Assembly (NCBI GenBank): GCA_036500345.1
Contig: DASYCE010000002.1
Location: forward strand, 1 to 64,000
DNA from: Gemmatimonadales bacterium
GTDB lineage: Bacteria; Gemmatimonadota; Gemmatimonadetes; Gemmatimonadales; GWC2-71-9
DNA length: 64,000 nt
Reading direction: 5' to 3'
Position numbers and translations under genes: made by a program. The notes beneath the pieces are model-generated. The model saw only the letters and a program-made list of their open reading frames with translations, was not told where the DNA came from and did no database searches. This document shows, piece by piece, positions 1 to 64,000 of this stretch; within the stretch, counting starts at the first letter, position 1; every line of letters starts with the position of its first letter.

Positions 1-46
1 GCAGAACACCTGGACCGACAACTGGCCGAGCTATTCCGTGCCCTGA
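1..46 (+). CDS. 3' end of an unidentified gene (partial)
   Basis: Reading from base 2, the last residues are QNTWTDNWPSYSVP followed by TGA at 44-46. The composition looks like a genuine protein C-terminus, and the next gene starts about 100 bases downstream on the same strand. Too little is present to name a family. The call rests only on the frame and residue composition, so it could be chance. Confidence 0.35.
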   Translation, partial: QNTWTDNWPSYSVP

Positions 47-152
47 ACGGTCGGTACGTCCGGGCGAGTGCAGTGGAGCGGCTTCATCATATCTTTGATG
101 GAGCCGCTCTTCGTTGCGGCTCCCCTCGAGCGCATTCATCCCGGAGTCGTGC

Positions 153-3100
153 GTGTCCTCATCGTTTCATCGGTGGTCGCTTGCGTTGGCTGCATTGTCC
201 CTTGGCGTGTCGCCTGCCGTGGCGCAGCGCGCGACGCGACCGGCGCGGGTCCCTCCCGCGACGCAGCGAGTTGCCCCGGCGGCGTACGCGCCGGCCGACA
301 CGTCGCTCTGGAAGGGGCTCGAATGGCGGATGCTCGGCCCGGCGCACACGGGACGCATGACGTCGGTGGTCGGTTCGTCGCAGCGGCCGAACGAGTACTA
401 CGTCGCCACCACCGGCGGCGGGGTGTGGAAGACGACCGACGGCGGTCACACGTGGAATCCGATGACCGACAACTATTTCGGCGGCACGGTCGGATCGGTC
501 GACGTCTTCAAGGGGAACCCCGACATCGTCTGGGCGGGCGGAGGCGAGACGCCGATCCGCGGCAACGTCTCGCACGGTGACGGCGTCTGGAAATCGACCG
601 ATGCCGGGAAGACGTGGCAGTACATGGGGCTCAAGGAGACGCAGTACATCTCGCGGGTCGTGATTCATCCGACCAACCCGGACATCGTCTACGTCGGTGC
701 GCTCGGCCACGTCTTCGGCCCCAACAGCGAGCGCGGCGTCTACCGCACGAAGGACGGCGGCAAGACGTGGGAGAAGGTGCTCTTCCGCAACGATTCGACC
801 GGAGTCGCCGACCTGGTGATGGATCCGTCGAACCCGAACGTGCTGTATGCTGGATTCTGGCAGGCGGGGCGGAAGCCCTGGCTGCTGGTGAGCGGTGGTG
901 AGGGGAGCGGGCTCTGGAAAACCACCGATGGCGGCGACCACTGGACCGAGATCACCCGGCGTCCGGGGCTGCCGCCCGGCATCTGGGGCGACATCGGCAT
1001 CGCGATCTCGCCGGCAAAGCCATCGCGGGTGTGGGCGCTGATCGAAGCCGATTCCGGCGGCGTCTACCGATCAGACGACGGCGGCGAGACGTGGAAGTTC
1101 CTGAACGGTGATCGCAATCTCCGTCAGCGTGCCTGGTACTTCTCCAAGATCTTCGCCGATCCGAAGGACACCAACGTCATCTACGGCGCCAACGTCGGTG
1201 GGTACGTCTCGCGCGATGGCGGCAAGACATTCCAGTCAGGTCTCGGCAACGGCGACACGCACCATTTCTGGATCGCGCCGGATGATCCGAAGCGGATCGC
1301 CGTCGCAGGCGACCCCGGCGTGGTGATCACCACCGACGGCGGGACGACCCGCGTCAGCGCCAACATCCCCACCGGTCAGTACTATCACGTCCATCTCACC
1401 AACGCATCGCCATATGACGTCTGCGGCGCCGAACAGGATGGCGGTGTCGACTGCTTCCCGATTCGTGCAGCAGGGGGCGGCCGTGGCGGGCGCGGTGGCG
1501 GCGGTGGTGCAGGCGGCGGTCGAGGTGCTGCCGGCGGCGCACCTGCGGGTCCGTACGATTTCACTCCACGGTACGGGGGTGCCGGCGGTGAGTCGGGATA
1601 TGTGGCGTCGGATCCGCTCGATCCCGATGTGACCTTCGGCGGCAACTACAGCGGCGTGCTCGAGATGCAGAACCGTCGCACCGGCCAGTCGATGCGGCTC
1701 GATCCGTGGCCGCTCAACCCGATGGGCCACGACGCGAAGGATTCGAAGTACCGCTTCCAGTGGACCTACCCGATCATGAATTCGCCCAACGATCCGAAGG
1801 TGCTCTACGTCGGATCGAACGTGCTGTTCAAGTCGAACGACCTCGGCCGCGACTGGAAAATCGTATCACCTGATCTCACCAGGAACGATCCCGCGACACT
1901 GGGCGCATCGGGCGGTCCGCTCACCAAGGATCAGACGAGCGTCGAGTACTACGGGACGATCTTCGCGGTGCAGGAGTCGCCGATCGCGCCGGGGCTGGTG
2001 TGGAGCGGCTCGGATGACGGGTTGATCTACGTCACGCGCAACGTCAACACCCCGAAGCCGGTGTGGACCAACGTCACGCCGAAGGATCTGCCGAAATGGA
2101 CGCGGATCTCGATCGTCGAGCCTTCGCCGCACGCGCCGGGGACGATGTACTTCGCCGCGAACCGGTACGAGATGGATGATTTCGCGCCGTATCTCTACAA
2201 GACCACCGACTACGGACGGACGTGGACGAAGATCGTCAACGGCATTCCGGCAGGCGAGTTCACCCGCGCCATTCGCGAGGATCTGGTGCGTCCTGGGCTG
2301 CTCTACGCCGCGACCGAGCGCAGCATGTACATCTCCTACGACGCCGGCGAGCACTGGGAATCACTCATGCGGAATCTTCCGCCGGTGGCCGTGCATGACA
2401 TCGCACTGCGCGATGACGACATCGTGATCGCGACGATGGGACGCGGCTTCTATGCGATGGAAGGGATTGCGCCGCTGCGCCAGGCGGATCAGGTCACGAA
2501 GACCGCAGCGTTTCTCTATCAGCCGGGGACGACATACCGGAGCGCGGGCGCGGTGAAGGCGGAATACTGGCTGCCGCGGTCGGGCGAGAACGTGACGTTG
2601 CAACTGGTCGATCCGCATGGGAAGGTGCTGGTCACTTCGTCGAATACCGACACCGCAACGCCTGCAGCAGGTGGCGGCCGAGGGGGCCGCGGCGGGTTTG
2701 GTGGCGGCGCACCGGCGCGGGTGACCACGGCGGCGGGACTCAACAGCTACAACCTCTCGCTGCGCTATCCCGACGGCGTGAACTTCCGGGGTGCCGTCTA
2801 CTGGAGCGGCAACGGTCTCAATGGGCCGGTCGGCGCGCCGGGCGAATACACGGTGCGGATGATCGCCGGCGGTGATACAGCGTCGCGGACGCTGCAGGTC
2901 CGCAAGGATCCGCGGACGACGGCATCCGACGCCGACGTCGCGGAACAGGTGAATTTCCTCCTCCGCATCCGCGACACGGTCTCGGCGGCCAACAACGCGG
3001 TGCGCACCATTCGCAATGTCCGTTATCAACTCGACTCGCTGCGGCCGCGGGTCACCGGAGCAGAGGGTGCAACGTTCGGCACGCTTGCGACGGCACTCAA

Positions 3101-3449
3101 CGATTCGCTCACGGTGATCGAGGAAACGCTGTACCAAACGAGAAACCGCGCCAGCGAGGACCCGCTCAACTTCCCGATTCGCCTCAACAACCAGATCGGA
3201 GCGCTCTCGGGATTCGTTGCAAGCGGGGAACGCCGGCCGCCGCAGCAGGCATATGACGTCTGGAATGATCTGGTGCCGCAACTCGACGCCCAGCTGGTGC
3301 ATCTCAAGCGAGTGCTGGCGACTCAGCTCCCGCGCCTGAACGCGACGCTGAAACGTGCCGGACAATCCGAGCTCGTGCCGTCAACGACCGAGCTTGGCGT
3401 CCCCGCAGGAAGAGATGGTCGCGGGAGCAGCGGGGTCGATCCGGAATAG
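153..3449 (+). CDS. Secreted BNR/sortilin-like beta-propeller protein
   Basis: Large exported protein of about 1,098 residues built from repeated BNR/VPS10-type units, with many W-K-T-T-D-G-G and Y-R-S-D-D-G-G-E-T-W signatures across the first 800 residues. Such repeats fold into beta-propellers; the family is often labelled glycosyl hydrolase or sortilin-like, but no catalytic role is proved. I chose GTG at 153 because GGAG (143-146) sits 6 bases upstream and the product then opens with a clean signal peptide ending ...SPAVAQ. A TTG at 114 would add 13 residues. Two glycine/arginine-rich linkers (around bases 1480-1545 and 2665-2710) separate blocks. The C-terminal ~200 residues are helical and non-repetitive. 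It is a paralogue of the protein at 23172-26357: both share the opening block G-P-x-x-x-G-R and the GGVWKTTD motif. Confidence 0.85.
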   Translation: MSSSFHRWSLALAALSLGVSPAVAQRATRPARVPPATQRVAPAAYAPADTSLWKGLEWRMLGPAHTGRMTSVVGSSQRPNEYYVATTGGGVWKTTDGGHTWNPMTDNYFGGTVGSVDVFKGNPDIVWAGGGETPIRGNVSHGDGVWKSTDAGKTWQYMGLKETQYISRVVIHPTNPDIVYVGALGHVFGPNSERGVYRTKDGGKTWEKVLFRNDSTGVADLVMDPSNPNVLYAGFWQAGRKPWLLVSGGEGSGLWKTTDGGDHWTEITRRPGLPPGIWGDIGIAISPAKPSRVWALIEADSGGVYRSDDGGETWKFLNGDRNLRQRAWYFSKIFADPKDTNVIYGANVGGYVSRDGGKTFQSGLGNGDTHHFWIAPDDPKRIAVAGDPGVVITTDGGTTRVSANIPTGQYYHVHLTNASPYDVCGAEQDGGVDCFPIRAAGGGRGGRGGGGGAGGGRGAAGGAPAGPYDFTPRYGGAGGESGYVASDPLDPDVTFGGNYSGVLEMQNRRTGQSMRLDPWPLNPMGHDAKDSKYRFQWTYPIMNSPNDPKVLYVGSNVLFKSNDLGRDWKIVSPDLTRNDPATLGASGGPLTKDQTSVEYYGTIFAVQESPIAPGLVWSGSDDGLIYVTRNVNTPKPVWTNVTPKDLPKWTRISIVEPSPHAPGTMYFAANRYEMDDFAPYLYKTTDYGRTWTKIVNGIPAGEFTRAIREDLVRPGLLYAATERSMYISYDAGEHWESLMRNLPPVAVHDIALRDDDIVIATMGRGFYAMEGIAPLRQADQVTKTAAFLYQPGTTYRSAGAVKAEYWLPRSGENVTLQLVDPHGKVLVTSSNTDTATPAAGGGRGGRGGFGGGAPARVTTAAGLNSYNLSLRYPDGVNFRGAVYWSGNGLNGPVGAPGEYTVRMIAGGDTASRTLQVRKDPRTTASDADVAEQVNFLLRIRDTVSAANNAVRTIRNVRYQLDSLRPRVTGAEGATFGTLATALNDSLTVIEETLYQTRNRASEDPLNFPIRLNNQIGALSGFVASGERRPPQQAYDVWNDLVPQLDAQLVHLKRVLATQLPRLNATLKRAGQSELVPSTTELGVPAGRDGRGSSGVDPE

Positions 3450-3523
3450 CCATTGTTGCATGGTGAAACTTCCGCTGCACCGATCCCGTCTGCAATGAAG
3501 TCGACGGTGCGGCGGAGGTCGCG

Positions 3524-5677
3524 ATGGACTGGCAGCGGATCAGGGAGCGATTGGGCGAGGGATGGCCCCGGGTTCGTTCGGCGATCACCTTGCGCCGGAC
3601 CGCGATCGTGGTGGGCGTCTTGAGCATCATCGGCTTTGGCGTCATCACGAGCGAAGCGGTGATGCGAGCCCGCCTCGAATCGCCGATGTCGCGGGTGCCC
3701 AGCACGATCTACACCCGTCCAGTTGCGTGGACCGAAGGAAGTGACGGGAGTGACGGCGGCGTGAGCGACACGGGGAACGCCGCGGTCGCGATCGGGACCC
3801 TCGACGGTGCGCCGATGGAAGAGCGCATCCCGGTTACCCTCCGGAATGTTCCGCGATCGCTGATCCAGGCAATTCTCGCCGTCGAGGATCAGCGCTTCTA
3901 CCAACATCACGGTCTCGACCTGAAGCGCATCGCCGGCGCCATGGTTGCCGATATCCGCACCCACAGCATCGCGCAGGGCGGCAGTACGCTCACGCAGCAG
4001 CTGGTCAAGAATCTCTTTCTCACCGCCAACCGCACCCCGCTCCGAAAGGTGCGTGAAGCTGCGATGGCGGTGGTCCTCGAGATGCGATACAGCAAGGCGC
4101 AGATCCTCGAGGCCTACCTGAACGAGATCTACCTCGGCCAGGATGGTCCGCGCGCCATCCACGGCTTTGGTGCCGCGGCGCGGTACTACTTCGCCAAGGA
4201 TGTCCGGCGATTGTCGCTGGCGGAGTCGGCCCAGCTTGCGGCGATGATCAGCGCGCCGAATCGCAACGTCGCTGCGCGCCATCCCGAGGCGGCGCTCGCG
4301 CGGCGCGACATGGTGCTCCAGCTGATGGCGGATCAGCACCGGATCAGTGCCGCGGCCGCGGCCCAGGCGGAGCGGATCCGGATCAATCCGGGCGAGCATC
4401 CGCTGCCCGCAGTCGACGGGAGATACTTCCGTGACTATGTGGTGGGACAGGTCCCCGGACGCGTGGCACCTCGGGGGATGGCGGTCTACACGACGCTCGA
4501 CGTGACGCTGCAGCGCGCCGCCGAGCGATCGGTGGCGCGCGGCGTCGCCCGTCTCTCGCACCACGGCGCGGAAGCGGCGCTTGTCGCCATCGACCCGCGT
4601 ACCGGCGAAGTCCTCGCCATGGTTGGTGGTGATGATTACGGCCAGTCGCAGTTCAATCGCGCCACCGACGCGCACCGGCAGCCGGGCAGCGCATTCAAGC
4701 CGATCGTGGCGCTGGCTGCGCTGGCACCGCACGACGGCCAGTCGCCGCAGTTCACTCTCGCATCGAGTGTGCAGGACGCACCGCTGCGCGTGTCGACGCC
4801 AAGCGGTCCGTGGGAGCCGGTCGACTACGATCATTCCTTCCGCGGCAACGTGACGGTGCGTCAGGCGATGGAGCAGTCGCTCAATGTTCCGTTCGCGCGG
4901 ATCGGCCTTGCGGTCGGTCCTGATCGGATCGTCGACGCCGCGAAGCGGGTCGGCATCACGTCGCCGCTCCATGCGGTGCCGAGCATCGCGCTGGGGAGCT
5001 CGGAAGTGACACTGCTCGAGCTGACGCGAGCGTACGGTGTGCTGGCGACTGAAGGGAAGCTGGTGCCAACGCGGTCCGTCATCGGCGCGGCGAGGCTCGG
5101 GTCGATCGTGTCGGATGATTCGCTGCCGACCGGGACACAGGTGGTCGATTCGGCGGTGGCGTACCTCGTCACGTCGGCGCTCGAAGGTGTGGTGCAGCAC
5201 GGGACGGCGCGCGCGCTGGCGCAGGATGGACGGGTCGGCACGATTGCCGGCAAGACCGGGACGTCGAGCGACTGGCGCGATGCGTGGTTCGTTGCCTACT
5301 CGCCGTCGCTCGTGGTCGGCGTCTGGGTGGGGTTCGACGACGGCGAATCGCTCGGGCAGACCGGAGCCGCCGCAGCGCTGCCAGTGGCGGCGAGCTTCCT
5401 CGATCAGGTCGCGCCCGACGGCGGCTGGGGCCCATTCGACGTTCCTCCGGGGATCACCGAGGCGTACGCCGGCAGCGGCGACGATTCATCCGACAGCTGC
5501 GGTGCGCGGGAAGTCTTCCTCGCCGGCACCGAGCCGCCGCAGGTCGACTGCAGACCGGACGACTTTCCGATCTGGCACGACCTCCGCGATTGGGGTGCGA
5601 CGGTCGGCAAGCAGGCGAGTCGCTCGCTCGAGCGATTGATCGCCGGGCTTCTCGGACACGGCGCGGTGCTGCGCTGA
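3524..5677 (+). CDS. Class A penicillin-binding protein (PBP1-type)
   Basis: Bifunctional peptidoglycan synthase of 717 residues acting at the outer face of the inner membrane. A transmembrane helix lies at about 25-48. The GT51 glycosyltransferase domain follows, with catalytic E121 in EDQRFY, the GGSTLTQQLVKNLFL motif and the NEIYLGQ motif. The transpeptidase domain has S389-x-x-K392 (GSAFKP), SLN in QSLNVPF, and K577-T-G. The segment RVPSTIYTRPV between helix and GT domain resembles the PBP1B-type linker. The ATG is preceded by GGAGG at a good distance. It stands alone between the BNR gene and the eda operon. Assignment to class A is secure; the 1A versus 1B versus 1C subclass is not. Confidence 0.95.
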   Translation: MDWQRIRERLGEGWPRVRSAITLRRTAIVVGVLSIIGFGVITSEAVMRARLESPMSRVPSTIYTRPVAWTEGSDGSDGGVSDTGNAAVAIGTLDGAPMEERIPVTLRNVPRSLIQAILAVEDQRFYQHHGLDLKRIAGAMVADIRTHSIAQGGSTLTQQLVKNLFLTANRTPLRKVREAAMAVVLEMRYSKAQILEAYLNEIYLGQDGPRAIHGFGAAARYYFAKDVRRLSLAESAQLAAMISAPNRNVAARHPEAALARRDMVLQLMADQHRISAAAAAQAERIRINPGEHPLPAVDGRYFRDYVVGQVPGRVAPRGMAVYTTLDVTLQRAAERSVARGVARLSHHGAEAALVAIDPRTGEVLAMVGGDDYGQSQFNRATDAHRQPGSAFKPIVALAALAPHDGQSPQFTLASSVQDAPLRVSTPSGPWEPVDYDHSFRGNVTVRQAMEQSLNVPFARIGLAVGPDRIVDAAKRVGITSPLHAVPSIALGSSEVTLLELTRAYGVLATEGKLVPTRSVIGAARLGSIVSDDSLPTGTQVVDSAVAYLVTSALEGVVQHGTARALAQDGRVGTIAGKTGTSSDWRDAWFVAYSPSLVVGVWVGFDDGESLGQTGAAAALPVAASFLDQVAPDGGWGPFDVPPGITEAYAGSGDDSSDSCGAREVFLAGTEPPQVDCRPDDFPIWHDLRDWGATVGKQASRSLERLIAGLLGHGAVLR

Positions 5678-5761
5678 TCCGAGTTGCAGGGGGCGTCACG
5701 CGCACCGGGCAGCCCCGGGAGATCATGGTATCTTTTGCGCTCCCGCAACCGTGACTCGCAC

Positions 5762-6445
5762 ATGCCCCAGCAGGACATCGATATCCAGCGCGACAGCGCC
5801 ACGCTTCGCCACATGCTCGCCAGCGGCGTTGTCGCCGTGGTCCGGATGGATCAGGCCGTTTCGCTCCGCCGCGCGGCCGAAGCGGTAGTAGCTGGTGGCG
5901 TCGGTTCGTTCGAAGTGACACTCACCACCCCGGGCGCGATCGACGCCGTGCGCGAACTGGCGGAAGCCGCGATCCCCGGCTGCATGATCGGCGCCGGCAC
6001 GGTGCTCGACGAGCGCACCGCCAACGAGGTGATCGACGCCGGCGCACAGTTCGTCGTCAGTCCGACGCTCGAGGAAGATGTCATCGCGTGTTGCGTCGAT
6101 CGCGGCATCGTCTGCGTTCCCGGTGCGATGACTCCCACCGAGATCCTGCGTGCCTGGCGCCTCGGCGCGCCACTGATCAAGGTGTATCCCTCACCGTCAG
6201 TCGGCACCGACTTCTTCAAGAACATCCTGGCGCCCCTGCCATTCCTCAAGATGATTCCGTCGGGCGGTATGACGCTGCAGAACGCGCCGGAGTGGATCAA
6301 GGCCGGTGCCGCGGCCGTGAGCATCAGCAACGCGCTGATGGATCCGGCGTTGATCGCCAAGGGCGCGTGGGGCGAGCTCACCGCGCGGGCGCGCGCCTTC
6401 AGCGGAGCGGTCGAGACCGCGCGGGCCGAACTGGCCGGGCGATGA
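5762..6445 (+). CDS. eda: KDPG/KHG aldolase
   Basis: Class I aldolase of 227 residues that splits 2-keto-3-deoxy-6-phosphogluconate into pyruvate and glyceraldehyde 3-phosphate (Entner-Doudoroff pathway), or the related KHG. Visible motifs are E51 in FEVTLTTPGA, the GAGTVL phosphate/substrate loop, the Schiff-base lysine K140 in PLIKVYPS, and the late glycine loop PSGGMTL. ATG 5762 gives the normal family length; a TTG 26 codons upstream would cover the likely promoter. The sequence GGTATCTTTTGC (5727-5738) upstream could be the -10 region. It is first in a three-gene unit with the hydrolase (4-base overlap) and lspA. No edd is visible in the window. Confidence 0.9.
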   Translation: MPQQDIDIQRDSATLRHMLASGVVAVVRMDQAVSLRRAAEAVVAGGVGSFEVTLTTPGAIDAVRELAEAAIPGCMIGAGTVLDERTANEVIDAGAQFVVSPTLEEDVIACCVDRGIVCVPGAMTPTEILRAWRLGAPLIKVYPSPSVGTDFFKNILAPLPFLKMIPSGGMTLQNAPEWIKAGAAAVSISNALMDPALIAKGAWGELTARARAFSGAVETARAELAGR

Positions 6446-7497
6446 ACCGGAGGGCAATCGCCGCCCTGCTGCTCGTGACTGCGGCGTGTGGTGGTCGGAA
6501 AGACGCAGGTTCGACAGCGACACCTCCATCTGCGGCGACGCCGGGTGCTGCAGCTGCCGCGCCGGCCGCCGCTGATACGGCGCCGATTGCTCCCCGCGCG
6601 GCGCAGATGCTCGCCGGCGAATCCCGCCTCGCAGTCGACGGGGGCTCGATCTGGTACAAGGTCTCGGGTCCCGCGACCGGAACGCCGGTCGTGCTGCTGC
6701 ACGGTGGCCCGGGGTTCTCCTCCTTCTATCTCAAGCCGCTGGAAGTGATCAGGGACGAATGGCCGGTCGTCCGATACGACCAGCTTGGCGCGGGGAAGTC
6801 CGATCGGATCGGCGACACGTCGATGATGACGATCGCCCACTTCGTTCGCGAACTCGATTCGCTCCGTTCGCATCTTGGTTTTGCGAAGATGCACCTGGTC
6901 GGGCATTCGTGGGGGACGATTCTCGCGCTCGAGTACTATCGCGCCCACCCTGATCACGTGGCGTCGCTGACGCTCAGTTCGCCCGCACTCGACCTGCCGC
7001 AATGGGCACGCAACACGGCGAAGCTGGTGACGACGCTGTCACTCGGGGCGCAGCATGCGATTGCCGTCGCCGATTCGACGCACGACTACAAGGCGCCGGA
7101 ATACCTGGCGGCGGCAGATGAATTCTACGGGAAGTATGTCTGGCGCCATCCTATCCGGGTCGATCTCGATTCGCTGATGCGCACGGCGAACGATTCGATC
7201 TACGATTACATGGAGGGGCCGAGCGAGTTCACGATCACCGGAACACTGAAGAACTACAACGCGACGGGGTTCCTTCCCAGGGTCCGGGTTCCGGTGCTCT
7301 ACACCGTCGGAGAATTCGACGAAGCCGACACCGCCACCGTGCGGCACTTCGCCAAGCTCACTCCCGGGGCGCAATTCGTCATCATTCCCGGTGCGGCACA
7401 TGTCACGACCTGGGACGGAGCGTACGCGCACGTCACGGCCCTCCGCGCCTTCCTGCGCCACGTCGATTCGCTCGACGCCAAGACAGGTAAGCGATGA
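6442..7497 (+). CDS. Lipoprotein alpha/beta hydrolase (proline iminopeptidase-like)
   Basis: 351-residue alpha/beta-fold hydrolase carrying a lipoprotein signal (lipobox ...VTAAC, lipid Cys at 16), so it is probably anchored in the envelope. The oxyanion motif LHGGPGFSS, the nucleophile elbow G-H-S156-W-G, a late acid in GEFDEAD and the catalytic His in GAAHVTTWD are all visible. The HGGPG plus GHSWG pairing is typical of the proline iminopeptidase/tricorn-interacting-factor family (S33). Its start overlaps the end of eda as ATGA, and lspA begins on the base after its stop, so the three are probably cotranscribed. Substrate unknown; aminopeptidase activity is inferred from family only. Confidence 0.85.
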   Translation: MNRRAIAALLLVTAACGGRKDAGSTATPPSAATPGAAAAAPAAADTAPIAPRAAQMLAGESRLAVDGGSIWYKVSGPATGTPVVLLHGGPGFSSFYLKPLEVIRDEWPVVRYDQLGAGKSDRIGDTSMMTIAHFVRELDSLRSHLGFAKMHLVGHSWGTILALEYYRAHPDHVASLTLSSPALDLPQWARNTAKLVTTLSLGAQHAIAVADSTHDYKAPEYLAAADEFYGKYVWRHPIRVDLDSLMRTANDSIYDYMEGPSEFTITGTLKNYNATGFLPRVRVPVLYTVGEFDEADTATVRHFAKLTPGAQFVIIPGAAHVTTWDGAYAHVTALRAFLRHVDSLDAKTGKR

Positions 7498-8004
7498 ATG
7501 GCGCCCAAGACCCGGGCATTCCTTGCAGCATCGCTGCCGCTCCTCCTCGCCGACCGCTTCACCAAGATTCTCGCCTACGCGCAACTCGAGCCGCCAGGGA
7601 TTCCTCATCGATTCATCGGTGAGGTCGCGCGGTTGACGCTGGTATTCAATCGCGAAGCGGCGATGAACATTCCCCTGGGCCCGTGGTCGCGATGGGGTCT
7701 TGCCGCGATCGCCGCGATCGGGATCATCGTGATGGTGCAATTGCTCCGCCAGGCGCCATCGGCGGCGCGGCTGATCGGTCTCGCGCTCGGATTGATTGCC
7801 GCCGGTGCTGCGGGAAACCTGATCGACCGGATTCGGTGGGATCGTGGCGTGATCGACTTCATCGATCTCGGCGTGGGTACGCACCGCTTCTGGACGTTCA
7901 ACGTTGCCGACATCGGCGTGACGGCCGGCGCGATCCTTCTCGCGCTGATCTATTCGCGTGAACGACCGCACCAGGTCGCCCCGGTTGAACAGGCCGAGCT
8001 CTGA
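7498..8004 (+). CDS. lspA: Lipoprotein signal peptidase (signal peptidase II)
   Basis: Aspartic inner-membrane protease of 168 residues that removes signal peptides from prolipoproteins. It shows about four hydrophobic helices, the early ADRFTK motif, NREAAMNI (the family N-x-x-x-A block), AGAAGNLIDRI with the first catalytic Asp region, then VIDFID and FNVADIGVT with the second catalytic Asp. Length is normal. It starts directly after the upstream hydrolase stop, and ends immediately beside the stop of the convergent flippase gene. The many lipobox proteins in this window are its expected substrates. Confidence 0.95.
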   Translation: MAPKTRAFLAASLPLLLADRFTKILAYAQLEPPGIPHRFIGEVARLTLVFNREAAMNIPLGPWSRWGLAAIAAIGIIVMVQLLRQAPSAARLIGLALGLIAAGAAGNLIDRIRWDRGVIDFIDLGVGTHRFWTFNVADIGVTAGAILLALIYSRERPHQVAPVEQAEL

Positions 8005-9582
8005 CTACGCCGCACGCCGCTTGCGGACCCGGCGAGCCGCGGTCACGAGTCGCGCGCCGTAGAACACCGCCACGGCAACCAGCACGCTGATCGTCACGCG
8101 GAGCGCCCTGGGCGCGCCGTCGTTCAATGCGAAGCGCCACCAGAGATCGCGGTTGTACTCACCGCGCACTCGCAGTGACGTCCCCAGCCACCCGAGCCCC
8201 GCGATCGCGGCGGCGACAGCCACGAGCCATCCGGCGTTGAGCGGTTCCTCGCTGAAGGGAATCAGCCGGTCGAATTCGCGCCGGCCGACGAGGAGCAGCA
8301 GGAAGAGGATCGCCAGGACGACCGCCGTGGTGATATCGAGCCCCTCCATGAGTGCCGCGAGCATCCCGAGGAGCAGCAACGCCACGGTGAGGCGATAGGC
8401 GCTTCGCAGTCGCCGTTCGAGGCCAAAGGCGAGGAGCAGGAGCCCCATCCCCACGAGCGATGCGATGAAATGCGATCCCTCGATCACCGCCAGTCGCAGC
8501 ACGTCGCCCAGCCACGTGAAGCCTTGGGACTTATTGGGGACGGTGTTCAGGACGAGCAGGAAGAAGCCGGTGATGAACGTCAGGATGGCGAAGAGATGCG
8601 GCGTGATCTCGCGTGCGACGCGGATCGGCGATGACACCTTCGATTTCGGCGTTCGCGACGCCTCGTGCGCCAGGACCGCTGTCGCGATGAAGAGCGGAAT
8701 CAGGTAGTAGATCACCCGATACGCGAGGAGCGCCGCCGTGGCAACCGGTGTCGGGACACTGTGCGGCTTGAGGAGCAGCATCGCCGCCTCGAAGACACCG
8801 ATCCCGCCCGGGAGCGGCACCACCTGCGTCACGATCTGGGTGAGCAGGAAGCCACTCATGAATCGCGGAAACGACACCGGACCGGCGGCGATCATCAGCA
8901 CGTAGAGCGCGCTGGCACTGAGCAGCCAGTCCGCGATCGAGACGAGCAGCTCCTCGCGAACCGTCTTCGCCGACGGGAGATGCAGCTCGACCGGGCCGAT
9001 CCGCACCGTGCCAACCTTGCGATGTGCCAGCACCAGCGCGGTGATCGTGAGCAGGAGAAAGACCACGCCGATCGGCCGGAGCGACTTCGCCGGGAGGTGG
9101 AACGAGTGCGGAATCGAGACCGGCGCGATGACGAAGGCGACGCCTGCGACCGCGAAGAGACCGAGGATGAACGTGAGGACATTTCCCGCGACGACCGCGG
9201 CGGTCTCGGCACCGGTCACGCCGAGCCGGTTGTACAGCCGGTAGCGCACGCCGCCGCCGGTGACGATCGAGACCGGCGCACTGTTCTGGACCGCCTGACT
9301 CACGAACGAGGCAGTGAGCATGTTGTGCAGTGCGATCGGATGGCCCGCCATCCGGAGCGAGAGGTAGTCGTATCCGACCAGCGCGCCGTACCCCACTGCG
9401 GTGAGGACGAGCGACGCCGCGATGTGGATCCAGCCGATTCTGTGAATGGCGCCGACGATATCGGCGAAGTGGTACGCTGTCAGGATGTGCCGGAGAACTG
9501 CCAGCGCGATCCCGAAGAGGACGACGTTGATCCCGAGCGAGATCCAACGCCGAAGAGCGGAGGGCTGCTTGTCAGCTGGCAA
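8005..9582 (-). CDS. MprF-type lipid flippase domain protein, no synthase domain
   Basis: 525-residue polytopic membrane protein with about 14 hydrophobic segments. The N-terminal half carries the MprF flippase signature (YDYLSLRMAG, then TGGGVRYRLYNRLGV) and PLPGGIGVFEAAML of the UPF0104/lysylphosphatidylglycerol flippase fold. In MprF a cytoplasmic aminoacyl-lipid synthase of about 330 residues follows; here the frame ends in a basic tail and the next gene is convergent lspA, so that domain is absent. The TTG start at 9582 is supported by GGAGGG five bases upstream. A role in moving an aminoacylated or other lipid across the inner membrane is inferred; the lipid is unknown. Confidence 0.8.
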   Translation of the reverse strand: MPADKQPSALRRWISLGINVVLFGIALAVLRHILTAYHFADIVGAIHRIGWIHIAASLVLTAVGYGALVGYDYLSLRMAGHPIALHNMLTASFVSQAVQNSAPVSIVTGGGVRYRLYNRLGVTGAETAAVVAGNVLTFILGLFAVAGVAFVIAPVSIPHSFHLPAKSLRPIGVVFLLLTITALVLAHRKVGTVRIGPVELHLPSAKTVREELLVSIADWLLSASALYVLMIAAGPVSFPRFMSGFLLTQIVTQVVPLPGGIGVFEAAMLLLKPHSVPTPVATAALLAYRVIYYLIPLFIATAVLAHEASRTPKSKVSSPIRVAREITPHLFAILTFITGFFLLVLNTVPNKSQGFTWLGDVLRLAVIEGSHFIASLVGMGLLLLAFGLERRLRSAYRLTVALLLLGMLAALMEGLDITTAVVLAILFLLLLVGRREFDRLIPFSEEPLNAGWLVAVAAAIAGLGWLGTSLRVRGEYNRDLWWRFALNDGAPRALRVTISVLVAVAVFYGARLVTAARRVRKRRAA

Positions 9583-9606
9583 GACAGCCCTCCATCCCCG
9601 GTCAGT

Positions 9607-11415
9607 TCACTTCAGGCGCGGCTTGGTTGTCCGCGGTGCCTTCTCGCACGTCGGCCAGGCGCCGCCGCCACGACCACCACGTCCTGCTGCTGCACCCTGC
9701 GAAAGATCAGCCTTTTCGTGCGGAATCATCGTGGGATCTTCCGACGCCTCGTACGCCAGCATCGCGGTGAGGGTGGCGTTGTACATCAGGTCGGGGAAGA
9801 CCACCTTGTCGTACGTGTCGCGCTCGGTGTGCCAGGTCAGCGTGCCGTAATCCCAGCTAGCCGCGCCGAGGTCGCCGGTCGGCACGCCGTAGCAGGTGAA
9901 CGAGTACCCATCGCTGCCGCTCCCTGACGGGCCGCCGACGCCGACCGGTCCGAGGGGGCCACCCCACTCGGTGGGGACCTTGCTCAGCCACATGTTCACG
10001 TGCTCCGGACCGTGCGCCATCCCGCCGGCGCCAACGCGCTGGATCCGGCCGGTGCCGTTGTCCTGATTGAAGACATCCTGCAGCCCCTTGATCACTTCGG
10101 GATGATCCTCGGTGAACGCCTTTGAACCGACTTCACCTTCCTCTTCGCCGCTCCAGTGGCCGGCGATGATGGTGCGCTTGGGATGCGGGTACGCCTTGCG
10201 GAGAATCCGCATTGCTTCGAGCATCGTCAGCGTGCCGGTACCGTTGTCGGTGGCGCCCGACGACCCATCCCACGAATCGAAATGTGAAGAGAGGACGACG
10301 TACTCGTCCGGCTTTTCACTTCCCTTGACCATCGCAACGACGTTGAAGACCGGCTGCTCGCCGAGCAGCTTGCCGTCGAGGTCGAGCCGGATCTTCGGCT
10401 GGTCGCCGGCATCGGTGAGGCGGTAGACGAGGCCGTAATCTTCGCAATTGAGCGCGACGGCAGGGGTCCTGGTGTTGTACGTCTCGAAGACTTCCATCGC
10501 GCCGACGCCGCCCTCGCTGCCGCGGTTGCGGTCCTGCGCCGCGATCGCTGCCCGGAGTGCCACGCTGTCGATCGTCGCGGTGCCGGTGGCGAGATCGAGC
10601 GTCATCGGGACGGTGGCGTTGGCGCCCCGACCACCGGCGCCGCCGCGCCCGCCGGCTGCACCACCGCGGCCACCGGCGCCCCCACGTCCCGCCGCGTTGG
10701 GATCGGTGTAGGCCAGCTTCGGCCGCGAGGTGATGATCCCGGCGGCACCGCCCTGTTCCAGCCGGACGCCGAGTTCACCGCCGCCGAGTGCCGCGGAATA
10801 TCCGGTGCCGCGAACGTTGCGTCCGCCCCATTCCGTCTTGGCTTCGACGACGGCCTTCGCCATCGCGGCCGCTTCCGCCGGCGTGCCCAGGGCGTTGTAC
10901 TGCTCCTGGGAGCGGCAGGTCGGCATCGGCGCGGAGATCATGACCAGCTTCCCCTTCGCCTGCGGCAACCATTTCACGAATTCGGTGCTGTCCTTGAAGC
11001 GCGGCAGGATGACGATCCCGTCGACAACCGGCTTGCCGTTCGTTCCGGGCGAGTACCCGACCATCTGTCCTTCGAGCGAACGCACCCGTGGATAGACCAG
11101 GTCGATATGTGACGGTCCGCGAATCCATCCGCGCCACGTGCCGTACTTCTCTTCCTTCGCGTCGATGCCGAACGACTTGTACATCGCGACGAGCCAGTCC
11201 TGCGCCCGCTTGAGGTTCGGCGTCCCCATCAACCGCGGTCCCAGCGAGTCGAAGAGCGAATGCGCTTCCGCGGGGAGATGAGTGCTGTCCATCCCGATCG
11301 CGTAGATGTTCTTGATGACCGGGTCGCCGGTCGGGAAGGTTTGCGCTGCCGCGGTGTGCAGCGTAAGGGCCGTGGCCAGTGCCGCCGCGACGGGGGCGAA
11401 TCGAATGCGAGTCAT
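9607..11415 (-). CDS. Secreted M28 family metallopeptidase
   Basis: 602-residue exported di-zinc aminopeptidase/carboxypeptidase of the M28 family. The signal peptide is MTRIRFAPVAAALATALT then ...TAAAQ. The catalytic core has SSHFDSWDGSSGATDNG (first zinc His and bridging Asp), SGEEEGEVGSKAF (general base Glu and zinc Glu), QDNGTGRI and LTWHTERDTYDKV (last zinc His). A PA-type insert with a glycine/arginine-rich stretch (around 10625-10690) lies before the core, as in carboxypeptidase Q-like proteins. ATG at 11415 was chosen because it gives the signal peptide. A TATAAT box lies 43 bases upstream. Confidence 0.88.
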   Translation of the reverse strand: MTRIRFAPVAAALATALTLHTAAAQTFPTGDPVIKNIYAIGMDSTHLPAEAHSLFDSLGPRLMGTPNLKRAQDWLVAMYKSFGIDAKEEKYGTWRGWIRGPSHIDLVYPRVRSLEGQMVGYSPGTNGKPVVDGIVILPRFKDSTEFVKWLPQAKGKLVMISAPMPTCRSQEQYNALGTPAEAAAMAKAVVEAKTEWGGRNVRGTGYSAALGGGELGVRLEQGGAAGIITSRPKLAYTDPNAAGRGGAGGRGGAAGGRGGAGGRGANATVPMTLDLATGTATIDSVALRAAIAAQDRNRGSEGGVGAMEVFETYNTRTPAVALNCEDYGLVYRLTDAGDQPKIRLDLDGKLLGEQPVFNVVAMVKGSEKPDEYVVLSSHFDSWDGSSGATDNGTGTLTMLEAMRILRKAYPHPKRTIIAGHWSGEEEGEVGSKAFTEDHPEVIKGLQDVFNQDNGTGRIQRVGAGGMAHGPEHVNMWLSKVPTEWGGPLGPVGVGGPSGSGSDGYSFTCYGVPTGDLGAASWDYGTLTWHTERDTYDKVVFPDLMYNATLTAMLAYEASEDPTMIPHEKADLSQGAAAGRGGRGGGAWPTCEKAPRTTKPRLK

Positions 11416-11457
11416 CGAGCGTTCCGGGTGCGTGGAGAGGGGGTCATGACAGCCAGT

Positions 11458-11463
11458 ATTATA
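11458..11463 (-). promoter_or_regulatory. Candidate -10 box for the M28 peptidase gene
   Basis: The minus strand reads a perfect TATAAT here, with the peptidase ATG about 43 bases downstream. A 17-base spacer would put a poor -35 (CTGCAC) upstream. It is the only perfect consensus -10 noticed in an intergenic stretch of this window. Confidence 0.5.
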
Positions 11464-11511
11464 TGGAGACATGCGGCGCCGTGCAGGTTCAGCTTGCAAC
11501 GGCCGCGACGG

Positions 11512-14457
11512 TCACTCGCCTTGATGGAGCGCCAAGCGCACTACTTCAGCGAGGTGGAGCGGAATCCTGCCGGTTTGCTGCACGATCTGCTCGTAGCAGG
11601 AGAAGCCATTCGCCACGATCAGCATGTCGCCGTCGGTAGCGCGGACCGCCGGAAGCAGCCGCTGCTCGCCGATTGCGATCGAGAGGTCGTACTTGTCGGC
11701 TTCGAACCCGAACGACCCCGCCATTCCGCAGCACCCCGAATCGAGCAGCTGATAGTCGAGTTCGAGTGACTTCATCACCGACTCCTCCGCCTTCATCGTC
11801 ATCACCGCCTTGTGATGGCAGTGGCCATGGACCATCGCGCGGCGCCGCAGCGGCCGCGTGCGAAAGTCGCGGTCGGCGAGAAACTCGCTGAGCATCACGG
11901 TCTGCTGCGACAGTCGCCGGGCGTCGTCATCGTCGGGAAAGAGCCCGATGAGTTCGTCGCGAAACGCCGCCACGCAACTCGGCTCGAGCCCGACGATCGG
12001 CGTGCCGGCGCGGATGTCGTCGCGCAGCGAGTCGATGGTGCGGCGCCAGAGTTGCTTGGCGCGGTCGAGCATCCCCCAGTCGTAGAGCGGTCGTCCGCAG
12101 CAGAGCGGGCGGGGCGGGATCGCCACGTCGTACCCCGCGCCTTCGAGCACTTCCACTGCCGCAATCGCCGGTGACGTCCTGAAGTAGTTGCTGAAGGTGT
12201 CGGGCCAGAGCAGCACGCGCGGCTTGCCGGTCGGCGGCTTCTTTCTGCGCCGGAACCAGCTGCGGAAGGTCGGATGCGCAAATCGCGGGATGCGCCGTTC
12301 GAGCGCGATCCCTCCGACGGCCTTGAGGAGGGCCGACAGCGGCGGCGTCTGCGTGACGATGTTCACCAGCGGCGCGATCGGCGCGGCGAACCGGGCCCAC
12401 TCGTGAATCAACCCCATGGTGTAGGCGGTCCGCGGGCGGACGCGCCCTTCGTAGTGGTGCGAGAGGAACTCGGCCTTGTAGGTCGCCATGTCGACACTGA
12501 CCGGGCAGTCGCGCTTGCACCCCTTGCACGCGAGGCAGAGGTCGAGGGCGTCGTGCACGGCGTCACTCTTCCATCCGTCGTCGATCGGGTCGCCCTCCAG
12601 CATCTCGAAGAGGAGCCGGGCACGGCCGCGGGTGGAGTCTTCTTCCTCGCGCGTCGCGGCGTAGCTGGGGCACATCGTTCCCGCGCCGTCGGTGCGGCGG
12701 CAGAGGCCGACGCCCACGCATCGTCCCGCGGCGTGCGCAAACGATCCGTGATCATCGGCGAACGCAAAATGGGTGACGACCGGGAGCGGGGAATAGCTGG
12801 GGCCGATGCGCAGATCCTGATCGGGCCGGCGCGGATGCACCACGCGGCCGGGATTCATCCGGTTGTCGGGATCCCACGCCGCCTTGAACTCCTCGAACGC
12901 CCGCACCAGATCGGCGCCGTACATCCTGGTGAGGAAGATGCCGCGCGCCTGACCGTCGCCGTGCTCGCCGGAGATCGATCCGCCGTACTTCACCACCAGA
13001 TCGGCGGCGCGGTCGAGGAATCGCATCCACGTGGCGACGCCTCCCTCTGTCGTGAGGTCGAAGTCGATGCGGCAATGGACGCAGCCGTGGCCGAAATGCC
13101 CGTACAGCACGGTGTGATAACCGAACTCGGCGAGGAGGTCGCGGAATTCGCGGAGATATTTCCCGAGATGCTCCGGTGCGACGGCGGCATCTTCCCAGCC
13201 TTCGTGGGTCGGCTTCATCCCCGGAGGATTGGCCGCAATTCCGAGTGCCGCCTCCCGCACTTCCCAGAGTTTCCGCGCCTCGCCGTCGTCATCGAAGATC
13301 GCGGCGTGAGGAGGAGCGGCACCCGATGTGATCCCGGACACGAATTCCTTCGCCTGCGACGTCGCGCCTTCCTTGGTGTCGTCGCCGAATTCCACCAGGA
13401 GCCAGCCGCGTCCCTCTGGCAGGAGGGCGAGCTGCTCGGTGTTCATGTCGCGCCGCTTCATCATGTCGATCATCACATCGTCCATCCCCTCGAGACCGAC
13501 CGGCTTGTGCGCCATGATCTCCGGGACGTGATCCGCAGCGATATACGCATCGGGATATCCCAGCACGACCAGCGTGCGCTTCGGCCGCGCAGGGATGAGT
13601 CGAACGGTTGCGCCGAGGACCATGACGCAGGTTCCCTCGGTGCCGACCAGCGCGTGTGCGACGTTGAAGCCGTGTTCGGGAAGGAGTGCTTCAAGGTTGA
13701 ATCCCGAGACACGCCGCGGGATCTGGACGAATCGCTCGCGGATCCGGTCGGCATACGTGTCGCGGATCTGCCGCAGCGCCCGATAGATCTCGGCGCGACG
13801 GCCGCCACTTGCGACGATCGTGGCGAATTCGTCGTCGCCGGTCGGACCGACCGTGAACCGCTGGCCGTCGTAGGTGAGGATGTCGAGATCGATCACCTGG
13901 TGGGACGTGAGCGGGCCGGGCCCGAAGAATTGCGACATCACCGAATGCACGCCGCACGAATTGTTGCCGATCATCCCGCCGAGGGTGTTGCGATTGTGGG
14001 TGGCGGGATCGGGACCGAAGGTGAGGCCGTGCGGCGCCGCGGCGCGGCGCAGGTCATCGAGCACGCACCCCGGTTCAACGGTGGCGATGCGCTGACGCGC
14101 ATTCAACGTGGTGATCCGGTTGAAGTACTTCGACGAATCGATGATCACCGCGACGTTGCACGCCTGCCCGGCCAGCGACGTCCCTCCGCCGCGCGGCGTG
14201 ACCGGGACGCCGTGCTTGCGGCAGATGGCCACGGTGCGGACCACATCCTCGGCGGTGCGCGGCAGCACCACGCCGATCGGGACATGCCGGTAGTTGGATG
14301 CGTCGGTGGACCACGCCGCGCGGCTTCCCGCGTCGAAGCGTACTTCGCCGGTCACCTGGCGGCGGAGTTCGCGTTCGAGATCGGCACCGGGTGCGGGCGG
14401 GTGGTGTGGGGTCAGATCGTGTCCTCGCGTCGCGCGTGGTCCATTTCGACGAACCAA
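11512..14457 (-). CDS. YdiJ-like FAD-binding and Fe-S dehydrogenase (D-2-hydroxyacid type)
   Basis: 981-residue single-chain dehydrogenase with, in order: a FAD-binding type 4 domain (RGGGTSLAGQACN), the FAD-oxidase C-terminal domain with the HFGHGCVHCRIDF metal/substrate motif, two ferredoxin-like cysteine clusters (GVGLCRRTDGAGTMCPSY and CLACKGCKRDCP), and two cysteine-rich CCG domains (PLCCGRPLYDWG and SGCCGMAGSFGFE). This equals GlcD plus GlcF fused, as in E. coli YdiJ (about 1,018 residues), reported to oxidise D-2-hydroxyglutarate or D-lactate-like substrates and pass electrons to the quinone pool. The annotated TTG start is uncertain; the conserved region begins near residue 25. It is divergent from the multicopper oxidase gene. 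Confidence 0.88.
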   Translation of the reverse strand: MVRRNGPRATRGHDLTPHHPPAPGADLERELRRQVTGEVRFDAGSRAAWSTDASNYRHVPIGVVLPRTAEDVVRTVAICRKHGVPVTPRGGGTSLAGQACNVAVIIDSSKYFNRITTLNARQRIATVEPGCVLDDLRRAAAPHGLTFGPDPATHNRNTLGGMIGNNSCGVHSVMSQFFGPGPLTSHQVIDLDILTYDGQRFTVGPTGDDEFATIVASGGRRAEIYRALRQIRDTYADRIRERFVQIPRRVSGFNLEALLPEHGFNVAHALVGTEGTCVMVLGATVRLIPARPKRTLVVLGYPDAYIAADHVPEIMAHKPVGLEGMDDVMIDMMKRRDMNTEQLALLPEGRGWLLVEFGDDTKEGATSQAKEFVSGITSGAAPPHAAIFDDDGEARKLWEVREAALGIAANPPGMKPTHEGWEDAAVAPEHLGKYLREFRDLLAEFGYHTVLYGHFGHGCVHCRIDFDLTTEGGVATWMRFLDRAADLVVKYGGSISGEHGDGQARGIFLTRMYGADLVRAFEEFKAAWDPDNRMNPGRVVHPRRPDQDLRIGPSYSPLPVVTHFAFADDHGSFAHAAGRCVGVGLCRRTDGAGTMCPSYAATREEEDSTRGRARLLFEMLEGDPIDDGWKSDAVHDALDLCLACKGCKRDCPVSVDMATYKAEFLSHHYEGRVRPRTAYTMGLIHEWARFAAPIAPLVNIVTQTPPLSALLKAVGGIALERRIPRFAHPTFRSWFRRRKKPPTGKPRVLLWPDTFSNYFRTSPAIAAVEVLEGAGYDVAIPPRPLCCGRPLYDWGMLDRAKQLWRRTIDSLRDDIRAGTPIVGLEPSCVAAFRDELIGLFPDDDDARRLSQQTVMLSEFLADRDFRTRPLRRRAMVHGHCHHKAVMTMKAEESVMKSLELDYQLLDSGCCGMAGSFGFEADKYDLSIAIGEQRLLPAVRATDGDMLIVANGFSCYEQIVQQTGRIPLHLAEVVRLALHQGE

Positions 14458-14543
14458 AGGTACCGCGACCGGCAGCGGTGATCACCACGCCTGCTCCGGA
14501 GACGATCGCCGCCGGTGCGCCAGCGACAGCGACGGATCCTCTG

Positions 14544-14572
14544 TTGACAAGCTGGGAACTGCCCTCGACCTT
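14544..14572 (+). promoter_or_regulatory. Candidate sigma-70 promoter of the multicopper oxidase gene
   Basis: A perfect TTGACA (14544-14549) is followed after 17 bases by GACCTT (14567-14572), a weak -10. The oxidase ATG lies 25 bases further. It is in the 140-base divergent gap between the YdiJ-like gene and the oxidase. Confidence 0.4.
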
Positions 14573-14597
14573 AGGCGAACTCCTACCAGGCCATCAC

Positions 14598-16493
14598 ATG
14601 CGCTTCGGACTCCTTGCCCCGCTGGGTGGTCTGCTCCTCATGGCGCCCGTGACCGCGCCGCCGGCGGCTGCGGGGCATCGCGGTCGTCAGCCGATCGCCT
14701 TCAACGACAATCGAGTCCACGCCGGGACGATCAGTGGTGCCGCGCTCTCGGTGGCACTCGTGGTCGATACCGGTGACTGGCGCCCCTTCGGCGCCGATCA
14801 CCGAGGGATTCCGATGCTGGCTTTCGGCGAAGCGGGGAAGCCGCTCCAGGATCCGGGACCGATGCTTCGCGTGGTGCGCGGAACAATGGTGCGCGTTGTC
14901 ATTCGCAATCGCACCGGGGCGCGGGTGGTGATCCACGGACTATCGGCGCGGCGGGGCGCCGTGATGGACACGATTGTGGTCGCGGCGGGCGCCACGGCCC
15001 ACGCCGCCTTTCGTGCCGATGTCGAGGGGACCTACTACTACTGGGGATCGTCGCACGGCGAGGATTTCGAGGCTCGCGACATCGACGACTCGCACTTGAG
15101 CGGTGCCTTCATCGTCGATCCGCCCGGTCCGGTCGCGCCTGACCGGGTCTTCGTGATCGAACGATACTCCGCCGACACGCTGCCCAACGGACAATCGGAT
15201 TTCTACCACGATCTCTTCACCTTCAACGGGAAGCCGTGGCCCAACACCGAACGGCTGACCTACACGCTGGGTGATTCCATTCGCTGGCGCATCGTCAATG
15301 CGTCCAACGATCTGCATCCGCTGCATCTGCATGGGTTCTTCTATCGCGTCAACGCGCGCGGAGACGTCGCCCGTGACACCGTCTACTGGGCGAACCAGCA
15401 ACGGATGGGCGTGACCGAGTCGATCCTCGATGGCACCACTGCCGACATCGCATGGCGCGCCGACCGTCCGGGAGACTGGATTTTCCACTGCCATCTCCCG
15501 CCGCACGTCGTGCCGAACACCGCCATCGGTCCCGACACCGAGCCGACCGGGCCCAGGGTGCAGCACATCGTCGACGGGTACCCGGGGCACGAGACGATGA
15601 ACCACGCCATGACCGGGATGGGTGGTCTCGTCATCGGCGTCACGATTGTGGCACCACACGGCTGGCACTCATACACCGGTTCGCGCCGCACGATCAGGCT
15701 GGTGGTGGAATCCGATTCCGCTCCCGCCGACACCGCACGCCGGTTTCGCTACGTCGTGAGCGCGACTCCCGGCTCGGCGCCGCTTCCGCAACCGGCCGGC
15801 GGGATTGCACCGACGCTGATTCTTCGTCGCGGTGAGCCGACCAGGATCTGGGTGGTCAACCATTCACCGGAAATGACTGCAGTGCACTGGCACGGAATGG
15901 AGCTCGAGAGCTACTACGACGGCGTTGCTGGAGTGAGCGGCGATCCGAAGTCGCTCGAACCGCCGATCATGCCGGGAGATTCGTTCGAAGTGCTGATGAC
16001 GCCACCGCGTGCCGGAACATTCATCTACCACACCCACTTCAATGACGTGCGGCAGCTCCTGCACGGCCTCTACGGTCCGCTCATCGTGCTCGATTCGGCC
16101 GAACATTGGAATCCGTCGATCGATCGCGTCTTCATGATCGGAGACAACACCACATTCCTGCCGGTGCTCAACGGATCGCGAACTCCCGAACCAGTGACGT
16201 TGAAGACGGGTACATCGTATCGCTTCCGGTTCATCAATATCTCGGTATCGGAGCCCGATGCGATTGCAACGCTTCTCCATGATGGTGTTCCGATCGAGTG
16301 GACGGCGATCGCGAAGGACGGCGCGGCGCTGCCGCCCTGGCAGCGGACGACCGGCGATGCGCGGCAGGCGATCAACATCGGCGAGACCTTCGATTTCACG
16401 GTCCAATCAGCCGACACGTCGTCGACGATGCTCGATATCCATCATTTCAACGGGGCGCCGATGGTGCACCAGGTGATCCGCTTCGTCAAATGA
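14598..16493 (+). CDS. Multicopper oxidase with permuted copper motifs
   Basis: 631-residue exported protein (signal peptide ending near ...PPAAAG) of the multicopper oxidase superfamily. It oxidises metals or phenols at a type 1 copper and reduces O2 at a trinuclear cluster. The ligand motifs are H240-P-L-H243-L-H245-G, H297-C298-H299-L-P-P-H303, H430-W-H432-G and H478-T-H480. All four sets are present, but in laccase-type enzymes HWHG and HxH come first and HPxHLHG/HCHxxxH last; here the order is reversed. The protein appears to hold four cupredoxin domains, with the copper motifs in the second and third. ATG 14598 was chosen over upstream frames because it opens the signal peptide. Substrate unknown. 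Confidence 0.85.
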   Translation: MRFGLLAPLGGLLLMAPVTAPPAAAGHRGRQPIAFNDNRVHAGTISGAALSVALVVDTGDWRPFGADHRGIPMLAFGEAGKPLQDPGPMLRVVRGTMVRVVIRNRTGARVVIHGLSARRGAVMDTIVVAAGATAHAAFRADVEGTYYYWGSSHGEDFEARDIDDSHLSGAFIVDPPGPVAPDRVFVIERYSADTLPNGQSDFYHDLFTFNGKPWPNTERLTYTLGDSIRWRIVNASNDLHPLHLHGFFYRVNARGDVARDTVYWANQQRMGVTESILDGTTADIAWRADRPGDWIFHCHLPPHVVPNTAIGPDTEPTGPRVQHIVDGYPGHETMNHAMTGMGGLVIGVTIVAPHGWHSYTGSRRTIRLVVESDSAPADTARRFRYVVSATPGSAPLPQPAGGIAPTLILRRGEPTRIWVVNHSPEMTAVHWHGMELESYYDGVAGVSGDPKSLEPPIMPGDSFEVLMTPPRAGTFIYHTHFNDVRQLLHGLYGPLIVLDSAEHWNPSIDRVFMIGDNTTFLPVLNGSRTPEPVTLKTGTSYRFRFINISVSEPDAIATLLHDGVPIEWTAIAKDGAALPPWQRTTGDARQAINIGETFDFTVQSADTSSTMLDIHHFNGAPMVHQVIRFVK

Positions 16494-16536
16494 CGTCGCC
16501 GTGACGAGAAGCGGCCGGCATGGTATCTATTCTCCC

Positions 16537-18201
16537 ATGCCAGCCTCTCTCGATTCCGTGCTCGCCACCGATCAGCTGGGGACTCGCCCCGCGCACGCGC
16601 TCGATCCCTCGAGCGAACGCGCCGCTGTCGAGGCGCTGGTCGCCGAGATGGCGCGGCCGTCGCGGCACGTGCTGCAACGCCTTTCCGAGATCCTTGTTGG
16701 TCTGTGCGGCGCGGGCTCTGCCGGCGTATCGCTCCTGGAAGAACCGGACGGTCCTGGCCGTTTCCGGTGGCACGCGCTGACGGGTGCGCTGCGCGAGCAG
16801 CTCTGGGGCGTGATGCCGGGGCACGTCTCCGCGAGTCGAATCGTGGTGGAGCGAGCTGTGCCGCAACTCTACATCCATCCGGCGCGTCACTTCGAGTACC
16901 TGCGCGAGTTGCAGCCGCCGATCGTCGAAGCGCTGGTCGCTCCGCTGCCCGTGGGCGACCGGATTGTCGGTGCGGTCTGGGTCATCGACCATGCCGGCCA
17001 ACGGGGATTCGACGCCGAGGATCTGCGCGTCGTGACACGATGTGCAGCGATCGCCGGCGCCGTGTACGCTGCGCACGAAACGATCGACGCACTGCGCGAC
17101 GCAGGTCGTCGCAAGGACGAATTCCTTGCCGTCCTCAGTCATGAAATGCGGAACCCGCTCGCCGCCATCAGCAACTCGACCCGCTACCTCGCCCGGGCAA
17201 CGGCTTCGGTGCCCGATCAGCGGCAGGCGTGCGCGGTGATCGAGCGCCAGCTGGCGCACGTCGTCCGGCTCAGTGAAGACCTGATCGATGCATCGCGCGT
17301 GGGTCAGGGAAGCCTGGAACTCCGCATGGAGCGCACCGATCTCGTTGCAGCGACGCGTGCCGGCCACGAAGCGGCGATGCCGGCGCTCGCCGAGCACGAC
17401 CGGGAGATCGCCGTCTCGTTGCCCGACCAGCCACTCTTCGTCACCGGTGATCCGGCGCGGCTCGCCCAGATCGTCACCAATCTCCTCACGTCGGCCGCCC
17501 GGCGGACTCGTGCCGGCGGTCTCGTGTCGCTGACCTTGCGGGAGGAGGGCGACGCCGCGGTGCTGCAGCTGGTGAGTGACACTCCGGGGGTCGCGGCCGG
17601 CTGGCCGACCGGCGTCGATCCGTTCGCGGCAGTCGCTCCCGGTCGCCCCGACGAACCACCCGGCATCGGCCTCGCGCTGGCGCGCTCGCTCGTCGAGTTG
17701 CATGGCGGACGGATCGTATCGGTGCAGACCGAGCTCGCGCCGCAAAGCGGTTTTGCCGTGCAGCTGCCGCTCGCAGACAGGGCAGCGACTGGCACCCGGA
17801 TGACCGTTGCGCCGAAGCCGTCTCGTGCACGCGCCGAATTGGACGGTGTGCGACGTCGCGAACGGGTGCTGGTCGTCGACGATTCGGTCGATTCCGGCGA
17901 CTCGCTCGCCCGCCTGCTCAGTTCATGGGGCCACGATGTGCGGACGGCGCAAGGCGCAGTGGCTGGTTTGCGCCTCGAATGGGAGTTCGAGCCGCATGCC
18001 GTGATCCTCGACATCGAAATGCCCGGAAAGAACGGCTATGAGGTGGCGGCCGAACTGCGCGTGCGCCGACGCGACCTGCTGCTCGTGGCACTCAGCGGAC
18101 ACGCGCGTGAGGAAGATCGCGCACGCTCTCTTGCTGCCGGCTTCGACTATCACCTGACCAAGCCGGCGAACGTCGAGTTGCTTCAGCACATTCTCTCATG
18201 A
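16537..18201 (+). CDS. GAF-domain hybrid histidine kinase with receiver
   Basis: About 554 residues with no transmembrane segment, so a cytosolic sensor. An N-terminal GAF-like domain (about 50-180) is followed by a HisKA dimerisation helix with phospho-acceptor H202 in LSHEMRNPL, a HATPase_c domain and a C-terminal receiver with phospho-acceptor D492 in VILDIEMPGKNGYE and the late Lys in TKPAN. The ATPase domain has a good G2 box (GIGLALA) but a degraded G1 box (SDTPGV) and N box (NLLTSAARR). ATG 16537 is preferred to GTG 16501, which lies against the upstream gene. It overlaps the phosphatase gene by four bases, so the two are cotranscribed. The partner regulator is unknown. Confidence 0.85.
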   Translation: MPASLDSVLATDQLGTRPAHALDPSSERAAVEALVAEMARPSRHVLQRLSEILVGLCGAGSAGVSLLEEPDGPGRFRWHALTGALREQLWGVMPGHVSASRIVVERAVPQLYIHPARHFEYLRELQPPIVEALVAPLPVGDRIVGAVWVIDHAGQRGFDAEDLRVVTRCAAIAGAVYAAHETIDALRDAGRRKDEFLAVLSHEMRNPLAAISNSTRYLARATASVPDQRQACAVIERQLAHVVRLSEDLIDASRVGQGSLELRMERTDLVAATRAGHEAAMPALAEHDREIAVSLPDQPLFVTGDPARLAQIVTNLLTSAARRTRAGGLVSLTLREEGDAAVLQLVSDTPGVAAGWPTGVDPFAAVAPGRPDEPPGIGLALARSLVELHGGRIVSVQTELAPQSGFAVQLPLADRAATGTRMTVAPKPSRARAELDGVRRRERVLVVDDSVDSGDSLARLLSSWGHDVRTAQGAVAGLRLEWEFEPHAVILDIEMPGKNGYEVAAELRVRRRDLLLVALSGHAREEDRARSLAAGFDYHLTKPANVELLQHILS

Positions 18202-18956
18202 TGCCGCCGATCCGCAACGCGCGCGCGCTCGCCACCACCTTCGCCCTCAGCGCGATCACTGGATGCGGTGCGTCGCGGCGAGTGACGACAGCGCCAGTAC
18301 CGGTGGCGGCCACCGCACCGGCACCGCGCAACGACATCCACTGGTTTCGATCGTCGGCCGAGTATCGCGGCATCGCGCTGGAGGTCTACCGGTCGGCGGC
18401 CGAGCATCTTCTCGGACTGATTCGAGACCAGCGCGCCGGTACCTGGGCAGTGATCCTCGACGCCGACGAAACCGTGCTCGACAATTCGCTCAGTGAACGC
18501 CGCGACGCCGATCTCGGCCGGGCGTACTCCGAGACCGCATGGGCCGCGTGGGTTCGGGAAAGTGCGGCGACCGCGATCCCGGGTGCCGTCGACTTCACCA
18601 GACAGGTGCACGCGCTCGGCGGCAAGGTGGTGATCGTCTCCAACCGCCCCGATTCGCTCTGCGCGCCGACCCGGGAGAACCTGACCAAGATCGGCGTCGC
18701 GGCGGACATGGTCCTCTGCGGTCCCGCCGGCGTAACCGACAAGAATCCGCGGTTCGAGCGGGTCCAGCAGGGGACTGCCGTCCCCGGGGTGCCCCCGCTG
18801 CACGTCGTCGAATGGATCGGCGACAACATCGAGGACTTTCCGGCGCTGCGTCAGTCGGTGCGTTCGACTCCCGACGGGTACCGCGACTTCGGCGTGAAGT
18901 ACTTCCTCCTTCCCAATCCGATGTACGGCTCGTGGGTCAGGAACGCCGAGCCGTGA
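18198..18956 (+). CDS. Lipoprotein HAD acid phosphatase, e(P4)-like
   Basis: 252-residue envelope phosphatase. A lipobox (AITGC, lipid Cys 23) marks it as a lipoprotein. The class-defining HAD motif LDADETVLDN supplies the nucleophile and acid Asp residues. VSNRPDSLC corresponds to motif II and GDNIEDF to motif IV. This matches the class B/C nonspecific acid phosphatase and 5'-nucleotidase lipoprotein e(P4) family, which dephosphorylates nucleotides in the periplasm or at the outer membrane. The ATG overlaps the kinase stop as ATGA. Confidence 0.85.
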   Translation: MMPPIRNARALATTFALSAITGCGASRRVTTAPVPVAATAPAPRNDIHWFRSSAEYRGIALEVYRSAAEHLLGLIRDQRAGTWAVILDADETVLDNSLSERRDADLGRAYSETAWAAWVRESAATAIPGAVDFTRQVHALGGKVVIVSNRPDSLCAPTRENLTKIGVAADMVLCGPAGVTDKNPRFERVQQGTAVPGVPPLHVVEWIGDNIEDFPALRQSVRSTPDGYRDFGVKYFLLPNPMYGSWVRNAEP

Positions 18957-18989
18957 GCGATCATCGAACCAGCGCTTCGTCAGCAATCC

Positions 18990-19020
18990 TTGACGTGTCA
19001 CGACAAATGATCGATATTGT
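18990..19020 (+). promoter_or_regulatory. Candidate promoter and operator of the marR-type gene
   Basis: TTGACG (18990-18995) and GATATT (19013-19018) are spaced by 17 bases. The dyad TGAC-GT-GTCA (18991-19000) overlaps the -35, where a MarR-family repressor could bind for autoregulation. The ATG follows at 19027. Pattern-based only. Confidence 0.35.
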
Positions 19021-19026
19021 TCACAT

Positions 19027-19473
19027 ATGAACCGTCTCAAGACCGATGCCGAGCCCGTCGCCGCACCGGGCGCCGAAGCGGTGATGTTCTCGCTGCTCGG
19101 CGTTGCGCATGGTATCGAGGACCGCCTGGAACAGGCGCTGTCGCCGATCGGTCTCTCCACGTCGAAGCTCGGCGTCCTCACGCAGCTGGTGGCGGCGGGC
19201 GGCCCGCTCCCGCTGAGCGAACTCGCGTCACGACTGAGCTGTGTCCGGTCCAACATGACGCAGCTGGTCGATCGGCTTGAAGCGGACGGCCTGGTTCGGC
19301 GCGTCGACGATCCGGCGGACCGCCGCAGCGTGCTGGCGATGGTGACCCGGCTCGGCGAGGAGCGCCAGGCCGACGGCGCGTCCGAACTGGCGCGCGTCGG
19401 TGAGGAGTTCGCGGCGGCACTCCCGCGCGCTGACCGCGCCGCGTTCACCCGCGCCCTGGCCGCGCTCAAGTAG
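19027..19473 (+). CDS. MarR family transcriptional regulator
   Basis: 148-residue winged-helix regulator. The helix-turn-helix is in LSELASRLSCVRSNMTQLVDRLEADGL, followed by the wing RRVDDPADRRSVLAMVT, whose D-P-x-D-R-R-S block is the MarR hallmark. Long N- and C-terminal helices would form the dimer interface. It stands alone with its own candidate promoter. Targets are unknown; nearby candidates are the PH-domain and ferritin-like genes downstream. Confidence 0.85.
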   Translation: MNRLKTDAEPVAAPGAEAVMFSLLGVAHGIEDRLEQALSPIGLSTSKLGVLTQLVAAGGPLPLSELASRLSCVRSNMTQLVDRLEADGLVRRVDDPADRRSVLAMVTRLGEERQADGASELARVGEEFAAALPRADRAAFTRALAALK

Positions 19474-19524
19474 TTTTTCCCGCCCGACAGACCCGGTCAT
19501 CGTCCTATCCTCCGCGGAGCGCTC

Positions 19525-19983
19525 GTGAGCTATATCACCACGCATCTCCTTCCCGGCGAAACGATCACGTACCGGACACGGCTTCACTGGAAAATCTTTG
19601 TCGCCCCCGTGCTGGTATCACTGGCGATGCTCGCGCTGGCACTCTGGGCGCTGTCGGCCAATCGCCGCCTGATCGCGCTCGCGCCGGTCGCCATCGCGGT
19701 GATCGTCCTCTTCGCCGCGTGGATTCGCCGGCGGAGTTCCGAATTCGCGGTCACCAACAAGCGGGTGATCATCAAACTCGGCGTCATGTCGACCCGGTCG
19801 ATGGAGCTCCTCCTCTCAAAAATCGAGGGGATCACCGTCACGCAGAGTCTGTCGGGGCGGGTCTTCGGCTACGGCGAAATTGTCGTGACGGGGAGCGGCG
19901 GGACCCAGGAACCGTTCGACAGCATCCAGGCACCGCTGGATTTCCGGCAGGCAGTACAGGCCGCGACGACGTCTGGGAGCTGA
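19525..19983 (+). CDS. Bacterial PH-domain membrane protein
   Basis: 152 residues: a short N-terminal region, two adjacent transmembrane helices (about 28-45 and 50-66), then a bacterial pleckstrin-homology type domain (EFAVTNKRVIIKLGVMSTRSMELLLSKIEG...) of the bPH_2/YdbT class. The GTG start has a purine-rich GGAG just upstream. The function of these proteins is mostly unknown; they are membrane-associated and may scaffold. Confidence 0.8.
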   Translation: MSYITTHLLPGETITYRTRLHWKIFVAPVLVSLAMLALALWALSANRRLIALAPVAIAVIVLFAAWIRRRSSEFAVTNKRVIIKLGVMSTRSMELLLSKIEGITVTQSLSGRVFGYGEIVVTGSGGTQEPFDSIQAPLDFRQAVQAATTSGS

Positions 19984-20010
19984 CCAGGGCTGGGACGTGG
20001 TTCCGTCCAG

Positions 20011-20053
20011 TGGGTATTCGTCATCAAGAACGAGGTGATGACATCAATACCCA
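20011..20053 (+). promoter_or_regulatory. Long hairpin in the leader of the ferritin-like gene
   Basis: Outer arms TGGGTATT (20011-20018) and AATACCCA (20046-20053) pair perfectly, and inner arms GTCATCA (20020-20026) and TGATGAC (20036-20042) pair perfectly, separated by a C/ATC internal bulge and a 9-base loop. That is 15 base pairs in 43 bases. The Shine-Dalgarno GGAG follows at once, 8 bases before the ATG at 20066. No T-run follows, so it is not a classical terminator. It may be an operator or an RNA element controlling ribosome access; function unproved. Confidence 0.6.
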
Positions 20054-20065
20054 GGAGATCACTGC

Positions 20066-20581
20066 ATGGCCCCGAAGCCGAAGACCCAGCCCGTCGCGAA
20101 GCCGAAGTCGCAATCCGCCGCACCCGATCCGTCGCCGGTCTCCCGCGCGAGGTTGATCGAACTCCTCAACGAAGACCTCGCCCGCGAATACCAGGCGATC
20201 ATCGCGTACGTTGTCTATTCGCAAGTGCTCAAGGGCGCGGAATACATGGCGATCGCGGCCGAGCTGGAGAAGCACGCCGGCGAGGAGCTCCGGCATGCGC
20301 TGATCATCTCGAACCAGGTCGATTATCTCGGCGGCAACCCTGTGGTCGTGCCGAAACCGGTGAAGACCTCCGACAAGCCGCGCGAAATGCTGCGGTTCGA
20401 CCTCGAAAACGAACGGCAGACGATCCTGCAGTACCGGGCGCGGCTGCGGCAGTGCGAATCGCTCGGCGAGTATGCCATCGCCGAGCATATCCGCCAGATC
20501 CTGGCCGACGAGCAGGAACACCTGATCGATCTCGCCACGGCGCTCGGCGAGGATCCGCCCGACCTCAGTCAGCCGCAGTAG
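20066..20581 (+). CDS. Ferritin-like diiron protein (bacterioferritin-type fold)
   Basis: 171 residues with a lysine/proline-rich N-terminal extension of about 25 residues and then a four-helix bundle. The carboxylate and histidine pattern expected of a diiron site is visible: E in NEDLAREYQAI, ELEKHAGEELRHAL (E-x-x-H), DLENERQTIL, and ADEQEHLIDL (E-x-x-H). This fits the ferritin/bacterioferritin/Dps-like group involved in iron storage or peroxide protection. No haem Met is obvious. Translation may be governed by the hairpin that ends 12 bases before the start. Confidence 0.8.
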   Translation: MAPKPKTQPVAKPKSQSAAPDPSPVSRARLIELLNEDLAREYQAIIAYVVYSQVLKGAEYMAIAAELEKHAGEELRHALIISNQVDYLGGNPVVVPKPVKTSDKPREMLRFDLENERQTILQYRARLRQCESLGEYAIAEHIRQILADEQEHLIDLATALGEDPPDLSQPQ

Positions 20582-20608
20582 AGGATTCCGCGACGCATCG
20601 CCGCGCGG

Positions 20609-21115
20609 TCACGATTGCGCGGCGATGCGTCGCTGCAGGTCGGAGAAGTACCGATCGATCGTCGCGGTCTGCCCGATGATGAAGCGCGCGATGAAGCGAA
20701 AGAGCGGGTTGTAGACCTCACCATCCTCGGTGATCTGGAGCGCCGTCGTCTCGCCACGCGGTGCGAGGTCGTAGGTCCACCGTCCGCCAAACGCGCGTAC
20801 CCCGCCGCTGATCGTCGTGACGATTCTTGACGGACTTCCCGCTGTGTCCATCACGTATTCGATGGTGCCGTCGGACGATTGCTCGCCATACCGACGCGAC
20901 GTATCATTCGTGCTGATCAGTTCGACCCTCTTCACTCCGTTGCGCCACTCCGCATAATGGCCGACGTCGCCGATCATTGCCGCCAGTTGTGCCTGCGACG
21001 CATGAATCACCGCCGACCGGATCGCCCGGTGCTTCACCGGCAACGTATATCCGACAATCACCACCGCCACGATCAGTACGACGATTATCGCGCTGCCCAC
21101 GACGAGATACCGCAT
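20609..21115 (-). CDS. SRPBCC/polyketide-cyclase-like membrane-anchored protein
   Basis: 168 residues. An N-terminal transmembrane helix (MRYLVVGSAIIVVLIVAVVIV) is followed by a START/SRPBCC-like domain with motifs such as VGHYAEWRNGVKRVE and RWTYDLAPRGETTALQI. Such domains bind hydrophobic ligands. The ATG overlaps the stop of the upstream regulator by one base (TGATG), so both are on one transcript and the regulator may control its own partner. A membrane-anchored ligand-binding role is inferred only. Confidence 0.75.
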   Translation of the reverse strand: MRYLVVGSAIIVVLIVAVVIVGYTLPVKHRAIRSAVIHASQAQLAAMIGDVGHYAEWRNGVKRVELISTNDTSRRYGEQSSDGTIEYVMDTAGSPSRIVTTISGGVRAFGGRWTYDLAPRGETTALQITEDGEVYNPLFRFIARFIIGQTATIDRYFSDLQRRIAAQS

Positions 21116-21543
21116 CAGGGCGCCTCGGCAGCGCGGCGGCAGATGGCACTCAGGGTGTCGAGGCCCCGGCCGATCCTGGCAAGTTCCGCCGGCGTCGCAT
21201 GCCTGAGCAACTTCTCGAGCCGGATGTGTTCGAACACGGAGGTTGTCCGTACGGTGCGGATCCCTGTCGCTGTCAAACGGACCCCGCTGCGATCGTGCGT
21301 GACGTAGCCGAGCGCTTCGAGACGCTTGATCGCCTCGGACACGGTCGATCGCGCCCGGCCGAGATGGCGCGCGAGGAGTGACGGAGCCATCGGTCGGTCG
21401 ACATCGAGGTGCGCGAGGATGTCGGCGTCGCGCGCCGAGAGGCCGGTATCGCGCGAGCGTCGCGCCGCGTGGCGCGAGTGGCACGCGAAGTAGACCCGCG
21501 GGAAGGTCTGCTGCGTGAGCTGGATCGCCTGGTCGAGAGTCAT
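21115..21543 (-). CDS. MarR-like winged-helix regulator
   Basis: 142 residues. The helix-turn-helix is in PSLLARHLGRARSTVSEAIKRLEALGYV followed by a short wing (THDRSGVRLTATG). A segment with Cys and several His and Arg (YFACHSRHAARRSRD) precedes the reader head and might sense oxidants or metal, which is speculative. It is divergent from the Gfo/Idh/MocA gene; the gap holds a small dyad GCTA-TTGT-TAGC (about 21591-21602). Confidence 0.75.
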   Translation of the reverse strand: MTLDQAIQLTQQTFPRVYFACHSRHAARRSRDTGLSARDADILAHLDVDRPMAPSLLARHLGRARSTVSEAIKRLEALGYVTHDRSGVRLTATGIRTVRTTSVFEHIRLEKLLRHATPAELARIGRGLDTLSAICRRAAEAP

Positions 21544-21626
21544 GCGCCAACCTATGGCGCGGGGGAGGAATTCGTCAAACCGAACCGATCGGCTATTGTT
21601 AGCTATCCCTCAGATCTGGTGGTCAG

Positions 21627-23171
21627 ATGGCTGCTCGCAAGGTCACCCGTCGTGAGTTCGTTTCCGGCTCGGCCAGTGCGGCGCTCAGCGCGATGATCGT
21701 TCCGCGGCGGATCCTCGGTCGCGGTTTTCAGGCGCCGAGCGATACGCTCAACCTCGCCTTCGTGGGATGTGGCGGCAAAGGGATGGATAATGCCGCGGCA
21801 CTCACCTCCCAGAACATCGTGGCACTCTGCGATGTCGATTTCGGCTACGTCGATCGGTCACTCGCGTCGCGGCTCCGGATCGTCAACGGCAAGGATCCCG
21901 CCGCCGGTGATCTCAAGTTGCGCGACGCCTTCGTGGCGGCGAAGCGCTACGCCGATTTCCGCGAGATGCTCGACAGGCAGAAGGACATCGACGCCGTCGT
22001 CGTCGCGACTCCCGATCACGCGCACGCGATCATCGCGAAGTCGGCGATGCAGCTCAAGAAGCATGTCTACGTGCAGAAGCCGCTGACCCATTCGGTGTAC
22101 GAGGCGCGCTACCTGCGCGATCTCGCGAAGACATCGGGCGTCGTGACGCAGATGGGGAACCAGGGTCATTCGAGCGACGACGCGCGACTGATCAACGAGT
22201 GGGTGCAGGCCGGACTGATCGGTGATGTGCGGGAGGTGCATGTCTGGACCGACCGGCCGGCGGGATGGTGGCCGCAAGGCGTTCCGCGTCCAGCCCGTCC
22301 GCTGCCGCGCGCGCCGCAGCCTCCATCCGATGCCGTCTATGCGCCGGGGACGCCGAAGACTGTCCCGGGTGCGCCGCAGTGGGGAAGCGGAACGATCAAC
22401 GCCCTCATTGCAGAGGGGCTCTGGAACGCCAATTACACGGCGCCCGACACCCTCAACTGGGATCTGTACACCGCGCCATGTCCGCACGATGTGGCCTACC
22501 ATCCGATCTATCACCCGTTCTCCTGGCGCGGATGGCTCGACTTCGGCGTCGGCGCGCTCGGCGACATGGGCGCACATCTCATCGATCACGCCTACTGGGC
22601 GCTCGGACTCACTGCGCCGCACAGCATCGAGGCGACGTCGACGCCGTGGGGGGGATCGCCGCGCAGTCCCGCGTCGTATCCCGCCGCGACGACGGTGCAC
22701 TACCAGTTCGCCGCGCGCGGCAATCAACCTCCGGTCAAGCTGAGCTGGTTCGACGGCGGACTCTTCCCCCCGCGTCCCGACCTGCTCCCCGACGATGTCG
22801 TCCTTCCGCCAGACGGTGGCGCCTTCTTCCTCGGCGACAAGGGATTGCTGATGCACCAGACGTACGGCGAGAAGCCGCACCTCTATCCCGAATCGCTGAT
22901 GGAACGGGCCAAGTCCGTTCCGCAGAAGTATCCGCGAATCGCCGTGTCGCACGAGATGAACTGGGCGCTGGCGTGCATGGGGCAGGGGAAGGCAACTTCG
23001 CCGTTCGAATACGCCGGGGCGTTGACCGAGACGATGCTCCTCGGGATCGTGGCGCTGCGGGCAGGCTCCGGGAAGAAGATCCTCTATGACGCCAGCACGA
23101 TGACGGTGACGAACGTCCCCGAGGCGAACCAGTATCTCAAGCCCGGATATCGGCCGGGGTGGGAAGTCTGA
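21627..23171 (+). CDS. Tat-exported Gfo/Idh/MocA family oxidoreductase
   Basis: 514 residues. The twin-arginine signal [14 protein letters not shown] directs folded export. The Rossmann fold follows with [28 protein letters not shown] and a [13 protein letters not shown] block. In most family members the last reads E-K-P with the Lys contacting substrate; here the Glu is Gln. The C-terminal half has the usual beta-sheet substrate domain ([22 protein letters not shown]). NAD(P)-dependent sugar or polyol chemistry is inferred. Its stop directly abuts the start of the BNR giant, suggesting a functional pair. Confidence 0.88.
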
Positions 23172-26100
23172 ATGGCACGGCGTCTCAGCGTCTCGGTACT
23201 GATCTTCGCGCTCGCGGCGGGCGCCGCACACGATCTCGTGGCGCAGCAATTCGATCCATCGGAACTCGCCGAGATGCATTGGCGCAACATCGGCCCCTTT
23301 CGCGGCGGACGTACCAAGTCAGCCGCCGGCGTGCCGAGCCAGCCGAACATCTTCTACATCGGCGTGACCAACGGCGGCGTCTGGAAGACAACTGATTACG
23401 GCAATACCTGGAAGCCGATCTTCGACAGCGAGCCGACCGGGTCGATCGGTGCCGTCGCGGTGTCGCCATCGAACCCCGACGTCGTGTACGTCGGCAGCGG
23501 CGAGGGGCTGCAGCGCCCCGATCTCTCGACCGGCGATGGTATCTACAAGTCCACCGACGCGGGACGAACCTGGACGCATCTTGGCCTCCGCGACGGGCAG
23601 CAGATTCCGCAGATCGCCATCGATCCGTCGAACCCTGACCGGATTTTCGTGGCAGTTCTCGGCCATCCGTACGGCCCCAACGCCGAGCGCGGGATCTATC
23701 GATCGCTCGATGGCGGCCGTTCGTTCGAAAAGGTGTTAGGGAAGGACGAGAACACTGGTGGGATCGACGTCGTCCTCGATCCGTCCAACGCGCAGACGGT
23801 GTACGCCGCACTCTGGGAAGCAAGGCAGGGGCCGTGGGAAAACGGCGCGTGGAGCGGCCCGGGAAGCGGGCTCTTCAAGTCGACCGATGGCGGAACGACG
23901 TGGCGGAAGCTGACCAACGGGCTTCCGAACCTGCCGAACGGCGATGGTCGTATCGGCATCGGCATTTCGCCGAGCAATCCGAACCGGATCTTCGCAGCGG
24001 TCGAAATGGGCGGTCTCTATCGCTCCGACGACGGCGGGGAATCGTGGACGAGGATCACCGATGACGATCGCGTCGTTTCGCGCGGTTCCGATATGGCGGA
24101 GGTCAAGGTCGATCCGCGAAATCCCGACGTCGTGTACACGGCGAGCGTGGTGTCGTGGAAGTCGATTGACGGCGGCAAGACATGGAAGGCGCTGCGCGGC
24201 GCGCCAGGCGGCGACGACTACCAGCGCTTCTGGATCAACCCCGAGCATCCCGACATCCTGATCCTGGTGTCGGATCAGGGAGCAAGCGTCACGGTCAACG
24301 GCGGTGCCACGTGGAGTTCGTGGTACAACCAGCCGACCGCGCAGTTCTACCATGTGAACGCCGATAACGCCTTTCCATACCGGCTTTGCGGTGGGCAGCA
24401 GGAGAGCGGCTCCGCATGCGTGGCGAGTCGTGGCGTCGATGGCCGGATCACCTTCCGCGAGTGGCATCCGGTCGGTGTGGAGGAATACGGGTACGCGGTC
24501 CCCGATCCGCTCGATCCCGACATCGTCTTCGGCGGCAAGGTGTCGCGCTACGATCGCCGCACGGATCAGGTGCAATCGGTGGCGCCGCCGGGCGGCGGCC
24601 GCGGTAGCGATTACCGGGCGGTTCGGACCGCGCCGCTGGTCTTCTCGACCGTTGATCCGCACGTGCTCTTCTTTGGCCAGAACGTGATCTGGAAAACGAT
24701 CAACGGCGGGTCGAGCTGGACGCGGATCTCACCCGACCTGACGCGCAAGACGTGGGCGATTCCGCCGAGCGTGGGCATCTACAGCAATTCGCCCTCGGCG
24801 CAACCGACGCAGCGTGGTGTCGTCTACACCATCGCCCCGTCGTATCTCGATCTCCGGACGGTCTGGGCGGGCACCGATGATGGACTGATTCAGGTCACGC
24901 GAGATGGCGGAGTCACGTGGCACGACGTCACGCCACCCGGCGTGGTGCCGTGGGCCAAGATCTCGATCATGGACGCGGGGCGGTTCGATGCATCCACTGC
25001 GTACGCCGCCGTGAATACCATTCGCCTCGACGATCTGCATCCGCACATCTACCGCACGCACGACGGCGGCACGAGCTGGACGGAGATCGACGACGGAATC
25101 CCCGCCGGTGAGACGGTGAATGTCGTTCGGGAGGATCCGGTGCGGCGTGGCTTGCTCTTCGCCGGCACCGAGCGGACGGTGTACGTGTCGACCGACGACG
25201 GCAACCATTGGCAGTCGCTGCGACTCAACCTGCCGGCGACTTCAGTGCGCGACCTCATCGTGAAGAACAACGATCTCGCGATCGGCACGCACGGTCGCGG
25301 TTTCTGGATTCTTGACGACATCACGCCGCTCAGGCAGTGGGCGGATTCGACCAGCCGCACCACTGCGACGCTCTTCAAGCCTGAAGACGCGTGGCGGCTA
25401 CGCTGGGACCTCAATACCGACACGCCGCTGCCGCCGGACGAACCGGCGGGTGAGAATCCGCCCGAGGGGGCGATCATCGACTACTGGCTCGGCCCCGCGG
25501 CAACCGGACCGGTCACCCTCGATGTGCTCGACAGCGCCGGGAAACTGGTTCGCCGTTACGCCAGCACCGACCAGCCGGCGCCGATCGGCGATATCGGCGA
25601 GACGCCAAGCTACTGGATGCGGCCCACGCGCATCCTCTCGGCAGCGCCTGGCTTCCATCGGTTTCTCTGGGACATGCACTATGCTCCGCTCCCGGGGAGC
25701 GGGGAGAACTATCCGATGTCGGCGACGCCGTTCAACACTGCGCCGGCGCCGACCGGGCCATGGGCCTATCCGGGGAAGTACACGCTCAAGCTCAGCGTGA
25801 ACGGAACGTCGTACACCAAGCCGCTCATGGTGAAGCTCGATCCCAACATCAAGACGCCGGTCGCCGCGCTGCGGGAGCAGAACCTCCTCTCGATGGCGAT
25901 GTACAACGGCGCGCATGATGTCCGTATCGCGCAGGGGACGATCGGGCAGCTCCGTGCCGCAGTCGCCAGTCGCTGCGGCAACGCATTGCCTCAGGTGCGC
26001 GGGCCGCTCGATTCACTCGATCGCGAGCTCGCGGCACTCGGCGGTACCGGTGGTGGAGGTCGCGGGGGTCGGGGAGGGCGCGGAGCGGGTGCACCGCCCT

Positions 26101-26357
26101 CGGGATCGCCGTGCGCACCAGCCGATAGCGCTCCTGCAGGGCGTGGGGCGGGTCGCGGGAGGGCGAACGCAGCGGCTGCGGTGCCATCGTTCGCTTCGGT
26201 TGGCGGAGAGATGACCGCGGCGCTGGGAGTACTGCAAGGGTCGGATATGACGCCGACCGCCACCGTGGTGGGTCAGGCGCGGAGCGCGGAAGCGCAGCTG
26301 GCGGCGCTCAAGCTGAGGCTGAGCGCGCTGGAACGACGAGTTGCTGCGTTGCGATAG
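23172..26357 (+). CDS. Secreted BNR/sortilin-like beta-propeller protein (second paralogue)
   Basis: 1,061 residues with a signal peptide ending near ...AHDLVAQ, then BNR/VPS10-type repeats (GGVWKTTDYGNTW, GIYKSTDAGRTW, GLYRSDDGGESW and others) over about 750 residues. A jelly-roll-like C-terminal region and a glycine/arginine-rich linker (about bases 26040-26170) follow, ending in a helical tail. It resembles the protein at 153-3449 in block order. It begins on the base after the oxidoreductase stop, so coexpression is very likely. Function unknown; some relatives are annotated as exo-glycosidases, but I see no catalytic evidence. Confidence 0.85.
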   Translation: MARRLSVSVLIFALAAGAAHDLVAQQFDPSELAEMHWRNIGPFRGGRTKSAAGVPSQPNIFYIGVTNGGVWKTTDYGNTWKPIFDSEPTGSIGAVAVSPSNPDVVYVGSGEGLQRPDLSTGDGIYKSTDAGRTWTHLGLRDGQQIPQIAIDPSNPDRIFVAVLGHPYGPNAERGIYRSLDGGRSFEKVLGKDENTGGIDVVLDPSNAQTVYAALWEARQGPWENGAWSGPGSGLFKSTDGGTTWRKLTNGLPNLPNGDGRIGIGISPSNPNRIFAAVEMGGLYRSDDGGESWTRITDDDRVVSRGSDMAEVKVDPRNPDVVYTASVVSWKSIDGGKTWKALRGAPGGDDYQRFWINPEHPDILILVSDQGASVTVNGGATWSSWYNQPTAQFYHVNADNAFPYRLCGGQQESGSACVASRGVDGRITFREWHPVGVEEYGYAVPDPLDPDIVFGGKVSRYDRRTDQVQSVAPPGGGRGSDYRAVRTAPLVFSTVDPHVLFFGQNVIWKTINGGSSWTRISPDLTRKTWAIPPSVGIYSNSPSAQPTQRGVVYTIAPSYLDLRTVWAGTDDGLIQVTRDGGVTWHDVTPPGVVPWAKISIMDAGRFDASTAYAAVNTIRLDDLHPHIYRTHDGGTSWTEIDDGIPAGETVNVVREDPVRRGLLFAGTERTVYVSTDDGNHWQSLRLNLPATSVRDLIVKNNDLAIGTHGRGFWILDDITPLRQWADSTSRTTATLFKPEDAWRLRWDLNTDTPLPPDEPAGENPPEGAIIDYWLGPAATGPVTLDVLDSAGKLVRRYASTDQPAPIGDIGETPSYWMRPTRILSAAPGFHRFLWDMHYAPLPGSGENYPMSATPFNTAPAPTGPWAYPGKYTLKLSVNGTSYTKPLMVKLDPNIKTPVAALREQNLLSMAMYNGAHDVRIAQGTIGQLRAAVASRCGNALPQVRGPLDSLDRELAALGGTGGGGRGGRGGRGAGAPPSGSPCAPADSAPAGRGAGRGRANAAAAVPSFASVGGEMTAALGVLQGSDMTPTATVVGQARSAEAQLAALKLRLSALERRVAALR

Positions 26358-26394
26358 TCCCTCGACTCGGCGGTGATGCCGCCCTCGCTCGGGA

Positions 26395-26433
26395 CAAGCA
26401 AAACGGCCGACTCACCGAAGTGAGCCGGCCGTC
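26395..26433 (-). terminator. Rho-independent terminator of the cold-shock gene
   Basis: On the minus strand, arms ACGGCCG and CGGCCGT plus CTCAC/GTGAG (one mismatch between) close on a TTCG tetraloop, followed by TTTTTGCTT. The stem plus T-run after the loop is the textbook arrangement. It lies 37 bases past the cold-shock stop. On the plus strand no T-run follows, so it serves mainly the minus-strand gene. Confidence 0.85.
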
Positions 26434-26469
26434 CGGCGTCGTGGCCCAAAGGCCGCAACGAGCTTGGCC

Positions 26470-26682
26470 TTAGCGGCCGAGCTTCACGACGTTCTCCGCC
26501 GCCGGGCCCTTGGCGCCCTGGACGATGTCGAACTCGACGCGCTCCCCTTCGGAGAGCGACTTGAAGCCCTGGGCCTGGATCGCCGAGTGGTGAACGAAGC
26601 AATCCTTTTCACCGTTCTCGGGGGTGATGAAGCCGAAGCCCTTCGCGTCGTTGAACCACTTGACTGTGCCGGTTGTACGCAT
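26470..26682 (-). CDS. Cold-shock domain protein (CspA family)
   Basis: 70-residue single OB-fold nucleic-acid chaperone. RNP1 (KGFGFI, 14-19) and RNP2 (FVHHSAI, from 29) are present with the usual VKWFNDAKG start. RNP2 has Cys28 where most paralogues have Val. AGGAG stands upstream of the ATG, and a roughly 65-base leader separates it from a TATGAT -10 box. A strong terminator follows. These proteins melt mRNA structure during cold or growth shifts. Confidence 0.95.
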
Positions 26683-26753
26683 GCTGTCCTACTCCTGAAT
26701 GATGGTGTAATCGGAGTCGCGGACGATGCCGTACGACCGACTACAGGTTCGCG

Positions 26754-26771
26754 ATCATACCCTCGCGAGGG
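26754..26771 (-). promoter_or_regulatory. Candidate -10 box and palindrome of the cold-shock promoter
   Basis: On the minus strand TATGAT (26754-26759) is a good -10. Directly upstream sits a perfect 12-base palindrome CCCTCGCGAGGG (26760-26771) in the spacer, where a bound protein could block polymerase. No convincing -35 was seen. Confidence 0.4.
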
Positions 26772-26880
26772 GTCAGTTTCTGCGCTGCGGCATCCCGCAC
26801 CTGGCGCTACGACGGGAGGAAGTCAAAAAGGGACCGGCTTGAACGCCGATCCCCTGACGAGCGTTCCTCTGAAACTTCGT

Positions 26881-26903
26881 CCATGCTCCGGAATGGAACA
26901 TGG
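26881..26903 (+). promoter_or_regulatory. 23-base dyad upstream of the ring-cleaving dioxygenase gene
   Basis: Arms CCATG-C-TCC and GGA-A-CATGG form a symmetric element around GGAAT. A TAGAAT -10-like box follows at 26910-26915, so the dyad would overlap the -35 region. Position and symmetry suit a repressor operator, perhaps for a MarR/MhqR-type protein as in quinone-responsive mhq genes. The 295-base gap between the cold-shock gene and this gene otherwise holds the csp promoter and nothing else I recognise. Confidence 0.4.
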
Positions 26904-26977
26904 TCATCGTAGAATAGAAATCAACAGCCTTAGGTGGAATTCCGCAAGTCCCCCCATCTGCCGGGCTAGTTTTGGCC

Positions 26978-27895
26978 ATGCGGCTCGACGGTATCCACCA
27001 CATCTCCTGTATCACCGGCGACGCAGCCGGCAATCTCGCCTTCTACACGGGGATCCTCGGTCTCCGGATGGTCGCGAAGACGGTCAACCAGGACGATCCC
27101 TACGTCTACCACCTCTTCTACGCCGACGAAGACGGATCGCCCGGCGCCGACCTGACCTTTTTCGAATATCCGGGGGCGCTGCGCGGGCGCGCCGGTGCCG
27201 GAATGGTCTACCGGATCACAATGCGCGTCGGTTCATACGAGTCGCTCGACTTCTGGGACCAGCGCCTCGCCAACAACGGGATCATCGCCACGCGACATGA
27301 GGACCGGCTCCGCTTCGAGGATCCTGAAGGGCTCGGACTCGAACTTCGCGCCATCGTCTCCGACGATCGTCCGCTCATGGCGCATCACCCCGACATCCCC
27401 GCCGCGCACGCGTTGCAGGGGTTCGACAGCGTGCGTGCCTACGGCGCCCGGCTGACGAGTACTGCGCATCTGCTTGAAGCGGTGATGGGCGCCGCTCGCG
27501 GGGACGGGTCGAGCTGGCAACTCACCGGCAACTCCCGCCACGGGACGATCGCCTACGATGCACCGCCAGATCTCAACGGTCGCTCCGGCGCCGGCACGGT
27601 GCATCACGTCGCCTGGGCGACTGAACCTGCAGAGCACGAAGCGTGGCTCGATCGCATTCACACCGGCGGCGTCTCGTCGACGCCGATCATCGATCGCTAT
27701 TATTTCCGCTCGATATACTTTCGTGAGCCGAGTGGTGTGCTCTTCGAGCTCGCGACGAAGGGCCCCGGCTTTACCGTCGACGTTCCGCTCGACCGCCTCG
27801 GGCGGGAACTGGTGCTTCCACCGCGGCTGGCACCGCGCCGCGCCGAGATCGAATCACACCTGACGCCGCTCCCGGACCCGCGCGCCGGATGGTGA
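26978..27895 (+). CDS. VOC-family ring-cleaving dioxygenase (MhqO/CatE-like)
   Basis: 305-residue two-domain vicinal-oxygen-chelate protein. The metal ligands of type I extradiol dioxygenases are evident: His in LDGIHHISCITGD, a second His in GTVHHVAWATE, and Glu in GVLFELATKGPG. The product is of the class that opens hydroquinones or catechols, as in the quinone-detoxifying MhqO group. It starts at ATG 26978 with no strong Shine-Dalgarno; a TTG two codons earlier is possible. It leads a run of close genes (VIT, VOC, unknown, MsrA, LepB) suggestive of an electrophile/oxidant stress unit. Confidence 0.8.
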   Translation: MRLDGIHHISCITGDAAGNLAFYTGILGLRMVAKTVNQDDPYVYHLFYADEDGSPGADLTFFEYPGALRGRAGAGMVYRITMRVGSYESLDFWDQRLANNGIIATRHEDRLRFEDPEGLGLELRAIVSDDRPLMAHHPDIPAAHALQGFDSVRAYGARLTSTAHLLEAVMGAARGDGSSWQLTGNSRHGTIAYDAPPDLNGRSGAGTVHHVAWATEPAEHEAWLDRIHTGGVSSTPIIDRYYFRSIYFREPSGVLFELATKGPGFTVDVPLDRLGRELVLPPRLAPRRAEIESHLTPLPDPRAGW

Positions 27896-27935
27896 GCGAG
27901 GTCGAGATCCATTCCGATGTGAGGGAGAGACTTCT

Positions 27936-28637
27936 GTGACGGCACCGCACGCGCACGAAGATCATTTCACTGCGCCTGAAGCAGTGCGCGATGTGGTGAT
28001 CGGGATGTCCGACGGCCTGACCGTCCCGTTCGCGCTTGCGGCCGGGCTCTCCGGGGCGATCGCGCAGACGAGTGTCGTCATCACGGCGGGACTCGCCGAA
28101 ATCGCGGCGGGCGCCATCGCCATGGGTCTCGGTGGCTATCTCGCCGCCCGAAGCGACGCCGAGCACTACGCCAGCGAACTCACGCGGGAATACCGCGAAG
28201 TGGCGGTGGTCCCCGAAAAAGAAGCCGATGAAGTGAGCGAGGTCTTCGAGGCCTACGGGGTCACCCGCGAAGAGAGCGCCGCGGTGATTGCGTCGTTTCG
28301 GCGACGCCCCGACGACTGGGTCCGATTCATGATGCGCTTCGAGCTCGGCCTCGAAGAGCCGCACCCGGGGCGCGCGCTGCGGAGCGCGGCAACGATCGCG
28401 GCGTCGTACGTGGTCGGCGGCGTGATCCCGCTGTCGGCGTACTTTGCGACCCCGAATGTGGAGACCGGCCTGCACTGGTCGATCGGCATCACCCTCACGG
28501 CACTTGCGGTATTCGGCTGGATCAAGGGGCGCTTCACCGGCGCTCCGCGAGTCCGCAGCGCGCTGCAGACGCTGATCGTCGGTGGTGTTGCTGCCGCGGC
28601 GGCGTTCGAGCTTGCCAAGCTGGTCAGCGGTCGATGA
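27936..28637 (+). CDS. VIT/CCC1-type iron or manganese transporter
   Basis: 233 residues with five hydrophobic helices. The N-terminal EAVRDVVIGMSDGLTVPFALAAGLSG motif is the hallmark of the VIT1/CCC1 family. The amphipathic middle section is rich in Glu (REYREVAVVPEKEADEVSEVFEAYG), matching the metal-binding cytoplasmic helices. It probably exports Fe2+ or Mn2+ from the cytosol. GTG start preceded by GGGAG. Its last bases overlap the next gene as ATGA. Confidence 0.88.
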   Translation: MTAPHAHEDHFTAPEAVRDVVIGMSDGLTVPFALAAGLSGAIAQTSVVITAGLAEIAAGAIAMGLGGYLAARSDAEHYASELTREYREVAVVPEKEADEVSEVFEAYGVTREESAAVIASFRRRPDDWVRFMMRFELGLEEPHPGRALRSAATIAASYVVGGVIPLSAYFATPNVETGLHWSIGITLTALAVFGWIKGRFTGAPRVRSALQTLIVGGVAAAAAFELAKLVSGR

Positions 28638-29131
28638 CGTCGATCAATCCACGCGTCGATGTCGGGCACGTGCACCTCAAGGTCGCCGATCTTGACCGGT
28701 CGCTCGCCTTCTGGCACGGCGTCCTCGGATTCGAGATTCAGCAACGGATGGGGGATCAGGCTGCGTTCATCAGCGCCGGCGGATACCATCACCACATCGG
28801 TCTGAATACCTGGACCAGTGCTGGCGGACCGCCGCCTCCGCGCGGGACGACCGGTCTCTATCACGTGGCGATCCGTTATCCCGATCGCGCCTCTCTCGGC
28901 GACGCGCTGCGGCGGGTGGTGCAGGCTGGCATCCGCGTGGACGGAGCGTCGGACCACGGCGTGAGCGAAGCGGTCTATCTGCGTGACCCCGACAACAACG
29001 GCGTCGAACTCTATCGAGACCGCCCGGAAGGCGAATGGCCGCGTGCGGCCGACGGCGCATTGCAGATGACGCTCGCCCCGCTCGACCTCGACGCGCTGCT
29101 CGCCGATGCGACGCCGGAGGCAAGTCGATGA
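28634..29131 (+). CDS. VOC family protein (CatE/glyoxalase-like)
   Basis: 165 residues in two beta-alpha-beta-beta-beta modules. Motifs VGHVHLKVADLDRSLAFWHGVLGF, HHHIGLNTW, GLYHVAIRYPD and DPDNNGVELYRDRP supply the His and Glu ligands expected for an extradiol dioxygenase or glyoxalase. It overlaps both neighbours by four bases. The exact substrate cannot be told. Confidence 0.82.
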   Translation: MTSINPRVDVGHVHLKVADLDRSLAFWHGVLGFEIQQRMGDQAAFISAGGYHHHIGLNTWTSAGGPPPPRGTTGLYHVAIRYPDRASLGDALRRVVQAGIRVDGASDHGVSEAVYLRDPDNNGVELYRDRPEGEWPRAADGALQMTLAPLDLDALLADATPEASR

Positions 29132-30024
29132 AGGGCATGTTCGCCGCACTTCCGGCACTTGCCGTCGTCGCGTCGGCAACATCGCCGGTCGGCGGACAGG
29201 GTGTACCACTGGTGCTCCACCACCTCGTCGTGTCGGTCGACTCGGCGACCTATCACGAGATTGCTACGTCGCCGTTCGTTCGCGAGGAATTCGCGGCGAC
29301 ACAAAGTGGGTTCCTGAATGGCGTTGACGGCGGCATCGGCACCCGGCTGATCGGGAAGTACAACTTCCTGCAATTCATCCCGGTGACGAATGCGATGCTC
29401 CCGGCGAACGGCGTCGCGATCGTTCTTGCGAGCGAGCGCGTCGGCGGCCTCGGGATCGTTGCGAAGCAAGGGATGTTCGAACCGGGAGGGCAGATGTCGG
29501 CGCTTCCGATCGAGGGACCCGGCGGCAGTTCGAACACACCGCCAATGTATCCGAATGGCGTCGACCGGATTCGTCCGGCGGGAGCCGATTCCACGTCACG
29601 GCAAGTGGAGTTCGAGGTTGAGGAGTACCGGCGGACCGCGTCTGAGTCGCTGTCGAAGACCGATTCATTGCCGGTGTCGAGGCTCACAGTGCAGCGATTC
29701 CTCGCACCGTATTTCGACTCGCACAAACTCCTTGCCTACGTTTCCAGCGCCACCCTCGCGATGCCGGTCGACGACATCAAACACATCGTCGCTGTGCTCC
29801 GGCGCGACCAGCTCAAGGTTGCGACCGAAGGCGAAGGCGCCGTCATCGATCTCGGAGGGATTACGGTCCACCTCATACCACCATGGAGCGGTGCCGGTGT
29901 CAAGCAGATCAAGTTCGCGCTGACCAGCGACGTCCCGGCGAATCCAGTCTACCGCTTCGGGGCGAGGTCGCAGCTGCGGTTCGGCCCAGGGGCGATTGCC
30001 GTGTGGGATTTCGGGCCGCGATGA
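29128..30024 (+). CDS. Exported protein of unknown function
   Basis: 298 residues with a signal peptide (MKGMFAALPALAVVASATSPVGGQ). The segment LVLHHLVVSVDSATYHEIATSPFV and later blocks hint at a glyoxalase-like fold of an uncharacterised DUF family, but I cannot name it with certainty. It sits between a VOC gene and msrA with ATGA overlaps on both sides, so it is expressed with a stress operon. The start at 29128 is favoured because it provides the signal peptide and the overlap. Confidence 0.7.
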   Translation: MKGMFAALPALAVVASATSPVGGQGVPLVLHHLVVSVDSATYHEIATSPFVREEFAATQSGFLNGVDGGIGTRLIGKYNFLQFIPVTNAMLPANGVAIVLASERVGGLGIVAKQGMFEPGGQMSALPIEGPGGSSNTPPMYPNGVDRIRPAGADSTSRQVEFEVEEYRRTASESLSKTDSLPVSRLTVQRFLAPYFDSHKLLAYVSSATLAMPVDDIKHIVAVLRRDQLKVATEGEGAVIDLGGITVHLIPPWSGAGVKQIKFALTSDVPANPVYRFGARSQLRFGPGAIAVWDFGPR

Positions 30025-30578
30025 GCGAACTCGCGACATTCGGCGGCGGATGTTTCTGGTGCATCGAAGCGGTGTTCGAACCGCTGCTCGGCGTCGAGAA
30101 GGTCCTCTCGGGGTATGCCGGCGGGCGGGTGCCTAATCCGAGCTACGAGCGCGTGTGTGCTGGTGCGACGGGGCACGCCGAGGTGATTCAGGTCACCTTC
30201 GACCCGGCGCAGATTTCGTATCGCGAGCTACTCGAGCTCTTCTTCGCCTTTCACGATCCGACCACCCTCAACGCTCAGGGCCCCGACAGCGGGACCCAAT
30301 ATCGGTCCATCATCCTGACCTCGTCGCCCGAGCAGGAACAGACCGCCAGAGACGTAGTCGCCGCGCTGACTTCTGACGAGGCATTCGATGCAGCAATCGT
30401 CACGGAGATCAAGGCGCTGGAGACCTTCTGGCCAGCCGAGGAGTATCACCAGCACTATTATGAGCGGAATCCGGCACGAGCCTACTGCGCGGCGATGATC
30501 GCGCCCAAGATGGCGAAACTGCGGCGCAGCTACGCGTCACGACTGAAGCCGGGCGGGTCTCAGGGGAGGAATGCGTGA
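30021..30578 (+). CDS. msrA: Peptide methionine-S-sulfoxide reductase
   Basis: 185 residues. The active site GGGC11FWC is followed by EAVFEPLLGVEKVLSGYAGG, and the family blocks GHAEVIQVTFDPAQISY, FFAFHDPTTLNAQGPDSGTQYRS and ALETFWPAEEYHQHYYERNP are all intact. It repairs oxidised methionine (S-epimer). It overlaps the preceding unknown gene (ATGA) and the next lepB (GTGA). Confidence 0.95.
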   Translation: MSELATFGGGCFWCIEAVFEPLLGVEKVLSGYAGGRVPNPSYERVCAGATGHAEVIQVTFDPAQISYRELLELFFAFHDPTTLNAQGPDSGTQYRSIILTSSPEQEQTARDVVAALTSDEAFDAAIVTEIKALETFWPAEEYHQHYYERNPARAYCAAMIAPKMAKLRRSYASRLKPGGSQGRNA

Positions 30579-31294
30579 CGGAGCCGAAACCGACGGTGGT
30601 GGAGCAGGCGAAGAAGAAGACGTTCGAGTGGATTCGCGCGCTGGCGTGGGCAGTCGGAATCTGGCTCGTGCTGTCGTCCTTCGTGGTCCAGGCATACTTC
30701 ATCCCGTCGCCAAGCATGGAAACGACGCTGATGGTCGGCGACGTCCTGTTCGTCAACAAGTTTCTCTTCGGTGCCAAGATCCCGTTCATCCATGCGCACC
30801 TGCCGGCGATCCGGGAGCCTCGGCGGGGCGACATCGTAGTGTTCATTTCGCCGATTGAAGATTCGATTCTCGTCAAGCGCCTGATTGGCGTTCCCGGCGA
30901 TACGCTGCAGATGAAGTCGGCGGTCCTCTACCGGAACGGCAAGGCACTCCAGGAGCCGTATGCACAATCGACCGATCCCACCTGGACCGCCGATTCGGTC
31001 ACTCGTGGCGAGATGCGCCGATTCCAGTTGCCGCACTACGTCGGACCCGATCCCGCGCACTATTACCCCGACGTCCACGACTGGGGTCCGATCGTGGTCC
31101 CGAAGGACTCGCTCTGGATGATGGGCGACAACCGTGACAGTTCGAGGGATTCGCGGTTCTGGGGGTTCACGCCGCGAGTTAACGTTCGGGGCACTCCCAT
31201 GATCATCTACTATAGCTGGGACGCGAGCAGCTACCGGCCATTGCCGTTCTTCACAGCCACACGCTGGAGCCGGATCTTCCACGTTCCACGCTGA
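30575..31294 (+). CDS. lepB: Signal peptidase I
   Basis: 239-residue membrane-bound Ser/Lys protease that cleaves Sec signal peptides at the periplasmic face. A transmembrane helix lies at about 20-42, then catalytic Ser47 in PSPSMETT, catalytic Lys101 in ILVKRLIGVPGD, and the GDNRDSSRDSRFWGF box. GGAGG precedes the GTG start at a good spacing, and the start overlaps msrA. It is the last gene of this run. Confidence 0.93.
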   Translation: MTEPKPTVVEQAKKKTFEWIRALAWAVGIWLVLSSFVVQAYFIPSPSMETTLMVGDVLFVNKFLFGAKIPFIHAHLPAIREPRRGDIVVFISPIEDSILVKRLIGVPGDTLQMKSAVLYRNGKALQEPYAQSTDPTWTADSVTRGEMRRFQLPHYVGPDPAHYYPDVHDWGPIVVPKDSLWMMGDNRDSSRDSRFWGFTPRVNVRGTPMIIYYSWDASSYRPLPFFTATRWSRIFHVPR

Positions 31295-31407
31295 GTGAGG
31301 CAATTCGTGCGGAAGATGTCGCCGGTCGGCGGATTGCTTCTCCCCTGATGTTGGGCGGCGTATCTTCCGATAACTCATCCATCTGCACGCCTTCGCCGAG
31401 GACCGGC

Positions 31408-31821
31408 ATGACTCCTGTGATCAGACGAATTGTCGCGGTGGTCCTTTCGTGCGGCGTCGCGATCATCATCGTTCGCCTGCTGGAAGAACTCGCCCGGCAG
31501 GTCACAATGCCGGCGGGGCTCGACCCGACCAACGCCGCCCAGATGAAGACTGCGCTCGAACACGGCGAGTTTCCCTTTGCGTCACTGGCGCTGGTGTTCT
31601 GCGGATGGCTTCTCGCGTCGTATACAGGGAGCCGGATCGCATCGCAGGTCGGTCAGGCACGGATCGCACCGCTCATCTTCACCGTGCTGTTCACGCTGGT
31701 CATCCTCCACGACCTGACCGCGCTCCCGCATCCGACGTGGATGTGGATCGGCGGCGTGTTCGGCGTTCCGCTGGTGGCACTCGGCGCGGCGGGCGAAACC
31801 ATCACCTTCCGTACCCTTTGA
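31408..31821 (+). CDS. Small membrane protein, unknown
   Basis: 137 residues with about four hydrophobic helices (roughly 5-22, 50-68, 80-97, 105-125). No motif was recognised. ATG 31408 opens with a basic start before the first helix; an ATG at 31348 would add 20 polar residues over a region that looks like a leader. It lies alone between lepB and the cupredoxin gene. Confidence 0.65.
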   Translation: MTPVIRRIVAVVLSCGVAIIIVRLLEELARQVTMPAGLDPTNAAQMKTALEHGEFPFASLALVFCGWLLASYTGSRIASQVGQARIAPLIFTVLFTLVILHDLTALPHPTWMWIGGVFGVPLVALGAAGETITFRTL

Positions 31822-31846
31822 CCGACTCCGGACGGATGGTTTTATT
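31818..31846 (+). promoter_or_regulatory. Candidate promoter of the tandem cupredoxin gene
   Basis: TTGACC (31818-31823), 17-base spacer, TTTATT (31841-31846). It overlaps the stop of the preceding gene. The predicted transcription start near 31853 is a reason to prefer GTG 31880 over ATG 31850 as the cupredoxin start. Confidence 0.5.
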
Positions 31847-31879
31847 GGAATGATGCACAACGAAACCATGGGGGCACTC

Positions 31880-32716
31880 GTGACGATCCGCTCGGTACTC
31901 TTCGCGATTCTCGCCGTCACGACCGCCGCGCCACTGGCGGCGCAGGTGCCCAAGCCGCCGGCAGGATCCGCCGCGAGCCAGCCGGCGCCCGCGACTCCCG
32001 TCACCATCACCTTTACCGAATACGCCTTCGATGCGCCCGCGACGGTGCCGGCCGGAATGGTCACCTTCCGCGCCGCCAACAAGGGGAAAGAGCTGCACCA
32101 CGCCACACTGGTGAAGCTCGACAAGGGGCACACCGTTGCCGAATTGGTCGCCGCGCTGCAGGCGAAGGCGCCGCCACCGGCGTGGATGACCTGGTACGGC
32201 GGACCGCAGAACGCGAGCACGGTCACGATCAACCTGCCGGAGGGCGACTACGCGTGGGTGTGCCTCATCCCGGGCCCGGATGGCGTTCCGCACTTCATCA
32301 AGGGAATGACCCGGGCGATGAAGGTGCTGCCGTCGAAGACGATCACGCCGGCGCCGAAGGCCGACATCACCGTCAGCATGGCCGACTACGCCTGGACATT
32401 CTCCAAGCCGATCACCCGCGGGAAGCATGTCATCCAGGTTCTCAATGTGCAGGGCGCCCAGCCGCACGAGTTCGTGGTCGTCCGGCTGGCGGCGGGGAAG
32501 ACGGCCAACGACGTCCTGACCTGGGTGCAGCATGCCGTGGGAAAGCCCCCGCTCATTTCGGTTGAAGGAACTGCCCCGATGCAGGCGGGTCTCACCAATT
32601 ACACCACGGTCGACTTCGCTCCGGGCCACTACGCACTCTTCTGTTTCGTCCCGGACGCCAAGGATGGGAAGTCCCATGCCGAGCACGGGATGGTGAAGGA
32701 GTTCACAGTCCAGTAG
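31880..32716 (+). CDS. Secreted tandem cupredoxin-like protein
   Basis: 278 residues with a signal peptide ending ...PLAAQ and two similar halves of about 115 residues. Each half has a His (ELHHATLV; QPHEFVVV), then a Cys (YAWVCLIPGPDGVPH; YALFCFVPDAKDGKSH), a following His and a Met (KGM; HGM). This H...C...H...M pattern resembles a type 1 copper site of plastocyanin-like domains. Electron transfer or copper binding is inferred. The start GTG 31880 has GGGGG five bases upstream; ATG 31850 would give 10 more residues. Confidence 0.7.
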   Translation: MTIRSVLFAILAVTTAAPLAAQVPKPPAGSAASQPAPATPVTITFTEYAFDAPATVPAGMVTFRAANKGKELHHATLVKLDKGHTVAELVAALQAKAPPPAWMTWYGGPQNASTVTINLPEGDYAWVCLIPGPDGVPHFIKGMTRAMKVLPSKTITPAPKADITVSMADYAWTFSKPITRGKHVIQVLNVQGAQPHEFVVVRLAAGKTANDVLTWVQHAVGKPPLISVEGTAPMQAGLTNYTTVDFAPGHYALFCFVPDAKDGKSHAEHGMVKEFTVQ

Positions 32717-32728
32717 TCTTCGTCGTTG

Positions 32729-33061
32729 ATGCGCATTCTCCGTGTCATAGCCCTCACGTGGTTGTTGACCGATTGCGGCGCACTGCTCGGCTGGGCGATC
32801 GGGCGTCCGGTCGAGCTCCAGTTCCTGGGCGGTGTGGTCCTCGGCACATTGGCCATCCTCCTGGCGATCCGTGTACTGGCGACTCGCGGGTGGCTCAATC
32901 CGGACCGTCGTCGTGGCGGATCGATCGGCGGCCTCTGTGGCTTTGCGCTGGCCGCGTCGTTTGCCGCCATGAACGCCAACTCGCCGCTCATTCCGATGCT
33001 GGTCATGGCCCTTGCGGGGCTCGGCGTCATCGCCGGCGCGGGTCCGAGCGCGGCGCAATGA
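32729..33061 (+). CDS. Small membrane protein, unknown
   Basis: 110 residues, mostly hydrophobic, with about four helices. No recognisable family. It opens a tightly overlapping unit (ATGA with the P1 peptidase). Confidence 0.6.
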   Translation: MRILRVIALTWLLTDCGALLGWAIGRPVELQFLGGVVLGTLAILLAIRVLATRGWLNPDRRRGGSIGGLCGFALAASFAAMNANSPLIPMLVMALAGLGVIAGAGPSAAQ

Positions 33062-34209
33062 TCCCGGTCCGGCAGCGATCGATCCTGCCGGCGCTCGCGA
33101 GCATCACCATCATTCTGCCAGCGGTCCTGTCGGCGCAGCAGCGTCCCAGGGCCCGCGACCTCGGCATCACCCCCGGGATCTTTGCCACGGGGGCCCGCAA
33201 CGCGATCACCGACGTCGCCGGCGTCCTCGTGGGACAGAGCACCGTGATCGAGGGCGATTCGGTGCACACCGGCATCACCGCGATTCTCCCCCACGCAGGG
33301 GATCTCTTCCACGACCGCGTTCCAGCTGCGCTGCACGTCGGCAACGGCTTCGGCAAGTTGATCGGTGCCACCCAGCTCGGCGAACTCGGCGAGCTCGAGA
33401 CGCCGATTCTTCTCACGTGCACCCTCTGTGTCTGGAAAGCTGCCGACGCCATGGTCGCGTGGGAGCTGGCCAAGCCGGGAATGCAATCAGTTCGGTCAAT
33501 CAACCCGGTCGTGGCCGAGACGAACGATGGGACGCTCAACGCGATTCGATCGCGACCGATCCGGCCGGAGCAGGTCGTGGCGGCGCTGGAGTCGGCGTCG
33601 AACGGTGACGTGGCCGAAGGAAGCGTCGGTGCCGGTGCGGGAACGATCGCGTTCGAATGGAAAGGCGGGATCGGCACGTCGTCGCGAAAACTCCCGGCGT
33701 CGCTGGGCGGCTACACCGTGGGCGTCCTGGTGCAATCGAATTTTGGCGGGGTGCTGCAACTCGGTGGCGCGCCGGTGGGAATTGAGCTGCGGCGATTCTC
33801 GTATCGAAACAACCTGCTGAGGGAACGCGGCGACGGCTCATGCGTCATCGTGGTCGCCACCGACGCGCCACTTTCCGACCATCAGCTGGAGCGACTCGCG
33901 GCTCGCGGGATCATGGGGCTCGCGCGCACCGGCGCCGACGGATCGAACGGCTCCGGCGACTACGCGCTGGCGTTTTCGACCTCGCCCGATGTCCGACGCC
34001 ATCCGCCCGCGGTGCGGGAAAGCAGGGGACTCGACGACGACGCGGTGTCGCCGGTGTTCGAAGCGGCGATCGAGGCGACCGAGGAGGCGATCGACAACTC
34101 GATCCTCCGCGCCACGAGCGTCACGAGCCGCGGCCGCACCGTGGCTGCGATCGACATCGACTCGGTGCGAGCGGTGCTCGCGCGACATCACGTCGGGAAG
34201 AAGGAATGA
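33058..34209 (+). CDS. Secreted P1-family peptidase (DmpA/BapA-like)
   Basis: 383 residues. A signal peptide (LPALASITIILPAVLSAQ) is followed by the DmpA fold: GVLVGQSTVIEGD, HVGNGFGK, and the self-cleavage site AEG188-S189VGAGAGT. Family members autocleave before the Ser or Thr, which becomes the new N-terminal nucleophile for an aminopeptidase releasing D- or beta-amino acids. The periplasm is the likely location. It overlaps both neighbours by four bases. Confidence 0.88.
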   Translation: MIPVRQRSILPALASITIILPAVLSAQQRPRARDLGITPGIFATGARNAITDVAGVLVGQSTVIEGDSVHTGITAILPHAGDLFHDRVPAALHVGNGFGKLIGATQLGELGELETPILLTCTLCVWKAADAMVAWELAKPGMQSVRSINPVVAETNDGTLNAIRSRPIRPEQVVAALESASNGDVAEGSVGAGAGTIAFEWKGGIGTSSRKLPASLGGYTVGVLVQSNFGGVLQLGGAPVGIELRRFSYRNNLLRERGDGSCVIVVATDAPLSDHQLERLAARGIMGLARTGADGSNGSGDYALAFSTSPDVRRHPPAVRESRGLDDDAVSPVFEAAIEATEEAIDNSILRATSVTSRGRTVAAIDIDSVRAVLARHHVGKKE

Positions 34210-35312
34210 TGACGAGACGAATGACACTCTTGCCCGTGACGATTGCCGCGGTCGTGCTCCTCGGGGCACACCGCGCAACGCCAACTGTGCCGGCAACGAA
34301 CCGGCGAGATGCCGACACGCTCCACGCCGTGCCGGCACCAGATGCGAACGACCGCGCGAACGTGGAGCGTCTCGAGCGCACGCTGGCCGACGATTCGATG
34401 GAAGGGCGCGGTACCGCGACGCCCGGCGGTGAGCGCGCCGCGCGCTTTCTGATGCGCGAGATGAAGAAAATCGGGCTCAATCCGGCTGGTGATAGCGGCT
34501 ATCTGCAGCGCGTTCCGCTGGAGGTACCCGGGCCGCAGCCCGCCGGTAGCCGAGGCCGCCGGCGGTCGCTCGTGGTGCTCCCGTCGCTCGCCGATCTTGA
34601 TACGGTTCCTGCGGATCGGCGCAGACACGCGGAGAACATCGTCGGGACTCTCCCCGGTGCCGATCCGGCGCTCAAGCAGGAAGTGATCCTGGTCCTCTCG
34701 CACTACGATCATCTCGGCATCGGCAAACCGGCAGTTCCCGGCGGGGACTCGATCTACAACGGCGCGGATGACGACGCGTCGGGAACGGTCGCGGTGCTCG
34801 AGGTCGCGAGATTGCTGAAACGGGCCGGGACGCCGCGGCGGACGATCATCTTCGCCAACATGACCGGCGAGGAACTCGGGCTTCTCGGAACCAGCTATTT
34901 CATCGCGCATCCGCCGGTTCCGCTCAGCCGGATCGTTGCGGGATTCGAGATCGAGATGATCGGACGTCCTGATTCGCTGGCCGGCGGCCCGGGGAAGGCG
35001 TGGCTCACAGGATATGAGCGCTCGACGATGGGAGATATGCTCAAGACATACGGGATCGCGATCGTCCCCGACATGCGACCCGACCAGCGGTTCTTCACCC
35101 GAAGCGACAACTACGGTTTGGCGCAACGAGGGATCGTGGCGCACACATTGTCGAGCTTCAATCTCCACAGCGACTACCATCGCGTTTCCGACGATGTCAG
35201 CAAGATCGATTTCGATCACATGACGGCGGTGATTCATTCGGCCGCCGAAGCAGTGCGACATCTCGCTGACGGCCCCAAACCGGCGTGGCACCCCGGCGGC
35301 GCCCCACAGTGA
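34206..35312 (+). CDS. Secreted M28 family aminopeptidase
   Basis: 368 residues with a signal sequence (LLPVTIAAVVLLGAHRA). Zinc-site motifs are SHYDHLG, NGADDDASGT (bridging Asp), MTGEELGLLGTSYF (catalytic and zinc Glu), FEIEMIG and the late His in FNLHSDYHRVSDD. Shorter than the M28 peptidase at 9607-11415 and without its PA insert. It is paired with the P1 peptidase, suggesting extracytoplasmic peptide breakdown. Confidence 0.88.
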   Translation: MMTRRMTLLPVTIAAVVLLGAHRATPTVPATNRRDADTLHAVPAPDANDRANVERLERTLADDSMEGRGTATPGGERAARFLMREMKKIGLNPAGDSGYLQRVPLEVPGPQPAGSRGRRRSLVVLPSLADLDTVPADRRRHAENIVGTLPGADPALKQEVILVLSHYDHLGIGKPAVPGGDSIYNGADDDASGTVAVLEVARLLKRAGTPRRTIIFANMTGEELGLLGTSYFIAHPPVPLSRIVAGFEIEMIGRPDSLAGGPGKAWLTGYERSTMGDMLKTYGIAIVPDMRPDQRFFTRSDNYGLAQRGIVAHTLSSFNLHSDYHRVSDDVSKIDFDHMTAVIHSAAEAVRHLADGPKPAWHPGGAPQ

Positions 35313-35728
35313 CGCCGGCGGTGCGCGCGACGCCGGGCTACAGCGGCAAGTCGTTGTCGGAGAAGCTGGGGATCAGGAGCGGGATGCGCGTCGCGGCGAA
35401 GAATGCACCACGCGAATTGTCGGCGTGGCTCGCCCCGCTGCCAGAGGGAGCGTGGCTCCTCGGCCCGCGGAGCCGCGTCGCGGAATGCGTGCTGCACTTC
35501 ACCAGCGACCGGAGCGACTTCGCGCGCGAGATGCCGCCACTGGTGGCGTCCCTTCCCGAAGGCGGGATCTACTGGGTCTGCTGGCCCAAGAAGAGCAGCG
35601 GCACCGCGACCGACGTGACCGAGAATGTCATCCGTGCGCTGGTGCTGCCGACCGGATGGGTCGACGTCAAGGTGTGTGCGGTCAGCGACGTCTGGTCAGG
35701 ACTCAAGTTCCTGCGCCGCCGCCATTGA
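35309..35728 (+). CDS. DUF3052 family protein
   Basis: 139 residues. Motifs GYSGKSLSEKLGI, GSRVAE-like (GPRSRVAECVLHFTSD) and IYWVCWPKKSSG are those of the DUF3052 family of unknown role. The start GTGA overlaps the M28 stop. The last 33 bases overlap the 3' end of ada on the other strand. Confidence 0.8.
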   Translation: MTPAVRATPGYSGKSLSEKLGIRSGMRVAAKNAPRELSAWLAPLPEGAWLLGPRSRVAECVLHFTSDRSDFAREMPPLVASLPEGGIYWVCWPKKSSGTATDVTENVIRALVLPTGWVDVKVCAVSDVWSGLKFLRRRH

Positions 35729-36802
35729 GGGGGTCAAGCCCGGCAACGCCATTGGCGTGATCCCCTCGATTTCCAGAAGCCGCACCTTTCGCCAGAGCCC
35801 GCCGCCGTATCCGCCGAGTTTTCCGCCGGTATTCACCACCCGATGGCACGGAATGACGATGGCGAGACGGTTGCGACCGTTGGCGGTGCCGACGGCGCGA
35901 ACCGCGCGCGGATTGCCGACCGTGCGTGCGATGTCGGCGTAGGAGCACGTCGAGCCGATCGGGATGTCGCGCAGCGCATTCCAGACCGACACCTCGAACG
36001 GCGAACCGCGCACTACCAGTGGCACGGTGAACTCGCGCCGGCGCCCTGCGAAGTACTCCTCCAGTTCGGTGAAGAGTCGCTCAAGATGCGGATGGCTTTC
36101 GGTGACCACCGGTCCCTGGAACCAGCGCCGCAACGTCGGCGCCTGCCGTCGCAGCCGCTCGATGTCGCCGAATTCGAGGAGCACCACGCCTTCGGTCACG
36201 GCGGCAGCGACGAGCTGGCCGAGGGGTGAATGCCAGGTCGCGGCAAAGACCGGTTCGCCATTGCGGGACCGTCCGGGCGGCGCGCCGACCGCGCGCGCGA
36301 ACGCGTCGCGGAAGCCGCTGTGCGACTCCCACCCCGATGACACGATCACGCGATCGAGCGATGCGCCGCGACGGAGCTGACGCTGTGCGTGGGCAACTGC
36401 CCGCGCCCGTTGCCAGCGATGGAAGGTCATGCCGTGCGCACGCAGGCAGTGGCGCCGCACGCGCACCGGATCGAAGCCGTGCCGGGCGAGTTCCTTGTCG
36501 GTGAGGCGCCGCGTTCCGGTGGCGTCGGCCAGAGCGGTGAGCCGCGACCACCAGTCGGGTTCGACCTCGACCTGTTCGGGCTTGCATCGGAGGCAGGGAC
36601 GAAATCCGGCTTCCTCCGCAGCCGCGAGCGACGTGAAGAACTCGAGATTCTCGGGGCGCGCGCGGCGCGACGGGCAGGTGGGGCGGCAGGCGATTCGCGT
36701 GGTCCGGACCGCCACGATGAAGAGCCCGTCCCACGCGGCGTCGCGGCGGGCGACGGCGCCCAGGAGGGTGCGGCGCGATGGCAGCTGTCGAAGCGATGTC
36801 AT
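35696..36802 (-). CDS. ada: Bifunctional Ada: DNA-methylation sensor and O6-methylguanine methyltransferase
   Basis: 368 residues. An N-terminal zinc domain holds C39, C43, C70 and C73, one of which takes methyl groups from phosphotriesters. An AraC-type DNA-binding region follows (ARHGFDPVRVRRHCLRAHGMTFHRWQRARAVAHA; DRVIVSSGWESHSGFRDAF). The C-terminal methyltransferase has the active-site PCHRV. This is the full Ada order. ATG 36802 was chosen because an upstream frame extension is basic and unstructured. It repairs alkylated DNA and activates the adaptive response. Convergent with DUF3052. Confidence 0.92.
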   Translation of the reverse strand: MTSLRQLPSRRTLLGAVARRDAAWDGLFIVAVRTTRIACRPTCPSRRARPENLEFFTSLAAAEEAGFRPCLRCKPEQVEVEPDWWSRLTALADATGTRRLTDKELARHGFDPVRVRRHCLRAHGMTFHRWQRARAVAHAQRQLRRGASLDRVIVSSGWESHSGFRDAFARAVGAPPGRSRNGEPVFAATWHSPLGQLVAAAVTEGVVLLEFGDIERLRRQAPTLRRWFQGPVVTESHPHLERLFTELEEYFAGRRREFTVPLVVRGSPFEVSVWNALRDIPIGSTCSYADIARTVGNPRAVRAVGTANGRNRLAIVIPCHRVVNTGGKLGGYGGGLWRKVRLLEIEGITPMALPGLTPSMAAAQELES

Positions 36803-36864
36803 GGGCAGGAGTCTATCGCCACCCCGGCGCGCGCTGCCACCGCGAACTGGACGAGGAATCCCCC

Positions 36865-36893
36865 TTGCTGTGGGGGTGCCGGTGTGGGATTCT
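36865..36893 (+). promoter_or_regulatory. Candidate promoter of the small Fe-S protein gene
   Basis: TTGCTG and GATTCT are spaced by 17 bases, 36 bases before the ATG. A CCCCC/GGGGG pair (36860-36876) straddles the -35. Weak evidence. Confidence 0.3.
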
Positions 36894-36929
36894 TTGGTGT
36901 CGCGGGATCCGCGACTTCCGGAGCGAGCC

Positions 36930-37187
36930 ATGAGCGAACGACGCCTGCAGGTGTACGAGACCGACCAGGTCCGAGTGACCTATGATCCTACCATCTGTCT
37001 GCATTCGGGGATCTGCCTGCGCACCCTCCCCGCGGTGTTCGATGTCGGTTATTCCCGCTGGATTCACCCCGAACGCGCCACGCCGAGCGCGGTGATGGCA
37101 GCGGTCGCGAAATGTCCGTCGGGAGCGCTACGCGCCACGCTGGTGACGTCGGTGATGCATCGCGTGCCCCGCGACGAAAAACCGTGA
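36930..37187 (+). CDS. Small Fer4_19-type iron-sulfur protein
   Basis: 85 residues. C23 and C29 (CLHSGIC), then C62 in AKCPSGAL, match the divergent mono-cluster ferredoxin family (Fer4_19, like E. coli YjdI). The RTLPAVFDVG block between is also typical. Electron transfer partner unknown. Confidence 0.82.
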   Translation: MSERRLQVYETDQVRVTYDPTICLHSGICLRTLPAVFDVGYSRWIHPERATPSAVMAAVAKCPSGALRATLVTSVMHRVPRDEKP

Positions 37188-37189
37188 GA

Positions 37190-37681
37190 TCACGAGCCGA
37201 CCTTGAACGCAGCTGCCATCTGGAATTTCCCGTCGAGGAAGACCTCGGCCTGATACGCGCCATCCTTCTTCAACGGCGCGAAGCGGAACGGGACGATGGC
37301 GACGCCGGCGGTGTCCGCCGCGGCCGTCTTGCTCGCCGCTGAATCGACGGTCTGGTCCTTGAGACGGATCCGGACGCTCACCGGAGTTCCCGCATTCGCA
37401 TAGATGGTGCGAACCGAGGCGAGGACCGAGTCGCTCGATCCAAAGCCCGCCGCGCCTCCAAGGATGATACGATTGGCGCTGTCGAGCGACCGGCCGATCT
37501 CGATACCCATGACGTGACCGACCTTCGGAGCGTTGGCCGCCGCCGCGCTGCCGGCTGAGGCCGTACCGCCAAGTGCAGCGGTCGTGGCGCTGTCGAAGTC
37601 GGAGGAACGCGCCCCCTTTCGGCCGCAGGCCGTGAGGGCGAACAAGGCTGCAACGGTGAATGCCGTGGCCGATCGTGTCAT
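37190..37681 (-). CDS. Putative lipoprotein, unknown function
   Basis: 163 residues with a lipobox (FALTACG) and a low-complexity Ala/Ser/Gly linker, then a beta-rich domain. No motif recognised. Divergent from the HAD gene; its 3' end lies two bases from the convergent Fe-S gene stop. Confidence 0.65.
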   Translation of the reverse strand: MTRSATAFTVAALFALTACGRKGARSSDFDSATTAALGGTASAGSAAAANAPKVGHVMGIEIGRSLDSANRIILGGAAGFGSSDSVLASVRTIYANAGTPVSVRIRLKDQTVDSAASKTAAADTAGVAIVPFRFAPLKKDGAYQAEVFLDGKFQMAAAFKVGS

Positions 37682-37759
37682 GGGTCACCGAGGTCGAGGT
37701 CCGGGGTCATCGCAACCAGCTGCAGTTACGCGTCGGGGAAACTATCAGGGGGGAGCGGG

Positions 37760-38461
37760 ATGGCAATAAGACTGGTCGTATTCGACGTGGCCGGAACGAC
37801 CATTCGCGATGGTGGCGGCGTGGTCCGCCAGGCGATGCACGATGCCATCGCCGGGCGCGGCCTCACCCTGCGGGACGGCGCCATGGAAGGGGTCGCCGGG
37901 ATGGCCAAGGGACAGGCGATTCGCACCCTGATCGAAGGGCACGGCCGCGACGAACTGCTCGACGACATCGACGCCATTCATGCCGATTTCAGGCACCGCA
38001 TGATCCGCTATTACCGCGATCACGCCGACGTGAGTGCAGTGGCTGGCGCAGCCGAGACCTTCGCCGCGCTGCGAGCGGCCGGAGTCCACGTGGCACTCGA
38101 TACCGGCTTCGGACGGCAGGTGCTCGACGTTGTCCTCACCCGCGTGGGGTGGAACGGAAGCGATGCGCCGATCGATGCATCGATCGCGAGCGACGAAGTG
38201 GAGCGCGGACGACCGTGGCCCGACATGATCGACGCGCTGCGCGTCAAGCTGGGCGGCATTCCGTACGGGGAGGTGGCCAAGGTTGGCGATACGCCGATCG
38301 ACCTGCATGAGGGGACGATGGCGCGATGCGGATTTGTCGTCGGCGTGCTGTCGGGCGCGCACAGCCGGGAGTCGCTGAGTCAGCATCCCAACGACGCGCT
38401 GATCGGAAGCGTGGCGGAGATTCCGGAGTTGTTCCGCTCGAACGGGCTGATGCCGGCCTAG
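37760..38461 (+). CDS. Phosphonatase-like HAD hydrolase
   Basis: 233 residues. Motif I FDVAGTTIRDG, a helical cap (GVAGMAKGQAIRTLIEGHG), motif II DTGFGR, and motif III/IV VERGRPWPDM with KVGDTPIDL match the phosphonoacetaldehyde hydrolase-like family (PhnX-like). GGGGGGAG is well spaced before the ATG. A phosphonate substrate is a family inference and no other phn gene is near. Its TAG shares CTAG with the stop of the opposing gene. Confidence 0.82.
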   Translation: MAIRLVVFDVAGTTIRDGGGVVRQAMHDAIAGRGLTLRDGAMEGVAGMAKGQAIRTLIEGHGRDELLDDIDAIHADFRHRMIRYYRDHADVSAVAGAAETFAALRAAGVHVALDTGFGRQVLDVVLTRVGWNGSDAPIDASIASDEVERGRPWPDMIDALRVKLGGIPYGEVAKVGDTPIDLHEGTMARCGFVVGVLSGAHSRESLSQHPNDALIGSVAEIPELFRSNGLMPA

Positions 38462-38619
38462 GACGACGGCCGCTTGAGGCGCCCGGCCTCTTCGGCGGCC
38501 CGCCGCAGCAGGAATTCGATCTGGGCATTGAGGGAACGGAGGTCGTCCGCGGCCCACTTGGCGAGGGCTGCGTGCAGCCGCGGCTCGAGCCGCACCACGA
38601 ACGACTTCCGTTCACTCAC
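38458..38619 (-). CDS. Small Arc-like ribbon-helix-helix protein
   Basis: 53 residues read from GTG at 38619: it opens MSERKSFVVRLEPRLHAAL, a ribbon strand (SFVVRLEP) followed by two helices with RSLNAQIEFLLRRAAEEAG. The S-x-N-x-x-I/E-x-L-L pattern is typical of Arc/MetJ-type DNA-binding proteins. It lies 13 bases after the SPFH gene; an Arc-like gene beside an SPFH gene is a recurrent pairing. It may bind the GTGATA repeats upstream of the operon. Its stop shares CTAG with the convergent HAD gene. Confidence 0.75.
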   Translation of the reverse strand: MSERKSFVVRLEPRLHAALAKWAADDLRSLNAQIEFLLRRAAEEAGRLKRPSS

Positions 38620-38632
38620 GACGCGACCTCAC

Positions 38633-39502
38633 CTAGTAGATCGAGCCGGTGTTCACGACCGGTTGCATCGGTTGCTCGGCGCAGAGCGTGACGAGGAGGT
38701 TGGAGACCATCGCCGCCTTCCGCTCTTCGTCGAGGGAGACAATCCCTCGTTCGACAATGCTCTTGAGCGCCATGTCGACCATCGATACCGCGCCTTCCAC
38801 GATCAAGGTTCGCGCGGCGATGATCGCGCTCGCCTGCTGACGGCGCAGCATCGCGTTGGCGATCTCCGGCGCGTAGGCGAGATGCGCGATCCGCGCCTCG
38901 AGCACCTTCATCCCCGCCTTCTGCAGCCGCGCCTGCACTTCGCCGGCGAGCTGATCGGAGATCTCGGCGGCGTTGTGACTCAGCGAGCGCTCGCCGTCCT
39001 GATGGGCGTCGTACGGGTAGCTGGTGGCGAGGGCACGCACCGCAGACTCGCTCTGCACCCTGACGTAGTCCTCGTAGTTGTCGACTTCGAAGATCGCTTC
39101 GGCGGAATCGACCACCTGGAAGACGACGATCGCTGCGATCTCGATCGGATTGGAGTTCTTGTCGTTCACCTTCAGTTTCGTTGTCTCGAAATTGCGGACG
39201 CGGAGCGAAATGCTGCGCTTGGCAAGGAACGGATTGGCCCACCAGAGCCCCTGCGACTTCACCGTGCCGACGTACTTGCCGAAGAGGGTGAGGACCTTTG
39301 CCTGGTTGGGCTGGACCGAGAAGAGGCCGGCAAAGCCGAAGAAGACGGTTGCAAAGAGCAGCCCCACGCCGATTCCCACCGGCAGCCCCGATCCGTTGGC
39401 GGAGCCGGTGGCGATGAGGAATGCCCCGATGGCTATGAGGATCAGGAAAAACAACACCGCCGCCAGCCCGTTGACTGCCCGTCGTTCGATTTCGCTCGCC
39501 AT
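38633..39502 (-). CDS. SPFH/Band 7 domain membrane protein
   Basis: 289 residues: two N-terminal transmembrane helices (about 12-32 and 40-63), then the SPFH domain (VQPNQAKVLTLFGKYVGTVKSQGLWWANPF ... VRNFETTKLKVNDKNSNPIEIAAIVVFQV) and a helical tail. These proteins oligomerise at the inner membrane and organise microdomains or protease complexes. It is followed by the RHH gene in the same unit. The upstream gap holds operator-like repeats. Confidence 0.9.
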   Translation of the reverse strand: MASEIERRAVNGLAAVLFFLILIAIGAFLIATGSANGSGLPVGIGVGLLFATVFFGFAGLFSVQPNQAKVLTLFGKYVGTVKSQGLWWANPFLAKRSISLRVRNFETTKLKVNDKNSNPIEIAAIVVFQVVDSAEAIFEVDNYEDYVRVQSESAVRALATSYPYDAHQDGERSLSHNAAEISDQLAGEVQARLQKAGMKVLEARIAHLAYAPEIANAMLRRQQASAIIAARTLIVEGAVSMVDMALKSIVERGIVSLDEERKAAMVSNLLVTLCAEQPMQPVVNTGSIY

Positions 39503-39518
39503 CGACCCGTTCCGGTGT

Positions 39519-39548
39519 GTGATATTGAAATGATATCACAGTGATACG
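39519..39548 (-). promoter_or_regulatory. GTGATA inverted repeats upstream of the SPFH-RHH operon
   Basis: Perfect 8-base arms TGTGATAT (39519-39526) and ATATCACA (39534-39541) with a 7-base spacer, then a third half-site GTGATAC (39542-39548). The arms contain TATCA sequences that could also serve as -10 elements. The location, 17 bases upstream of the SPFH start in the gap to the divergent propeller gene, suits an operator for the RHH protein. Confidence 0.55.
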
Positions 39549-39582
39549 GTGCCCGCAAGCTCCCCCGGGATACCTTCCCCTC

Positions 39583-41322
39583 ATGCGTCGTTTCCGCGCC
39601 GCCCTCGCCGCTGCAGCACTCCTTGCCGCATGCCACGACGATTCGATGGTCGGGGCGCCGCCACCGCCACCCCCTCCGGCACCGGAAATCACCACGCTCG
39701 ACGTCGCGCGCACCGGCCCGACCAACGTGACGCTCCTGGCCATCACCGCCGTCGCGACCGACCGCGTCTGGGCGGCGGGGCAGGGCGGGCTGATTCTCGG
39801 CTGGGACGGCACGCAATGGCACACCGAAGCGACTCCGACGAACGCGACGATCACCGGCGTCTGGGGTGCCGATTCGAACAACGTCTTTGCCGCAGCCGAC
39901 AGCGGCATTCTCTTGCGCCGGACGCCAGCCGGCTGGGTGACCGAGGCGAGCGGGACCACCAACACGCTGCTCGACATCTGGGGAATCGACGCCAACCAGG
40001 TATGGGCCACCGGGAACAACGGCACCATTCTGCGCCGCACCGGCGCAGGGTGGGCTCCGATGCGAGTCCCGGCACCGGCCGAGCTGTGGGGGATCTGGGG
40101 GAGTTCCGAGAACGCGCTCGTTGCCGTCGGGCAGAACGGCGCGATCCTGGAGTGCTGCGATGCTGGCGCATGGCACACGGTACCATCACCGACGACGAAC
40201 CTCCTGCTTGGTGTGGTGGGCGATGGCTCGGGTCGCATCGTTGCCGTGGGTGCGAGCGGGACGATCCTGGTTCGCGACGCGAGCGGCTGGCGTCAGGTCG
40301 TCTCACCCACGACGTACAATCTCTTCGACGTCTGGAGCGACGGACCCGGTCGCTTCACCGCGATCGGCGACGGCGGCCGGATTCTGGTCGGCGACGGAAT
40401 CACCTGGAGTATCCTGCCGACCGCCGGTGTGCACGAGAACCTGCGTGGCATCGCTGCCGCCGGGGGGAGGCACTTCGCGGCCGGGTGGTACGGCACGGTC
40501 ATCGATGACTCCGGCGGCAGCTGGCATCCGACCCTTGATGGCGGCGTGCTCTACGACGTCAATGCGCCACCTGACGGTCCTGCAATCTCGGTGGGATCGG
40601 GAGGTCTGGCGTTTCAGCGATCCGGCGACGGTTGGCACGACATCGCCATCCCGACGACTGCCTCGTTGTACGGGATCGCTGGTCCATCGGCATCTCGGCG
40701 GCTGGTCGTCGGCGACAGCGGAACGATTCTCCGCTTCGACGGAAGCAGCTGGCATCGCGAAGCATCGCCTTACGACGGATTGCTACGATCGGTGTGGTGG
40801 GCACCTGACGATCGCGCCATGATCGTGGGCGATGCGGGTACGGCACTCGCGTGGGACGGCGCGTCGTGGCGCCCCACCGCGACGCACACGAATGCGTTCC
40901 TCCGGAACGTCTGGGGGATCGACTGGAATCACGTCTACGCCGTCGGTGACAGCGGCACGGTGCTCCGCTTCGACGGGGTCGCGTGGTCGCAGCTCGCCAC
41001 GTCGACGACGCAGTTGCTGCGCGGCGTCTGGGCCGGATCGCCGAGCGACGTCTGGGTTGTGGGCGAGAATGCCACCGTGCTGCATTGGGACGGCGGCGCC
41101 TGGCAGTCGCTCTCGCCTCCGACCATGAGCGCGCTGCGCGCGATCCGGCGAATCGGCAACGACATGTACGTGAGCAGCGCCGACGGAAAAATCTGGCGGT
41201 GGGATGGTGTGCACTGGACTGAGCTCGACAGCGGATTGCCGGTCGTCCTCGCCGCGCTTGAGGTCGATGCCGGCGGCCTCGTGGCCGTCGGCGACCTGAG
41301 CGCCATCGTCGAAGGGCACTAG
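39583..41322 (+). CDS. Lipoprotein with 14 beta-propeller repeats
   Basis: 579 residues. A lipobox (ALLAAC, about residue 17) and a run of seven prolines precede 14 repeats of about 38-40 residues, each of the form V-W-G-x-x-x-N-x-V-x-A-V-G-D-S-G-T-I-L-R-x-D-G-x-x-W. Fourteen equals two 7-bladed propellers; the N-terminal strand could close the last blade. It is probably surface- or periplasm-anchored, with ligand or protein-binding function, not a clear enzyme. ATG 39583 was chosen for the lipoprotein signal. Its stop shares CTAG with the opposing exporter gene. Confidence 0.82.
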   Translation: MRRFRAALAAAALLAACHDDSMVGAPPPPPPPAPEITTLDVARTGPTNVTLLAITAVATDRVWAAGQGGLILGWDGTQWHTEATPTNATITGVWGADSNNVFAAADSGILLRRTPAGWVTEASGTTNTLLDIWGIDANQVWATGNNGTILRRTGAGWAPMRVPAPAELWGIWGSSENALVAVGQNGAILECCDAGAWHTVPSPTTNLLLGVVGDGSGRIVAVGASGTILVRDASGWRQVVSPTTYNLFDVWSDGPGRFTAIGDGGRILVGDGITWSILPTAGVHENLRGIAAAGGRHFAAGWYGTVIDDSGGSWHPTLDGGVLYDVNAPPDGPAISVGSGGLAFQRSGDGWHDIAIPTTASLYGIAGPSASRRLVVGDSGTILRFDGSSWHREASPYDGLLRSVWWAPDDRAMIVGDAGTALAWDGASWRPTATHTNAFLRNVWGIDWNHVYAVGDSGTVLRFDGVAWSQLATSTTQLLRGVWAGSPSDVWVVGENATVLHWDGGAWQSLSPPTMSALRAIRRIGNDMYVSSADGKIWRWDGVHWTELDSGLPVVLAALEVDAGGLVAVGDLSAIVEGH

Positions 41323-42548
41323 GTCATCAGCTTCCGGCGCGGCGAGATCACGTTGGCGATGAGGATTCCGGCCACGAGTGACGTTGCGATCAGCGCCATG
41401 CGGAAGGCGCTGTCGACGCCGACTTCGACGTTCCGATCGAGGAGTGACGCCAGCGATTGCAGGCCGACGCTTCCCGGCACGAGCACCAGGAGGCCCGGAA
41501 CCAGCGTGATCTGAGCCGGGCGATTGGTCAGCCGCGCGTACCAGTTGCTTCCCACCCCCGTCATCAATCCGCCGACGAACGCTCCGAGCTCGGCGCCAAG
41601 TGCGTTCGAACCGACGCGGGCGCCGACGAACGCCACGATCCCCGCGACCACGATCCAGAGAAAGTCATGCACGTCGGCCTTGAGGAGGACCGCGAATCCG
41701 ATCGGCGAAATCAGCACGGCAAGTGCCAGCGTCCATCCGGGAAGCGGGACGATCGGCGATGAATGCGGTGTGCCGATCAGAAGGTCCGCCGTCTTCGCGC
41801 CGATGGCGATTCCGAATGCGATGCCAAGCAGGAGCACCAGCGCGCCCATCAGTCGTGCGGTGCCGCTGGAGAGGTGCTTGGTGGAGAGTTCGGTCACCGC
41901 CGTGGTGAGCATCAAGCCCGGGATCAGGACGATCACCCCCGACAGCGTGGCGAGGAAGACCGAGACATGCAGTCCCGCGACGGCTGCGGCGGCGGCGAGC
42001 ATCGATGCGATGAACGCGGCGAGTGGATCGAACACCCGCCCCACCGCGACGTGCCGCGCCGCGACCAGTGCCAGCGCGCCGGTGACCAGTCCGATCGCGG
42101 CGGCGACGATCACCTCGTGGAGGCCGCCGCCGAGGAAGCGGGCCGCGCCACCGGAAACGAGACCGAACGCCAGCGTCGTCGTGACCGGACCGAAACGCGG
42201 TGATGCCGCTTCGATTGTCTCGATGGCGACCGATCCTTCCTGCGGCGACATCTGGCCGTTGAGCACGCGGCGGGCGACTTCGTCGACTCGCGCCAGCTTG
42301 CCCAGATCGGATTCGGCCGGCTCGACGCGGATCATGAAGGTGCGCTGGTCATCCTGCGCGCCGAACGACGCCATGATCGAGGTGGGCAGCGAGAAGAACT
42401 GACCGTCGAGGCCGAGGCGGTCGCTCATCAGCGCGAGCGCCTCCTCGAGGCGGTGCGCCGCGTACCCCGAGGTATGCAACGCGCGTCCGAGGCGCAGCAC
42501 GAAGGCGACACGTTGATCGGCAGGTTCGGTGTGTGGCAGCGGCGGCAT
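41319..42548 (-). CDS. ThrE-type threonine/serine exporter family protein
   Basis: 409 residues. An N-terminal soluble part (VAFVLRLGRALHTSGYAAHRLEEALALMSDRLGL) matches the ThrE N-domain, followed by ten hydrophobic segments (ThrE plus ThrE_2 halves fused). It probably exports amino acids such as Thr or Ser. ATG 42548 has GAGGAG touching the start, too close for an ideal ribosome site, so a GTG further upstream is possible. A TATCAT box lies just upstream. Confidence 0.82.
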   Translation of the reverse strand: MPPLPHTEPADQRVAFVLRLGRALHTSGYAAHRLEEALALMSDRLGLDGQFFSLPTSIMASFGAQDDQRTFMIRVEPAESDLGKLARVDEVARRVLNGQMSPQEGSVAIETIEAASPRFGPVTTTLAFGLVSGGAARFLGGGLHEVIVAAAIGLVTGALALVAARHVAVGRVFDPLAAFIASMLAAAAAVAGLHVSVFLATLSGVIVLIPGLMLTTAVTELSTKHLSSGTARLMGALVLLLGIAFGIAIGAKTADLLIGTPHSSPIVPLPGWTLALAVLISPIGFAVLLKADVHDFLWIVVAGIVAFVGARVGSNALGAELGAFVGGLMTGVGSNWYARLTNRPAQITLVPGLLVLVPGSVGLQSLASLLDRNVEVGVDSAFRMALIATSLVAGILIANVISPRRKLMT

Positions 42549-42601
42549 CTCCTCGGTATGATACGCCCGGTTGAATCCCACGGTCCAGGAGCCTCCCGGT
42601 C

Positions 42602-43013
42602 TGCGGCATAGTCGGCGTGCACAACTATGCCAGCAATCGGGTCGCCGTGACAGGCGAGCTCCCTGCGGCTCGTCTTCAACGGCGAGATCTACAACTTCGT
42701 CGACCTTCGCGACCGGCTGGAGGCGCGCGGGCATCGGTTCCGCTCGCGGACCGACAGCGAAGTCATTCCGCATCGCTACGAGGAGTCGGGAGCTGAAGCG
42801 CTGGAACCCCAAGCAGATCCTCAAGGAAGTGATGCGGGGATCGCTCCCGGACGCTATCATTGACCGTCCGAAGCAGGCGTTCGCCGCGCCGATCGAAGAG
42901 TGGTTGCGGATGGGACTCGGGCCGGGCGCGCCGACCACGGCGTGCAGATCTGGACGCTGATAAACCTGTCGGCGTGGTATGATCACTGGATTGATGGTGC
43001 ACCGCTCACCTGA
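42602..43013 (+). pseudogene. Decayed asparagine synthetase (asnB-type) remnant
   Basis: Fragments of one glutamine-hydrolysing asparagine synthetase lie in order but in shifting frames: CGIVGV (42602, the normal catalytic start without its ATG), LVFNGEIYNFVDLRDRLEARG (42669-42731), then WNPKQIL...DRPKQAFAAPIEEWL (about 42800-42908) and VQIWTLINLSAWYDHWID (42942 on) from the C-terminal end. A full gene needs about 1,800 bases; only about 410 remain, so the middle is deleted and several frameshifts are present. It cannot make an active enzyme. Confidence 0.85.
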
Positions 43014-43061
43014 GCCCAGGCGGAGGATGCTCTGGCCACGCTGAAGCAGCGCGCCGCGCGA

Positions 43062-43790
43062 ATGGTGCTGGCGCGGCAGGCGAACCGGATGACCCGCGAC
43101 GTCAGTCCGTACAACCGGATCTGGGGTCGCGCGATCGAGCTGCAACTCGGCCGCCTCGACGAAGAAGCCTTTCGTCGCGAGCTCGACGCCTTCTACGCCG
43201 GTCTCGATCCCGATGAATGCGCCAGCACGATCAATCTCACGGCTCAATCGGCGAAGCTTGATCGCCCCGGTGGCTACAAGACCGATGTCCTCGCGCTCGC
43301 GGGACACGCGCCGGAGCATCCCGGCCGTTTCGATTTCTGGGCGCGCCGCTTTGCGCTCGCGCGGCAGCTCTCGATTCGCTCCGACATCATCATCGTTCGC
43401 GGGGGCGGACAGATTCCGCCGCACGGGCATTCGCAGGTTGTTTCGGGCTTTTACGTGCTCACCGGCCGAGTTGCCGTGCGGCACTACGATCGCGTCGAGG
43501 AGCGTGACGACCACGTGATGCTGCGCAAGTCGGTCGATACCGAGATGGGACCGGGCGGGTACACCACGAATTCGGAGTACTTCCAGAACATCCACTGGCT
43601 GCTGGGCGTGGCGCCGGTGTCGTACCTCTTCCGGTTCACGGTCACCGACGTGCCGGTCCAGCGGTTCAGCGGATCAGTACACGATCATTCCCGTGCCTAC
43701 GTCGATCCGACCGGCGCTCCCGACCAGGCGGGGCTGATTCGCGCCCCGTATGTCACCGAGAAGGATGCCCGGGCGATTCCCTTTCGCTAG
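43062..43790 (+). CDS. Cupin-domain protein, unknown
   Basis: 242 residues. The motif GGGQIPPHGHSQVVSGFYVLTGRVAVRHYDR holds the His residues of a cupin metal site. The N-terminal third (RLDEEAFRRELDAFYAGLDPDE) is helical. The frame is open upstream to the stop of the asnB remnant with coding-like residues (AEDALATLKQRAAR), so the true start, or a lost 5' part, is uncertain. No Shine-Dalgarno precedes ATG 43062. Its TAG shares CTAG with the opposing vWA gene. Confidence 0.65.
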   Translation: MVLARQANRMTRDVSPYNRIWGRAIELQLGRLDEEAFRRELDAFYAGLDPDECASTINLTAQSAKLDRPGGYKTDVLALAGHAPEHPGRFDFWARRFALARQLSIRSDIIIVRGGGQIPPHGHSQVVSGFYVLTGRVAVRHYDRVEERDDHVMLRKSVDTEMGPGGYTTNSEYFQNIHWLLGVAPVSYLFRFTVTDVPVQRFSGSVHDHSRAYVDPTGAPDQAGLIRAPYVTEKDARAIPFR

Positions 43791-45067
43791 GCGACGCGGC
43801 GAGTCTTTCCCTTCAGGAAATCCATCAGCAGAAATTGGCCGAGCGTCATCGGATTGGCGAAGTACGCCTTGCCGCGACAGATCCGACTGACCTGCTTGAC
43901 GAATTCCACCAGGGGACGATCCCGTGCCAGCATGAAGGTGTTGATCAGGATGTTGCTGCGGCGGCACGCGGCAACTTCCGCGAAGGTCGCCTTGAGGATC
44001 GCCGGATCGAGGCCAGCGGAGTTGACGTAGATCCGCCCGTTGGGAAGGGTCAGCGCCGACGGCTTGCCATCGGTGATCATGATGATCTGCTTCATGTCCT
44101 TGCGCTGTCCCGCCAGGATTCGTCGCGCAAGCGCGAGCCCGCCGGCGGTATTGGTGTGATACGGACCGACCTTGACGTTGGCGAGCGCACCCACCGGAAT
44201 CTCTTCGGCGCCATCGTGAAAGAGCACGACGCGGATCGAGTCACCGGGGTACTGGGTGCGGATCAGGTGCGTCAGCGCGAGCGCCACCTTCTTCGCCGGC
44301 GTGAAGCGATCCTCACCGTACAGGATCATCGAATGGGAGCAGTCGAGCATCAGCACCGTCGCGGCTGACGAACGGTATTCCGACTGCACCACCATCAGGT
44401 CCTGGTAGTCGAGCTCGATCGGCACGTGCAGGCCGTGGCGCGCAATGGCGCTCGACAGCGTCGCCGGCACGTCGAGATTGAGGACGTCGCCGAATTCATA
44501 CGGCCGGCTTGCGGCCTCCGCCTCGTTGCTGGTGGCGAGGTGCGGCGTCTCATGGCTCCCGAGCGCCGACTTGCCGAGCGCGCCCAGGAGTTCCTTCAAG
44601 GTCTTGTAGCCGAGGAAGTCGGCGCCCTTTTCAGTGAGGTCGAAATGCACGGTGCGCGCGGCGTCGCGTTCGTGGCCGTGCGCGGTCTGGTCGTGCAGCG
44701 ACGCCTGAGCCGGCTTCCCATCGAGGGAGAGATATCCCTCGTCGACCAGCCGCTGCACGATCTTGTCGAGGAGATCGGCGAGATCCTTCGTCGTCTGCGC
44801 GTCGCGGTCGGCGTCGCCGGTTGACTCGCCGCGCAGCAATTTCAGCATGTCGGGGGTGAGCTGTCCCGATTCCATCAGCGCCTTGAGGATCGCCTGCCGG
44901 AGATCATCGAGTGAGCGTCCCGCATCGGGATCGGGAGGTTCGTCCCACCACGGATTCCCGGCAAATCCCGACTGCAGCAGAAAATCGCCAAGCTTGTCGA
45001 GGAGCGCCTGGAGGTTGACCTGGTCGGCCAGTCCGGCGACGAAGCGGGAATAGGTGGTGTATCGCAT
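43787..45067 (-). CDS. vWA-domain protein
   Basis: 426 residues. A helical N-terminal half with an acidic linker leads to a von Willebrand factor A domain with MIDAS D-x-S-x-S ([18 protein letters not shown]) and later TDGKPSAL. Such proteins commonly work with a MoxR/ChlI AAA ATPase, and one is encoded at 46993-48462 on the same strand, beyond two opposite genes. The role may be metal or cofactor insertion or complex assembly. ATG 45067 is preferred to a frame extension of 18 residues. Confidence 0.82.
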
Positions 45068-45121
45068 ACGGTTTGATCCTAATGCCGCGCTGGCGCATGA
45101 CAAGCAAGTAACTTCCTGCAC

Positions 45122-46375
45122 ATGCGTTCCCCTTTAGCCGTAGCGCGCCAAGCCGTCGTCGGGATCGGTACCGGCGCGCTGCGCGGGCCGTTGCGTGCGC
45201 TGCAACACGCGGATTTTCGCCGGTTCCTTTCTGGCCAGGGGATTTCGCTGATCGGCACCTGGATGCAGTCGATCGCGGAGGGGTGGCTGGTGCTCGAACT
45301 GACCCACTCCGCGTTTGCCGTCGGGCTCACCACCACCTTCGCGACGCTGCCGATCCTCGCCCTCACCCTCTACGGCGGCGTCGTCGCCGACCGGGTCGAC
45401 AAGCGACGCTTCGTCATGCTGCTGCAGACGATCATGCTGCTCGAAGCGACCACGATGGCGGTGCTCACGCTGACGCACCACATCACGGTGCACATGATCT
45501 GGGGACTGGCGGTGATCTTCGGATTCGCCACCGCGTTCGAGGTGCCGGCGCGGCAGGCGTTCCTGGTTGAGCTCGTCCCGGCGAACGACCTGGTCTCCGC
45601 CGCCGCCATAAATTCCACGACGTACAATCTCGCCCGCGTAGTCGGGCCCGCGATCGCCGGGATCATCGTGGCGATTGCCGGGCCCGGTGCGGCATTCGCC
45701 GTCAACGCGGCGAGCTACATCGCCGTGCTGATCGGTTTGTCACGGATCGAGAAGCAGTACATCCCCGCGGTGCACCAGGAGCGGCAGTCGGTCTTCACCG
45801 GCATGCGATTCATCGCGTCGCGCGAAGTACTGGCGGGACTGGCGTGTCAGATGGTGCTGCTCACCGTCTTCGCGGGAAGCTTCATCCCGATCCTTGCCGT
45901 CTATGCGCGACAGGTGCTCAAGGTCGGCGCGGCGGGATACGGGATGCTGACTTCTGCAGTCGGCGTCGGTGCGGCGATCGGCGCAATCGTGATCGGCGGG
46001 ATGAGTGGATCGTTCTCGCGGCCCCGGATCGCCGTGGTGGCGGCCACGGCGCTCAGCACCACGGTGATTCTCCTGTCGCTGGTGCGCGATCCGACGCTGG
46101 CACTCGCGGTCCTGGCGTGCGCCGGTGCGGCCATGGCGAGTCAGGGGATCGTCACCGCGACAGGGCTGCAGCTCGCCGCCCCGGCGGAGCTTCGCGGACG
46201 GGTGATGGCAGTCTATTCGTTCGTCGTCCTCGGACTGGCGCCGATCGGCGCGTTCCAGGCCGGGTGGATCGCCGAACATTTCGGGGCGCCGGTGAGTATT
46301 GCCGTAAGCGGAACGATCTGTCTGATCGGCACCGCGATCCTTCGCAAGCGACTCTGGAACGGGAAGGAGGAGTAA
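45122..46375 (+). CDS. MFS transporter (DHA3/EntS-like)
   Basis: 417 residues with about 11-12 transmembrane helices. The segments LQHADFRRFLSGQGISLIGTWMQSIAEGWLVLEL and VADRVDKRR are those of the EntS/TetV-like DHA3 group, which exports siderophores, drugs or small metabolites. It diverges from the vWA gene and abuts the kinase-like gene (TAATG). Confidence 0.88.
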   Translation: MRSPLAVARQAVVGIGTGALRGPLRALQHADFRRFLSGQGISLIGTWMQSIAEGWLVLELTHSAFAVGLTTTFATLPILALTLYGGVVADRVDKRRFVMLLQTIMLLEATTMAVLTLTHHITVHMIWGLAVIFGFATAFEVPARQAFLVELVPANDLVSAAAINSTTYNLARVVGPAIAGIIVAIAGPGAAFAVNAASYIAVLIGLSRIEKQYIPAVHQERQSVFTGMRFIASREVLAGLACQMVLLTVFAGSFIPILAVYARQVLKVGAAGYGMLTSAVGVGAAIGAIVIGGMSGSFSRPRIAVVAATALSTTVILLSLVRDPTLALAVLACAGAAMASQGIVTATGLQLAAPAELRGRVMAVYSFVVLGLAPIGAFQAGWIAEHFGAPVSIAVSGTICLIGTAILRKRLWNGKEE

Positions 46376-46986
46376 TGCTGCTGACCATCTCGCGGGAATT
46401 CGGCGCCGGAGGATCGGTCGTCGCGGAGACGGTGGCCCGCCGGCTGGGATGGAGCCTGGTCGACAACCAGCTGGTCGAGGAGATCGCCCGCCGTGCCGGG
46501 ATGACCCCTGAGGAGGCGCAGTCGCGTGTCGAACGCGGGCCGACCTTCGTGGAGCGGGTTGCGCGCGCGCTGGCGGCTGCCACGCCCGAGGCGCTCACGC
46601 CGAGCAGCGTGCAGCCGCCCGAGCTCGAGGAGGCGCGCATCAAGCTGATCACCGAACAGGTCGTGTCGGAATCTGCGGATGGACACGCGGTGCTGGTTGG
46701 ACGTGCGGCGAGTGCGGTGATCGGCCGCCGGGCCGATGCGTTGCACGTCAAGCTGGTCGGGACGCTGGAGTATCGGCGGCAGGTGGTCGCCGACCGCCTC
46801 GGCATTTCAATCGAACAGGCGGAACGGCAGGTGCGCGATGTCGACGCACACCGGACCGAGTATCACCGCAAATGGTACCAGCGCGACTGGCGCAACCCGC
46901 AGAACTATCATCTGGTGATCAACACCGGATGGGTCGGGCTTGACCGCGCCTCCGACCTGATCGTGGATCTCGTGACCGGACATTAG
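46375..46986 (+). CDS. Cytidylate-kinase-like protein
   Basis: 203 residues of the Cytidylate_kin2 family. The opening MLLTISREFGAGGSVVAETVARRLGWSLVDNQLV is a variant P-loop with nucleotide-binding Lys replaced by smaller residues, followed by VLVGRAASAVIG and RDVDAHRTEYHRKWY. GGAAGGAGGAG gives a perfect ribosome site. True nucleoside monophosphate kinase activity is not certain. Cotranscribed with the MFS gene. Confidence 0.78.
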   Translation: MLLTISREFGAGGSVVAETVARRLGWSLVDNQLVEEIARRAGMTPEEAQSRVERGPTFVERVARALAAATPEALTPSSVQPPELEEARIKLITEQVVSESADGHAVLVGRAASAVIGRRADALHVKLVGTLEYRRQVVADRLGISIEQAERQVRDVDAHRTEYHRKWYQRDWRNPQNYHLVINTGWVGLDRASDLIVDLVTGH

Positions 46987-46992
46987 GTGCGG

Positions 46993-48462
46993 TCACGTTT
47001 CGTCGCCGTACCCCTTGCGACGCTGCGGCTTGGCCCGCTGCCATCCCGATTCCTCGTTGCGCGAGATCCGCTGATCGGCAACCAGCGCCTCGAGGATGAA
47101 TTCACACGCCGCGACCGACAGCTCACGATCGTCCGGCGTTGCGAGCCGTGACTCCTCGACCAGTGCCATCAGCCCCGGGACGACGTTGAACGCGCGAGAG
47201 CTGGTTTCCGTCCGGTCATCCACGCCGATCTTGAGGGCGCCCCCCTGGTCAAACCAGGCGACGATCTCCTCGACGTCCGCATCGGGAACGCGGTCCGCGA
47301 ACGCCGACCCCGCCGCCTCGCGGATCAATTCGCGGGCCACGGCATCGCTTCCCTGGAGCTCGCCTTCGTATTCCAGCTCCAGCTTCCCGGTGATCGCCGG
47401 AAGGCCGGCGTAGACATCGGCGACACGCGCCACGGTCCGTGCTGCCCGTTGATGCAGTGCGCGGCGCTCGGCGTTGCTCACCACGATTTCCATGAGCGAG
47501 ATCGGCAGTCGCTGGCTCACCCCGGACCGCTTGTCGACGCGCTTGTCGCGGCGCGCTCCGACCGCAACGTGTTCGATCATCTCGGCGAGAAAGTCGGGGA
47601 TGACGACGTCGATCCGACCGCGCGACGTCCACGCTTCCTGTCGGGTGATCGCCACGCCAAGGTCGGCGGTGCGGGGATAGTGGGTACGGATTTCGGAGCC
47701 AATCCGGTCCTTGAGCGGCGTGATGATCTTGCCGCGCGCGGTGTAGTCCTCGGGGTTCGCCGTGAATACGAGCAGCACATCGAGGGGCAGGCGGACGGGA
47801 TAGCCTTTGATCTGAACGTCGCCCTCCTGCATGATATTGAAGAGGCCGACCTGGATCTTCCCCGACAGATCCGGAAGCTCGTTGATCGCGAAGATGCCGC
47901 GGTTGGCTCGGGGCAGCAGGCCGAAGTGCATCGTCAGCTCGTCGCCGAGCAAATGCCCGCCGCGCGCGGCTTTGATCGGATCGAGATCGCCGATCATGTC
48001 GGCGATGGTGACGTCGGGCGTGGCAAGTTTTTCGACGTAACGCTGATCGCGCGTCGCCCATGCGATTGGGGTTGCATCCCCACATTCGGCAATTCGCTCG
48101 CGCGCGAATTTTGAAATCGGTGCGAATGGATCGTCGTTGATCTCGCTTCCGGCGACGACCGGGATCGCATCATCGAGAAATGCGGTCAGCCCCCGGAGGA
48201 TCCTGCTCTTCGCCTGCCCGCGGGTGCCGAGGAGGATGAAATCGTGCCGCGCCAGGAGCGCATTGATCATTTCGGGCTCGATCGTTCCCTCATAACCGAG
48301 CACGCCGGGGAAGAGCGGTTCGCCTGACTCGAGACGCGCGACCAGATTGGCTCGCAATTCATCCCGGACCGACCGATCACGAAGTGGGAATTCGCTCCAC
48401 GCGCTCTGGGAGAGCTCGCCGAGCGTTCGAGGACGTGCTGGCATCGGAACTCCGAAGGACAT
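46993..48462 (-). CDS. MoxR/magnesium-chelatase-I-like AAA ATPase
   Basis: 489 residues. Walker A is LLGTRGQAKSRIL, Walker B region IFAINELPDLSGK, sensor 1 VLLVFTANPED. The N-terminal region is specific. This is the ChlI/MoxR class that acts with vWA partners to remodel proteins or insert metals. The vWA candidate is at 43787-45067. ATG 48462 or 48444 are both possible; the first is used. Confidence 0.85.
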   Translation of the reverse strand: MSFGVPMPARPRTLGELSQSAWSEFPLRDRSVRDELRANLVARLESGEPLFPGVLGYEGTIEPEMINALLARHDFILLGTRGQAKSRILRGLTAFLDDAIPVVAGSEINDDPFAPISKFARERIAECGDATPIAWATRDQRYVEKLATPDVTIADMIGDLDPIKAARGGHLLGDELTMHFGLLPRANRGIFAINELPDLSGKIQVGLFNIMQEGDVQIKGYPVRLPLDVLLVFTANPEDYTARGKIITPLKDRIGSEIRTHYPRTADLGVAITRQEAWTSRGRIDVVIPDFLAEMIEHVAVGARRDKRVDKRSGVSQRLPISLMEIVVSNAERRALHQRAARTVARVADVYAGLPAITGKLELEYEGELQGSDAVARELIREAAGSAFADRVPDADVEEIVAWFDQGGALKIGVDDRTETSSRAFNVVPGLMALVEESRLATPDDRELSVAACEFILEALVADQRISRNEESGWQRAKPQRRKGYGDET

Positions 48463-48582
48463 TTCACACGGGTGACAATACGCGAGACAGGGACGTCACC
48501 ATGGCGCGTTTATCGCACCCCGCAAGTTAGCCAGAGCGGGATCATGTGGCCGGAAGTCGAGGCAGGGAAGGAGGTTAGATGC

Positions 48583-48610
48583 TTGACAGCCCGCGTCCCA
48601 TGCCTAACTT
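48583..48610 (+). promoter_or_regulatory. Candidate promoter of the small lipoprotein gene
   Basis: Perfect TTGACA (48583-48588), 16-base spacer, TAACTT (48605-48610). The downstream ATG is at 48693 with GGGAGAGG before it. Confidence 0.5.
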
Positions 48611-48692
48611 GTTCCCCGGTGCACTGGGCGACAGCGGCCGATACGCGGTACCGGCCTCGGTGACCAACGTCATCAAACCAAAGGGAGAGGCG

Positions 48693-48899
48693 ATGCGGAA
48701 GGTACTGATTGCGGCGGCCGTCCTGGCTGTCGCGGCATGTGGGGAGAAGAAGCCGGCTGCTGGCGATACGACCAACACCATGGCCCCGTCGACGCCGGCG
48801 ATGGCATCGGACTCGGCGAAGAAGGACACGACGATGAAGGATTCGATGAACAAGGTGATGGATACGACCCATAAGGACACCACCACCAAGAAGCCGTAA
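48693..48899 (+). CDS. Small Lys/Thr-rich lipoprotein
   Basis: 68 residues. A signal with lipobox (VAACG) is followed by a mature part rich in Thr, Lys, Asp and Met (KKDTTMKDSMNKVMDTTHKDTTTKK), with no folded domain evident. It has its own promoter and good ribosome site. Possibly a cell-envelope spacer protein; function unknown. Confidence 0.7.
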   Translation: MRKVLIAAAVLAVAACGEKKPAAGDTTNTMAPSTPAMASDSAKKDTTMKDSMNKVMDTTHKDTTTKKP

Positions 48900-48925
48900 T
48901 CGCCGTCGCTTTCCCGCTGCACCCT

Positions 48926-48956
48926 GACGCCCCGTGCCCCGATGGCTCGGGGCGTC
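48926..48956 (+). terminator. GC-rich hairpin between convergent genes
   Basis: Arms GACGCCCCG (48926-48934) and CGGGGCGTC (48948-48956) pair perfectly; an alternative stem GCCCCGA/TCGGGGC (48936-48942/48947-48953) with loop TGGC is also possible. It stands between the small lipoprotein gene and convergent ygfZ and could stop transcription from both sides, but no T-run follows on either strand. Confidence 0.45.
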
Positions 48957-48962
48957 GAGTAT

Positions 48963-49886
48963 TCAGGCCACGGTACGTTCGAGTCCCTCGAACGGCAGCT
49001 CGACCACGTCCGCGGCCACGCCGCCTACCTGCACCACGTCGCCCGCGGCCACCTCGCGCCGCAGGACCGCAAGGGCGACCATCCGGTCGGCGATCCGGCC
49101 GATCGTACGCACCGTTCCCACCGGCTTGCCGTAGTGGCTTGCCATCCGATCCGCGGGAAGGGTCGTCCCGCCGAATAGCAGGCCTCGGAGCACCCGGTTG
49201 GCATGACCGCGAAAGTGAAGTCGCGCGACCGTCTCCTGGCCGGTATAACACCCCTTGTCGTACCGGACGCCGCCAAGTTCGTCGAACCGAACCTCCTGAG
49301 GCAGCGTGCGATCATCGATTTCGCGACCGAGCGTCGGCCACCCCATCAACAGCCGGGCGGCAGTCGCCCAGCCCGCCGGAGCGCTGGTCCAGCCATCAGC
49401 GGCGAGTTCGGCATCGATTGCCTGAGGGTCGTCGCCGACGGCGATTGCTGCAAAGGGTGCCGGACCGGCTGGCCGGAAAACCGGTCCAGACGACAATGCG
49501 GGCGCGTTGGAGCCATGCAGCCACCGCACCGTGACCGAGCCGGTGCGATCGGCGATCGTCGCGAGCCGAGGTGGCACCGTCCGGGCAAAGAGTTGCCCCA
49601 TGGTCACCCGGGCCTGCGCCGGGACCAGCACCCACGCGGCATCGCCGTCGCGCAGAGTCCAGGCGTCGGAAATGATCATTCCCTTGGGCGTGAGGAATGC
49701 CCCCCACACCGCGGCGAGATTCGCCGCCTTGGCAACATCGTTGGTCAGGAGTCCTTGCAGGCAGTCGATCGCACCGCGGCCCTCGACGCGAAAGACCGCG
49801 TCATCAATCGCAACCGCGTGCCGCTCGCGCTGCAGGCCGGCGTGGTCGGCCGGGGAAAGGATGCAATCGGGCGCCGGCGAATCCAT
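48963..49886 (-). CDS. ygfZ: YgfZ/GcvT-like folate-binding Fe-S cluster repair protein
   Basis: 307 residues. The signature K-G-C-Y-T-G-Q-E (GGVRYDKGCYTGQETVARLHFRG) is diagnostic of YgfZ. GcvT-like folate-binding domain. It supports Fe-S enzymes damaged by oxidants. It lies 77 bases after the sigma gene, same strand. Confidence 0.92.
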   Translation of the reverse strand: MDSPAPDCILSPADHAGLQRERHAVAIDDAVFRVEGRGAIDCLQGLLTNDVAKAANLAAVWGAFLTPKGMIISDAWTLRDGDAAWVLVPAQARVTMGQLFARTVPPRLATIADRTGSVTVRWLHGSNAPALSSGPVFRPAGPAPFAAIAVGDDPQAIDAELAADGWTSAPAGWATAARLLMGWPTLGREIDDRTLPQEVRFDELGGVRYDKGCYTGQETVARLHFRGHANRVLRGLLFGGTTLPADRMASHYGKPVGTVRTIGRIADRMVALAVLRREVAAGDVVQVGGVAADVVELPFEGLERTVA

Positions 49887-49963
49887 CGCCGAAAGCTAGG
49901 GGAGCAGCGGTCCAAACGAGAGCAGCGCTGCGCCCGAGCGCGCGCGCCCTCCGCGGTCCCGGA

Positions 49964-50860
49964 TCAGGCGGCTCGAAACTGACCCAGGAACTCCACCTCG
50001 GGGCAGGCGCGCAACTTGGCAAAGGCGCGCTCGCGAAGCTGGCGGATCCGTTCGCGGGTGACGCCGAGGGTCTCGCCGATCTCTTCGAGCGTGAGTGCCT
50101 CACCGGTCGCATCGAGGCCGTAGTAGAGCGACAAGATGCGGCGCTCGCGCGGCGTGAGATAGCGGCGGAAGAGTCGATCGATGAAGTCGCGACGCAGGAT
50201 CACGTCGGTGTTGCTCTCGATTTCACTCCCCTCGCCGACCGGTAGCCGCTCGCCGAGGGTCGCGGCTCGCGAATCTCCGGTCTCGATCGGCGCATCGAGC
50301 GACACCTCGGTGACGAAGAGCCGGCGCGCGTGGCGGACGTCGTCGAGCGGCATCCCAAGAGCGACGGAGAGCTCTTCATCGGTGGGCGTGCGCCCGAGTT
50401 CCTGGGCAAGGAGTCCCTGCGACTTGGCGAAGCGGACCACGGCTGTGTTCTGGTTGAGCGGGAATCGCACCGATCGCGTCTGCTCGGCGAGCGCCTTGAG
50501 CACCGCCTGACGTACCCACCAGACTGCGTACGAGATGAACTTCACACCGCGATCCGGATCGAACTTGCGCACCGCGCGGAGGAGCCCCTCGTTGCCGATC
50601 GCGACCAGGTCACTGAGGTCGAGTCCATGACCCTGGTATCGCTTCACGAAGGCGATCACGAAGCGGAGATTCGCCGTGACGAGTCGTTCCGCCGCATCGG
50701 GATCTCCGGTGCGGGCCCGCCGTGCCAGGGCGCGTTCTTCCTCCACGCTGCCGATCATCGGCAGGTCCTTGATGTCGCGCAGATACTGCTCGAACGACTC
50801 GGCTGCGGTCACCGGAATGGCGCGCGCGCGCTCCGGGGCTCGGCGAACTCGACGGGGCAT
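49964..50860 (-). CDS. Sigma-70 family sigma factor, primary-type (short)
   Basis: 298 residues, with regions 1.2 (SFEQYLRDIKDLPMIGSVEEERALARRAR), 2.1-2.4 (TANLRFVIAFVKRYQGHGLDLSDLVAIGNEGLLRAVRKFD ... KFISYAVWWVRQAVLKALAEQTR), 3 and 4.2 (LTLEEIGETLGVTRERIRQLRERAFAKLR). It has no long region 1.1 and is close in length to Bacteroidota primary sigma factors. It may be the housekeeping sigma or a group 2 factor; another rpoD could exist elsewhere. Start ATG 50860 lacks a clear Shine-Dalgarno. Confidence 0.85.
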   Translation of the reverse strand: MPRRVRRAPERARAIPVTAAESFEQYLRDIKDLPMIGSVEEERALARRARTGDPDAAERLVTANLRFVIAFVKRYQGHGLDLSDLVAIGNEGLLRAVRKFDPDRGVKFISYAVWWVRQAVLKALAEQTRSVRFPLNQNTAVVRFAKSQGLLAQELGRTPTDEELSVALGMPLDDVRHARRLFVTEVSLDAPIETGDSRAATLGERLPVGEGSEIESNTDVILRRDFIDRLFRRYLTPRERRILSLYYGLDATGEALTLEEIGETLGVTRERIRQLRERAFAKLRACPEVEFLGQFRAA

Positions 50861-50916
50861 CAGGGGCCCACTCTACGGCTGAGTTTTTGGGAGAGGATCG
50901 GGAGAACTACCGTCGC

Positions 50917-50944
50917 AAGATGGCAATGGCGCCGGAGTTGTCAA
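50917..50944 (-). promoter_or_regulatory. Candidate promoter of the sigma factor gene
   Basis: On the minus strand: perfect TTGACA (50939-50944), 16-base spacer, CATCTT (50917-50922). The leader to the ATG is about 50 bases. Weak -10. Confidence 0.4.
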
Positions 50945-50964
50945 GAGCCGTAAATCCCTGTCCT

Positions 50965-51057
50965 CCAATGAGTTGCGGCTGAAAGTGTTGCACATTTCCA
51001 GCAACCTTCAACACCATTGTTTCCACACCAATGTGCACGGATACCACAACTCATTGG
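50965..51057. repeat. Nested inverted repeat between aroB and the sigma gene
   Basis: Outer perfect arms CCAATGAGTTG (50965-50975) and CAACTCATTGG (51047-51057), inner perfect arms TGCACATT (50989-50996) and AATGTGCA (51030-51037), around a 33-base centre. It lies in a 302-base gene-free gap, 20 bases upstream of the sigma gene's candidate -35. It may be a regulatory dyad, an RNA structure at the end of the aroB message, or a small relic element. The rest of the gap shows only a short GCGATCG/CGATCGC hairpin (51074-51093). Confidence 0.6.
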
Positions 51058-51162
51058 CGCTGCGCGCGCTGGAGCGATCGCGCTTCCGATCGCAATGTGT
51101 GTAACTGGACGATTGGGAAAGGTTTGGTGCTGAACTGTTCGACGACAAACTGATTCGAAATA

Positions 51163-52209
51163 CTAGAGCAGCGATCTGACGAGTGAGAGATCGAGCGGAA
51201 GAGTCCAGCTATCATCGGTGCGCGCCATCGCACCGAAAGACGACAGCAATGCCGCGCGAACGGCGCCGTGGCGATTCTTCTTGTCAGCATGCATCGCACG
51301 GTCGACGGCGGCGTCATCGAGTTCCGATGGCGGCGCAACCGGAAGGCCGAGCCGGCCAAGAATTGCAGCGATTCGATCGGCGGTGCCGGCGACGGCAACC
51401 CCCATCCGTTCCGCAACGCGCGTTTCGACGACAAGGCCGATCGCAACCGCTTCGCCGTGCGGGATGGCATAACCGCTGGCGCGTTCGAGTGCGTGCGCGA
51501 TGGTATGTCCCGCATTGAGGACCACCCGGCGATCACCTTCGCGCTCGTCTTCGCTCACGACGGCGGCCTTCAATTCGGCGCTGCGGTGAATCAGCCGCTC
51601 GAGTGTCGGGAGGTCACGCGCGAGAATCGCCGGCGCGTTCGACGCGATCCATTCCCCGTACTCGGCGTCGAGTGTCGCCCCGTGCTTGACCGCTTCGGCG
51701 AGTCCTTCGCGGTACGACCGGTCAGGGAGGGTGGCAAGGGCTGCGGGGTCGCACACGACGACCGATGGCGGATGAAACGCGCCGACGAGATTCTTGCCGT
51801 GCGCGGTATTGACGCCGGTCTTCCCGCCGACCGCAGCGTCCAGCATGCCAAGGGTGGTGGTAGGCGCCGCAATCCATGGGACTCCGCGAAGGAATGTGGC
51901 GGCGACGAAACCAGCGAGATCGGTGGTCACGCCACCGCCAACGGCAACGATGACGCAATGACGATCGCAGCCGGATGCGAGGAGCTGATCGGTGAGGGTC
52001 TGCCAGGTCTCGCGGGTCTTGTGTTCCTCTCCGGCCGGAAAGGTGAGCGTGGTCGCACCCTGCACGGGCGATGGGACGGTGCTCGCGACGTTGCTGTCAC
52101 TGATCACGACCGGCCGCGCGCCGGGATGTCGTTCGACAAGGAGTGGGGCGATGTCGCCGAGCGCACCGGCGCGGACGATCACGGCGTAGCTACCGGTGGC
52201 GTGCCGCAC
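51163..52209 (-). CDS. aroB: 3-dehydroquinate synthase
   Basis: 348 residues. Motifs VGGGVTTDLAGFVAATFLRGV, APTTTLGMLDAAVGGKTGVN, REGLAEAVKHG and LNAGHTIAHALE are all intact, with zinc ligands within. It converts DAHP to 3-dehydroquinate in the shikimate pathway using NAD+. The GTG start 52209 falls 11 bases after the adenosyltransferase stop and gives a normal length; a longer frame upstream belongs to the overlapping gene. Confidence 0.95.
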   Translation of the reverse strand: MRHATGSYAVIVRAGALGDIAPLLVERHPGARPVVISDSNVASTVPSPVQGATTLTFPAGEEHKTRETWQTLTDQLLASGCDRHCVIVAVGGGVTTDLAGFVAATFLRGVPWIAAPTTTLGMLDAAVGGKTGVNTAHGKNLVGAFHPPSVVVCDPAALATLPDRSYREGLAEAVKHGATLDAEYGEWIASNAPAILARDLPTLERLIHRSAELKAAVVSEDEREGDRRVVLNAGHTIAHALERASGYAIPHGEAVAIGLVVETRVAERMGVAVAGTADRIAAILGRLGLPVAPPSELDDAAVDRAMHADKKNRHGAVRAALLSSFGAMARTDDSWTLPLDLSLVRSLL

Positions 52210-52220
52210 GGAACACGGCG

Positions 52221-52772
52221 CTACCAGACGACATCTCCGGTACCGGCGCGCTGGTTCGCGACCCGCGCCAACGCGAAGAGCAGGTCGGACAGCCGGTTCA
52301 GGTAGACCAGGAAAAGGGGTGGCACGTCGTCTTCGCGGGCGAGCGCCACGACGCTCCGTTCCGCGCGGCGGCAGATCGCTCGCGCCAGGTGCAACGCGGC
52401 GGCCTTGGGCGAACCACCGGGGAGGACGAACGCCTTGAGCGGCGGAAGTTCTTCGTCCGCCGCGTCGATCGCGGCTTCGAACTCCGTAACGCGGTGGTCC
52501 GACAGCGTGGCGCGTTCGAGCGACTTGCGGACCTTGTCGGGATCGGGCGTCGCGAGGTGGCCGCCGATGGAAAAGAGGTCGCGCTGCACGGCTTCGAGGA
52601 GTTGGTCGGCGAGGTCGATCGGAGCACACGCTCGCGCCACGCCGATCGCCGAGTTCAGTTCATCGACGTCGCCGTAGGCGGCAACGCGCGGATGATCCTT
52701 CGGGACGCGTCCTCCGCCGAAGAGGCCGGTTTCGCCCGCGTCGCCGGTTCGCGTGTAGATCTTTGATGACAC
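52221..52772 (-). CDS. pduO: PduO-type cob(I)alamin adenosyltransferase
   Basis: 183 residues. The N-terminal KIYTRTGDAGETGLFGGGRV and DVDELNSAIG, and the later RRAERSVVALA and YLNRLSDLLFALAR, are the family ATP- and cobalamin-binding blocks. It adds the adenosyl group to make coenzyme B12. GTG start. Upstream of aroB in the same unit. Confidence 0.93.
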   Translation of the reverse strand: MSSKIYTRTGDAGETGLFGGGRVPKDHPRVAAYGDVDELNSAIGVARACAPIDLADQLLEAVQRDLFSIGGHLATPDPDKVRKSLERATLSDHRVTEFEAAIDAADEELPPLKAFVLPGGSPKAAALHLARAICRRAERSVVALAREDDVPPLFLVYLNRLSDLLFALARVANQRAGTGDVVW

Positions 52773-52826
52773 GACTGGAAGGTAACCGGGCGGCCAGCGC
52801 CGATCCCGGCGCGCGCGGGGGATCTG

Positions 52827-54215
52827 TCAGCGAGTGGCGCGCACCACGTCGAGCATCGCCTCGCGGTCGATGAACTTCTCGCGCGGGCGGCCCGCCGGTG
52901 CGCCGCGCGCGATCTCGGCGCGATCGATCGCCTGCCAGTCACTCCACGACACGACCTCGATCTCGCGGTCGGCAAGGAGTGCGTCGAACTCCGCGCCGTT
53001 GTTCTGCGAGGGCGAGAGGCGCCCCGACACGGCGTCGGCGAGGAGGTGGTCGACCGTCTCGGCGGCGCACGACTTGTTGGTGCCGATAATGCCGTGCGGG
53101 CCGCGCTTGATCCACCCTGTCACGTACAGGCCGCGTATCGCAGTGGCGCTCCCCGGTGCCTGCACCACCCGGCCACTGATGTTGGGGATTATCCCGCGGT
53201 CGGCGTCGAAGGGGAGTCCGGGAATCTCGATTCCGCGGTACCCGACCGATCGAAAGACGAGCCCGACCGGCAGGGTGATCATCTCGCCGGTCGGCTCCGC
53301 GCGCACCATCCCGTGGCGGTCGGCGACGAGGCGATTCTTGACGGCGCGGAGCTCCTCGACGCGGCCATCGCCGAGCAGTTCAACCGGCGACACGCAGAAA
53401 TGGAAGACGATCCGCCGTGGCGCGCCGGTCGATCCGCGGGCCGCCCATTGGCGCAGGATCGCGACGTTGTTCTCCGCGGTGCGATCGTGATCTCGCGCGA
53501 GATGGTCGGCGCTGATCGGATCGAGCTCCACGTCGGCGGGATCGACGATGACATCGACCCCCTCGAGTTCGCCGAGTTCGCGAAGCTCGGGGGTGGTGCA
53601 GGCGGCCTGGACCGGCCCGCGGCGCGACAGGAGGTGCAGCGATTGCACCTGTCCGCGCCGGAACGCGTCGAGCGCGTGCACCGCGAGGTCCGTCGTTGAC
53701 AGGTGGTCCGTCGATCGTGAGAGGATCCGGACCGCGTCCATCGCGACATTGCCGATTCCGACCACTGCCGCGCCCTGCTGGGAGAAATCGAATTGCCGGT
53801 CGGCGTAGTCGGGGTGCCCGTTGTACCACGCGACGAGTTCGGTTGCCGCGTGACTTCCGCGCAATGATTCGCCGGGGATGCCGAGATGGCGATCGGATTC
53901 CGCCCCGAACGCGTAGATCACGGCGTCATAGTGGGCGCGAAGTTCGGCCGGAGTGACGTCCTGGCCGACGGTCACGTTCCCGAAGAATCGAAACCCCGGT
54001 TGCGACGCGATCCGATCGAAGACCCGCGTCACCGACTTGATCTTGGGATGATCGGGTGCGACGCCGCCGCGCACCAGCCCAAACGGCGTGGGCAGTCGGT
54101 CGAAGAGGTCGATCTCGATGCCGGCGGCGCTCTTCTGCAGCGCTTCGGCCGCGTAGAAGCCGGCTGGTCCGGCACCGACGATGGCGACGCGAAGGGAGGC
54201 CGGGGGCATCGACAT
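52827..54215 (-). CDS. fprA: FprA-like ferredoxin-NADP reductase
   Basis: 462 residues of the adrenodoxin reductase family: FAD-binding AIVGAGPAGFYAAE, the segment TPFGLVRGGVAPDHP, NADPH-binding GIGNVAMDAVRIL and a late GWIKRGPHGIIGTNK. It exchanges electrons between NADPH and ferredoxin. The small Fe-S protein at 36930-37187 is not adjacent but could be a partner. Eight bases after dacB. Confidence 0.9.
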   Translation of the reverse strand: MSMPPASLRVAIVGAGPAGFYAAEALQKSAAGIEIDLFDRLPTPFGLVRGGVAPDHPKIKSVTRVFDRIASQPGFRFFGNVTVGQDVTPAELRAHYDAVIYAFGAESDRHLGIPGESLRGSHAATELVAWYNGHPDYADRQFDFSQQGAAVVGIGNVAMDAVRILSRSTDHLSTTDLAVHALDAFRRGQVQSLHLLSRRGPVQAACTTPELRELGELEGVDVIVDPADVELDPISADHLARDHDRTAENNVAILRQWAARGSTGAPRRIVFHFCVSPVELLGDGRVEELRAVKNRLVADRHGMVRAEPTGEMITLPVGLVFRSVGYRGIEIPGLPFDADRGIIPNISGRVVQAPGSATAIRGLYVTGWIKRGPHGIIGTNKSCAAETVDHLLADAVSGRLSPSQNNGAEFDALLADREIEVVSWSDWQAIDRAEIARGAPAGRPREKFIDREAMLDVVRATR

Positions 54216-54223
54216 GCAGGAAT

Positions 54224-55699
54224 CTAGGGCTTTGCCAGTTCACTCACCACGCTGTCGATCATCGCGATCATCCGATTCCCGCCGAGCGTGTGGTGATTGG
54301 CCATCACCGAAAAGACCAGCACCGGTGCGCCGGGACGTTCGATGAAACCACTCAGCGTATTGACGCCGCTGATCGACCCGGTCTTGGCGTGGACCGTCCC
54401 CGCTGCGGCTGTTCCGTTGAATCGCTCGCGCAGCGTCCCCGGCTTTCCGCTTTGCGGAAGCGCGGCATGGATCGCCTCGAAGCCGGGGTGGCGGTAGGCA
54501 AAGCGGAGCAGCTTGGTGAAGGCGAGCGGCGTGACATAGTTGTTTGCCGCGAGGCCGGAGCCGTCCTGAATGGAGAACTCCGTCGAGTCGATGCCGACCG
54601 AATCGATCAGGAACCGTCGCTCGATCCGGCGCCCCTCCTCCCACGACCCGGAAGTGCCGAACCGGCGCCCCACCTGTTTCATCAACATTTCGGCAAACCA
54701 GTTCTGCGATGGCGACAGGATCGGATAGAGCCAATCACGCAGCGGGCGCGACGTCACTTCGGCGAGGGGAGGTGTGGTGAGCGCGTTCTCGTAGGTCAGG
54801 GAGTCGATGGTCGAACGCACCGCGCCACGGACCGTGATTCCCGCTCCTTCGAGTTCGTGGCGGAAGGCGATCGCGGCATACCAGTTGGGGTCGACGACCG
54901 CCGCCGATTCGTATCGGGTCGCAGCGCCGGCGGGGAGCGTGCCGGTAGCGAAATAGCCCTTGCCGTCGGCGGCGCGGAAGATGTCGAACGTTCGCCGGGC
55001 GCCGCGTTCGACGTCGGCGCGATTCTCCAGCGAGAAGGCGCCGAGGTCCGGCGTCATGACCAACTGGGGAGGGTGACCGATCGCGTCGCCGGCTGTTTCG
55101 GCGAAATCGACCGAGTTGTCGTTGAAGCCGAGTCCGGAGACCGGTGCGGCATACCACCAGCCGAGATCGTAGTTCTCCCACGCAGGATGGATCACTTCGG
55201 GGGTGAAGTACGATCCGTCGCCAACCAGGTCTCCGGCGATCACCCGCACGCCGCGGTCGTGCAGTTGCTGGGCGAGCATGTGGAGCTTCGCCGCGGGATC
55301 GCGATCACAGACGCCGGGCTTTGTGGTGTCGGCATCGTAGCAGCGATGCGAAAATGTCGGGTCGCCGCGGCCGTAGAGAATCACATCGCCGTCCACGACA
55401 CCGGAGGTACCGATCGGTCCCGTGGCATAGACGGAGGTCTTCACCGTGAACGATGGTCCGAGCAGCGAATTCGCCACCGTGCTGACGATCAGCTTCATGT
55501 TGCTCGCCGGGATCAGCAGGCGATCGGCGTTCCGTCCGTAGAGGAGATGACCGTCGAGATCGGTGACGGCAACGCCCCAGAGGAGGTGCTCGAGGCCGGG
55601 TGCATCGAGGCGCTGGTCGAGCCGTTCGCGAAGCGACTGCGCCGTGGCGCGGTGTACTGCGCACAGCATCGCCAGCACGGCAATCATCCGGCTAGTCAT
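54224..55699 (-). CDS. dacB: D-alanyl-D-alanine carboxypeptidase/endopeptidase (S13)
   Basis: 491 residues. A signal peptide (MTSRMIAVLAMLCAVHRATAQ) precedes the penicillin-binding fold: S-x-x-K in PASNMKLIV, S-x-N in SPSQNWFAEML, and K-T-G in HAKTGSISG. Longer S13 insert as in PBP4. It trims peptidoglycan peptides or cross-links. Its start overlaps the permease end by 8 bases (ATGACTAG), so the two are translated from one message. Confidence 0.9.
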   Translation of the reverse strand: MTSRMIAVLAMLCAVHRATAQSLRERLDQRLDAPGLEHLLWGVAVTDLDGHLLYGRNADRLLIPASNMKLIVSTVANSLLGPSFTVKTSVYATGPIGTSGVVDGDVILYGRGDPTFSHRCYDADTTKPGVCDRDPAAKLHMLAQQLHDRGVRVIAGDLVGDGSYFTPEVIHPAWENYDLGWWYAAPVSGLGFNDNSVDFAETAGDAIGHPPQLVMTPDLGAFSLENRADVERGARRTFDIFRAADGKGYFATGTLPAGAATRYESAAVVDPNWYAAIAFRHELEGAGITVRGAVRSTIDSLTYENALTTPPLAEVTSRPLRDWLYPILSPSQNWFAEMLMKQVGRRFGTSGSWEEGRRIERRFLIDSVGIDSTEFSIQDGSGLAANNYVTPLAFTKLLRFAYRHPGFEAIHAALPQSGKPGTLRERFNGTAAAGTVHAKTGSISGVNTLSGFIERPGAPVLVFSVMANHHTLGGNRMIAMIDSVVSELAKP

Positions 55700-56612
55700 A
55701 CGCGACGCGCGGATCTGCGGCTGCATAGCAAAGGTCCGTGACGAGGTTGGCGAGGACGAACACCAGCGAGAGGAAGAGAATGCTTCCCTGAACCGCCGGA
55801 AGATCACGCTTGTCGATCGCGGTCAGCACGTAGCGGCCGACCCCCGGCCACGAGAAGATGGTCTCGGTGAGGATCGAACCGGTCAGATACGATCCGAAGT
55901 CGAGGCCGATGACGGTGATGATCGGGAGCAACGCGTTGCGCAACGCATGCCGGACGATGACGGTGAGGTTGGATACTCCCTTGGCGCGGGCGGTTCGCAC
56001 TGGATCGGCGCCGAGGGATTCGCGCATCGTGGCACGGGTCATCCGGGCGAGCATCGCGACGGAGCGCATGCCGAGCGCGGTGGCAGGCAGGACCAGGAAG
56101 AGTGTGCCGCCGTATCCCGACGGGGGCAACCAGCGTAACGCCACGGCGAAGACCAGAATCAGCAGCAGGCCGACCCAGTAGACCGGGAACGATATCCCGG
56201 CGTACGCGGCGAGCGTCATCACGCGGTCCGTTGCCGATCCGGGGCGCACCGCGCCGATCGCGCCGATCAGAAGTCCGAGCACGATGGCCCCGGCCATTGC
56301 CGTGGCCGCGAGCCGCAGCGTGGCCGGGAAGCGTCGCAGCAGTTCGCGGCCGATCGGGCGGCCGGTGACATAGCTGTGCCCGAGATTCCCCGTCGCGACA
56401 TCGGCGACGTAGTGCCCGAATCGGAGATAGAGTGGATCGTCGAGATGGAGTTGCTTCCGGACCCGGGCCACTTCGGCGCTGTCGGCGTGATCTCCCACGA
56501 TCGCGCTGACCGGATCGCCGGGGGAGAGATCGAGGAGAATGAACGTCACGGCGAGCACGCCGAGGAGCGTGGGAAGGAGGAGGCCAAGGCGGAGGGCGAT
56601 GTAGCGGATCAT
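55692..56612 (-). CDS. Peptide ABC transporter permease (DppB/OppB-like)
   Basis: 306 residues with six transmembrane helices. N-terminal MIRYIALRLGLLLPTLLGV and late EAA-like loop (GADPVRTARAKGVSNLTVIVRHALRNALLPIITV) match DppB/OppB. It overlaps both neighbours. No second permease or ATPase gene is found nearby. Confidence 0.9.
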   Translation of the reverse strand: MIRYIALRLGLLLPTLLGVLAVTFILLDLSPGDPVSAIVGDHADSAEVARVRKQLHLDDPLYLRFGHYVADVATGNLGHSYVTGRPIGRELLRRFPATLRLAATAMAGAIVLGLLIGAIGAVRPGSATDRVMTLAAYAGISFPVYWVGLLLILVFAVALRWLPPSGYGGTLFLVLPATALGMRSVAMLARMTRATMRESLGADPVRTARAKGVSNLTVIVRHALRNALLPIITVIGLDFGSYLTGSILTETIFSWPGVGRYVLTAIDKRDLPAVQGSILFLSLVFVLANLVTDLCYAAADPRVAYD

Positions 56613-58138
56613 CGGGAGATCGACACCCTGGTCCAGTTCTGGCCGGTAATCACCAGCGGGTACTTCCAGCCATGCACTTCAGGCCGCTCGGCCCACAGAT
56701 CATCAGGAAACCAGCAGAAGATCCACGGAGCGAGGTCGAAGACACGGGTGTCGATCGTCCGAAGGAGCGCCGACTTGGCCGCGGTGTCGGTGGTGGTACG
56801 GGCGGTGATCAGCATCGAGTCGAGCTGGGGATCGTGCAGGAAGGCGTAGTTGCCGCCGGTGCCGGCATTCCCCGAGTAGAAGAGCGGATAGGTGAAGTCT
56901 TCGCCGTCGGGATAGTCGGCGAACCAGTCGGAGAGGAAGAGATCGGTGTTGCCCTTGCGCGCCGCGGCGCGGGCGGTGGCGGCGTCGCGCTCGATGATGT
57001 CGACTGTCACGCCGACGCGCCCGAGGTCTGCCTGGATCGCCTGCGCGATGCGCGCAAACTCGGCGCGCGGTGTGCGCCACAACTCAAGGTGGAGGTCGGT
57101 GGCGTGCCCCGCGGCTGCGAGGAGGCGACGCGCCAGGGCGGGATCATACGAATACCGTGCGCGGGCGGAATCGTATCCGGCGAGCCCCGGCGGAATACTT
57201 CCGGCGGCGAGCACGCCGCGATTGTGCATCACCTGCGCCAGGATCGCCGGCATGTTGACCGCATGGTTCAGCGCCTGCCGCACGCGAACATCGGCGAGCG
57301 CACCGCGCCGTGTGTTGATCGCAACGTACCAGTCGCGAATCGCGGTGCGGTGCTGCAGTTCGGTGCCGTGCAATCGTTGCCACCGTTCGGTTTCGCCGCC
57401 CGGGACCTCGACCACCGACAGTCGCCCCGACTCATACTCGGCGCCCTGCGTGAAGACCTCGGGGATGATCCGCACGCGGAGCGTGTCGGCAAGTGCGCGC
57501 GTTCCCCACCAATGATCGTTGCGCGCGAAGACCAGCAGATCGTCGTGCGACCACGAGACGAGCGTCCACGGGCCGCTGCCGACCGGATGCTCACCAAAAT
57601 CGTCGCCGACCGGCGTCGGGACGATCGCGGCGACCGGCATCGCGAGGAGTTCGGGGAAGATGTTGAGCGGCTCGATGAGCGTGAACGCGATGGTGGTGTC
57701 ATCGACGATCGTGAGGCCGCGCAACGCCGTCGTGCCGGAATCGACCACTGCCTCCGCGCCGTCGATCGGCAGCAACGGCCAGACGCGCCCGCCGTGATTC
57801 GCCATCTGAAGCGCCCGAACCATCGAGGCATCGATCGCGGCCGGATCGAGGGCACGGCCATTGGCGAAGGTGACCCCGGGGCGGAGATGAAATGTCCAGG
57901 TCCGGCCGTCGGCAGACGGCGACCAGGCAGTGGCGAGGCCGGGCACCAGGTGTCCGTCGGGGTCGAACTCGGTGAGGTTGTCGAAGAGAAGTGTGACGGC
58001 TTCGCCGGTCGGAACGTCTGTGGACAATGCCGGGTCGAGCGACCGCGGGTCGCTGTTCCAGTAGTACTTGAGTCCCGGCGGAATCCCGCTGCTGCAGCCG
58101 AGGGCGAGGCAAGCCAGCACTAGAACGGGGCAGCGCAT
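56609..58138 (-). CDS. Peptide-type ABC substrate-binding lipoprotein
   Basis: 509 residues. A lipobox (LALGCSS) is followed by the SBP_bac_5 fold: LKYYWNSDPRSLDPA near the start, WTFHLRPGVTFANG and GSGPWTLV blocks. It would bind oligopeptides or similar solutes and hand them to the permease. First of the unit, overlapping the permease by four bases. Confidence 0.9.
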   Translation of the reverse strand: MRCPVLVLACLALGCSSGIPPGLKYYWNSDPRSLDPALSTDVPTGEAVTLLFDNLTEFDPDGHLVPGLATAWSPSADGRTWTFHLRPGVTFANGRALDPAAIDASMVRALQMANHGGRVWPLLPIDGAEAVVDSGTTALRGLTIVDDTTIAFTLIEPLNIFPELLAMPVAAIVPTPVGDDFGEHPVGSGPWTLVSWSHDDLLVFARNDHWWGTRALADTLRVRIIPEVFTQGAEYESGRLSVVEVPGGETERWQRLHGTELQHRTAIRDWYVAINTRRGALADVRVRQALNHAVNMPAILAQVMHNRGVLAAGSIPPGLAGYDSARARYSYDPALARRLLAAAGHATDLHLELWRTPRAEFARIAQAIQADLGRVGVTVDIIERDAATARAAARKGNTDLFLSDWFADYPDGEDFTYPLFYSGNAGTGGNYAFLHDPQLDSMLITARTTTDTAAKSALLRTIDTRVFDLAPWIFCWFPDDLWAERPEVHGWKYPLVITGQNWTRVSISR

Positions 58139-58195
58139 CGAGCTCCGGCGGGGCGGCAGGTTGGCGTAACCCCTTCAAGAAACCAGATTTAGAGG

Positions 58196-60319
58196 ATGCG
58201 GTCAATCGCGACCTTTTTCCGTCGATCGAATCCGGTACGTGAGCGCCGACTCATGGCGCTGGCGGCTGTCGTTCTGGCCGCGGCAGTCGCGAAGCCGGCG
58301 TCGGCGCAGCTGGTCGAACCGGTGGTCCGGTCGGTGCGCTTCACTGGCAATCACGATGTCGACCCCGACTTGCTCGCGGCGTCGATCGCGACGACGGAGT
58401 CGACCTTCTTTGCCCGTGTCTGGTGGCTTCGGTGGATCGGCCTTGGCCAGAAGCGGACCTTCAACCCGGTGGAATTCGCCACCGACCTGCAGCGGGTCCG
58501 CATCGTAATGGTGCGCAGCGGCTATCCCGATGTGAAGGTCGACACGGTGGTGAAGCGCTCACCGGGGGCGGTCGATGTCACCTTCAAGATCACCGAGGGG
58601 ACGCCGAACCGCCTCGCGACGCTGGAGATCACCGGCCTCGATTCGGTCGACAACGCCTGGCGGTACCGACAGGACCTTCCGATCATTACCGGCGATGTGG
58701 CGAGCGATCTCAAGCTGCACGAGACCGCCGACACGCTGACGATGCGGTTGCGCAATCACGGTTATCCGGCGGCGATCGTCGCCGTCGACGAGTCGGGAGG
58801 CGCCGACAAGACCAACGCGATCCTGCGGGTGCAGACCGGCCCGTTCGCGCGGTTCGGTCCGATTCACGTCACCGCGCCGCCGCCGATGGATACGGCATTC
58901 GTCGCGTCGCTGGTCACCGCGCGGCCCGGCAACGAGTATCGCTGGAGCGACCTGCTCCAATCGCAACGGGCACTCTACGTCTCCGACCTCTTCCGCGCCG
59001 CGGCGGTGGGGATCGACACCGCCCACTACAACCTGCAGGACACGATCGTCCCGCTTGCTGTGGCGGTGCAGCCGAACTTCGGTCATCGGGTGAAGGCATC
59101 TGCGGGATACGGCACAGATGACTGCATTCGCGTCGGCACCGGATGGACGGCGCGGAACTTTCCCGGGACCGGGCTGGTCTTCGACGTGACGGGACAGCTC
59201 TCCAAGATCGGCGTCGGCTCGCCGCTCGGCTTCGGCCTGGATCGCAGTCTCTGCCGCTCGCTGGCCAACGATTCGATCGGCTCACGCGTCGCCAACTACG
59301 GACTCAACGCGTCGCTCCGGCGGAACGCGTTCCTCTCAGCGGCCAACGCGCTCACCTTTTCGGTCTTCGCCACACGGCACAGCGAGTTCGAGGTCTATCG
59401 CCGCCAGGAAGTCGGCACCTCGGTGTCGCTGACGCGGGTGACCGCGATCGACGTCCCGATCACGGTGACCTATCGCATTGCCGACGGCACCACCACGGCC
59501 GATCCGGCGTCGTTCTGCGCCTTCTTCAATACCTGTGACGCACGCGACATCGCACAACTGCAGCAGCGCCAGGTGCAGGGGACGCTGTCGTTGAGTGCCA
59601 CGCGGCAACGGCTCAACAATCCCATCGATCCGCTCCGGGGCTCGGTCCTGTCGGCATCGATCACCACATCGGCGCGGTGGCTCGGGTCGTCGGCGACCCA
59701 GCAATTCACCCGGCTGGTCGGCGACGCATCGGGGTTCCTTCCGCTCACGCGCAACATCGTGCTCGCGGGACATCTCCGCGGCGGGATCATCGTCTCCCCG
59801 CGAGTGAGCATCGACAGTTCGGCGGGGAACTTCGTCCCGCCCGACCAGCGGTTCTACGCCGGCGGTGCGTACGATGTCCGCGGTTACGACCAGAATGAAC
59901 TCGGCCCATTGGTCTACGTGGTGCCCTCGGATTCGGTCGCCTCGAACGGCACCTTTTCGCAGACGGCGGTGCGGGTCGCTCCCACCGGCGGAACACGGGT
60001 GGGGATCGGCAACCTCGAATTGCGCCTTCCGACGCCGTTCTTTGCCGGGCGGCTGCGCTTCGCGCTGTTCGTCGATGCCGGCGCGCTCTGGAATGATGCC
60101 GGGCCGGCGCCGATCAGGGTTACCCCGGGCGCGGGGCTGCGGTACACGTCGCCGCTCGGCCCGATCCGTCTCGATCTCGGCTACAACAAATACCCGCTCG
60201 AAGCCGGGCCGATCTATTCGATCAGCACCGACGGGTCGCTGACGCTGCTGCGCGACGGGTTCGTCAAGGCGAGTACCAGCAAGTGGACGCTGCACGTGTC
60301 GATCGGGCAGGCGTTCTGA
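58196..60319 (+). CDS. TamA/BamA-like outer-membrane protein
   Basis: 707 residues. A signal peptide (ALAAVVLAAAVAKPASAQ) is followed by about three POTRA-like repeats (residues 40-290), then a 16-strand-type barrel with the conserved FYAGGAYDVRGYDQNELGP loop and a C-terminal strand WTLHVSIGQAF ending in Phe, the usual barrel signal. TamB follows directly, so TamA is the favoured name over BamA. ATG 58196 is kept; MALAAVV at 58253 is also possible. Confidence 0.85.
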   Translation: MRSIATFFRRSNPVRERRLMALAAVVLAAAVAKPASAQLVEPVVRSVRFTGNHDVDPDLLAASIATTESTFFARVWWLRWIGLGQKRTFNPVEFATDLQRVRIVMVRSGYPDVKVDTVVKRSPGAVDVTFKITEGTPNRLATLEITGLDSVDNAWRYRQDLPIITGDVASDLKLHETADTLTMRLRNHGYPAAIVAVDESGGADKTNAILRVQTGPFARFGPIHVTAPPPMDTAFVASLVTARPGNEYRWSDLLQSQRALYVSDLFRAAAVGIDTAHYNLQDTIVPLAVAVQPNFGHRVKASAGYGTDDCIRVGTGWTARNFPGTGLVFDVTGQLSKIGVGSPLGFGLDRSLCRSLANDSIGSRVANYGLNASLRRNAFLSAANALTFSVFATRHSEFEVYRRQEVGTSVSLTRVTAIDVPITVTYRIADGTTTADPASFCAFFNTCDARDIAQLQQRQVQGTLSLSATRQRLNNPIDPLRGSVLSASITTSARWLGSSATQQFTRLVGDASGFLPLTRNIVLAGHLRGGIIVSPRVSIDSSAGNFVPPDQRFYAGGAYDVRGYDQNELGPLVYVVPSDSVASNGTFSQTAVRVAPTGGTRVGIGNLELRLPTPFFAGRLRFALFVDAGALWNDAGPAPIRVTPGAGLRYTSPLGPIRLDLGYNKYPLEAGPIYSISTDGSLTLLRDGFVKASTSKWTLHVSIGQAF

Positions 60320-63300
60320 TGCAGACCGTCCTGTGGATCGCCCTGGTGCTCGCGGCCCTCATCGCGCTGGACTGGACCGGCGTCCTGCCGCGCGCGGTCC
60401 GGCGCGTCGTGCTGACGATCATCGGGCTGATCCTCCTGTTGATTCCGGCCGCGCTCGGCACCTTCGCCTCGCTGGTGCTCACCGTACCGGGACATGCGCT
60501 GCTGGCGCGGATCGCTTCTGATCGCATCACGGGCGCGGTGGCGGGAAGCGTGGCGATCGGTGGATTGCGCGGCAACCTCTGGAATCATGTCGAACTCGAC
60601 CAGCTGGTGGTGCGCGACAAACAGGGTGGCGTGGTGCTGAGCACGCCGCGGCTCGATGTGAGCTACATCCTGCCGGAGCTGCTCGCGAATCGTCTGGTCT
60701 TTCGCGATGTGCGCAGCGACTCGCTGGTGCTGCATCTGGTCCGACTTCGCGCCGGGCGATGGAATTACGAAGAGGTCTTCCACCTCGGCGAGGGAACGGC
60801 GAACGGCGGACCGCCGCCGCTGGTGTCGATCGTGGGGCTGCATGTGACGCACAGTGCGCTGCAGGTGGACGTCCCGACGACTCCGGGGCGGCCGCGCCAG
60901 CCTGCGTCACGCAATGCGCGGCTTCCGGATCAGCCGAGGATCGACACGACCGCCGATGGACCGGTGCGCGTGTATGCGGCCACCGAACTCAGCACCGACA
61001 TCCGCCTGCTGCGCATCTCGACGCCGAGCCACGATCCGCTCCTCGTATCGATTGACGCATTGCAGACCCATCTCAACGATCCCCGGATCACGATTTCGCA
61101 GTTCGCGGGGCAGATCGTCACTGCCCACGACACCCTGCATTTCACCATCGACAGCGCCGCGATGCCGTCGTCGCGATTGAGCGGCGGCGGCGCGGTACGC
61201 TGGCCGCACGATACGATCCTCTACGATTTCGCGCTGGACGCCCCGCACGTCGCGCTGCGCGACCTGCGATGGATCCAGCCCGATTTCCCTGATTGGGAGG
61301 GACGCGGGCACGTCGTGGCGCGTTCGGTCAGCGGATCGCGCAACGACTTCATCCTCGAGCATCTCGCGCTCGGCGACGGCACGGCGAGCATCGCAGGCAA
61401 GGTGACGGTGATCACCGACAACAATCGCGGGCTCGGAGTGCACGGTCTCGATCTTCAGCTGGTGCACACGCCGATCGACCTGCTGCGGCCGTATCTCGAC
61501 ACCCTTCCGGTGTCGGGCGGGCTCACCGGACATCTCACCGGCGAAGGATTCCTCGACGGGCTGCAACTTGCCGGCAACGTCGTCTTTGCCGACCGGATGG
61601 TACCGGGAGCGCCCACGTCGAATCTCGACATCGACGGCGTGATTCACTTTGGGGGCACGCCGGGAGCGGTGTTCGACCGTTTCCAGCTGCAGCGCTCGAC
61701 CCTCGCCCTGGGCACGGTACACCGACTCGTTCCGTCGCTGCTGGTGACCGGCACATTGGGGTTGAACGGCACGCTCAACGGACCGTGGCAGAACGCCGAG
61801 TTCGTCGGGACAGTGGAGCACACCGCGCCCGATGGGGCGCTCTCCCGGATGACCGGCAAGGTGCGGCTCGACACCCGGGCCGCGGTGCTCGGCCTCGTCC
61901 TCGATGCCGACTTCGATCCACTGTCGTTCGACGCGTTGCGCAGCGGGTATCCGAACCTCAGCAGCCGCGGCACGTTGACCGGCCACGTGACCGCCGATGG
62001 CAACCTCGACGAGCTCAACATCGATGCCAACCTGCGCGGTGAAGTGGGAAGCTTTCACGCGACGGGGCGGATCACGGTCGATGCGCCGCGATTCGGCGCC
62101 GAGTCGCTGGTGGTCGACATGGACCGGCTCGACGTCGGCGCGCTCCTCGGCACCGATCTCTCGACCGCGCTCAGCGGGCGCGTGACGGTGCAGGGGAACA
62201 TCGATACCGGTGCAGCACCGCAAGGAACGCTCGACCTGGCGTTTGACCGATCGCGAATCGGGGGCGCCACCGTTGATGCGGTCACCGGTGTGGTGCACGC
62301 CGACCATGGATTGCTCACCGTCGATACCGGGACGGTGATCTGGAGCGCGGGGCGGGTCGACGCGCGCGGCACGCTGGGGTGGGCGGCGCCCGATTCGGGG
62401 ACGTTGATCGTGGCGGCCGCCGCGACCTCACTGCAGCCGTTCGATTCCCTGGTCCGTGCCGCGACCGGCGTGGCCGGCGACTCGATTCATCCGCACGTTT
62501 TCGACGGTCAGGCGACGGCATCGCTGCAGGTCTCCGGTGCGCTGAATGACGCACTGATCACCGGCACCGTGAACGCCAGCAACGTGATCCTGGATGCGTG
62601 GCACGCCGCGCAGGTGAACGCAACGCTGCGCGCCGATTCGATGGGGGCGCGCGGGATCGAGATCGCCGCCACCGCCGACACCGTCGGCAACGGCGCACAC
62701 GTCGCGGATCAGATGCATGCGACGATCGCCGGGCGATCCGATTCGCTCCGGATCGCCGGCGGGATCAACATGATGGCGATGACGGTCGGCGGCGGCGGCC
62801 TCTGGCAGCGCAGTCCGGAGCGAACCCGGATCCATCTCGACTCGCTGTCGCTGGGATTCCCGCACCAGCAATGGCAGCTCGCTCGCCCGACCGAGATCAC
62901 GATGGCGCAGGGCCAGGTCACATTGCGCGACACGGTCCGACTCAAGAGCGCTGACGGCAGCGGGGAGATTCGGGTGAGTGGCGTCGTCCCGGGAGATGCT
63001 CCGGGGAAGCTCGATGCCAGCGCGACCGGGTTCTCGCTGCTCGATGTCTTTGGCGTGCTCGATCGCGACACGACCGCGTTCGACGGGATCGCTTCGTTTG
63101 ATTTCCACCTCGCCGGGACGCGTGACGCGCCGACGTTCAACGGCAATGCGTCGGTTGTCGGCGCGGTGCTCGGCGACGCGCAGTTCCCGGCGGCGCAGGC
63201 GACCTTCACATACGGCGGCGAACGGCTGCATTCGGATCTTTCGCTCTGGCGCGCCGGACAGAAAGTGCTCGACGGCACCGTGACGCTGCCGCTCGACCTG

Positions 63301-64000
63301 GCGCTGGCGAGCCGGACCACTCGGCGCGTCCCGGGAACGCTCGACATTCGCGGGACCGCCGACTCGGTCGACCTGGTCGTGCTGGCCGCGTTGATCCCGA
63401 CGATTCGCGACCCGACCGGTCAGCTGTCGTTCCATCTCACCGGCAGCGGCACGTGGGATGCGCCGAAACTCGCCGGCACCTTCGCGATTCATGACGGCGC
63501 ACTCGGCGTCCCGTCGCTGCGGGTGCGGTACGGCCCGATCAACGGGCGGGCACGCTTCGTCGCGGACTCGCTGGTGATCGACACGCTGCAGGTGCAGAAC
63601 GGCGACGGGGAGCTCGACGTCAACGGCGGCGTCCGGCTGGAACACCTCACCAAGCCGACGCTCGACCTGAACATTCGCGCCCGGAGCTTTCTCGCGATCG
63701 ACGTCCCGGGCGACATGACGCTCCGCGGCACCGGCAACATGCGCTTGAGCGGGCCGATGCTCCAGCCGACATTGACCGGCAGCCAGGTCATCCTGACGCG
63801 CAGCGTCGTTTACTTTACCGACATCCTCACCAAGACCATCGTCGATCTCGAGGACCCGGAAAACGCGGCGCTGGTCGATACCGCGGCGATCCGGCGCCAG
63901 GGCCTCGGGAATCAGTTTTCGATCCGATTCCTCGATTCGCTCAATATCAATGCGCTGCCGCTGCGGATCGGCAGCGATGTCTGGCTCCGCTCCAATGAGG
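60319..64000 (+). CDS. TamB-like translocation/assembly protein (partial, runs off the end)
   Basis: At least 1,227 residues. An N-terminal transmembrane helix (LIALDWTGVLPRAVRR then VLTIIGLILLLIPAALG) anchors it in the inner membrane, and the rest is repetitive beta-rich periplasmic sequence (AsmA/DUF490 type: many G-x-L/V-x-x-G strands, e.g. LHLTGEG-like units). Such proteins bridge membranes with TamA and move lipids or beta-barrel proteins. The TAG-less start TGATG overlaps tamA by one base. The C-terminal domain is beyond base 64000. Confidence 0.88.
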   Translation, partial: MQTVLWIALVLAALIALDWTGVLPRAVRRVVLTIIGLILLLIPAALGTFASLVLTVPGHALLARIASDRITGAVAGSVAIGGLRGNLWNHVELDQLVVRDKQGGVVLSTPRLDVSYILPELLANRLVFRDVRSDSLVLHLVRLRAGRWNYEEVFHLGEGTANGGPPPLVSIVGLHVTHSALQVDVPTTPGRPRQPASRNARLPDQPRIDTTADGPVRVYAATELSTDIRLLRISTPSHDPLLVSIDALQTHLNDPRITISQFAGQIVTAHDTLHFTIDSAAMPSSRLSGGGAVRWPHDTILYDFALDAPHVALRDLRWIQPDFPDWEGRGHVVARSVSGSRNDFILEHLALGDGTASIAGKVTVITDNNRGLGVHGLDLQLVHTPIDLLRPYLDTLPVSGGLTGHLTGEGFLDGLQLAGNVVFADRMVPGAPTSNLDIDGVIHFGGTPGAVFDRFQLQRSTLALGTVHRLVPSLLVTGTLGLNGTLNGPWQNAEFVGTVEHTAPDGALSRMTGKVRLDTRAAVLGLVLDADFDPLSFDALRSGYPNLSSRGTLTGHVTADGNLDELNIDANLRGEVGSFHATGRITVDAPRFGAESLVVDMDRLDVGALLGTDLSTALSGRVTVQGNIDTGAAPQGTLDLAFDRSRIGGATVDAVTGVVHADHGLLTVDTGTVIWSAGRVDARGTLGWAAPDSGTLIVAAAATSLQPFDSLVRAATGVAGDSIHPHVFDGQATASLQVSGALNDALITGTVNASNVILDAWHAAQVNATLRADSMGARGIEIAATADTVGNGAHVADQMHATIAGRSDSLRIAGGINMMAMTVGGGGLWQRSPERTRIHLDSLSLGFPHQQWQLARPTEITMAQGQVTLRDTVRLKSADGSGEIRVSGVVPGDAPGKLDASATGFSLLDVFGVLDRDTTAFDGIASFDFHLAGTRDAPTFNGNASVVGAVLGDAQFPAAQATFTYGGERLHSDLSLWRAGQKVLDGTVTLPLDLALASRTTRRVPGTLDIRGTADSVDLVVLAALIPTIRDPTGQLSFHLTGSGTWDAPKLAGTFAIHDGALGVPSLRVRYGPINGRARFVADSLVIDTLQVQNGDGELDVNGGVRLEHLTKPTLDLNIRARSFLAIDVPGDMTLRGTGNMRLSGPMLQPTLTGSQVILTRSVVYFTDILTKTIVDLEDPENAALVDTAAIRRQGLGNQFSIRFLDSLNINALPLRIGSDVWLRSNE

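Follow-up and report, generated by a model that had tools for sequence, protein, structure and literature searches.

Why should a multicopper oxidase (MCO) carry its copper-binding motifs in reversed order? The window, a stretch of 64,000 nucleotides from a Gemmatimonadales bacterium, contains an MCO gene (Table 1) in which the motifs appear in the order C-D-A-B and not A-B-C-D. The preliminary description took the product for a natural circular permutation of a laccase-type enzyme, with a complete ligand set and four cupredoxin domains. The reading frame, its coordinates and the positions of all four motifs are exactly as given there, and the reversed order and the four cupredoxin-like domains are supported as well, the latter by hhalign and the AlphaFold2 (AF2) model. 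The permutation, on the other hand, does not agree with our data. We consider it highly probable, judging from the sequence and the predicted fold, that the protein is an exported MCO made of two fused two-domain units, (D1-D2)(D3-D4), with one type-1 (T1) copper site and one trinuclear site located between D2 and D3. The T1, T2 and T3 roles of the motif residues in Table 1 are those established for MCOs. The ATG at 14598 was chosen as the start because it would provide the protein with a signal peptide; the open frame itself runs further upstream over the divergent gene.

Table 1. Features of the four-domain MCO gene (positions in the window; aa, residues of the product).
Feature	Positions	Strand	Basis or remark
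Four-domain MCO gene	14598..16493	+	631 aa + stop; intact
Probable Sec signal peptide, aa 1-25	14598..14672	+	sequence; predicted; pLDDT low at aa 1-23
D1, Cu-oxidase_3-type cupredoxin domain, ligands lost, aa 33-177	14694..15128	+	Cu-oxidase_3 E 2e-5; hhalign
D2, cupredoxin domain, type-1 site and half of the trinuclear site, aa 178-361	15129..15680	+	Cu-oxidase_2, hhalign
HPLHLHG, aa 240-246: T1 His, T2 His, T3 His	15315..15335	+	sequence, conservation
HCHLPPH, aa 297-303: T3 His, T1 Cys, T3 His, T1 His	15486..15506	+	sequence, conservation
Long variable loop, aa 304-340, from T1 His to axial Met	15507..15617	+	partly helical in the model
Met341 in GMGGL, probable axial T1 ligand	15618..15620	+	from alignment with two-domain MCOs
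D3, cupredoxin domain, other half of the trinuclear site, aa 362-501	15681..16100	+	Cu-oxidase_3 (E 2e-17), hhalign
HWHG, aa 430-433: T2 and T3 His	15885..15896	+	sequence, conservation
HTH, aa 478-480: T3 His pair	16029..16037	+	sequence, conservation
D4, C-terminal cupredoxin domain (type: D2 of two-domain MCOs), copper ligands lost, aa 502-631	16101..16490	+	hhalign

The search for homologues with the same motif order revealed a real family rather than a misassembled gene. Within the phylum, 89 of 298 genomes gave a match to the four-domain MCO at E <= 1e-40, and the C-D-A-B order was found in all 29 homologues that were checked besides the query. A scan of the GTDB species genomes yielded 438 relatives; the best 80 of them, which all share this order, belong, going by their record titles, to Gemmatimonadota, Acidobacteriota, Eremiobacterota, Bacteroidota, Verrucomicrobiota, Rokubacteria and Alphaproteobacteria, and the frame is interrupted in one of these 80 (L104). 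The standard order was seen in the 33 other MCO loci sampled from the query genome and the phylum, except for one (L118) where the C-terminal half alone was readable. Misassembly is ruled out, the reversed order being common to about 110 homologues.

In some genomes (G079 and others) the four-domain family is represented by as many as four copies. In Gemmatirosa kalamazoonensis KBS708 a homologue (L171) resides on the 1.1-Mb plasmid 1, and among the 40 plasmid records listed for the D2-D3 segment it was the only long match in a single piece, the others aligning in two pieces. The query genome also encodes MCOs of standard order: a separate two-domain protein (G000:C11:170005-170718; L001, 348-aa frame) and three longer ones (a 774-aa frame on contig C11 and 516-aa frames on C1 and C16).

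The T1 His-Cys-His set and the eight histidines of the trinuclear cluster by which the MCO superfamily is recognised are all present and conserved. In the alignment of 76 sequences the residues H240, H243, H245, H297, C298, H299, H303, H430, H432 and H478 are invariant, and H480 and M341 are each kept in 75 sequences; the single departure from the core set is an Arg in place of His480 (L114), while in another homologue (L113) a Phe occupies the position of the axial Met341. The full ligand set of the preliminary description is supported. That the motifs are not there by chance is borne out by Pfam: Cu-oxidase_2 covers aa 206-304 (E 2e-20), and Cu-oxidase_3 has its best match at aa 404-500 (E 3e-26; 2e-17 in the D3 row of Table 1) and a weaker one in D1, at the N-terminus (E 2e-5). 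At the counterpart positions of D1 (V111/H113/W149/S151) His is not conserved in the same 76-sequence alignment.

The origin of the four domains was approached by comparing their profiles (hhalign) with a set of two-domain MCOs and two sets of three-domain MCOs, all taken from the phylum. D1 and D3 are closest to the first domain type and D2 and D4 to the second. The top match of D1 is D1 of the two-domain MCOs (E 3e-16), to which D3 is also related (E 2e-30), D1 and D3 matching each other at E 2e-12; D2 matches D2 of the two-domain MCOs at E 7e-27, and D4, a potential laccase D2, matches the same domain far better, at E 7e-14 vs 3e-6 or weaker for the three-domain MCOs. When domain pairs were used, D1-D2 and D3-D4 both aligned collinearly along the two-domain MCO profile, at E 9e-41 and 1e-40 respectively, vs best three-domain values of 9e-23 and 3e-27, and the two halves aligned with each other at E 1e-19. 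Single-sequence comparisons gave the same picture: the two-domain MCOs scored better than the 21 three-domain MCOs, with the exception of the most divergent two-domain references. One and the same stretch of a 431-aa two-domain copper oxidase from Burkholderia can be aligned with aa 84-341 as well as with aa 405-626 of the query, and the two-domain MCO of the query genome likewise aligns to both halves. Against the PDB, the two-domain MCOs 2zwn and 3g5w rank first for the D1-D2 profile.

In a tree of the half-proteins, the D1-D2 halves and the D3-D4 halves each form a monophyletic group (100/100 in both cases), which indicates that the fusion is older than the spread of the family; the two groups are not sisters in this tree, the deep nodes of which are weakly supported, and the halves may stem either from an internal duplication or from the fusion of two different two-domain genes. 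A two-domain MCO extended at its C-terminus (L159, 478-aa frame) clusters there with the copper oxidase from Burkholderia and shows a weak grouping with the D3-D4 halves.

The AF2 model, built with 76 sequences, has a mean pLDDT of 90.6 and a pTM of 0.92; only 24 residues fall below a pLDDT of 50, nearly all of them within the signal peptide. In Foldseek searches it was matched end-to-end by factors V and VIII, ceruloplasmin and MnxG (TMq mostly 0.57-0.64 over 700+ columns), the last of these being chain 9bxa_A of the Mnx complex (TMq 0.63). The global match to the three-domain laccases and CueO, in contrast, was poor, with TMq of about 0.3 and rmsd of about 16-17, as is to be expected if the domain connectivity differs. 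A fold search of BFVD was uninformative with regard to viral proteins; its two top matches are annotated copper oxidases of giant viruses with TMq of about 0.3.

These results bear directly on the circular permutation, in which D3 of a laccase would have moved ahead of D1-D2 and an extra N-terminal domain would have been added. Such a D3-D1-D2 arrangement is compatible with the motif order, and D1-D2 of three-domain MCOs can indeed be aligned with the D3-D4 half of the query, the best value cited above coming from the CopA-like set. Nevertheless, the rotation accounts for three domains and leaves the N-terminal D1 unexplained, and D1 is a ligand-less copy of the Cu-oxidase_3 type, not an unrelated addition. 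The query does not consist of three rotated domains with three-domain enzymes as their nearest kin: both halves fit the two-domain MCOs better, a single two-domain protein matches both of them, and the global fold resembles ceruloplasmin and MnxG and not the laccases. We therefore regard the permutation as improbable. Even less credible is the idea that the protein is an inactive structural relative retaining its ligand residues for another role. The ligands have indeed gone from two of the four domains, and the loss of copper does occur in this superfamily, SufI and factor V being examples, but the conservation of 11 core ligands and the axial Met across several phyla would be hard to explain without the use of copper.

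A reading that deserves more weight, although we consider it rather unlikely, derives the family from a six-domain MnxG-type oxidase by loss of the third unit (D5-D6). The architecture and the mechanism would then be the same as those of two fused two-domain units, and the evolutionary direction alone would differ. MnxG-like bacterial enzymes share the D2/D3 site with T1 in D2, MnxG has the same motif order, and the fold match to 9bxa is in line with such a descent. Against it stands the fact that no six-domain relative was seen in the query genome and that 9bxa is absent from the best 60 PDB matches of the D2-D3 profile, as it is from those of the D1-D2 profile.

For the preferred explanation, two fused two-domain units, the biology of two-domain MCOs offers a simple mechanism. 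These proteins are homotrimers in which the trinuclear cluster lies between subunits and is formed by D2 of one and D1 of the next (PMC13151041). If two units were joined in one chain, the intersubunit D2/D1 junction would become an intrachain D2/D3 junction, which may stand in for one intersubunit interface of the trimers. Subsequent loss of ligands from the half-sites in D1 and D4 would leave a single T1 copper, in D2, together with one trinuclear cluster where D2 meets D3. With the sole site kept there, the motifs of D2 (HPxHLHG and HCHxxxH) necessarily precede those of D3 (HWHG and HTH), so that tandem units with reciprocal ligand loss generate the reversed order without any permutation. 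In the working enzyme the substrate would reduce the T1 copper one electron at a time, the electrons would pass via Cys298 and its flanking histidines to the trinuclear cluster, and the latter would reduce O2 to water. The protein is most likely an exported O2-dependent oxidase; its copper loading, cluster geometry and oxidase activity are inferred.

The position of the active site and the reversed order are not new in themselves. The order C, D before A, B has already been published for MnxG (PMC3618234); in all bacterial six-domain MCOs of another published analysis the trinuclear site is placed at the junction of domains 2 and 3, with T1 in domain 2, and the same junction holds the trinuclear site of the algal Fox1 (PMC3600357). 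What is new is the four-domain form and its presence in several phyla. The scheme in which multicopper blue proteins are divided into two-, three- and six-domain types was based on a search that left out sequences shorter than 800 aa (PMC3600357), and in the open literature, which we searched non-exhaustively, no description of an MCO with four cupredoxin domains was found.

Comparison with the known oxidases places the family as follows. The MnxG type (Bacillus Mn(II) oxidase; PDB 9bxa), to which the likeness is drawn from the fold and published descriptions, shares with the query the motif order, the fold and the D2/D3 site, with T1 in domain 2 and the trinuclear ligands contributed by domains 2 and 3, but possesses six domains and at least 1217 aa vs four domains and 631 aa. 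Fox1, compared by its published description, has the same location of the trinuclear site but is six-domain and eukaryotic. The two-domain MCOs with T1 in domain 2 (2zwn, 3g5w and the oxidases of cop operons) are collinear with each half and have the same ligand motifs; they have two cupredoxin domains per chain and form a homotrimer with three sites, whereas the query has two such units per chain and keeps one site. Ceruloplasmin, hephaestin and factors V and VIII are likewise built of tandem two-domain repeats and provide the best global fold matches, although ceruloplasmin has six domains, with T1 sites in domains 2, 4 and 6, and carries its trinuclear site where domains 1 and 6 meet. The three-domain laccases, CueO and CopA share the ligand motifs and the chemistry but differ in the order A, B, C, D, in the D1/D3 location of the site and in the global fold.

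From this point of view, the four-domain MCO may be seen as offering the MnxG/Fox1 site in a compact form in bacteria. The conserved four-domain form, absent from the two-, three- and six-domain scheme, is a possible intermediate for the duplication model, and we tentatively suggest, without regarding it as probable, that these MCOs make up a separate class and a missing step from two-domain to six-domain enzymes, the D2/D3 oxidases of the MnxG/Fox1 type having arisen by addition of a third unit to a protein of this kind. The family would allow the origin of the six-domain oxidases to be tested with domain trees. On the practical side, a motif scan in which HWHG is expected to come first could sort these proteins wrongly.

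The long loop that covers the T1 site may offer a clue to the substrate. Its length is variable among the 76 homologues (median 28 aa, range 12-38); it forms helices at 317-326 and 333-340 in the AF2 model and carries H336, found in 58 of the 76 sequences, together with acidic residues. Because of this His/acid loop and the kinship to the two-domain oxidases of copper-resistance operons, our first guess for the substrate would be a metal ion (Cu(I), Mn(II) or Fe(II)), with a phenol as the second. Conserved neighbours of the four-domain gene were limited to widespread families, Ser/Thr kinases and permease-like proteins among them, and give no pointer to the substrate. The neighbours in the window are a divergent FAD/Fe-S oxidoreductase, a hybrid histidine kinase, an acid phosphatase and a MarR regulator; the first of them (11512-14457, minus strand) is a 981-aa protein with FAD-linked oxidase, 4Fe-4S and CCG domains, about 140 bases from the start of the MCO gene. 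On a plasmid of Burkholderia contaminans (L170:1207-2502) the two-domain copper oxidase lies between TolC and CopC/CopD genes, i.e. in a copper-resistance cluster. In this oxidase the axial Met is separated from HCHxxxH by a long Met-rich loop, placed like the loop of the query family.
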